A stretch of DNA of 37,152 bases from Armatimonadota bacterium (GTDB lineage Bacteria > Armatimonadota > Zipacnadia > UBA1398 > JAKPQA01), in the NCBI GenBank assembly GCA_029547025.1, contig JAKPQA010000115.1:1-37152 (forward strand), given 5' to 3'. Position numbers and translations under genes: made by a program. This document shows positions 1-37,152 of the stretch, piece after piece; position 1 is the first letter of the stretch, and every line of letters begins with the position of its first letter. The notes beneath the pieces are model-generated. The model made no database searches, was not told where the DNA came from, and worked only from the letters and a program-made list of their open reading frames with translations.

Positions 1-704
1 GGGCCGCACAGGGGTGCGCCCAGAGGGCGCGGGGCCCCTGACCGGCCCAGTCGGCCGGAGGCTGACGGGAGCGCGGCAACCCCGGGCGCGTTGGGGGCCC
101 ACCACGCTGGGAGACGCGTGGTTCCCCCCATGGCGCCCCTCCCAAAGGCATTCGAACAACCGAGGAGGGGCCGAATGGAAGGGGCCCGCGCAGCGGGAAG
201 GGCGCCATCCGGCCCGGTGGACGGTCGCGCGTCGCACTCGGCCCTTGGGCCGGATAGGGTCCCACCGGGGGATGGGCCGGGCGGGTCTTGGTGTGTTGCG
301 GAGGGGCCACATGGGGAGGACCGTCCGGCGAAGCCGGATGGTGGGCCCCCAATGGGCCCGGGTCGACCGGAGGCCGATCGCGCCGCCTGGATGCGCTCTC
401 TGGCCCGTCGAGGGCCGTCGAGCGCCGGGCCGATTAGGGTCCCACCAGCCTTCGGCTGGTTCCCCCTATCAGGCCCCTCCGCAAGACCAGGCAGGGCGGC
501 CGGCGCGACCTTCGCGAGACAGAGTCGCCCGACCCAGAGCCGTATGTGAGCGCCTATGGGGCCAGGCCCGTGCTCGATTGCCCGCCCAGGGGAAGGACGT
601 GAGACCCCGAGGGGCGTATCCCCTGGGCGCGTGGAGCTCGCCCGCGGCCGGATCGCGAGGCTGCGGACCGACCCATCAGGAACCCGTGAGAGGTCGTGTG
701 TAAC
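1..704. other. GC-rich region without a convincing gene, with related hairpins
   Basis: Frames open here only because stop codons are rare at this GC content; their products are low-complexity Arg/Pro/Gly. The region holds three related segments around 91-129, 254-275 and 432-470, each built on GGG(G/T)CCCACC; the first and third close with TGGTTCCCCC to form hairpins. The third is a clean hairpin: ACCAGCC (444-450), loop TTC, GGCTGGT (454-460), with an outer AGGG/CCCT stem. Another hairpin is CCGTCCGGC (321-329), loop GAA, GCCGGATGG (333-341). It could be a structured non-coding RNA or decayed repeats. I could not match it to RNase P RNA, tmRNA or a riboswitch class by its conserved cores. 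Confidence 0.5.
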
Positions 705-1721
705 ATGCTATGGGTGATGCAGAGCCTGATCGACCGGGCTCGAGCCCTCCAGAAAACCCTCGTGCTGCCCGAGACACAAGACACTCGGGTGCTCCAGGCC
801 GCTGAGCTGGTACTGCGGGAGAAGCTGGCCTCCGTGGTCCTGCTCGGCAACCCGGACACCATCGCCCGGGACGCCCGCGGCGCCGGCGTGAGCGTGGACG
901 GTGCCCACATCGTGGACCCAGCCACGTCGCCGCGGCACGATTCCTACGCGGCCTTGCTGCTCGAGCGCCGCAAGCACAAGGGCATGACGGAACAGCAGGC
1001 CGACGAGCTATCCAGGGATCACCTGTACTACGCCGCGCTGATGATGGAGGCCGGCGACGCCGATGGTGCCGTGGCGGGGAGCATCGCCACCACCGGCGAT
1101 TGGCTTCGCCCGCTGCTCCAGGTCTGCGGCCCGGCGCCGGGCCTCAAGACCGTCTCGAGCTGCTTCATCATGGACATGCCCAAGGAGGAGTTCGGGGTCC
1201 GTGGCGCCCTCATCTACGCCGACGCCGGCGTGGTGATCCAACCCACGGCCGAGCAGCTGGCCGACATCGCCATCTCGGCGGCCGAAAGCGCCCGCATCTA
1301 CCTCGAGGCCGAGCCCAAGGTGGCCATGCTGTCCTTCTCGACCAAGGGCAGTGCCGAGCATGCCGATATCGACAAGGTCCGCCAGGCCACCGACCTGGTG
1401 CGGCAGCGCCGCCCCGATATCCTCGTCGATGGCGAACTCCAGGGCGATGCGGCCCTGGTCCCCTCCGTCGCCGCCCGCAAGTGCCAGGGCAGCCCCGTGG
1501 CCGGGAGCGCCAATGTGCTCGTGTTCCCCGACCTCGATGCGGGGAACATCGCTTACAAGCTCTCGGAGCGCCTGACGGGCGGCCAGGCCTATGGGCCGCT
1601 CGTCCAGGGCCTGGCCAAAGCGGGGATGGATCTGTCGCGCGGGTGCGACGCCGACGACATCCTTGGCGTGGCAGCCTGTGCCGCGCTTCGGGCCAACTTC
1701 CTGGCCCAGCCGGCGGCGTAG
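705..1721 (+). CDS. pta: Phosphate acetyltransferase (PTA_PTB family)
   Basis: Catalyses reversible transfer of acetyl between CoA and phosphate (acetyl-CoA/acetyl phosphate), the step paired with acetate kinase in cytosolic acetate metabolism. About 338 residues, the normal size of the short catalytic-domain-only form. Family hallmarks are [14 protein letters not shown] near the N-terminus, [11 protein letters not shown] mid-protein, [12 protein letters not shown], and the C-terminal [17 protein letters not shown] followed by GPLVQGL. The start is uncertain: GTG 696, ATG 705 and ATG 717 are all in frame. A GAGAGG (688-693) suits 705 best, while ATG 717 gives the most family-like N-terminus. 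No acetate kinase gene is adjacent. The next gene is convergent, with a GC-rich hairpin between them. Confidence 0.93.
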
Positions 1722-1738
1722 CCGCCCGGGGACGATCC

Positions 1739-1766
1739 GGGGCCGGGCCGCGCCACGCCCGGCCCC
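1739..1766. terminator. GC hairpin between convergent genes
   Basis: A perfect 10-bp inverted repeat GGGGCCGGGC (1739-1748) and GCCCGGCCCC (1757-1766) with an 8-nt loop lies 18 nt after the pta stop and 2 nt beyond the stop of the convergent glycosidase gene. It has no T-run, so it is a plausible bidirectional terminator or 3'-end stabiliser rather than a canonical intrinsic terminator. Confidence 0.55.
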
Positions 1767-1767
1767 G

Positions 1768-4467
1768 TCAGTCCTCCGTCTCGAAGATCAGCGCCGGATC
1801 CATCGGGAAGCGCCCGGCGCCGCGGAACAACACGGCGATCCCGTTGGCGTCGCGATCGTCCCCCACGATCCGCACGCGCACCTTCGCCTCGCCCAACCGG
1901 AGCTCGCGGAGCACCTCCCGCAGCCTCGGACCGTAGACCTTCAGCTCCACCCGGTAGCCGTAGCGCCCCGGGATGCCATGGATGTACGACAGCACTCCGT
2001 TGGCGTCCGCCGGGCAGTCGGGCAGCGTCAGCTTCCCGATCAGCACGCTGCCGAGGCGCACCTCGACATCACTCGGGAATGTCCGTTCGTCGGTCTGCTC
2101 GTCGGTCGGCCGGTACGACGCCATCTCGGCCACGAAGGTGATCCGCCTCAGACCCGCCGGAGGGATGCCCTCAGGGACGCAAGCCGACAGCGTGATCGCT
2201 CCCCGTCCGGCGCCCGCCACCAGCTCGGCAGACGAGGACCCCGAGACCGAACCATCGAGCCCGTCCATGGCCGCGCCATCGGGGCGGAACGGCACCACCA
2301 CGGCCCCCGCCGGCGGCGCGCTGCCCTCGATGTCGAATGCCAGGCATGCCCGTCCCAACAAGTGCCCCTCGGCATCCTCGAGCACCGCGCGGACCAGCGC
2401 CAGTCCGGGCTCGGCCGGCAAGCGCACCGCCATCTCGCCCAGCCCGGTCACGCGCCACGGGGGCGCCGAGACATCCATCGCCCCCTCGGTGGCCGCGATC
2501 CGCGTTCGCCCGAGCGTATCGGTGAAGTCCACCTGCCACGAAAGGCGCGCGGCCGCCCAGCGATCCGGCGAGAACAAGCTCGCCACCGCCGGAACTCGGA
2601 TCTCGGCGCCCGGGAGGACCACCTGCCCCGGCGGCGCATCCAGCACCAACACGTCGTCGGCATTGATGTCCGTGGGGTCGTAGCCAAACGACTTGGGCGT
2701 CCGGTCGTAGTTCAGGAAGCCGTTGCGCTCCCACTCGATGTCCTGGAGCTCGGTGTACACATACCCGCAGATCCGCTCGTGCCGCCTCAGTTCGTTGGTC
2801 AGGAAACGGAAACACCACGAGACATCGCGATCGCCCATGCCGGCGGAGATCCCGCCATACTCGCTGTTGAGCAGCGGCTCGTCGCCCTGGACGGCGCCGG
2901 GCACATAGTTGAAGCCCGACCCGGGATACGTGTGTGCCACGACGTTGGCGATGTGCTCGCGAGCTTCGCCGTAGTCGTTGATGTAGAAGTGCCAGCTGTT
3001 GAGGTCGGTCTCGACATGATCGTACAGGCAGGGCGAGTTGTCCTCGACCAGACGCGTGTCATCCAGCGCCCGGGCCAGCGCCACCATGCGGCGGACCCAG
3101 TCGTGCCGCTCCGGCATCTGCTTGTAGGCTTCGCCCCCGAGCCCCCAGGTCTCGTTGAACAGGCACCACGAGAAGATCGACGGGTGGTTGTAGTCTCGCG
3201 CGATCAAGTCGCGCGCCATGGCCTCCCATCGGCCCTGGGCCAAGGGACCGTAGGCCGCGCTGTCGAAGTTCGGCATGTCGCACATGAGCAGCACGCCCAT
3301 CCGGTCCGCATGATGCAGGAACACCGGATCCTCGGCCTTGATGTGGATCCGCAGCCAGTTGAAGCCGGCGTCGATGGCGGCCTGCAGATCCGCGATCATC
3401 TCATCCTCGGTGCGGAACGCGTAGACACCCCACGGGTTGAACGACTGGTCCAGCGCGCCCCTGAGGTAGACGGGGCGGTCGTTGAGCCACACATAGCGGC
3501 AATCGGTGCCCGGGAGCGGCGCCGTGAACACCTTGCGCATACCGAAGGACACCTCGACCGAGTCCACGACGACGCCATCAGCCATCACGCAGACCTGCGC
3601 CCGATAGAGCGCCGGGGCATCGATATCCCACAGGGTCACGTCGGGCAGTCCGAGCCCGACGCGAAGCACCTCTCCCACGGAGGCCGCCGCCGACACCCGA
3701 CCCGCCTCAGCCTCATCGGGATCGACCACGGTGACCTCCACCGTGGCCCCCGGTATCTCGTCGCCACCCAGCCAGATGCGGAACTCGACCGCTTCGGCGT
3801 CGACATCCGGCCGCGCGTGAACCTGCTCCACATAGCACAACCCGCGCGGCTCGAGGTAGACCGTCTGCCAAATGCCACTGGTCCGTTGGTACCAGTGGAT
3901 CTGCTTGCCCGCGGGCTGGTCGCGGTGATCCTGGGGATCCTGAGCGCGGACGGTGATGACGGCCGGGCCGGTCTCCCCCAGCGCGCCGGTGATGTCGAAG
4001 CCAAAGGGCGTGTAGCCGCCCTCGTGCTCGCCCAGCCGGATGCCGTTGACGAACACCGTCGCGTGATGGTCGACGGCGCCGAAGTTCAGGAACACGGGGC
4101 GGCCGCGCCAGCTCTCCGGGATCGTCACCGTGCGACGGTACCAACCGATGGTGTGCCTCTCGGCCGTGCGGTAGTTGTCCATGCCGACGCCGCCCGGGTC
4201 GAGGTAGGCCTCGCGGACGAGGAACTCCTCGTTCCAGTCGCGCCGCTCACGGTCCTGACCCCATGCCGCCGGACTCTCCCAGGGAAACGGAACCAGCAGC
4301 GTCGTCGGGAACGCCTCGTTGGGCCGATGCTGCCACTCGGCGCCCAACCCCTCGTCGCCCGGGTCGAAGGCAAACAGCCAGGGACCGTTCAGGTTGAGCC
4401 AGTCACGCCCCTCCTCGCGGCCGCGGCGCAGATCGGGCCTCGGGTACTCCGGTCGTGGAATGCGCAT
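1768..4467 (-). CDS. Glycoside hydrolase family 2 (beta-galactosidase/beta-glucuronidase-like)
   Basis: A retaining glycosidase of 899 residues, probably acting on beta-linked galactosides, glucuronides or mannosides; the exact substrate cannot be read from the sequence. The N-terminal jelly-roll sugar-binding domain (about 25-215) contains WYRRTVTIP, FVNG and YTPFGFDIT. An immunoglobulin-like middle domain (about 216-320) leads to the TIM barrel (about 325-600), which begins RPVYLRGALDQ. The acid/base is in CLFNET (Asn438-Glu439) and the nucleophile in LLNSEYGG (Glu536), the usual order and spacing for the family. A C-terminal beta-rich extension fills residues 600-899. No signal peptide is visible, suggesting a cytoplasmic enzyme fed by sugar import. 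The stop is TGA. Confidence 0.93.
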   Translation of the reverse strand: MRIPRPEYPRPDLRRGREEGRDWLNLNGPWLFAFDPGDEGLGAEWQHRPNEAFPTTLLVPFPWESPAAWGQDRERRDWNEEFLVREAYLDPGGVGMDNYRTAERHTIGWYRRTVTIPESWRGRPVFLNFGAVDHHATVFVNGIRLGEHEGGYTPFGFDITGALGETGPAVITVRAQDPQDHRDQPAGKQIHWYQRTSGIWQTVYLEPRGLCYVEQVHARPDVDAEAVEFRIWLGGDEIPGATVEVTVVDPDEAEAGRVSAAASVGEVLRVGLGLPDVTLWDIDAPALYRAQVCVMADGVVVDSVEVSFGMRKVFTAPLPGTDCRYVWLNDRPVYLRGALDQSFNPWGVYAFRTEDEMIADLQAAIDAGFNWLRIHIKAEDPVFLHHADRMGVLLMCDMPNFDSAAYGPLAQGRWEAMARDLIARDYNHPSIFSWCLFNETWGLGGEAYKQMPERHDWVRRMVALARALDDTRLVEDNSPCLYDHVETDLNSWHFYINDYGEAREHIANVVAHTYPGSGFNYVPGAVQGDEPLLNSEYGGISAGMGDRDVSWCFRFLTNELRRHERICGYVYTELQDIEWERNGFLNYDRTPKSFGYDPTDINADDVLVLDAPPGQVVLPGAEIRVPAVASLFSPDRWAAARLSWQVDFTDTLGRTRIAATEGAMDVSAPPWRVTGLGEMAVRLPAEPGLALVRAVLEDAEGHLLGRACLAFDIEGSAPPAGAVVVPFRPDGAAMDGLDGSVSGSSSAELVAGAGRGAITLSACVPEGIPPAGLRRITFVAEMASYRPTDEQTDERTFPSDVEVRLGSVLIGKLTLPDCPADANGVLSYIHGIPGRYGYRVELKVYGPRLREVLRELRLGEAKVRVRIVGDDRDANGIAVLFRGAGRFPMDPALIFETED

Positions 4468-4571
4468 CCAGCATCAGCCCCCGTCAGCCTCATGCTAGCA
4501 CGGGGTCCCGCGGCTGAACACCGCGGCGCGAAGCGGCCCCTGACGCCGCAAGACTCTGCGCCAACTCCCTG

Positions 4572-4600
4572 TTGACTCGGCGTAAGGGCCGCCATATACT
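4572..4600 (+). promoter_or_regulatory. Sigma-70-type promoter for the pilin-like gene
   Basis: TTGACT (4572-4577) and TATACT (4595-4600) are separated by exactly 17 nt, pointing at the ATG at 4662. Just downstream is a small inverted repeat, ACTTGC (4598-4603) with GCAAGT (4614-4619), a possible operator overlapping the start of transcription. Confidence 0.75.
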
Positions 4601-4661
4601 TGCTTGCAGCACGCAAGTAATGTGCGCCAGTGCGTGTATCGTCTGCGTGGGGGGACCGAAC

Positions 4662-5297
4662 ATGCGGAAGGGCTTTACGCTGATCGAACTGCTCGTCGTC
4701 ATTGCCATTATCGCGATCCTTGCCGCGATCCTGTTTCCCGTCTTCGCGAAGGCTCGCGAGAAGGCCCGTCAGACCAGCTGCCTCAACAACGTCAAGCAAA
4801 TCGGTACCGGCATGCTCATGTACGCCCAGGACTACGACTAGGGTCTCCCTGTCGGTGTGCGCACGACTGAGAGCACGCCGGCATCGCTCTGGTGGTATGA
4901 TCTGGTCCAGCCTTACGTGAAGAACCAGCAGATCCTCGCCTGCCCCTCCCAGCCCAAGAGCCTGAACAACGGCACACTGGGCTATGGCATCAACTGCTGC
5001 ATGCTGTGCCCTCACTGGTGCGCGCCTTCCTCGCGTCCGTACCTCGGCGAGATCCCCCGGCCGGCCGACATTCTCTTCATTGCCGACTCCGCCATCTGGC
5101 TGGCCTGCTCGTGGGAGGTGGCCTGGGCCAACGTGTGTGAGGTCTCCTGTACCCCGTCGGTGCGCATCGACTCGAACACCCGCCACGTGGGGGGCAGCAA
5201 CACGCTGTTCTGCGATGGGCACGCCAAGTGGTTCAACGCCCAGACTATCGGCAACCAGGCCTGGATGGATGCCCACATCATCAACTACAAGCAGTAG
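4662..5297 (+). pseudogene. Type IV pilin-like DUF1559-class protein, interrupted by an in-frame TAG
   Basis: From ATG 4662 the sequence encodes MRKG, then [20 protein letters not shown], a textbook prepilin cleavage and methylation segment (cut before Phe, Glu5 of the mature form), then a type II pseudopilin-like helix ending MYAQDYD. A TAG follows at 4839-4841 (codon 60). The same frame then stays open without a break to 5297, giving a typical C-terminal half with GYGINCC, ADSAIW, NTRHVGGSNTLFCDGHAKWFNAQ. The paralogue at 12617-13243 has Glu at the equivalent place (MYAQDYDE), so a single change of GAG to TAG explains the break. As written, the product is a 59-residue fragment. It could be a true pseudogene, a read-through gene or a base-call error. 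Confidence 0.85.
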
Positions 5298-5401
5298 CTC
5301 GACCGAAGCCCATCGGGCAGCCGGGGGGGGCGAGCGCACCGACTCCGCCGCCTCCCCACGCGGCTGCTGCACACTGGGAACGCCCCTCGGGAGGACAGCT
5401 G

Positions 5402-5596
5402 ATGACTCGCTCGGCGAAGGTTATCATGAGTGCGCTACTTGCTACGGCATTCGCGGTGATGCTGCTGGCGTGTGGCTGCGGCAAGAAGGGCGGCGAGCCC
5501 ACCCGCGAACCCACCACTGCCGACTATGCCAAGAAGGCTGAGGCCCTCAAGGCATCGGGTGTGCAGAAGCCGTGGATGACCAAGAAGGGTCAGTAG
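5402..5596 (+). CDS. Small putative lipoprotein
   Basis: A 64-residue protein with a signal-peptide-like start (MTRSAKVIMSALLATAFAVM), a lipobox LLAC and a charged tail rich in Lys, Glu and Pro ending KKGQ. GGGAGGA at 5389-5395 is correctly placed before ATG 5402; an internal ATG at 5429 is an alternative. It follows the broken pilin-like gene by about 100 bp and precedes the ROK regulator by 37 bp, so the three may be co-transcribed. The tail has no domain that I recognise. Small lipoproteins often follow pilin-like genes in this kind of genome (inference). Confidence 0.7.
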   Translation: MTRSAKVIMSALLATAFAVMLLACGCGKKGGEPTREPTTADYAKKAEALKASGVQKPWMTKKGQ

Positions 5597-5633
5597 CCGC
5601 CCGTCCAGCAACCCATCACGGAGAGCCTCACCC

Positions 5634-6815
5634 ATGGCCGTCTCAGGCAAACGCACAGCCAGCAACGCGCTCGCGGTCCGGTCCGCCAACCTCCTGGCGG
5701 TCCTGGCCTGCCTGCGCGACGGCCGCGCCATGAGCACCCCGGACCTGGGTGAGGCTCTCCAGCTCCACCTCTCCACCGTCACCCGCCTGATGGCCGTCCT
5801 GCGCCGCGCGGGGCTGGTCGAGCCCGAGCGCGGCGCGAACTCGTCGCCCGCTGTCGGCCGCCCGCCCACGCACTGGCGAATGGTCCGCGATGCGGGCTAC
5901 GCGCTGGGCCTGGCGCTCCATCCGGGGCGAGTGAGCGGCGTCGTCACCGACCTGACCGGGCACCGCCTGTCCTGCGAGGCGGCGACCTTCGACCCCCACC
6001 TCCGCCCACGCGATCTGCCTCACGCGCTCACCCAGTTCGTGGACCGGCTGCTGCGAGGGCTGGACCGGGAGCGGGTCCTGGGGCTGGGCTGCGCGGCCTC
6101 AGGCGTGGTCGACCCGGCGACCGGCGTCCTGCTCCTCTCGGGAGCACTGCTGTCGGACGACGATGTGCCGGTGGTGGACTTCCCACTTCGCGACTACCTG
6201 GCCGAGCTCTTTCCCTGGCCGGTGCATGTGGCCAACGACGCCAACGTGGGTGGCCTGGCCGTGTTCAAGCGGCTCGTGCGCCAGGGGCAGATCCCGCCCG
6301 ACGGCTCCCTGTTCTACGCCATGGCCGTAGACGATCTGTGGGGCTTCGGGTGCGGCCTCGTCGTGCGAGGCGTACCCTATGCCGGCGCCCACGGCGCCGC
6401 CGGCGAGATCATCCACCCCCGCCTGACCCTGTGGCGCCCGCCGCCGGAGGGGCTCGCAACCCAGGCCCTCGCCGGCGACGCCGAGAGCATGCGAGCCATC
6501 ATGGGCTACCTCGTGCCTGTCATCGAGCACTTGGCCGCACTGGCCGTGTCCCTGGACCCGGACCGCATCGTCCTCGGCGGGGCCTTCGCCACCGTGGGCG
6601 ACCCGTTCCGGTCCGAGTTCGAGCGCGTCCTTCGGACGACGCTACCTTTTGACTCATTCCTGACCGGCATCTCGCGTGCCGGGGTCCTCATGGATCCCCT
6701 CTGGCCCGACACGGTAGCCGTCGGCGCCGCTGAGACCGTCCTCGATGGCCTCTTCGAGCCCCAGGCCAACGGCGAGCCCACGGCTCTGGTCCGCATGGCC
6801 CTCGAGGCCGGATAG
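5634..6815 (+). CDS. ROK-family transcriptional regulator
   Basis: A 393-residue protein with an N-terminal winged helix-turn-helix (about 16-62: RSANLLAVLACLRDGRAMSTPDLGEALQLHLSTVTRLMAVLRRAGLVE is the typical NagC/XylR pattern), then GRPP and the ROK sugar-kinase-like fold. Visible ROK elements are ANDANVGGLA (200-209), containing the catalytic-type Asp202, and GAHGAAGEIIH (251-261). The CXCGXXGC zinc motif common in ROK proteins is absent, and the glycine-rich phosphate-binding segment is weak, so a sugar-sensing regulator is more likely than a kinase. A GGAGAG precedes the ATG. It may control the nearby glycosidase or pilin-like genes; no operator is identified. Confidence 0.88.
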   Translation: MAVSGKRTASNALAVRSANLLAVLACLRDGRAMSTPDLGEALQLHLSTVTRLMAVLRRAGLVEPERGANSSPAVGRPPTHWRMVRDAGYALGLALHPGRVSGVVTDLTGHRLSCEAATFDPHLRPRDLPHALTQFVDRLLRGLDRERVLGLGCAASGVVDPATGVLLLSGALLSDDDVPVVDFPLRDYLAELFPWPVHVANDANVGGLAVFKRLVRQGQIPPDGSLFYAMAVDDLWGFGCGLVVRGVPYAGAHGAAGEIIHPRLTLWRPPPEGLATQALAGDAESMRAIMGYLVPVIEHLAALAVSLDPDRIVLGGAFATVGDPFRSEFERVLRTTLPFDSFLTGISRAGVLMDPLWPDTVAVGAAETVLDGLFEPQANGEPTALVRMALEAG

Positions 6816-6881
6816 GGACGGTCGTCGCCCCCGCCGCGAGCGCCGGCCGAAGCGGGCGCTCCCAAAGACCCCCCTCGCCCG

Positions 6882-6989
6882 GTGTGGAGGGTGTGGAGGG
6901 TTGTGGAGCGTTTCTGGGTATTTTCGGTCTGAACGCGGCCTCTCGCCGAAAATACCCAAGAACCCTCCACAACGCTCCACGCTCCACAC
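6882..6989. repeat. Long imperfect inverted repeat with TGTGGAG-type subrepeats
   Basis: The left arm (6882-6927) and right arm (6946-6989) are near-complementary over about 45 nt around an 18-nt loop. The inner 12 bp GGGTATTTTCGG/CCGAAAATACCC pair perfectly. The outer part is made of repeated TGTGGAG(G/C)GTT units that also repeat within each arm. It starts 66 bp after the ROK stop. It may act as a terminator, but its size and internal repetition suggest a REP- or MITE-like element. Confidence 0.75.
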
Positions 6990-7278
6990 TTCAGGTGGCG
7001 AAACCCCGCGCAAGACCAGACCTTCCCGGGACCATCGGCCAGGGGAGACGCATGAAGAGGAGTGGATCATCACCCACCCGCGTTCCTTGAGCTCCCACCC
7101 GAGTCGGGTGTGGCTCGTGGCATGCTCGCCACTGGCCTTGGCCCGGGCCGCAGACCGGTGGAGCAGGTGCGGCCCGCAGCCCGTGCGCGGGTTCAGACAT
7201 GGTCGCGGGGTCCTCGCGAGGTCCGTGGAGGGGGACAGCCGGGCAGCCGGACGGCCTTCCTTGCAAACACATGTACGC

Positions 7279-7307
7279 ATTATACCATATTATGGCATTA
7301 TAGTCAA
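7279..7307 (-). promoter_or_regulatory. Consensus sigma-70 promoter reading leftward
   Basis: On the minus strand, TTGACT (7302-7307) and TATAAT (7279-7284) are 17 nt apart, in a short AT-rich island within GC-rich DNA. No protein gene begins downstream, so it may drive a non-coding or antisense RNA through 6880-7270. Confidence 0.65.
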
Positions 7308-7431
7308 GCCGTTAAACGTGATCTAGGCGTATGCATGGCCTCCTGGGGCGGAAGGCAGCTCGACAGTGCCCGCTGGCCGGCCCAATGAGTCCTCTCCCGG
7401 AGGCGAGGCGTCGGAGAAGGGGGGGCCCGAG

Positions 7432-8643
7432 CTAGGCGTACTCCAGAAGCTTCGCGTTCACCTCCGCAAGGTCGGCGATACCGACCCCACGCTCCTGCGC
7501 CGCCGCCAGGAAGGTCGGCGGCTTGCCCACCTGGGCGAGGCTTGGCATGTTGCGCTCCTTCCGCTCCTCCTCGAGGATGGCGGTGCCGAGAGCATCGTGG
7601 GCGGCCATATCGCTCGCCACCATGATCGCGCCGGGGAAGAAGTGGGGCGAGCCCATGGGGCCGCCATCGACCACGCAGTGGGTCATGTCGCACAGGATGA
7701 GGCGGGTCTTGTCCCGGATGGCGGGAACCGAGGCCAGGTCAGCCAGGTGGTCTCTGAAGTTGCCGTGCAGCGCCGAGGGGGCTTCAACCGTGCCGTAGTG
7801 GTTCTTCATCGAGAGAGTCACACCCGACATGGCGTGGTCCTTGAGGATCGGCAGGTTCACGATCGCATCGACCCTGTCGGTGACGACGCTGGTGAGGCGT
7901 TGGTCGACGGTCCCGTGAGTGACCCGCTGACCCAAGGCATCGCCGGTGATCACGGCTTGGATGCCCCACGGTGGCTCATCCACGGGAATGCCGCAGTTGG
8001 CGATGAACCCCGCGTTCTGCTCCCAGGCGATGATGTTCTCGCGCTTCACTCCGATGCCCGTGAGGCGGTCAACCACATACGCCGACAGCGCCTCGGACGT
8101 GGACAACTCAATGCCACCGAGGCCATTCGGCTTCAAGCCGATCCTCTCATCGGAGCCAAACAGCGATCGCCAGGCCTTCTCCGCCGAATCAGCGCCGACG
8201 AACCACATCATCGCGTGGTCGATGACCTCGGCCAGGACCTGGGGATCGACGCCCGTCTCGTCGTTCCAGATCCGCGGACAGCGCGCCACGGCGACCTTGG
8301 GCCCATCGGCCACAGTGCCGGCCATGGCGACCGCTCGCGCCACCGTCTCTCGGCCATCCGTGCGGCCGTAGTTCGGGCTACGGCGCCAGCCTTGGCGCCT
8401 GGACGCGGGCCGATCGGCCGCCTCCTCGCCCTGGGCTCCGGCACTACCAGCGGCGAGGACAGCCGAGCATCCACCCAGCAGCGCGGTGGCGGTCCGGACG
8501 AACTGGCGGCGGCTGCTCCAGCCCGGTGCCTTCGTTGGATGGCTGGTTCTGACCGAGATCCTTCGCGCCGCAGGCGCGGCGCTCAGGATGACACCGCTGG
8601 CAGCACGCCCGAGCGCCGTCGGCCTGCCGCAGCCAATGAGCAT
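7432..8643 (-). CDS. Tat-exported DUF362-like protein
   Basis: A 403-residue protein with a twin-arginine signal, SSRRQFVRTATALLGG (Arg45-Arg46) followed by a hydrophobic stretch and SAGAQ, so export by the Tat route in folded form is expected. The mature part resembles DUF362-domain proteins: IGLKPNGLGG, ENIIAWEQN, VDAIVNLPILKDHAMSGVTLSMKNHYGTV, then CDMTHCVVDGGP and ASDMAAHDALGTAI. The biochemical role of this family is not established; some members are linked to iron-sulfur proteins. The first 44 residues before the Tat motif are unusually long and include a dispersed repeat (8555-8595), so the true start may differ. It follows the ABC ATPase gene by 46 nt on the same strand. Confidence 0.75.
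   Translation of the reverse strand: MLIGCGRPTALGRAASGVILSAAPAARRISVRTSHPTKAPGWSSRRQFVRTATALLGGCSAVLAAGSAGAQGEEAADRPASRRQGWRRSPNYGRTDGRETVARAVAMAGTVADGPKVAVARCPRIWNDETGVDPQVLAEVIDHAMMWFVGADSAEKAWRSLFGSDERIGLKPNGLGGIELSTSEALSAYVVDRLTGIGVKRENIIAWEQNAGFIANCGIPVDEPPWGIQAVITGDALGQRVTHGTVDQRLTSVVTDRVDAIVNLPILKDHAMSGVTLSMKNHYGTVEAPSALHGNFRDHLADLASVPAIRDKTRLILCDMTHCVVDGGPMGSPHFFPGAIMVASDMAAHDALGTAILEEERKERNMPSLAQVGKPPTFLAAAQERGVGIADLAEVNAKLLEYA
8555..8595. repeat. Dispersed repeat of the GTCATCCTGAGC...GAAGGATCT type
   Basis: On the minus strand this reads GTCATCCTGAGC, a GCGCCGC/GCGGCGC hairpin with a 4-nt loop (8565-8582), then GAAGGATCTC. Related units occur at 13405-13446 and 13490-13527. It lies in frame inside the N-terminus of the DUF362-like gene. 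Confidence 0.6.
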
Positions 8644-8689
8644 ACCTACGCAAGTCCATGCAGCCGCCCGATGAGGTCGCTGCGCTCCC

Positions 8690-9790
8690 CTATGCGGTCC
8701 CTCCAGAAGCTGTGCCGACCTCCGGAACGAGTCGCACCGCGCTGGGCGGCACGGAGACCCGCGCCGTGGCGCCCACCGGCGGGAGCCCGTCCGCGCTTGA
8801 TCGAGGCGTGTGCACGATGAGCGGAGCTCCGATGTCCAGCTCCATCTGCACGCACGACGATCGGACCTGGATCGACACGACCAAGCCCGGCCACACGTTC
8901 GGCCCATCAACACCAGCCGCCCCATCAGCCCCACCGTCGGCCACGGTGACGTGCTCCGGCCGGATCGCCACCACGACCCGCCCCTCGGCCCGGTCAGAGC
9001 TAACGACGCGCGGGCCGGCGTCCAGCGCAACGACGCTGCCCTCGGGAGCCGGTGACGCGCACCCTGGCAGCAGATTCCGGGTGCACGTGAAGCGGGCCAC
9101 AAACTCGCTGGCGGGCCGGTCCAGCAGGTCGGCTACCGTACCCACCTGGACGACCGAGCCATCACACAGAAGGACGACTCGGTCGGCGAGCTCGGAGGCC
9201 TCGTCGAAGCTGTGACAGATGTGGACAAAGGTGGCCCGGGTCTCGCGCTGGATCCGGGCGAGCTCGCGGCCGAGCTCGATCCGCAGGCTCTCGTTCAGCG
9301 CGCTCAGGGGCTCGTCGAGCAAGCACACCGGCGGCTTGGGCGCCAAGGCGCGCCCCAAGGCCACGCGCTGGCGCTCACCGGCACTCAAGCCGTGTGGCAT
9401 TCGGCCGGCCAGATACCCAATGCGCAGCAGCCGCATCATGTCGGCCACCCGGGCATCGGTCTCGGCGCGATCCATCCGCCGGGCTCTCAGACCGTAAGCC
9501 AAGTTGCCCTCAACCGTCATGTGCGGGAACAGCGCGGCATCCTGCGGCACATACCCCAGGTTCCGGCGCTCGGGAGGGAGGGAGGTGACATCCGTTCCGT
9601 CGATGGCAATGCTGCCCCCGTCGGGCCGGTGAAGACCCAGTAGCGATTCGAGCAGAACCGTCTTGCCGGTGCCCGTTGGGCCGAGCAAGACCAGGTACTC
9701 CCCGTCCCCGATGGTGAGGCTGAGGTCACGCATCGCGAAGCGTCCCAGGCTCACCGATAGCGACTCAATGGCGATCATTGCAGCGCACAC
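8690..9790 (-). CDS. ABC transporter ATPase, molybdate/tungstate type
   Basis: A 366-residue nucleotide-binding subunit that powers the importer formed with the two permeases and binding protein encoded upstream. Visible motifs are Walker A GPTGTGKT (37-44), Q-loop VPQ (Gln83), signature LSAGERQ (135-141, with Ala where the second Gly is usual), Walker B VCLLDEP (155-161) and the switch His193. Residues from about 235 form a C-terminal TOBE-like region (AIRPEHVTVA, VQMELDIGAPLIV), as in ModC/WtpC/CysA-type ATPases. It begins 7 nt after the permease stop. An in-frame ATG at 9778 is an alternative start. The substrate is assigned from the binding protein, not from this subunit. Confidence 0.88.
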   Translation of the reverse strand: MCAAMIAIESLSVSLGRFAMRDLSLTIGDGEYLVLLGPTGTGKTVLLESLLGLHRPDGGSIAIDGTDVTSLPPERRNLGYVPQDAALFPHMTVEGNLAYGLRARRMDRAETDARVADMMRLLRIGYLAGRMPHGLSAGERQRVALGRALAPKPPVCLLDEPLSALNESLRIELGRELARIQRETRATFVHICHSFDEASELADRVVLLCDGSVVQVGTVADLLDRPASEFVARFTCTRNLLPGCASPAPEGSVVALDAGPRVVSSDRAEGRVVVAIRPEHVTVADGGADGAAGVDGPNVWPGLVVSIQVRSSCVQMELDIGAPLIVHTPRSSADGLPPVGATARVSVPPSAVRLVPEVGTASGGTA

Positions 9791-9797
9791 TCCCGCA

Positions 9798-10703
9798 TCA
9801 TGCGGCCCTCACCATAGCCCGCCCCGAGGTTCGATCCCTCTCGCCCCGCGGGCCGCGCGAGGACAGATAGACGGGCGCCGCACAGGCGACGGCCAGCGCG
9901 AAGCCGAGCACCAACGCGCGTTCCGTCTCTCCCGCGTTGACGTCCAGCAGCATCGCCACCGGCAGAATGTCCGTCGTCCCACGGATCGCGCTGCACAGGA
10001 TGAGCACGGCACCGAACTCCGCCATGGCACGGGTCCAGGCCAGGACGACCCCGGTGGCGATCCCATGCCGGGCCTGGGGCAGGATGACCGTGAAGAACGC
10101 CCGGGCCGGACTGCTGCCCAGCGTCCGCGCCACCTGCTCCTGGCGACGGTCCACCGACTCAAACGCTGCCCGCCACGCCCGCACCCCGACCGCCATGGCC
10201 AGCACGAGCTGCGCGACCACAATCCCCGCTTGGCTGTAGGCCACCCGGAACCCCACCGCATCCTGCAGCGCCAGCACGGGGGGCCACTGGAAAGCCACCA
10301 GCAGCGCGAGGCCCACCGAGGACGCCGGGAGCACCAAGGGGATCGCCAGCAGGTTGTCTGCCAGCGCCCCCGCCCTACCCCCAACTCTCGTCAGCGCAAA
10401 GGCTGCCGGCACCCCGAACACGATCACCACCACCGTGGTCACCGTGGACGTCGTCAAGCTCAGGTAGACCGACCGCCAGAATGCCAAAGAGGACACGGCC
10501 CGCACCACGTCGCCCGTCCCCATGAGCACTGTGTTGGACAGGAACAGCCACAGCACGCCGGCGATGGAGAGGAGCGCCAGCCCGCGAAGCGCCACCCAGA
10601 AGGCGCTCGCCCGCTCAACAGATCCCGAGCCGGGCGGCACCGGGCGCCTCGCCTGCGTCAGTCCGGCCTCGGGCGGGCCGGGAGGATCACCCACCACGTT
10701 CAC
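9798..10703 (-). CDS. ABC transporter permease (ModB/WtpB-like), second of two
   Basis: A 301-residue inner-membrane protein with several hydrophobic segments and the binding-protein-dependent permease motif (TLGSSPARAFFTVILPQA), which contacts the ATPase. Further family features are VPAAFALTR, IPLVLPASSVG and RAMAEFGAVLIL, typical of molybdate/tungstate permeases. It starts at GTG immediately after the TAG of the upstream permease, suggesting translational coupling. It is clearly different in sequence from the neighbouring permease, so the transporter probably uses a heterodimeric channel. Confidence 0.87.
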   Translation of the reverse strand: MNVVGDPPGPPEAGLTQARRPVPPGSGSVERASAFWVALRGLALLSIAGVLWLFLSNTVLMGTGDVVRAVSSLAFWRSVYLSLTTSTVTTVVVIVFGVPAAFALTRVGGRAGALADNLLAIPLVLPASSVGLALLVAFQWPPVLALQDAVGFRVAYSQAGIVVAQLVLAMAVGVRAWRAAFESVDRRQEQVARTLGSSPARAFFTVILPQARHGIATGVVLAWTRAMAEFGAVLILCSAIRGTTDILPVAMLLDVNAGETERALVLGFALAVACAAPVYLSSRGPRGERDRTSGRAMVRAA

Positions 10704-11618
10704 CTACCCATACCGCGCGCGGCGACTCAGCCGCTGCGCCGCCCAGACACTCAATGCCGCTACCGCGAGGCACAGGGCGCTGTCGGTGATGCCCCACTCC
10801 AGGTTGCCCACCGCCACGTCGAGATACACCGCCAGGGGCGTGACGTCCGTTCGTCCCTGTACCGCGCCCACGAACAGCATCAGCGCCTCATACTCCGCCA
10901 GCGCCCGGGCCCAGACGATCAGAAGGCCGGCCATCAGCCCGTGGCCCGCAAGAGGCACGCTGACCCGCGAGAAGGTGGCTCCAGGGCCCGCGCCTAGCGT
11001 CCGCGATACCTGTTCGAGACGCGGGTCGACTGCCGAGAACGCGCTGCACACCACTCGGGACCCGAAGGCCAGCGTGACGGCCACCTGCGCGACCACAACA
11101 CCCGGAAGCGCGTGGGCCACTTTGAGGCCCAGCACGGTCTCGACCCACTGGCCGGGTGGGATGCCAAAGACGCCGAGCAGGAACATCCCCACAGCCGCCG
11201 GTGGGACCATCACGGGCAGATCGAGTATCACCTCGGCCAGGCGGCCACCGGGGATCCGGCGATGGGCCAGTGCGTAGCCGACGGGTATGGCCACCGCCAT
11301 CGAGATCGTTGCCGAGATGCTCGCCGTGGCGATCGATAGCCCAAAGCACCGCCACGTACGCCAGTGCTTGAGGTAGTGGATGAACTCCGAGAACCCGAGG
11401 TACGCGCCATTGGCGTAGAGGATGAACAGAACGAAGCCCACCAGCGCCGCCAGCGGGACCACCAACGCCGTCCGCCACAGCCAGGTGGCGGTATCGACAC
11501 GGAACGGAACGGGCCGCGAGATCGCGACCCGCTCTAGTGGCTCGGAGTCACGCCGGGTGCCGGCGTCAGTGCCGCTGTCTACGGACTTCTTCGACGAGAT
11601 GACCGCACGTCTCCTCAT
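10704..11618 (-). CDS. ABC transporter permease (ModB/WtpB-like), first of two
   Basis: A 304-residue membrane protein with an N-terminal cytoplasmic stretch of about 45 residues, then roughly six hydrophobic segments. It carries IPVGYALAHRR, LPVMVPPAAVGMFLLG, the ATPase-contact loop SRTLGAGPGATFSRVSVPLAG and RALAEYEALMLFVG, all typical of ModB-type permeases. It overlaps the 3' end of the binding-protein gene by 53 nt. Alternative downstream starts would shorten the cytoplasmic tail and remove the overlap. Confidence 0.87.
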   Translation of the reverse strand: MRRRAVISSKKSVDSGTDAGTRRDSEPLERVAISRPVPFRVDTATWLWRTALVVPLAALVGFVLFILYANGAYLGFSEFIHYLKHWRTWRCFGLSIATASISATISMAVAIPVGYALAHRRIPGGRLAEVILDLPVMVPPAAVGMFLLGVFGIPPGQWVETVLGLKVAHALPGVVVAQVAVTLAFGSRVVCSAFSAVDPRLEQVSRTLGAGPGATFSRVSVPLAGHGLMAGLLIVWARALAEYEALMLFVGAVQGRTDVTPLAVYLDVAVGNLEWGITDSALCLAVAALSVWAAQRLSRRARYG

Positions 11619-12582
11619 TGATGGGTACCGATGGATCCTTGGCGACCCGGGCGGCTTCGACGAGCCACTCGACCTCGCTCTCCACCCGGTCGCGATCGAG
11701 CACGTAGGCGTGCTTGCGGAAGCAGGCGCGGCCCTCGTCCGATAGGACGAAGTCCTGCAGCACCTTCGCGACCGCCTTGTTCTTCGACGTGGTCAACACA
11801 ACCACGGGAAGGGGGATCTCCGCCCGCGTGCCCTCGGGCATGGGGATGATCTCGATGTCCTTGAGGTACACCGCCGCCGTGGGCGTCCAGATAATGGTGG
11901 CGTCGATGGCGCCCAGCTTGGTGGCGTTGCCCAGCTCCGGGATGCACTGAGCGTTCTGGATGGCGTTCTTCTTGACGGCATCGAAGATGCCCGCCTTCTT
12001 GAAGATGCGCTCATGCCACTCGCCCACCGCGCACGCCTTCGGGTCACCGAGACCGACCCGCACGCCGGGCCGCGCGAAGTCCTCGATCGTCTTGATGTTC
12101 TTCGGGTTACCCTTCGGGGTCGCGATCACCGTCACGAAGTAGGCCGCCGTGTGCTTCTCGGGCTCGTACTCCTCGACGAACCCGCGCTCGGCTGCCTGGT
12201 CGACATAGAACGCCTCGCCCGGCATATAGAGGTCGCCCTCGCGGGAGGCCATGATGTCCGCCAGGAAGTAGCCCGAACCCTTATATGAGAAGTCGACCTT
12301 GACCTTCGGATGCTTCGCCCTGAACAGCTCGGAGATCTCATCGAGCGCCGCCCGCTGCCCCGTCCCGGCATGGAAGAGCAGGCGGCCCTCAAGCTCCGGC
12401 GCCTTGGCCGTCTCCGCCACCGCCTTGGGGGAAGCCGGGGCCGGCGCGTCCGCATCGGCCTCCACGGAACCACTCCGGCAACCGGTCATGGAGACTACAA
12501 CGAGAACGGCAAAGAGAGCGGCCGGCGCGAGACGACATCGCCCGAGCGGCCAACGGAACACACCTACGCGGCGCAATCGCAC
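11566..12582 (-). CDS. Lipoprotein substrate-binding protein, ModA-like
   Basis: A 338-residue extracytoplasmic binding protein. The N-terminus has a basic region, a hydrophobic core (APAALFAVLVVV) and a lipobox MTGC (Cys35), so it is lipid-anchored. After an Ala/Pro-rich linker the mature fold starts GRLLFHAGTGQRAALDEISELF. It contains VTVIATPKGNPKNIKTIEDFARPGVRVGLGDPKACAVGEW, the family pattern of molybdate/tungstate-binding ModA proteins, and ends with a segment preceding LQDFVLSDEGRACFRKHAYV. It is the first transporter gene of the leftward set. Molybdate or tungstate is the most likely ligand, but the oxyanion-binding residues cannot be confirmed by eye. Confidence 0.85.
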   Translation of the reverse strand: MRLRRVGVFRWPLGRCRLAPAALFAVLVVVSMTGCRSGSVEADADAPAPASPKAVAETAKAPELEGRLLFHAGTGQRAALDEISELFRAKHPKVKVDFSYKGSGYFLADIMASREGDLYMPGEAFYVDQAAERGFVEEYEPEKHTAAYFVTVIATPKGNPKNIKTIEDFARPGVRVGLGDPKACAVGEWHERIFKKAGIFDAVKKNAIQNAQCIPELGNATKLGAIDATIIWTPTAAVYLKDIEIIPMPEGTRAEIPLPVVVLTTSKNKAVAKVLQDFVLSDEGRACFRKHAYVLDRDRVESEVEWLVEAARVAKDPSVPINEETCGHLVEEVRRQRH

Positions 12583-12616
12583 ACCCCATCTCCACTTGCG
12601 TCAGCGGTGCGAGCGT

Positions 12617-13243
12617 CTACTTGAAGATGGTGACGGGGCGGCCGCTCATGGCCTTGACGTGACCGTCCATGAACGCCACGTTCGTGAAGCTCCACTTGGG
12701 CATCTGGTGCAGGAACGGCGCGTTCTGGCTCCAGAAGAACTGCCCGAACACATCGCTCCACATCCAGAGACCCGGGTCCGAAGCCATGGTCAACTGCCGC
12801 GGCGGATGCTGGGCAATGAACGGTCCCGTGTGGGGGTGGATCCCCAGCATCGACCAGTAGTAGTAGCCGATGTTCCCCTGAGCGAAGTTGGCCTCGGTAT
12901 CGTCGAGAGTCCCATCATATGGGACCAGACCCGATATCGACGGGCAGTAGAAGAGCTGGCGGGTCTTGACGTACGGCAGCAGGCCTTGCACCACGTTCGG
13001 CATCGGGTTGCCCTGGGTGGGCGCTACGAGGAGCACCTCGTCGTAGTCCTGAGCGTACATCATCGAGGCCAGTCCGAGCTGCTTGAGGTTGCTGAGGCAA
13101 GAGCTCCGGCGCGCCTGCTCTCGCGCCCGGGCGAAGACCGGAAAGAGAATGGCTGCCAGTATGGCGATGATGGCGATGACCACGAGCAACTCGATGAGGG
13201 TGAACCCGCACCTCGCACGGTATCTGCCCAAGTCGACACACAT
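12617..13243 (-). CDS. Type IV pilin-like DUF1559-class protein
   Basis: A 208-residue protein starting [13 protein letters not shown], then [20 protein letters not shown], giving a prepilin peptidase site before Phe14 and the conserved Glu. The helix ends with [22 protein letters not shown]; the C-terminal domain has [14 protein letters not shown] and [11 protein letters not shown], the usual end of this family. ATG 13243 is preceded closely by GAAGGG; upstream in-frame starts exist but spoil the short pilin leader. It lies 34 nt upstream of the binding-protein gene on the same strand. It is the intact counterpart of the broken gene at 4662-5297. The family is abundant in Armatimonadota and Planctomycetota; its structural role is largely unknown. 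Confidence 0.88.
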
Positions 13244-13346
13244 CCCTTCGCTGCCACCACTATAGCGCTCCTCGGAGCCCATTGGGGCAGTACCTGTATT
13301 TCGCACCCACTCGGGCAAACGTGACAACCGTTTTCGACAGGCCTGA

Positions 13347-13368
13347 CGGCCGGCCACCAGGCCGGCCG
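13347..13368. repeat. Perfect 9-bp hairpin
   Basis: CGGCCGGCC (13347-13355), loop ACCA, GGCCGGCCG (13360-13368). It lies about 100 bp upstream of the leftward pilin-like gene start. Confidence 0.5.
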
Positions 13369-13404
13369 ACGCCCTCCCCCCGCAGCCGCACCGCCTCCGC
13401 CAAG

Positions 13405-13585
13405 GGTGTCACCCTGAGCGAAGCATTGCGAAGCGAAGGGTCTCAGCCGGCACAAGCCCCGGCCGGTAGCCCTCCCGCTCCCCAACGCCGTCATCCCGGG
13501 GAGCAGGGCGACGAGGGATCCTGACGTGCGGTGGGCCGTCGCCCTTCCTGGGAGCGCCGCCCTTCGACAGGCTCAGGACGGGCGC
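13405..13585. repeat. Cluster of three dispersed repeat units
   Basis: Unit one, GTGTCACCCTGAGCGAAGC..GCGAAGCGAAGGGTCTC (13405-13446), and unit two, GTCATCCCGGGGAGC..GAGGGATCCTGACG (13490-13527), share the GTCA-CCTGAGC-GAAGG-TC pattern seen at 8555-8595. Unit three, CCCTTCGACAGGCTCAGGACGGG (13559-13582), resembles a further unit at 16815-16843. Such short repeats occur between genes in many environmental bacteria. None appears to encode anything. Confidence 0.55.
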
Positions 13586-13859
13586 AACAGACCTCTGCAG
13601 ACGGCGCCAATCACGCCCCCCGGGACTGAGCACGTTGCCACTGCGCGCCGGCGCACTACCGCGCCCCCATGCGCCAACGGGCTCTGTCCCCTTGGTGGCC
13701 AACTCCGCAACGCCGCCGTCCCTGAGCCGCCAATGTGGCCCGTGGCTGAACGCGCAGTGGTAGTACCACACCCTGTGGGCGACACGCGAGATGAGCCCGC
13801 TGCGAACGCCGCCGAGATCTTGCTGGCTGATCCCCCTGTAATCATAACTCACATTGGTA

Positions 13860-13886
13860 TTGACAGAGCCACGGGGGGGGTAGTAT
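13860..13886 (+). promoter_or_regulatory. Promoter-like pair before the three-gene cluster
   Basis: TTGACA (13860-13865) is followed by TAGTAT (13881-13886) at a short 15-nt spacing that includes a run of eight G. A G-run length change would restore a normal spacing. The first gene starts at about 14002. Confidence 0.35.
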
Positions 13887-14001
13887 CTGTATCGGTACTT
13901 GGGCCAGCCCCGCGACAGGTCTTCGGGTGAGAGCTCAGGCTAGATGAGGCTGCGGGGAGGTACGGGTGGGGTCGGCGTCTTTGGTGAGACGGAGGCCGCC
14001 A

Positions 14002-14334
14002 GTGACCATAGCCCGAGTGCGAACGCTGGTTACATCGGTCGTCCTCTCCCTCTGCGGACTGGAGACCGCTTCGGCCGCGCAATACGGCGAAAGCGCTTGG
14101 CTCCATGCGGTCTCCGCTGCCACTCGCCAACCCGTGATCTGCAGCGAGGATCTCGCCGCGAGTTGGGCGGCCTTACCCCTCACCGATGGTGACCACCTAC
14201 CCGAGACGCTCGAGACCGACAGCACTGCGGGCGTGACTGTCATCGTCCGCACGTATGAGTTCGCCGCCACGGCCGTTACGGCCGATGCCGTCGCGGACGC
14301 CGTCCGCGGCCTGTGGGGCCAGCGGCCTGACTGA
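14002..14334 (+). CDS. Uncharacterised exported protein, first of three
   Basis: A 110-residue protein starting at GTG 14002, chosen because GGAGG (13991-13995) sits 6 nt upstream and because it yields a good signal peptide (MTIARVRTLVTSVVLSLCGLETASA, cut before AQY). GTG 13966 is an in-frame alternative with its own GGGGAGG. The mature part has no recognised domain. Its end, VADAVRGLWGQ, resembles VADALWDLWGQ in the protein encoded at 15156-16574, suggesting the two share a domain. An 8-bp GC hairpin and a Shine-Dalgarno follow at once, leading into the next gene. Confidence 0.6.
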   Translation: MTIARVRTLVTSVVLSLCGLETASAAQYGESAWLHAVSAATRQPVICSEDLAASWAALPLTDGDHLPETLETDSTAGVTVIVRTYEFAATAVTADAVADAVRGLWGQRPD

Positions 14335-14337
14335 CCG

Positions 14338-14366
14338 GGCCGCGCCCTTGCGCGGCCGGAGGGAGG
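14338..14366 (+). promoter_or_regulatory. Intercistronic hairpin abutting a strong Shine-Dalgarno
   Basis: GGCCGCGC (14338-14345), loop CCTT, GCGCGGCC (14350-14357), then GGAGGGAGG (14358-14366) immediately after the stem and 7 nt before ATG 14374. The same layout recurs before 15156. Confidence 0.5.
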
Positions 14367-14368
14367 CT

Positions 14369-15112
14369 GTGTCATGCGAGTCGCCTGGGCTCTCGGTCTC
14401 TGCATGTGCGCTACCTCTGCCGGACCTGGCCCGCCCCCCCGGGCCCGGGTTCGAGCCCATGAACCCCGGCCTCGTCCACGAGATCGTTGTGGCGATGGAC
14501 CAAGGCGGACCACAGCGCGGGCGTCAGGGCACCGCCTATGTGGTGCTGCGGCCGCCCGATACTCGGTCGGCCTTCTGGGACCAGTCGGTTCAGATCCTCC
14601 CGGTGGCCGCCTTTCGCGTCACGGCTCCCGAAGGGTCGGTCTCCACCGAGACCGTGCAGGCGTGCGAGTTCTACGCACTTAGCCTCCGCGCCATCGACTC
14701 GGCCCTCGCCTGCATCTGGTCCAGCGCTCAGCTCCCGCCTGATCCCTGGTCGCGCCAGGAAGCCCGCGTGAGTGCTGTCGGGGTCGCCGCTCTGCGGTCC
14801 GACCTCGAGCGCGCTCTCGACTCCTACCGCCGCGCCGCTGTCCCACCCACGTTCGAGGCGACGCGCGGGGCCGTCGCTGACTCGATATCTGCAGCGATGG
14901 CTGACTGGCCTGATGTCGCGGGGCTACTGGCGAGGCTCGAAGATGCTTCCGCCGAGCAGCTCGACCAGGTGCTTGCGCGTTTCCGCGATGCCTTGCCAGG
15001 CTTGGATCGGTCCGCGCGCGCGGCCCGGAAGAGCCTCCGCGAATTGCGGAGCACACTGGTCACGAAAGCCCAGGCCGAGGCGCTGGCGGCTCCGGTGCCT
15101 GTGACGCAGTAG
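14369..15112 (+). CDS. Uncharacterised protein, second of three; probable frameshift in a C-run
   Basis: The frame is open from GTG 14369 to 15112 (247 residues), but the best-placed start is ATG 14374, 7 nt after GGAGGGAGG, in another frame. That frame reads MRVAWALGLCMCATSAG, an excellent signal peptide, and crosses into the long frame if the C-run 14434-14440 were six instead of seven. So this is probably an exported protein disrupted, or miscalled, at the C-run. The long frame is rich in Ala, Arg and Leu helices (LARLEDASAEQLDQVLARFRDAL). The stretch QACEFYALSLRAIDSA resembles RAVEFHALASAAVDGA in the next protein. No known domain is recognised. Confidence 0.6.
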   Translation: MSCESPGLSVSACALPLPDLARPPGPGFEPMNPGLVHEIVVAMDQGGPQRGRQGTAYVVLRPPDTRSAFWDQSVQILPVAAFRVTAPEGSVSTETVQACEFYALSLRAIDSALACIWSSAQLPPDPWSRQEARVSAVGVAALRSDLERALDSYRRAAVPPTFEATRGAVADSISAAMADWPDVAGLLARLEDASAEQLDQVLARFRDALPGLDRSARAARKSLRELRSTLVTKAQAEALAAPVPVTQ

Positions 15113-15147
15113 CGGGGCGGCGCCCACGGGCGGCGCCCCGAGGGAGG
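15113..15147 (+). promoter_or_regulatory. Intercistronic hairpin abutting Shine-Dalgarno, second copy
   Basis: After the stop, GGGGCG (15115-15120) and CGCCCC (15135-15140 region) form an outer stem with an inner CGCCC/GGGCG stem and a tiny loop. AGGGAGG (15141-15147) follows directly, 8 nt before TTG 15156. The arrangement mirrors that at 14338-14366. Confidence 0.45.
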
Positions 15148-15155
15148 TGTTGACA

Positions 15156-16574
15156 TTGGCGAGCCCGCAGCACGAGTGCCTCGCCCCAGATGCGCCGGCC
15201 GGGCGGTGCCGGACGCAGCCGAAGTCCCTCCCCTGGCTCGCCGCTCTGACTGTCGGCGCGCTCGGGGCAGCCGGGTGGCTGGCCAGGGGGCCTGAGGCAT
15301 CCGTCGGTCGGCTGTCTGCCGTCGCAGCCGTCCCGCCTCAGCTAGAGGGCCCGTGGACCGTACCTGTCGAGGCGCGGGAGGCACTCGATCCCGTTTCGCC
15401 CGCGCTCGCCGAGGAGATCCGCCGCTCCTTCTACCAGTACGCATCCCCCGCCATCAACGCCCGGTGGTTCCACCCGCGCCTCGACGACATGTTCGAGTGG
15501 CGTGAGGCGGCGCCGGGCCTCGAAGGGCTCGAGCGGGACGTGCTCTGGGCCCAGTACGAACTAGACGGCGCTCGCGTGTCGGTCTTCGCGAGATTCCCGT
15601 CCGTGGCCCTGGCCGTCGCTACGCCCGCCATTCCCGAAGCGCTCCGGGGCCCTGCGGGCGGATTGCGCACGATCGGACCGGCCGCGCCGGACCCATGGCC
15701 GGACGCCCCGGCGTCGGTGGCGGACGCCCTGTGGGACCTGTGGGGCCAGTTCGTCATCGCGCCGACCGAGGCAGAGCCGTCGCCCTGCCGGTATGGTGGA
15801 TTGCCGGCTCTGACTGCCCGGCTGCCTGACGTGGCCGGCGAGACCTGGTGGGCGGACTGCCTCCTGGTCTGCGACGGGAAGGAGGTCGGCATTCTGCTCA
15901 CCAAGCCACCCGGTGTCTGGAGGATGAGCACGGCTCCGCACATCGCCCAACCCATCCCCCAGGAGGCCGAGGCGGCGCCCCTCAACCCCAAGTCGATTGT
16001 GCTGCAGCAGACCGGACTCTATCGCGACGCGCTCGGCCGGTTCGTCGACAAACCCGAGGTCGCAGCGCGGGGCCTGATCCGCGTGCTGTCACTGGGCAGC
16101 GACCTGCTGTCCGCCGGCGCGACGCGGCTCTACGGAGTGCCCGTCGACGGCCGCGGGTGGCCGGACTCGGTGTGGCGGGCCGTCGAGTTCCATGCTCTGG
16201 CTTCCGCCGCCGTCGACGGCGCTCGAAGCGCCCTTGGCTTCTGCGCGCACGGTGAGTCCGCCGACGTCGCGCGCGAACCCTCCAGGTCAGCCTACCTGGC
16301 CGAGTGGGCAGACCGCCTGCCGCGGCAGGCTGAGGCGTGGAGGACCGTGGTTGTGCCCGCGGAGCGGGAGGCGGACCGCGACACGGTGACTGCAGCTCAG
16401 GCGGCTACCCAACAAGCCGTCCGGGCCGTCCTCGACGAAGCGCCCGACGCCGCCGAGCGGGTCCGGGAGGCGTCGAGGCTCGTGACCCTGGCCTCCGACT
16501 CGCTCGACGATCTGCTCCGGCAACTCAGCGCCACCTGCAGCCAGTACGAGCAGGACCTCTACTCCGCCTGGTAG
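15156..16574 (+). CDS. Uncharacterised membrane-anchored protein, third of three
   Basis: About 472 residues from TTG 15156, chosen because AGGGAGG (15141-15147) is 8 nt upstream; GTG 15147 and TTG 15150 are alternatives. A single hydrophobic segment near the start (PWLAALTVGALGAAGWLA) suggests an N-terminal anchor with the rest outside the cytoplasm. The N-terminal half ends with VADALWDLWGQ, as in the first gene. The C-terminal half has AVEFHALASAAVDGA, like the second gene, then helices rich in Ala, Glu and Arg. It may therefore be a fused relative of the two preceding proteins. No enzyme motif is seen and no function can be assigned. Confidence 0.65.
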   Translation: MASPQHECLAPDAPAGRCRTQPKSLPWLAALTVGALGAAGWLARGPEASVGRLSAVAAVPPQLEGPWTVPVEAREALDPVSPALAEEIRRSFYQYASPAINARWFHPRLDDMFEWREAAPGLEGLERDVLWAQYELDGARVSVFARFPSVALAVATPAIPEALRGPAGGLRTIGPAAPDPWPDAPASVADALWDLWGQFVIAPTEAEPSPCRYGGLPALTARLPDVAGETWWADCLLVCDGKEVGILLTKPPGVWRMSTAPHIAQPIPQEAEAAPLNPKSIVLQQTGLYRDALGRFVDKPEVAARGLIRVLSLGSDLLSAGATRLYGVPVDGRGWPDSVWRAVEFHALASAAVDGARSALGFCAHGESADVAREPSRSAYLAEWADRLPRQAEAWRTVVVPAEREADRDTVTAAQAATQQAVRAVLDEAPDAAERVREASRLVTLASDSLDDLLRQLSATCSQYEQDLYSAW

Positions 16575-16891
16575 CCAAAGAACGCCCGGCCGCGGGGCCG
16601 GCCGGAGAGAGTATGGGCGGTGACGGGGGACTCTCGGCCGCTCCCGGCCAGGCTGCCCGGCGCCCCCCTATGGGCCAGTGGCGGCAAGCGAGGGCTCCGG
16701 CGGCCCATGGGCCCGGTGGCAGCGGGCCCCCAACCCGCCCATTCCAGAACCCCGAACGCGGCGCAAAGTCACGTTCGGGCACGAGCCGTCGGCCATGCGG
16801 CCGATCGGGGCCTTCGACCGGCTCAGAACAAGGGCCTGGCGCCCCGTGGCGCCGGCCCAACAAGATTCTTGGAAGATTCTGGAGAATCCCC
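16575..16891. other. Non-coding gap before the rRNA promoter
   Basis: It contains a 6-bp CCGGCC/GGCCGG hairpin just after the gene, a Shine-Dalgarno-like GGAGAGAG with an ATG at 16613 but no credible protein, and a repeat unit CCTTCGACCGGCTCAGAAC (16815-16833) related to 13559-13582. GC-rich motifs such as GGGCCCCCAA echo those in 1-704. Confidence 0.5.
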
Positions 16892-16920
16892 TTGACACGC
16901 CCCAGCCGGGCCGGTAGACT
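16892..16920 (+). promoter_or_regulatory. rRNA operon promoter
   Basis: TTGACA (16892-16897) and TAGACT (16915-16920) are 17 nt apart, about 175 nt before the 16S start. A CGGGGG/CCCCCG hairpin (16935-16952) lies just downstream in the leader. Confidence 0.85.
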
Positions 16921-16964
16921 TTGCTTCTGCCGGTCGGGGGTAGACACCCCCGGAGCCGGGTCGA

Positions 16965-16979
16965 TCCTTGGAAACTGAA
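16965..16979 (+). promoter_or_regulatory. boxA-like antitermination sequence in the rRNA leader
   Basis: TCCTTGGAAACTGAA closely matches TCCTTGAAAACCGAA in the 16S-23S spacer (19110-19124): 13 of 15 positions. Both resemble known Bacillus-type rRNA boxA and spacer sequences bound by the NusB/NusE antitermination complex. Confidence 0.55.
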
Positions 16980-17096
16980 TAGCGTGGGTGAAGGTAAACC
17001 GTGGGCTCGGAGGTGCCAGGCATGGCCTGGCCCGCTCGTGTGAATGCGAGCGAGATCCGTCAAAACCGGTGCGTGGCGACACGCGCCGTGTATGGT

Positions 17097-18639
<1,543 letters not shown>

Positions 18640-18896
18640 AGTTCTGTGAAGCCGTCGGGGTTACAGCCCCTCCGGCCGAGAACTCCAGGTCGATCGAGTC
18701 CACGATCTTCCCCGCGCTATTCAGTCTCCAGGGATCGGCATGATCCTTGAGATCCGGGCACTTCAAAGAAGAAGAACTGAGCGCTTGAGCTCCGCTGGCC
18801 CACCATCTGAGGCCATGTGGCTTCTGAGGTGGGTCCTGTCGTCTCTAAGGCGCTCGTGGGGCCCGGGGCTCTCCTCACGGAGAGACCGTGCCGCGT

Positions 18897-18970
<74 letters not shown>

Positions 18971-18975
18971 CCTCT

Positions 18976-18989
18976 CACGTGAAAACGTG
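18976..18989 (+). other. Hairpin with GAAA tetraloop between the spacer tRNAs
   Basis: CACGT (18976-18980), GAAA, ACGTG (18985-18989) ends on the first base of tRNA-Ala. It is a likely processing structure between the two tRNAs. Confidence 0.5.
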
Positions 18990-19061
18990 GGGGTGTAGCT
19001 CAGCCGGGAGAGCACCTGATTTGCATTCAGGAGGCCAGCGGTTCGATCCCGCTCACCTCCA
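18989..19061 (+). tRNA. tRNA-Ala (TGC)
   Basis: Acceptor GGGGGTG (18989-18995) pairs with CACCTCC (19054-19060), giving the G3:U70 wobble that is the alanine identity element. Discriminator A at 19061. Anticodon TGC is in loop TTTGCAT between CCTGA and TCAGG. CCA is not encoded. Confidence 0.96.
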
Positions 19062-19109
19062 CCTCCTTCTGCGAAGCGCTCTGCTCGATCAGGCCCCCCG
19101 GGGCCGTGC

Positions 19110-19124
19110 TCCTTGAAAACCGAA
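19110..19124 (+). promoter_or_regulatory. boxA-like sequence in the 16S-23S spacer
   Basis: TCCTTGAAAACCGAA, the partner of the leader copy at 16965-16979, placed before 23S as in many rRNA operons. Confidence 0.5.
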
Positions 19125-19196
19125 CGATGCTAAGGGATGTTTCGTAGAGGCGTCTGAGGATGAAGCCTTTTGCGGTCAAGTGCTGCGAAAGGGCTT

Positions 19197-22254
<3,058 letters not shown>

Positions 22255-22342
22255 TGCTCTTTCGCAGCACTGGGCTGCAAGAGCTTCGGCTCAGACGCCT
22301 TCGCGCACATCCCATGCATCGTTCGGTCACCTTGTGCGCTTT

Positions 22343-22460
22343 CCCCGGTGACCATAGCGGAGGGGCCACACCCGTTCCCATTCCGAACACGGTAGTTAAG
22401 CCCTCTAGCGCCGATGGTACTGCACTGGTAACGGTGTGGGAGAGTAGGACGTCGCCGGGG
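22343..22460 (+). rRNA. rrf: 5S ribosomal RNA
   Basis: About 118 nt, closed by CCCCGGTGAC (22343-22352) with GTCGCCGGGG (22451-22460). It contains the conserved CCATTCCGAACACGG and TAGCGCCGATGGTA segments and GGGAGAGTAGG. Confidence 0.94.
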
Positions 22461-22470
22461 ATTATCTTTA

Positions 22471-22519
22471 CTAGCGCCCCTCACGGGGCGCTAGGTCTAC
22501 GGTTGACCCCCGGTCAACC
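22471..22519 (+). terminator. Two hairpins after 5S, before tRNA-Asn
   Basis: CTAGCGCCCC (22471-22480), loop TCAC, GGGGCGCTAG (22485-22494) is a perfect 10-bp stem. GGTTGACC (22501-22508), loop CCC, GGTCAACC (22512-22519) follows. Neither has a T-run, so they may be processing sites or partial terminators rather than a full stop. Confidence 0.5.
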
Positions 22520-22528
22520 ACCCGACGC

Positions 22529-22600
22529 TCGGGCGTAGCTCAATGGCAGAGCACCTGGCTGTTAACCAGGTTGTTGCTGGTTCGAGTCCAGCCGCCCGAG
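22529..22600 (+). tRNA. tRNA-Asn (GTT), integration site of the element
   Basis: Acceptor TCGGGCG (22529-22535) pairs with CGCCCGA (22593-22599), discriminator G at 22600, CCA encoded at 22601-22603. Anticodon GTT lies in CTGTTAA between CCTGG and CCAGG. T-arm GTTCGAGTC. The 3' end is where the integrative element joins. The serine recombinase gene runs antisense into this tRNA as far as its D-arm. Confidence 0.95.
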
Positions 22601-24243
22601 CCAGCACTCCTTTGATCACGAACCAGCCGCCGGGGGTGAACAGGGCCCGATCCTACGGGCCTCGCGGCCAGCCAGATGTTCACCCTGTAGGTCCTGGTTC
22701 GTATTTCGCCTCTCCAGGCCCCCGCTTCGGCGGGGGCTTTTTCGTTCACCCCCTCGCACGACTCCACCACCATCGCCGTCACCAGTGACCCCATCAGCCG
22801 CTTCCGCCCGGCGAGGTCGAGTCCGGGGTACGCCCTGGCGAACTCCACCAGCGAGGTCCGCAGCCCCGTGAGGTCGACGGACCTGCTCCGCAGGCCGTCG
22901 ACCTCACGGTCCAGCCTCTCCAGCTCCAGGAGCAGCTCCCCACGCTGGGCATCCCGCCGCAGGCACTCGTCCTTGAGCACCTCGGGCACCGGCCCCTCCC
23001 CACCGAACACGTCCAGCAGACGACGGAGACGGGCGTCCAGGTGCTGGAGGTCGGAGCTTCGCTTCGTACGGCGACGCTCCAACGACTCCGGCTCCCTGTT
23101 GGCGTCGGCGTCGCTCCGCTCCGCCGCCTGCCGAAGGCGATCGGGGTCTCGGGCGAGGCCCATCAGGATCCGTGCGATCGCCTCCTCGAGCTTGCGGGCC
23201 GGGAGGCGGCGGACGGGGCAGTCGCAGTCCTGGGGGTGCTTGACCACCTCGCTGCACTGGTAGTAGAGGAACCGCTCGCCCGAGGGCCCGGTCTTGCCCG
23301 ACGGGAACGGCGTCATGGTGGACCCGCAGTGGCCGCAGCGGACGAGGCCCTTCAGCAGGTGGACGTGCACGTCACGGCCGTTGCTGCCGATGCGTCGTTT
23401 TCCGTCGGCCGCCGAGTCGATGGCATGGTTGGCCGCCCGCCACGTCTCCTCCGTGACGAGGGGCTCGTGGACGCCGGGGAACAGCTCCTCACCACAGCGT
23501 ATGAGTCCGGCGTAGATCGGGTTGCGTACGATCCCCTTGATACCATCGTGCGTGAACGGCCTGCCGCCGAGCTGGGGATGGGTCGCCTCGGCGGCCCGGC
23601 GGATCTTGGTGCGGTAGCCGCGTGCGTTGGCCTCGTCACGGACCACGCTGACCTGCCCGTGCTCGATGGCGAGGTCGAGGATGGCCCTGATGCCATCGGC
23701 CTCGGTAGGGCTCGGCGTCAGGAGCTGGCGTTCGCGGTCATAGTCGTAGCCCAGCGGCACCATGCCGCCGTTCCACCGACCGGCCTGGGCTCGGGACCTC
23801 ATCCTGAGCTGGGTCCGCTCGACGCAGATGCTCCGCTCGAACTCGGCGAACGACATGAGGACGTTCAGCAGCAGCGACCCGGCCGAGGTGCTCGTGTCGA
23901 AGCTCTGGGTGGCAGCGACGAAGGTCGCTCCGGCCTCCTCGAGCACGCTGAGGAAACCGGTCATGTGACGCAGCGAGCGGCTGACTCGATCACATGCGAC
24001 GGACACCACGACGTCGGTCCGGCCCGAGCGGACATCGTCGAGCAGTCGCCGCATCCCTGGACGGTCCATGTCCTTGCCGGAGAAGCCAGCGTCCTCGTAG
24101 ACCGCCGTGACGGTCCACCCCTTGTCCCTCTGGACCTGGACGTAGTGCTCGCACGTTGTCCGCTGGGCCTCGATGGAGTTCTGGTCGGGGTCGGCGGCCT
24201 CGACGACCGAGACCCTGCAGTAGATTCCGCAGTTGACGGGCAT
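22540..24243 (-). CDS. Large serine recombinase (integrase/resolvase family)
   Basis: A 567-residue site-specific recombinase. The N-terminal resolvase domain has IYCRVSVVE with nucleophile Ser12, EDAGFSGKDMDRPGMRRLLDD, ACDRVSRS, and the connecting helix FAEFERSICVERTQ. Next is a recombinase DNA-binding domain (GGMVPLGYDYD, GGRPFTHDGIKGIVRNPIYAGL), then a zinc-ribbon (LVRCGHCGSTMTP, YYQCSE, DCDC) and a coiled coil from about residue 395. Start ATG 24243 is preceded by GGAGGAAG. The last codons, encoding GWTRTSNNLVNSQ, are antisense to tRNA-Asn, with stop TGA at 22540-22542. The C-terminus in the integrated state is therefore partly host sequence. It very likely catalyses integration at this tRNA. 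Residues from about 397 on are duplicated in inverted orientation at 24428-24886. Confidence 0.92.
   Translation of the reverse strand: MPVNCGIYCRVSVVEAADPDQNSIEAQRTTCEHYVQVQRDKGWTVTAVYEDAGFSGKDMDRPGMRRLLDDVRSGRTDVVVSVACDRVSRSLRHMTGFLSVLEEAGATFVAATQSFDTSTSAGSLLLNVLMSFAEFERSICVERTQLRMRSRAQAGRWNGGMVPLGYDYDRERQLLTPSPTEADGIRAILDLAIEHGQVSVVRDEANARGYRTKIRRAAEATHPQLGGRPFTHDGIKGIVRNPIYAGLIRCGEELFPGVHEPLVTEETWRAANHAIDSAADGKRRIGSNGRDVHVHLLKGLVRCGHCGSTMTPFPSGKTGPSGERFLYYQCSEVVKHPQDCDCPVRRLPARKLEEAIARILMGLARDPDRLRQAAERSDADANREPESLERRRTKRSSDLQHLDARLRRLLDVFGGEGPVPEVLKDECLRRDAQRGELLLELERLDREVDGLRSRSVDLTGLRTSLVEFARAYPGLDLAGRKRLMGSLVTAMVVESCEGVNEKAPAEAGAWRGEIRTRTYRVNIWLAARPVGSGPVHPRRLVRDQRSAGSGGWTRTSNNLVNSQVLCH
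22598..22607. other. Probable att core (left junction)
   Basis: GAGCCAGCAC covers the last tRNA bases, the encoded CCA and four bases more. It reappears inverted (GTGCTGGCTC) at 24877-24886, exactly where similarity between the two recombinase 3' ends stops. That marks it as the likely crossover region. Confidence 0.5.
22718..22742 (+). terminator. Intrinsic terminator antisense to the recombinase gene
   Basis: GCCCCCGC (22718-22725), loop TTCG, GCGGGGGC (22730-22737), then TTTTT (22738-22742): a canonical rightward terminator. It lies 115 bp beyond tRNA-Asn and would end the rRNA/tRNA transcript, while on the other strand it codes for recombinase residues KAPAEAGA. Confidence 0.85.
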
Positions 24244-24427
24244 GTCGCTTCCTCCAGCGAGCGGGCACGGTGGCTCCGTGCCCGAGCTGTTCACCCAGGA
24301 GTTCGTGGTTCGGATACTACCGCGTGCGGGCTGGAGAGTCACGTGGCACGTGTTACGGGACGCCGACCGCCGAGGAATGGGGCTTCGTCGTGGCGGCGTG
24401 CTACGTCCCACGCCGCCACGACGAGAC
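24244..24427. promoter_or_regulatory. Recombinase leader with two hairpins
   Basis: GGAGGAAG (24248-24255 on the minus strand) is the recombinase ribosome-binding site. Upstream in the leader is a hairpin, CGGGCACGG (24262-24270) with CCGTGCCCG (24276-24284). A perfect 16-bp inverted repeat (24385-24400 with 24409-24424, 8-nt loop) ends 3 nt before the inverted recombinase copy. A minus-strand TAGTAT near 24314 is a possible -10, but no good -35 is seen. Confidence 0.5.
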
Positions 24428-24886
24428 CTCCGACCTCCAGCACCTGGACGCCCGTCTCCGTCGTCTGCTGGACGTGTTCGGTGGGGAGGGGCCGGTGCCC
24501 GAGGTGCTCAAGGACGAGTGCGTGCGTCTGGACGCCGAGCGTCGGGGGCTCCTCCTGGAGCTGGAGGGGCTGGACCGTGAGGTCGACGGCCTGCAGAGCA
24601 GGTCCGTCGACCTCACGGGGCTGCGTACCTCGCTGGTGGAGTTCGCGGGGGCGTACCCGAACCTGGACCTGGTCGGACGGAAGCGTCTGATGGGGTCGCT
24701 CGTGGTGGAAATCGTGGTGGAGTCCTGCGGGGGGGTGAACGGAAAAGCCCCCGCTTCGGCACGGGCTGCGAAGGGCGAAATACGAACCAGGACCTACAGG
24801 GTGAACATCTCGCTGGCCGGGAGGGCCGGAGAATCGGGCCCTGTTCACCCCCGGCGGCTAATTCGTAATGGAATCTGTGCTGGCTC
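24428..24886 (+). pseudogene. Inverted copy of the recombinase C-terminal region (arm B)
   Basis: Rightward, the frame encodes SDLQHLDARLRRLLDVFGGE through GPVHPRRLIRN, matching recombinase residues from about 397 to the att core at the same length (153 codons), with about 29 differences. It has no catalytic domain and no start of its own. The frame continues open past the att-core copy into the following small HTH gene. Either this is a remnant of a second related integrase, or an alternative C-terminus that inversion could join to the catalytic part. Confidence 0.85.
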
Positions 24887-24965
24887 CCCGAAGGGGTACG
24901 GGATCAGAAACGGGGTGGAGGTCCAGGGCTGGCTCCGCTACTACCCGTACATCAAGGGCGAGCCG

Positions 24966-25193
24966 ATGCGGGTGGCGGCCGACGGGCCGCCACCGTTCGA
25001 CCGCTCCCGGCTGGCCGTGGTGCCCGGCGAGCCCCGGGAGTCGAGGCGGGAGCGGGCGGAGCGTTACATGGCGATGCTCGAATCCGGCGAGGTCGGCAAC
25101 CGCACGGAGCTGGCCCGGTTGGAGGGGATCTCCAAGCCGATGGTGACGAAGGTGTTGAGGGCTCTGGAGGCCCCCTCGTCGCCCTCAGGATGA
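24966..25193 (+). CDS. Small helix-turn-helix protein
   Basis: About 75 residues from ATG 24966, in the same open frame as the inverted recombinase fragment, with a weak AAGGGCG upstream. RERAERYMAMLESGEVGNRTELARLEGISKPMVTKVLRAL fits a helix-turn-helix (LARLEGISKPMVTKVLRAL), as in MarR/ROK-type or ParB-like DNA-binding segments. It could be an excisionase-like or regulatory protein of the element. Independent expression is uncertain because no promoter is apparent. Confidence 0.5.
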   Translation: MRVAADGPPPFDRSRLAVVPGEPRESRRERAERYMAMLESGEVGNRTELARLEGISKPMVTKVLRALEAPSSPSG

Positions 25194-25253
25194 CCGTCGT
25201 GATCGGGGACTTCTCGTAGGTGACTGCAGGCCCTCGTCCGGGGTTCCCGGGAC

Positions 25254-25282
25254 CCCTTCGCCGCCCTGCGGGCGGCGAAGGG
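25254..25282. terminator. Perfect 13-bp hairpin between convergent genes
   Basis: CCCTTCGCCGCCC (25254-25266), loop TGC, GGGCGGCGAAGGG (25270-25282), between the HTH gene and the leftward tyrosine recombinase. No T-run. Confidence 0.6.
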
Positions 25283-25425
25283 CACGGCCGCAGGATGGGC
25301 ACGTGCCTGGATTCAGGGAACCCATACCAGGTGTACCGGTCGAGCACGCAACCCCCTTCCTCGGGTCCTCTTCCTTCTACCCCCACCCCCCTTCGCCCGG
25401 GATCGGGCTCGGATGGTACCTACTC

Positions 25426-25459
25426 CCGGAGTCCCGCCGCGACGGCGGCGGGACTCCGG
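25426..25459 (-). terminator. Perfect 14-bp hairpin after the tyrosine recombinase gene
   Basis: CCGGAGTCCCGCCG (25426-25439), 6-nt loop, CGGCGGGACTCCGG (25446-25459). It starts 6 nt beyond the recombinase stop and is probably its terminator, though it has no T-run. Confidence 0.6.
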
Positions 25460-25465
25460 CTTCCG

Positions 25466-26377
25466 CTACTCCTCCGGCTCCTCTCCCACGGCCCGCTCCA
25501 GGTGGTTCCGCAGGTCGGACTCCGATGGCCTGGTGTACACGGCCGCCGACGACATGCTGGTCCAGTTCATGATCTGCATGACGTCGGGCAGGGGCACGCC
25601 CATCTCGGCCACGAGCATGCGGGCCAGGCCGTGCCTGCACTGGTGGAGTCCCTTCAGCTTCGCCCGCAGCTCCTGGGGGACGAAACGGGCGAGTCGGCGA
25701 TGCCAGACGTCATGGAGCGTCCAGCGGCTGATGGGGGCGAAGGGGTACTTCTCGCTGGTGAAGAGGGAATCGTGCTGGACCGGCGGCCGCTCCCGAACCC
25801 ACGCCGCCAGTGCCTCCCTCGCCTCGGCGTTGAGGGGCACCGTGTAGCCGCTGGCCTTCCCCTTGGCCCTGTCGTAACTGATGGTGCCGGACCTCGACTT
25901 CAGCGAGACGCCGCTCAGCTTGGCCTCGGAGATGGACGACGACCTCGCCCCGGTCCACATCGCCAGGTAGACGATGGCACGGTCGCGGACGCTCAGCCTG
26001 TCCGCCGCCCTGAAGATCGCCAAGCGTTCCTTCCGGCTGAAGCCGCTCGGGGCGGGCTTCGGCGACTGCGGTACCTTCGGGAAGCGGAGCCGGGTCAGCA
26101 GCTCGATGTTCACGAGCTTCAGGGCGGCCCTCAGGCTGCCCAGCTTCCGCTCCGTCGTGTTGGCCCTGCACCGCCTCAGCAGGAAGGCCTTGTAGTCGTT
26201 CAGGTCGGCGTTGTTGAGGCCGAGGTCGTCGGGGTTCGGGTCCTCGCCGTACGTGCCCCGGTACCACTCGCAGAAGTGGCGAGCGTCCAGGACGATCCGT
26301 TCCCGACTCGACTCCATCAGGTCCTCGTCGGCCAGCCTCTCCCGCAGCACCCGCAGGAATCCGCACTCCGAGTCCAT
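25466..26377 (-). CDS. Tyrosine recombinase/phage-type integrase
   Basis: A 303-residue site-specific recombinase from ATG 26377, preceded by GAGGTGATCGGG; an in-frame ATG at 26395 adds six residues. The N-terminal SAM-like core-binding domain (about 1-105) has a CEWYRGTYG helix. The catalytic domain holds the Arg of TGARSSSISEAKL (about 145), a beta-hairpin Lys in DRAKGKASGY (about 172-174), HxxR in LHQCRHGLARML (His245, Arg248), Trp272 in MNWTS where His/Trp is expected, and nucleophile Tyr281 in AAVYTRP. All catalytic residues are therefore present. It may handle resolution or excision, since a serine recombinase already sits at the tRNA. Both types together in one element is notable. Confidence 0.88.
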   Translation of the reverse strand: MDSECGFLRVLRERLADEDLMESSRERIVLDARHFCEWYRGTYGEDPNPDDLGLNNADLNDYKAFLLRRCRANTTERKLGSLRAALKLVNIELLTRLRFPKVPQSPKPAPSGFSRKERLAIFRAADRLSVRDRAIVYLAMWTGARSSSISEAKLSGVSLKSRSGTISYDRAKGKASGYTVPLNAEAREALAAWVRERPPVQHDSLFTSEKYPFAPISRWTLHDVWHRRLARFVPQELRAKLKGLHQCRHGLARMLVAEMGVPLPDVMQIMNWTSMSSAAVYTRPSESDLRNHLERAVGEEPEE

Positions 26378-26479
26378 CCCGATCACCTCGTGCATGGCAA
26401 CTGTGGGGTCAGTTCTCCGCCTTGCGGCTCCCGGATTCGGTCACACCGATCACGTTATGCGGGAGTCTGCCCCACGTTG

Positions 26480-26534
26480 TAGGGCTACTGGGAGCGGTGC
26501 CTCGTGGGGCTGGGTCCCCGAAGGCAGGTCGTAC
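26480..26534 (-). promoter_or_regulatory. Conserved leader element, copy 1
   Basis: Shares GGGAGC, GGTGCCTCGTG and TCCCCGAAGGCAGGTCGT (plus-strand reading) with 36900-36955, where the matching parts are GGGAGCC, GGTGCCTCGTG and ATCCCGAAGGGAGGTCGT. Both copies lie upstream of a leftward element gene, here the tyrosine recombinase. Confidence 0.55.
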
Positions 26535-26549
26535 GACGGAGCCAGCCTG

Positions 26550-26581
26550 CCCGCCGTGGGCACTCGCGTGCCCACGGCGGG
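26550..26581. repeat. Perfect 14-bp palindrome
   Basis: CCCGCCGTGGGCAC (26550-26563), loop TCGC, GTGCCCACGGCGGG (26568-26581). It may be a terminator for the leftward primase-like gene or a binding or origin site. Confidence 0.6.
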
Positions 26582-26817
26582 GGGAGCTCCGGGCACCGTG
26601 GGGACTCCGGGGATCGGGGACGACGTGGCGGGATGGATCGGGACACGTCGGGTGCCGGGGGGACCACGGTCGTGGGGGCGACGTGACCACGAGTGTCACT
26701 AATAAAAACAGAAGGAGAGAAGTCCCCTGTGATCCCCAGACCTCGCACGCCCACGATCCCACGACGGGGGACGGTGGGTGGCCCATCGGGGCCCCGCGAT
26801 GCCCGCACCTGGGCCGC

Positions 26818-29409
26818 TCAGTCGTCCGCCGGGTGCCAGGCGTCCTCGATGACCTCGAACACGCTCCAGGTGTTCCCATCGCCGTCGGGCTCCCTGCGGT
26901 CGCCCTTCCTGACGGTCCGCAGCAGGGGGAGCACGGGGGGCGTGCCGCCCTCGGCCCAGCCCTCGGCGATCGCCCCCACGAACCTCGACGGCCAGCGGGT
27001 GCCGACGAGCTCACCGTGGTGCAGCAGCATCCGGCGGGAGAGCTCGGCCAGGACGATGCGGACCAGGCCGTCGGCCGAGTTCGGGTGGCACCACAGGAGC
27101 TGGGTCAGGGCGGCGGAGATGCGGGAGGGATCCTGGCGGGAGACGAGGGAGCAGTAGGCCGAGGAGAGGGAGGCGATGGAGTCCAGGTCGGACGGGGACA
27201 GCCTGCGGCGGCTGCCCCGAGTGGGAGGGCGTCGTCCGGGAACGGGACGGCGGAAGCGGCCCTCCCGGAGGAGGGCCAGGTACCAGCCGACCTTGTGGTG
27301 GACGTCGGACTCGAGTTCCAGCTCGTCCTCGGACGACTCGCAGCGGGCCATCACGGCCCTCACGAGGGCGTCCCAGTCCGCCTCGCCCATCGCACCACGG
27401 CGTGAGACGATCCCGGCCTCGACGAGGGCGGCGATGATGCGACCGAGCAGGTTGTGCTCCTCCACGAGCACGGCGTTGGTCTGCCCCGCCGGGATCGTCC
27501 CTCGTATGGCGGCGTCGACGACCGCCCCGATCAGGTCGTCCCGGTCCAGGGGCGAGTTCAGGGCGGCCTCGATGGCCGCCGTCGTGTCCTCGTCGTCCTC
27601 TTCCCAGATGCGGAGCCGGTCGTCGTCGGCCGGGGTGTCGGCTGCCGAGTCCGCCGCGTCCGTGGTGCCATCGTCCCGGTCCCGAGGGTCCGGACCCGGT
27701 GGTGGTGGAGGTCCCAGCGGAGGCACATCGATGCCGTGCTCGACGGCTGGGGCCGATTCTCGTACCAGGATGGGTGCGGCGGCCGAGGGCTCGCACGGCC
27801 ACGGGCACTCGCGGTGCAGAGACGTCAGGTAGGCCGCGAGGCCCTCGTCGACCGGCACCACCGGTGGACGCATGGACTCCCAGTCGATGCCGTCCCAGTC
27901 CACGCGGCGGGGGTCGAACTCGCCGTCGCCGAACCTCTCCGCCAGTGCGTCCGTCAGCACGCCGATGGCCTCGGGGTCGGACCTGTGGTGTCTGCGGCCG
28001 AGCTCGTCGCACACCGCCCTCCGGGCGGCGAGGCGGTTGGCCTCCCGGTGCCGCCATCGGCGGTGCTCCTCCTGGAGGGCACGCAGCCCCTCCAGGCGTG
28101 CCGCCCTGGCGGGGGCGTCGGCGACCCATCGCTCCCTCGCCTCGATGGCCTCCCGCCGGGCCCGTGCGGGGTCGTGACCCAGGGCCCGCAGGTCCGCATC
28201 GGTCCACAGCCCCACCGAGGGCTCCCAGGTCGGGTGGTGGAGCAGCCACTCGTCGCGGCTGCGGGTGCGGGGGAGGATCCCGTGCAGCCAGGTCATCCCC
28301 CAGACGGGCACGTCGTGACGCAGCTCGAGGGCGTGGTACCACAGATCCTCCTCGACGTCCGTCCACCCCAGACGCCGCCGGTCCCTCGGCTCGTAGAGCA
28401 CCCCCTGCCACGGGGTGAAGGGCCTCGCCCTTCCGTCACGCAGTTCACGGGCCAGGTCCGCCAGGGAGCCCGCTGGGGCGATGCTCATGGTGTGGGCGTG
28501 CTGGTCCGGCAGGGGCTCCGCCGTGGCCTCGTCGATCCACAGGGCGTGCTCGGGCCCGTTGGGCGAACCCCAGGTCCGGCAGCCATTCTGGGACAGCGGG
28601 TCGACGTCCAGCGTCAGGTGCGGCCACGACCATCGACGGCCACCGGGGAGCACGGACAGCCCCACGACCTCGCAGGTGAACCAGATCCTGTTCCTCAGTG
28701 CGTTGAGCACGTTGCTCAGGTCCTCGGGCGTGCCCGGCTGCTCGAACCAGCACTGGAGCCAGAATCCTCCCGACCCGGAGTCGAGGATGTGGAGCTCGGT
28801 GACTCCCAGCACCCGCCGGGCGGCGAACGTCACGGCACGCACGGCTCGTCGACGCTCCGCTGCCGGGAGGTCGTGGAAGGGGACGTCACCATCTCCTCGC
28901 ACGTCGACGTCCAGGAAGAGGCGGTGGTGCTCGGGGACGTCGGCGTAGATGGGGTGGACCCCCTGCGTGCCCAGCACCTGCCGGAGCCAGAGGCCGCGAT
29001 CGTGGATCGCCTGCACGGGGAAAGCCCTGCCGTACCGGAACACGGTGTGGCACCTGTGCATGGCATCGTGCGTGCACAGCGTGTAGGGCATGTTGGCCCT
29101 CCACGGCGGGCCCGACCGGTGCTGCGGCGGGACGTAGAGCTCGATCAGGCGGTCGGCCAGGGCGTGGGCCAGGGGGTGGGCGGCCCGATCATCGAGGGCC
29201 TTGGCGTAACGGGACCTCGGCACGCCGTGGGCGTCGAGGGCGAACCCCGGCTCGATGGCCGAGTGCCAGGGGTGCGTGTTCCCGCCCCCCGACCGGGGGG
29301 TAGGCTTCGGGATCCTGACGGCCGGATCGTCGGTGCGTGAATGGGTGTGCCCGAGGCCGATGGCCTCGGGGAGGTCCGTGCACCGCTCCGAGCCGTGCGG
29401 TGGTGACAT
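26818..29409 (-). CDS. Archaeo-eukaryotic primase (AEP)-like replication protein
   Basis: About 863 residues from ATG 29409; an upstream frame start at 29499 would add 30. An AEP-like core is visible. Motif I is HRLFLDVDV (Asp167, Asp169). A motif II-like stretch, ILDSGSGGFWLQCWF (211-222), has Trp217 where a His is usual. Motif III is LTLDVDP (Asp268), followed by NGCRTWGSPNG, like the R-x-GS segment of primase-polymerases. A His/Cys-rich stretch lies just before (TLCTHDAMHRCHTVFRYGRAFPV). The middle (about 400-520) is Arg/Ala-rich helical, then an acidic linker with PPPPPGPDPRDRDDG, then a helical C-terminus. No helicase Walker motif is seen. It is probably the element's primase or initiator (inference). 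Confidence 0.5.
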   Translation of the reverse strand: MSPPHGSERCTDLPEAIGLGHTHSRTDDPAVRIPKPTPRSGGGNTHPWHSAIEPGFALDAHGVPRSRYAKALDDRAAHPLAHALADRLIELYVPPQHRSGPPWRANMPYTLCTHDAMHRCHTVFRYGRAFPVQAIHDRGLWLRQVLGTQGVHPIYADVPEHHRLFLDVDVRGDGDVPFHDLPAAERRRAVRAVTFAARRVLGVTELHILDSGSGGFWLQCWFEQPGTPEDLSNVLNALRNRIWFTCEVVGLSVLPGGRRWSWPHLTLDVDPLSQNGCRTWGSPNGPEHALWIDEATAEPLPDQHAHTMSIAPAGSLADLARELRDGRARPFTPWQGVLYEPRDRRRLGWTDVEEDLWYHALELRHDVPVWGMTWLHGILPRTRSRDEWLLHHPTWEPSVGLWTDADLRALGHDPARARREAIEARERWVADAPARAARLEGLRALQEEHRRWRHREANRLAARRAVCDELGRRHHRSDPEAIGVLTDALAERFGDGEFDPRRVDWDGIDWESMRPPVVPVDEGLAAYLTSLHRECPWPCEPSAAAPILVRESAPAVEHGIDVPPLGPPPPPGPDPRDRDDGTTDAADSAADTPADDDRLRIWEEDDEDTTAAIEAALNSPLDRDDLIGAVVDAAIRGTIPAGQTNAVLVEEHNLLGRIIAALVEAGIVSRRGAMGEADWDALVRAVMARCESSEDELELESDVHHKVGWYLALLREGRFRRPVPGRRPPTRGSRRRLSPSDLDSIASLSSAYCSLVSRQDPSRISAALTQLLWCHPNSADGLVRIVLAELSRRMLLHHGELVGTRWPSRFVGAIAEGWAEGGTPPVLPLLRTVRKGDRREPDGDGNTWSVFEVIEDAWHPADD

Positions 29410-29539
29410 CTTCGATCCCTGCCTCCGCGATCCGTCGGGGGAGCGGAGGGGCGAGGGGCAGGGAAGGGGCCCCGCCGTCCGCTCCGCCCGAGCTCCCAAC
29501 CCGGGGGCCTATGCCGGGCGGTGGACCGTGATGCGTCGG

Positions 29540-30163
29540 TTATAGGTGGCCGGTGTCATGGCGTTCGACCTGCGTCATGTCGTCGGGGCCGCCGCCGGAC
29601 GCGGCCACGCACACGCCCGTCGGCTCCTCGCCGAGGTCCCCTGGCCGCGGCAACGGGAGCGAACTCACGAACTCCCGAGCCCGCCGGTAGCCCATCGTCC
29701 GCTCGGACAGCAGTGCGTCCGCGAGTGCGAGGATCGCGGGCCAGTTGACCGACACCAACTCCTCGGCACGGACGCGGCACAACCGATAGTGTGCGTCGAT
29801 CTGCCTGTCATCGTCGCTCAGCCACGACAGCATCTCCTTAGCCTTGGCCTCGTCGGCCGTGGCCGTTCCACGCCCCAACCTGACGCCATCGGACCTCGCC
29901 GCCCGCCTCTCGGCGATCCCACCGGCGAGCGAGGAGACGACCGAGTCCTCGATGGCCCTCTCCGCGGCCAGTCCCCTTTCGACATCCTGGCCGACGCGGT
30001 GCATTGGCAGCTTGCGGTACAGCACGCACCCTTGGTCCTCTTCGGTCGGCTCGAGCGTGACCGAGATGAACCTCCGCTTTTTCCTGATGCTGACGACCAC
30101 GTGTGCCGCCTCGTGGATGGCGGTGTGGCGTTCGGCCTCTGGCGTCCGTCGTCTGCGTCTCAT
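29540..30163 (-). CDS. Stand-alone M41-like zinc metallopeptidase
   Basis: A 207-residue protein with the zinc-binding HEAAH (17-21) in RHTAIHEAAHVVVSI, then LEPTEEDQGCVLYRK, SSLAGGIAERRA (78-88) and TATADEAKAKEMLSWL, where Asp104 matches the third zinc ligand of FtsH-type peptidases. Order and spacing fit peptidase family M41, but there is no AAA+ ATPase domain or membrane segment, so it is a small soluble relative. AGGAGGT is well placed before ATG 30163. Stop is TAA. It could process an element or host protein; the substrate is unknown. Confidence 0.72.
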   Translation of the reverse strand: MRRRRRTPEAERHTAIHEAAHVVVSIRKKRRFISVTLEPTEEDQGCVLYRKLPMHRVGQDVERGLAAERAIEDSVVSSLAGGIAERRAARSDGVRLGRGTATADEAKAKEMLSWLSDDDRQIDAHYRLCRVRAEELVSVNWPAILALADALLSERTMGYRRAREFVSSLPLPRPGDLGEEPTGVCVAASGGGPDDMTQVERHDTGHL

Positions 30164-30262
30164 GGTGTGACCTCCTGTCGTGTCCGGCCCCCGAAAGGTG
30201 CCGGTTGGGTCCCGTGCTCCGGCCTCGCCGAACTACATGCCCGGTCGAGGTCCGGTGTCTCG

Positions 30263-30319
30263 GGTCAGCGGATTGTACGCGTGGATGGTCCACCGGGAAA
30301 GGCGAGCCGTCATGTCGAA
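30263..30319 (-). promoter_or_regulatory. Conserved upstream element, copy 1
   Basis: GGTCAGCGGATTGTACGC (30263-30280) and CCGTCATGTCGAA (30307-30319) recur upstream of the next methyltransferase gene. Read leftward, TACAAT is a plausible -10 about 108 nt before the peptidase start; the matching -35 is weak. Confidence 0.55.
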
Positions 30320-30350
30320 CTGCGTCCGACCCCGCCGCCCGGGGCCGACC

Positions 30351-31178
30351 TCAACCCTTCAGGCCGATGTCGTCGCAGGCGTCGAGCATCCGCTCCAGGG
30401 CCTCACAGGCGTACCCCAGGTCCAGCTCGACGCCGATGCCCTCCACGCCCAACTCCAGGGCCGCCAGGAGCGTGGTGCCGATGCCGCCGAACGGGTCCAG
30501 CACCTTCCCGACCCGGTCGAGGCCGTGGAGCTCGATGCACATCCTCGGGAGCTCGGCGGCGAAGGTCGCCGGATGGCGGCCCCGCTGCCTGGCCCTGTCG
30601 TTGATCGTCTCGTAGGGCACGAGCCAGACGTTGCCCCGGCAACGCAGGTCGGTGTCCCTGTCGGACCTGTCGATGTTGCCCTTGTCCTGGTAGGGCACGC
30701 CGATGGCGAGACGGTCGATGGGCACGTCCCCGGTCTTGGTGAATTGGAAGATGTGCTCCCAGGTCCTGTTCAGGTAGCGGGGGGAGTTCACGGGCTTGAA
30801 GTGACCGATCGTCCGCTCGCCGGTGTGGATGGACTTCACCCAGTTGATCCGGTTCTGGAGCACCCAGTCGCGGCGGAACACGTTGGCCACGTCGAGATCG
30901 ACCCAGGGGTCGGTCGAGGTGAAGCCGACGTTCAGGAACAGCGATCCCCGATCGGACAGGACGCGGAGCAGCTCCTGGGACACCCGCCCGATCCAGCCCA
31001 GGTAGTCCCTCCGCTCGAGGTCGTCCGAGTAGGACCGATAGCCGATCTTGATGTTGTAGGGTGGCGAGGTCACGCAGACATCCACCGAGCCGCTCGTGAT
31101 GCTTGGCAGCACCTCCATGCAGTCGGCGGCGACGTACAGCAGCGACTCCCGGATGCCCTTCAGTCTCACGCTCAGCAT
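30351..31178 (-). CDS. DNA methyltransferase (N4/N6, beta-type)
   Basis: A 275-residue amino-methyltransferase that would transfer methyl from S-adenosylmethionine to adenine N6 or cytosine N4 in DNA. The catalytic motif IV is TSPPYNI (37-43) and the AdoMet-binding motif I is DPFGGIGTT (228-236), the beta arrangement with IV before I. FQFTKTGD and GNVWLVPYE are also family features. GAGGAGA lies 8-10 nt before ATG 31178. No restriction endonuclease is adjacent, so it behaves like an orphan methyltransferase, as often carried by phages and integrative elements for self-protection. Confidence 0.9.
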   Translation of the reverse strand: MLSVRLKGIRESLLYVAADCMEVLPSITSGSVDVCVTSPPYNIKIGYRSYSDDLERRDYLGWIGRVSQELLRVLSDRGSLFLNVGFTSTDPWVDLDVANVFRRDWVLQNRINWVKSIHTGERTIGHFKPVNSPRYLNRTWEHIFQFTKTGDVPIDRLAIGVPYQDKGNIDRSDRDTDLRCRGNVWLVPYETINDRARQRGRHPATFAAELPRMCIELHGLDRVGKVLDPFGGIGTTLLAALELGVEGIGVELDLGYACEALERMLDACDDIGLKG

Positions 31179-31272
31179 CTCGATGGTCTCCTCTCGGCGG
31201 TGCGGTATGCGTTGCTGGGTCGGACGCCGCCCCGGCCGATACCGACGTCATGGGGTCGGGTCGGCTCCCGGT

Positions 31273-31327
31273 GGTCGGCGGATTGTACGCCGGACTCGGC
31301 GGCGATGACACACACCGTCATGGCGAA
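31273..31327 (-). promoter_or_regulatory. Conserved upstream element, copy 2
   Basis: GGTCGGCGGATTGTACGC (31273-31290) differs at one base from copy 1, and CCGTCATGGCGAA (31315-31327) at one base from its partner. The spacing is 24 nt here and 26 nt in copy 1. It lies about 100 nt before the methyltransferase start. Confidence 0.55.
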
Positions 31328-31440
31328 TCCGGTCATGCCACGGCGATGGCGGCCCCCGCCACCGGCGTGCGAGGGCAGGCGGGGTACGCGGCATCCTCCA
31401 AGTGCTCCCCGGCTGCCGACCGCGAGGATGGGCTTCGGTA

Positions 31441-33891
31441 CTACCCGTCCGTTGGCCCGACCTCGACCCGGTGGTAGCGGAAGTTACCGGGCAGCCCCGG
31501 CACGCGGACGGTCCGGCCTCCGCTCCGGTACCCGTACCCCTCGATGGCGGCCCTGACCCTGGGCAGGCAGATCTCCTCGCAGATGCGTCTCCGGTCGCCG
31601 CCACGCCCCTTTGTGATCTCGTTGCTGTTGACCAGGATGAAGCGGCGTCGGCCGCCATCCTCGGCGTTCAACATGAGCAGGGCGTGGGCGGTGGTGCCGC
31701 TCCCGGCGTAGGGGTCCAGGACGGTGGCGTCGGGCTTGTGCCCCACCATCGCGTGGAGGGCCCGCTTCACGGCGTGGACGCTCTTCGGGTAGGAGAAGGG
31801 ATTGAGGCCTATCATCCGCCGCAGGAGCCCCGTGCCGTGGGTCGCCGCGTTGAGATCGGGGCCGAGCCAGACCGTCTTCGGCTGCTCCGTCGCCGACAGG
31901 CCGTCATCACCGTTGGGCCGGGAGAGCTTCTGGATCGTGTGTCCCGACGGGTGGTGACGGCTCGGGGCCAGACGCAGCAGGCCCTCGGCCAGCCAGTCCT
32001 CGAACGTGGCGGGGATGCAGCTCCACGTCCTCGGGTGGCCCTCGGCGTCCACGGGCAGGATCTCGACGGCACAGGCGAAGGGCGTCAGGCCCATGTGGCC
32101 GGAGACGGGATCGGCGTAGATCGGGTAGTACTGCTTGGGGGTCTGATGAGGACGGGAGTTGCCGCCTGTGCGGGTGAGGCCATGCCACGCCAACCGGCCG
32201 TGCTCGTCCTCGTGCGGGAAGCGGGACCGCAGTTCGCCATCGGGCACCCGCACGGGGTTGACCTCGGCCAGGTCGTCTTGCCGGGCGTAGAACAGGTAGG
32301 TCTCATGGTTCTCGTTGAAGCCGTTGCCGTCGAACCCCGAGCGACCCCTCTCGTTGTGGACCACCGTGACCACGCCCAGCCGGTTCCGCCGCCCGAAGAT
32401 GGCGTCAGCCACGCTGCCCAGGTTGAAGAGCTGGACGTGGTCGATGGTGACGCAGATGGTGCCGTCCGCCGTGAGCAGTTCCCTGGCCAGCCGCAGCCTC
32501 TCGGCTACGGACTGAACCCACTCGGCGTCGCCGAAGGAGTTGCGGTAGGACTCGGTGGTCCCCGTGTTGTACGGCGGGTCCACGAAGATGGCATCGACCA
32601 GCCCGGCGTGGGTCGGCAGCAGAGCGTTGAGTGCATCGAGGTTGTCGCCCTCGATGATGGCACTCACCGGCAGCCCTGGGTGCCGGACGTGGTGGTGCGA
32701 CTCGACGGGCACGAGCACGGGGGTAGTCGCACCCTCGGCATCGTCGGTCTGGGTGCGAGGCAGCACGGATGCCCCGGGGGATCGGGGGCGGTCGGTGCCG
32801 ACGAGGTCATGGTCTCTCCGCCCCGTGACTGCGGTGTCGGTCTCGACCTCGCTCGCCCGTTCGCTCACGGCATCCAGCAGCGGCCGCAGGGCGAGGGCGA
32901 CGTGTTCGGCCAGGGGAGGGGGGATGGCGTTGGCCACCTGGTCCTGCTGCCGCCGGACGCTGCCCTCGAGGGTGAATGTATCGGGGAACCCCTGCAGCCT
33001 CGCCATCTCCCGCACGGACAGGAACCTGTCTTCGGACGGGTGGATGTGGGGCTGGCCGTGGTTGCCCATCGTGGTGAAGCCCGGCCTGTCGGGCCAGAGG
33101 CGGCGGCAGCCCCCGGTGAACCTGGCGTTGAGCGGCTCGCCGTGCGACAGTGCGGAGATCCTGGCCTGCAGCTCGGCCCCGGGCACGGGCCAGTCGTGGT
33201 TCGGCAAGGCCCCCTGGGGCAGGCGGCGAAGGTCACCGATGGCCGCGTCCACGCTCCGGTGAAACGGCTCAGCGAGGATCGGGGCCGGATACGGGGTCTG
33301 CCCGCACGGGGTGGCGATCACGATGGCCCGCTTGCGGTTCTGCGGCACGCCGTAGTCGGCGGCGTTGAGTATCTCCAGGCTGACGCTGCCGAGGCCCGCA
33401 TCGGCGAGGGCGGCGGACAGCCAGCGGCCGAAGGCCCCATCGTGAACGGTGCCGATGGGTGGCACGTTCTCGATGGCCACGGCGTGGGGCATCAGCAGCT
33501 CGACCACTCTGGCGAGCTGTGTGAACAGCCAGTTGCGGGCATCTTCGGCCCTCTGACCGCCGTTGGTGGAGAAGCCGGGACAGGGCAGGCCCGCACAGAT
33601 GACGTCCACGTCCCGCCCGCAGACGGCGTCGACGATCGCGTCATCCGTCAGCTTCTCCACCGCCGACTCGAGCAGGGGCACGCCCGGGAAGTTGGTGCGG
33701 AAGGTCTCCGCTGGCCAGTGCACGGACTCGATCCCCAGCAACGGCAGGTACCCCGCCGCCTGGAACCCGAGGGTGAACCCGCCGCAACCGCAGCAGAGGT
33801 CGACCACGGTGTAGGGGTGCGACGTCGAGATCGATGTCGTGTCGACCCACAGCGGCTCGGACCAGATGGGGGCTGCGTCGGACTTCGCCAT
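31441..33891 (-). CDS. Fused DNA methyltransferase: C5-cytosine domain plus N6/N4 Mod-like domain
   Basis: An 816-residue fusion. The N-terminal C5 domain (about 25-345) has motif I VVDLCCGCGGFT, motif IV GLPCPGFS with catalytic Cys104 (Pro instead of Gln follows), ENV (141-143), QNRKR (184-188), a recognition region and motif X QVANAIPPPLAEH. After a linker of about 65 residues, a type III Mod-like domain has GDNLDALN, VDPPYNTGTTESYRNSF (438 on) and DPYAGSGTT (about 726), ending GNFRYHRVEV. ATG 33891 overlaps the upstream stop as TGATG, so translation is coupled. GTG 33900 is a less likely start. One protein could thus modify cytosine C5 and an amino group at two sites. No Res subunit is seen. 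Confidence 0.9.
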   Translation of the reverse strand: MAKSDAAPIWSEPLWVDTTSISTSHPYTVVDLCCGCGGFTLGFQAAGYLPLLGIESVHWPAETFRTNFPGVPLLESAVEKLTDDAIVDAVCGRDVDVICAGLPCPGFSTNGGQRAEDARNWLFTQLARVVELLMPHAVAIENVPPIGTVHDGAFGRWLSAALADAGLGSVSLEILNAADYGVPQNRKRAIVIATPCGQTPYPAPILAEPFHRSVDAAIGDLRRLPQGALPNHDWPVPGAELQARISALSHGEPLNARFTGGCRRLWPDRPGFTTMGNHGQPHIHPSEDRFLSVREMARLQGFPDTFTLEGSVRRQQDQVANAIPPPLAEHVALALRPLLDAVSERASEVETDTAVTGRRDHDLVGTDRPRSPGASVLPRTQTDDAEGATTPVLVPVESHHHVRHPGLPVSAIIEGDNLDALNALLPTHAGLVDAIFVDPPYNTGTTESYRNSFGDAEWVQSVAERLRLARELLTADGTICVTIDHVQLFNLGSVADAIFGRRNRLGVVTVVHNERGRSGFDGNGFNENHETYLFYARQDDLAEVNPVRVPDGELRSRFPHEDEHGRLAWHGLTRTGGNSRPHQTPKQYYPIYADPVSGHMGLTPFACAVEILPVDAEGHPRTWSCIPATFEDWLAEGLLRLAPSRHHPSGHTIQKLSRPNGDDGLSATEQPKTVWLGPDLNAATHGTGLLRRMIGLNPFSYPKSVHAVKRALHAMVGHKPDATVLDPYAGSGTTAHALLMLNAEDGGRRRFILVNSNEITKGRGGDRRRICEEICLPRVRAAIEGYGYRSGGRTVRVPGLPGNFRYHRVEVGPTDG

Positions 33892-36755
33892 CACAGGCAC
33901 CCCCCGGCTGCCACCTCGGTCAGGTCATCCGACTCGTCCCAGGCGGTCCCGGCGGGTACCCGCTCGCACGGGTCCGCCTCCGGACGCAGGTCGCCGCTCA
34001 GTTGACGGACAGTCCTGCCCAGGGCCTTGAGGGCGTTCTCGGCGTGTTGCGGGTACAGCTCGCAGCCGAGGAACGACCTACCCAACCGGAGGGCCACGAT
34101 GCCCGTGGTGCCGACCCCCGCGAACGGGTCGTAGACCACGCCCGGCCGTGCCCCCTCGGCGATGTCGGTCCAGCCGACGGACTCCGGCTTGCGTGGGATG
34201 TAAAGGGAGCCGGTGTCGTTGCGGCCCTGCCCACCGTCGACCGGAAGTCCGGTCTGCGTGTACTTGCCCATCCGGCGGGGGCCCTTGCCGTCGTCGTACT
34301 CGACCATCTCGGTCACCCGCTGCGGCAGCGAGCCATCGGCATTGACCCACAGCGGGCAGGTCAGGGCGATGGGGATCTCGCAGACGATCGGGGGCATGGG
34401 GGCCAGATGGGCCCTCCCGCTGCGGTCCGGCCCGAAGAGCCACACGTCCGGCGGGATGCGACCGTCGACCACGGTGGGAAGCACCATCCGGTCGGCTGAC
34501 AGGTACCGCTCGCCGTCACCGTTCAGCCGTGGGATCAGGTGGGCACAGGGGTCGTACCACGGGTCACTCGTGCGGCTGAATCGGAACAGGTACTCCCACC
34601 CGTTGCCGTTGAGCCGCCAGTAGACTCTCTCCGTCATTGTCTCGCCGTGGGTGGTACCGTCGGGCAGCAGGGCGGACTTGCACCAGGCCACCCGGTCCAG
34701 CAGCTTCCAGCCGCGGCCCTCCATCTCCAACACGAACCGTTCCGGTATGCCGAGGAGCACTCGATCCCGCCGTGTGTCCCGCAGGTTCACCCAGCAAGAG
34801 CCCAGCGGGTGCAGGGGGATCGAGTCGAACACGTCGCAGAGGGTCTCGATGTACTCCTGCGGGGTCCGCTCGTGGCCGATCTCGAGCGGGGAGTGCCCGT
34901 AGGTCTTGACCCCATAGTAGGGGGGCGAGGTCAGTACGCAGTGGACCTGCCGATCGAGGGTGCGGAGGTGCTCACGGACGTCGCCGTGGACGACCTCGTA
35001 CCACTGCCGGTCCGTGGACGGGAAGGGTGTGTGGGGTCCACGACGGATCGGTAGGCCACTCGCCTTCCTCTCGGTCCGCTCCAGCTTCCCGTGGATGGCG
35101 AGACCACAACGGAGGGTGCAGCCCTTGCAGCGGGAGTGGACTCCGCCACTGGGCTGCTCGAAGGTCCCGTCGGCCAGCCGGACCACGTAGTCGTCGGGGC
35201 CGCCGTCCTTCGACGAGACGAACTCGAGGGCCCGCTTCTTGCCATCGTGGCGGTTGCCGGAGCAGGGGCCTGCCTCGTTCACGTGCAGCACCGGCGGGCA
35301 CTGAGACCGGCCACGCCGATGCGGCTCCTCGATGATGCGGTCCTCGCCGACGAGGGCGACGGCCCGCTCGGCGACGGGGCCGTTGTCCCAGTCGCAGTCC
35401 GTGACCACCCAGACGACCGTGGGGATGCCCCACTCCAGGAACCTCTCGATTGCCGCGAACCTCAGATCGAGCTCTTCCGGCGGAAGACACGCCGACACCG
35501 AGTGCCCGACGACGACGTTGTCGCAGGCCGACAGCCAGGCCAGCATCGCATCGGATGGCTGGAACCGATCGGAGCAGATCGTGGCGAAGGACTGGTCGGG
35601 ATTGCTCTCACACCAGACCTGTAGGATGCCCAGACAGATGGAGAGGTCGCCGATCGAGCCCTCGCAGTCCACACGCCAGGCCATCACCTCGTCCCTAGGG
35701 TCCTGCGGCACCCGGTCGCCCAGGCTGGCGTCGCCGTCGGCGGGGAGGGTGACCCGCACGAGGCCGTCGAACAGGCCGTCGGCGATGACGTCGGTGAGCC
35801 CGGACTCCGATCGCACGTCGTCGGAGGAGTGCGAGCAGGAGCCGAGGATCCCCATAGCCCCCGCCGTCCTCCTGTCGCCATCGGGCCTGATGAGGGACCT
35901 GTCGGAAGGCTTCGCCCGTCGGACGGGCACGTGGGCGATGGGCGTCCCCGCCTTCGTGATGCGGACCACCTCGGGTCCGAGCCACTCCGCCCCGAGCTGC
36001 CCGGGCTGGAGTGCTGCGATCTCGTCGAGGGAGAGGTTCGGCGGGACCTCCACCTCGTCTGCGTCCGATGGCGTCCACGCCGACCTCGCCAGCCCGATCT
36101 CCCGGAGGGCCTCCGGGATCACGGCCACGTCGGCGTCCGGGCGTCCGGAGATGTGGCGGGTCAGGGCCCGCTCTGCCCGCAGCAGGATCGTCTCCGGATC
36201 GGGCGGCGTCCACCGCTGGATCCGCCCTGCCTCCTTCGGCACCCTTTGCAGTTCGCCCGAGGCGATCTGCTCGGCGATCCGCCGCTGCTCCGGTTCGGGG
36301 CAGCGGGACAACCGGTCGAGGTCCGACTGCCTGCGTGCCACCGGCGTCGACCGGATCTGGTCACGGACGTCCTGCGGGATGGCATTGGCGATCCGGACGA
36401 GGTACTGCACGGTGCCGGGGCTGCAGCCCATCCGGCTCGCCGTGGCGTCGGCGAACGACGGCGGACGCGACTCGAGTTGCGTGCCACGTCGCACGTCCCG
36501 CATCATCTCCGAGCTGCCGTACCTCACCGAGGGGTTCAGGGCCTCGTAGATCTGCTTGCGGCGAGCCAGGGCCTCGCCCAGCTCCAACGACGTCAGAGGC
36601 TGCACCTCGATGTTGGCGTCGATGGACGCCAGCTCGGTGCGGAGCTCGTCGAGGTCGACGACCCGCACCTCGATCTCGGTCCAGCCCAGCAGCTTGGCGG
36701 CCTCGAGCCGCAGCCTGCCGTCCACGAGTCGCACGTCCCCCTTGACCGGGGTCAC
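33891..36755 (-). CDS. ParB-like/DNA methyltransferase fusion (N-terminus cut by a stop codon)
   Basis: The open frame from GTG 36755 encodes 954 residues, beginning inside a ParB/sulfiredoxin-type domain (VRLVDGRLRLEAAKLLGWTEIEV) followed by a ParB helix-turn-helix (about 104-126, SRMGCSPGTVQYLVRIANAI). The middle (about 300-560) holds RVDCEGSIGDLSICLGILQVW and a Cys cluster (487, 498, 543, 546, 550), possibly metal binding. The C-terminal beta-type methyltransferase has TSPPYYG (609-615) and DPFAGVGTT (876-884). The first part of the ParB domain is present upstream in the same frame but separated by TAA (36771-36773). A minus-strand TATACC seven bases before the GTG could allow a leaderless transcript. 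Stop TGA overlaps the next gene. Confidence 0.85.
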   Translation of the reverse strand: MTPVKGDVRLVDGRLRLEAAKLLGWTEIEVRVVDLDELRTELASIDANIEVQPLTSLELGEALARRKQIYEALNPSVRYGSSEMMRDVRRGTQLESRPPSFADATASRMGCSPGTVQYLVRIANAIPQDVRDQIRSTPVARRQSDLDRLSRCPEPEQRRIAEQIASGELQRVPKEAGRIQRWTPPDPETILLRAERALTRHISGRPDADVAVIPEALREIGLARSAWTPSDADEVEVPPNLSLDEIAALQPGQLGAEWLGPEVVRITKAGTPIAHVPVRRAKPSDRSLIRPDGDRRTAGAMGILGSCSHSSDDVRSESGLTDVIADGLFDGLVRVTLPADGDASLGDRVPQDPRDEVMAWRVDCEGSIGDLSICLGILQVWCESNPDQSFATICSDRFQPSDAMLAWLSACDNVVVGHSVSACLPPEELDLRFAAIERFLEWGIPTVVWVVTDCDWDNGPVAERAVALVGEDRIIEEPHRRGRSQCPPVLHVNEAGPCSGNRHDGKKRALEFVSSKDGGPDDYVVRLADGTFEQPSGGVHSRCKGCTLRCGLAIHGKLERTERKASGLPIRRGPHTPFPSTDRQWYEVVHGDVREHLRTLDRQVHCVLTSPPYYGVKTYGHSPLEIGHERTPQEYIETLCDVFDSIPLHPLGSCWVNLRDTRRDRVLLGIPERFVLEMEGRGWKLLDRVAWCKSALLPDGTTHGETMTERVYWRLNGNGWEYLFRFSRTSDPWYDPCAHLIPRLNGDGERYLSADRMVLPTVVDGRIPPDVWLFGPDRSGRAHLAPMPPIVCEIPIALTCPLWVNADGSLPQRVTEMVEYDDGKGPRRMGKYTQTGLPVDGGQGRNDTGSLYIPRKPESVGWTDIAEGARPGVVYDPFAGVGTTGIVALRLGRSFLGCELYPQHAENALKALGRTVRQLSGDLRPEADPCERVPAGTAWDESDDLTEVAAGGCL

Positions 36756-36770
36756 CAGGATGGGGTATAG

Positions 36771-36872
36771 TTAGCCTATGGACTGGAGGCTGTCCGACAT
36801 TCCCCGGACCCTCTCCGGGTCCAACGCACGACGTGCAACGTCCACGACGATCTCCCCAACGCTCAGCTTCAT
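36771..36872 (-). pseudogene. N-terminal piece of the ParB-like domain, ended by in-frame TAA
   Basis: ATG 36872, preceded by AAAGGAG, encodes MKLSVGEIVVDVARRALDPE, then RVRGMSDSLQSIG, then TAA. Reading on in the same frame gives LYPILVTPVKGDVRLVDGRL, so the two pieces together make a complete ParB N-terminal domain. CAA (Gln) to TAA is the simplest explanation. The proper gene would be 33891-36872, 993 residues. Confidence 0.85.
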
Positions 36873-36899
36873 CGTGACCGGCTCCTTTGTTCGCCGCTG

Positions 36900-36955
36900 G
36901 TAGCGGCTGTTGGGAGCCGGTGCCTCGTGCTTACGAATCCCGAAGGGAGGTCGTG
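36900..36955 (-). promoter_or_regulatory. Conserved leader element, copy 2
   Basis: Matches 26480-26534 at roughly three quarters of positions, with GGTGCCTCGTG invariant and CCCGAAGG-AGGTCGT nearly so. It lies about 30-85 nt upstream of the ParB-like start. Confidence 0.55.
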
Positions 36956-36984
36956 CGTGGTCTCACGGTTCTTGGCCCACGATG

Positions 36985-37013
36985 GGTACATTGGCGACGG
37001 TCGCCAATGTACC
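36985..37013. repeat. 29-bp palindrome with single-base centre
   Basis: GGTACATTGGCGAC (36985-36998), G, GTCGCCAATGTACC (37000-37013): perfect 14-bp arms. It abuts the stop codon of the leftward frame at the window end, so it could be a terminator, an element end or an operator. Confidence 0.75.
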
Positions 37014-37152
37014 TAATGACCTTTGCGCTTTAGGTTGATGGTCGTGAGATCCAGGAGTCCACAGTGCTTGATGAAGTTCAGGCCATGCTTGACGCGGCGG
37101 ATGCGACGTTTGCCGCAGGCGATCTGTGCGGTGAGCTCGCCCAGGCTGTCGG
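37013..37152 (-). CDS. C-terminal end of an unidentified basic protein (partial)
   Basis: The frame enters from beyond the window and ends at TAG (37013-37015). The 45 visible residues include DSLGELTAQIACGKRRIRR and VKHGLNFIKHCGLLDLTTI, ending NLKRKGH. The basic tail and the adjacent perfect palindrome would suit a transposase at the edge of an insertion sequence, but no catalytic motif is visible, so this is only a suggestion. No start can be given. Confidence 0.4.
   Translation of the reverse strand, partial: DSLGELTAQIACGKRRIRRVKHGLNFIKHCGLLDLTTINLKRKGH

Follow-up and report, generated by a model that had tools for sequence, protein, structure and literature searches.

The stretch of DNA analysed here, referred to as the window, is one whole contig (C101, 37,152 bases) of an Armatimonadota draft genome (6.3 Mb in 369 contigs, 96%-complete), and it raises the question of what four methyltransferase (MTase) domains, carried by three consecutive proteins with no recognisable restriction enzyme beside them, are for. 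An earlier note on this DNA had offered anti-restriction self-methylation, control of replication or partition by ParB-targeted methylation, or an undescribed modification-dependent system as possible answers. Self-methylation emerged as the best supported of these three options, given the element context, a shortened Mod-like half in one of the proteins and a precedent in a Bacillus cereus prophage, while no positive evidence was obtained for the last. We lean, with modest confidence, towards reading the island as anti-restriction cargo, a set of orphan self-modification genes carried by an integrative element at a tRNA-Asn gene.

The three genes lie in a row on the minus strand, at 36872/36755-33891 (gene 1), 33900-31441 (gene 2) and 31178-30351 (gene 3), as had been described. 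The count of four MTase domains was likewise borne out, with Pfam recognising N6_N4_Mtase in each protein (E 4e-16, 7e-23 and 7e-40) and a C5 DNA_methylase in the second (2.5e-48), and with all four domains also supported by PHROGs, NCBIfam and PADLOC. Third-position GC of the three reading frames is 0.90-0.94, the same as in the real genes of the window; together with the domain scores, this value rules out chance ORFs. The amino-MTase motifs are intact in all three proteins (TSPPYY/DPFAGVGTT, DPPYN/DPYAGSGTT and TSPPYN/DPFGGIGTT), as are the C5 motifs of gene 2 (PCPGFS, ENV, QNRKR and ANAIPP); as a rule, DPPY goes with m6A and SPPY with m4C. Furthermore, three of the seven PF01555 matches in the genome fall within these 4.6 kb, a clustering that is difficult to put down to chance. 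The proposed lack of a nuclease stands for the cargo, in which none was recognised by Pfam, PADLOC, NCBIfam or PHROGs, but it is valid only up to the contig end at 37152.

The left 22.5 kb of the window comprises ordinary genes (phosphotransacetylase, glycoside hydrolase, ROK regulator, ABC transporter) and a complete rRNA operon, directly 3' of which stands tRNA-Asn (22529..22603, plus strand; ARAGORN and Rfam), the likely integration site of the element. Beyond the tRNA follow, in order, a serine recombinase, a tyrosine recombinase, an 893-aa protein, a 207-aa HExxH protein and the three MTase genes, the two recombinases at tRNA-Asn placing the latter on a mobile element. The large serine recombinase (22540..24411, minus strand; Pfam Resolvase/Recombinase/Zn_ribbon, PHROGs integrase at 4e-99) extends on the opposite strand into the 3' part of tRNA-Asn, and the tyrosine recombinase (25466..26395, minus strand; Pfam 4e-18) is 55% identical by BLAST to one in another Armatimonadota MAG (contig G250:C322). 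The 893-aa protein (26818..29499, minus strand), which matches no family or PDB entry, is possibly a primase-polymerase-like replication protein, as suggested by weak motifs read by eye; a weak relative of it (28-31% identity over 108-173 aa) adjoins the 55% recombinase in G250:C322. In that contig (L041), the tyrosine recombinase and the 893-aa relative look like the core common to a family of Armatimonadota integrative elements. The translated 207-aa protein (29540..30163, minus strand) has no match in Pfam, NCBIfam, PADLOC or PHROGs and contains HEAAH (HExxH) and SSLAGGIAERR, putative motifs resembling those of M41-type metallopeptidases; single-sequence structure models of this protein and of the middle domain of gene 1 were of low confidence (pLDDT 36-38).

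From tRNA-Asn to the contig end, the window comprises the left part of an integrative element but not its right end, since the assembly breaks off within IS630-like sequence, namely the end of an insertion sequence (37013..37152, given without strand) that runs to the contig end and is a multi-copy repeat, an identical sequence also terminating contigs C108 and C110; a diverged copy (L044) adjoins an IS630-like transposase ORF, assigned by eye. A search for att duplication gave other tRNA-like matches only, and neither a second att copy nor the far element end was found. Positions 22598-23056 and 24428-24886 form a 459-nt inverted repeat (88%), which corresponds to the 3' part of the serine recombinase gene in inverse orientation, starts at the 3' end of tRNA-Asn and has a copy joined to a small ParB/SopB-HTH-like ORF; it may have been left by a second integration event, or may be a segment capable of inversion.

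Gene 1 (33891..36872, minus strand; translation, Pfam and PHROGs) combines ParB_N, an HTH-like stretch recognised by eye, about 300 residues matching no family, and a beta-class amino-MTase domain (about 34032-34946), whose motif IV, TSPPY, would be compatible with m4C or m6A as its mark. Its true start is the ATG at 36872, which is preceded by the Shine-Dalgarno sequence AAAGGAG. Codon 34 is an in-frame TAA (36771-36773) within ParB_N, and the frame is open again for 954 codons from a GTG at 36755, before which no Shine-Dalgarno sequence was seen. As sequenced, the gene is broken or dependent on reinitiation, the TAA being a recent lesion, an assembly error or a codon bypassed by reinitiation; the gene is probably inactivated here, or yields only the MTase part by reinitiation. 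Of the ParB-methyltransferase fusion that had been proposed, the two domains do share one frame, but ParB_N is crossed by the TAA: Pfam sees it only when the stop is read through (E 8e-5; 23.0 bits against a gathering cut-off of 26.3, hence below it), and nothing without readthrough. Independently of Pfam, PHROGs ParB-like families match the uninterrupted part at 3e-20. Two C5 MTase matches in G250 were likewise reported with one stop within the aligned stretch.

The middle domain of gene 1 has no Pfam match and no viral-contig relative, and searches of phages and plasmids returned no match to a paralogue of it; within Armatimonadota, its one other occurrence is a paralogue elsewhere in this genome, adjacent to an Hma-type helicase. 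This paralogue (L019, G000:C225), 40% identical, adjoins an HmaA-type helicase, a GxxExxY-type PDDEXK protein and a DUF1156 MTase, and has a Cys-rich stretch (PRCDEACF...ACYAN) absent from the window copy. Upstream, between the insertion sequence and gene 1 and ~112 nt from the ATG, lies a perfect inverted repeat, GGTACATTGGCGAC-G-GTCGCCAATGTACC (36985..37013, no strand; 14+1+14, 29 nt), a candidate operator of gene 1 or ParB site. A comparable repeat arose in 0 of 40 Markov resamples of the window, and no second site in the genome comes within 2 mismatches of its 21-nt core; three other long hairpins are present in the window.

Gene 2 (31441..33900, minus strand; Pfam, PADLOC, PDB and alignment) joins a C5 MTase (residues about 18-350) to an m6A-type MTase that resembles type III Mod (residues about 405-819). 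It overlaps the end of gene 1 (TGATG), so translational coupling is probable and gene 2 may be affected by the TAA of gene 1. The N6 half is specifically type III Mod-like, with PADLOC MTase_III at 7e-48 and, in a whole-protein query, PDB matches to the Mod structures 6k0w (3e-26), 7dsu and 4zcf, EcoP15I Mod scoring 4e-17; with these type III Mods (EcoP15I Mod, PMC4490356; PDB 6k0w, 7dsu, 4zcf) it shares a core of ~400 residues, DPPYNTG ... TRD ... DPYAGSGTTAHA. Alignment with two Mods that have helicase-like Res genes alongside (from an Arthrobacter plasmid and from G231) revealed that gene 2 retains the whole MTase-TRD core, whereas its C5 domain occupies the place of the Mod N-terminus and the protein stops ~100 residues short of the Res-paired Mods at the C-terminus. 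In EcoP15I, the N-terminal domain of Mod helps it dimerise and the C-terminal domain contacts Res (PMC4490356). Since gene 2 is without both of these parts, a conventional Res partnership appears unlikely. Moreover, no adjacent Res helicase-nuclease is present on either side of gene 2 within the window, and a whole-genome search with PF19778, the type III nuclease domain, was one in which the positive controls were silent too. The label of type III R-M system was rejected for gene 2, which has the Mod-like core with its TRD, on the grounds that the Mod termini are missing and no Res is found in the window. A published survey found a nuclease close to every type III MTase but not to most type II ones (PMC10333322), which makes the Res-less Mod-like domain the less usual part of the fusion. 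C5 domains related to that of gene 2 occur in G250 at 43-45% identity, one of them stand-alone and another behind the C-terminal end of an amino-MTase fragment that adjoins a serine recombinase; these varied states indicate that the fusion partner varies.

Gene 3 (30351..31178, minus strand) is a stand-alone beta-class amino-MTase with motif IV TSPPY (Pfam 7e-40; PADLOC MTase_II, 285 bits). Its top PDB matches are m4C MTases, and, as far as can be read from the protein, its mark would more likely be m4C than m6A. It is 53% identical to an MTase of a Paracoccus plasmid that has no annotated REase directly adjoining it.

Relatives of the three genes indicate how rare their combination is. A survey by tblastn with the domains of the window, in which distant versions would be missed, covered 227 loci of relatives (80 + 67 for the gene 1 MTase, 80 for the C5 domain); a second MTase of these kinds was nearby in 29 of them and three or more in 3, a C5 MTase stood together with an amino-MTase in 9, and neither the ParB nor the middle domain of gene 1 was found nearby in any of the 227. 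Neither gene 1 nor gene 2 has a full-length relative in the 291 Armatimonadota genomes, plasmids or phages searched, megablast of genes 1-2 against plasmids gave none, and single-protein scans of genome contigs with gene 1 and of viral contigs with genes 2 and 3 yielded no relatives. Orphan methyltransferases on phages and other elements are already known, but fusions in this combination are out of the ordinary. A stand-alone MTase in G250 (G250:C94) shares 48% identity with the MTase domain of gene 1, and one on an Acidobacteriaceae contig shares 37%; the remoter relatives of this domain (mostly 27-31%) are stand-alone proteins of about 350-460 aa. The Acidobacteriaceae contig (L050) encodes an integrase together with three MTases (N6/N4, D12 and C5) whose genes are broken or partial, and is apparently another decaying MTase-rich element.

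The neighbourhoods of these relatives provide the main argument for a different origin, namely that the island is a decayed or incomplete R-M locus in which the restriction part of at least one MTase, for example McrB/McrC, has been lost or lies beyond the insertion sequence, a reading we regard as unlikely. About half of 30 sampled relatives of the gene 1 MTase adjoin McrBC: among the 104 proteins flanking them, 14 match McrC, 12 AAA_5 (McrB-like) and 2 NotI, these figures being counts of proteins and not of loci. Such neighbours are the strongest evidence that an MTase of this type can belong to a restriction system, and an association of McrBC with beta-class MTases, ~30% identical to the gene 1 MTase domain, is already known (PMC11090510). 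Across Actinomycetota (L051, L053, L055, L059 and others), a beta-class MTase convergent with McrC and an AAA_5 McrB-like gene recurs, an arrangement that looks like McrBC-based R-M. The premature stop in gene 1 and the IS630-like insertion just upstream would also fit decay. Unlike the McrBC-associated MTases, however, gene 1 is fused to ParB; neither McrB nor McrC was found in the window, and McrC (PF10117) had no match anywhere in the whole 96%-complete assembly, the control being positive in one genome. Further evidence against a decayed R-M locus is that the closest relatives, in G250:C94 and Acidobacteriaceae, are without adjacent McrBC as assembled, on contigs that are short or end nearby, and that gene 2 is without the Res-contacting end.

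Two further alternatives assign the central role to the ParB part of gene 1. In one, which we consider quite improbable, the ParB-like domain is itself the nuclease, a nicking ParB-MTase whose companion MTases protect self, so that the island would be a restriction-like or replication-initiating unit; PMC5512222 (citing Xu et al. 2012) and PMC3459991 report nonspecific nicking by the ParB domain of BCE_0392, and the ParB region of gene 1 keeps, by eye, an R-x-R stretch (VDGRLRLEAA), yet nicking is known in one distant homologue only and the TAA precludes a full ParB domain unless it is read through. The other, to which we give a slim chance, is the ParB-steered control raised at the outset, with gene 1 binding the palindrome at 36985-37013 and methylating or regulating its own promoter and the replication or partition region of the element. 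The perfection of the repeat, the uniqueness of its core and the ParB_N plus HTH architecture of gene 1 would suit such a role, but there is one site only, no ParA was noticed among the annotated genes of the window, and the palindrome could equally be the operator of a regulator or a hairpin left from an upstream gene; other long hairpins occur in the window. The label of partition system was rejected for the island.

The self-modification reading is preferred because the MTase domains and their motifs are present, the recombinases stand at tRNA-Asn, the Mod-like half is ~100 residues short, the genome has no McrC and the B. cereus pair BCE_0392/BCE_0393 offers a precedent, and also because related C5 MTases in G250 occur in other states, one beside a serine recombinase, the 55% recombinase lies beside a relative of the 893-aa protein in that second Armatimonadota MAG, and the Acidobacteriaceae contig holds an integrase with fragments of three MTases. 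Against it stand the interruption of gene 1, which leaves the set not fully intact as sequenced, the many gene 1 MTase relatives that adjoin McrB/McrC or a NotI-like enzyme, and the fact that the upstream side of gene 1 ends at the insertion sequence and contig end, with host restriction surveyed for two families. Under self-modification, the three genes would put m5C, m6A and probably m4C at several motifs, on the DNA of the element as well as on the host chromosome, and these marks would let the element survive restriction on entering a new host and might help its retention there. Gene 2 would modify without restricting, its core and target-recognition region being kept, with C5 where Mod would have its N-terminal dimerisation domain and with no counterpart of the C-terminal region through which EcoP15I Mod touches Res; the ParB part of gene 1 would probably have localised or regulated its MTase via NTP-dependent DNA binding. 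A more elaborate version, which we regard as a long shot, has a ParB-like clamp loading at the palindrome that precedes its operon and spreading the amino-MTase, while the C5-Mod fusion and gene 3 add their marks, giving a nuclease-free camouflage in cis in which m5C, m6A and m4C would cover the incoming element against several restriction types.

Known systems offer partial parallels. A prophage of Bacillus cereus ATCC 10987 encodes, under successive locus numbers, the ParB-MTase BCE_0392 and the multispecific C5 MTase BCE_0393, and both methylate DNA when expressed in E. coli, the former producing m6A in vivo and the latter m5C (PMC3459991). Likened by description and not by sequence, they resemble the pair in the window as a ParB-MTase with a C5 MTase on a mobile element; however, BCE_0393 is characterised as m5C only, whereas the C5 domain of the window is fused to a Mod-like MTase, and the window adds a third MTase and the extra domain of gene 1. 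Fusions of a ParB-CTPase fold with an N6_N4 MTase are enriched in prophages (PMC12704722) and, like gene 1, unite ParB_N and PF01555 in one mobile-element protein; unlike them, gene 1 has an additional ~300-aa domain without a Pfam match and a stop inside ParB_N. Orphan MTases occur widely, and those in prophages frequently go unexpressed (PMC4752239).

If active, the island would enable one small element to place up to three chemically distinct marks on DNA; as a compact means of self-protection, it could serve to transform bacteria that are proficient in restriction, comparable to the MoDMP approach (PMC3459991). A C5-Mod-like fusion without the parts that contact Res would, moreover, illustrate one route from a subunit of a restriction system to a pure modification enzyme, and the locus extends ParB-MTase cargo to Armatimonadota, a phylum whose mobile elements are little known.
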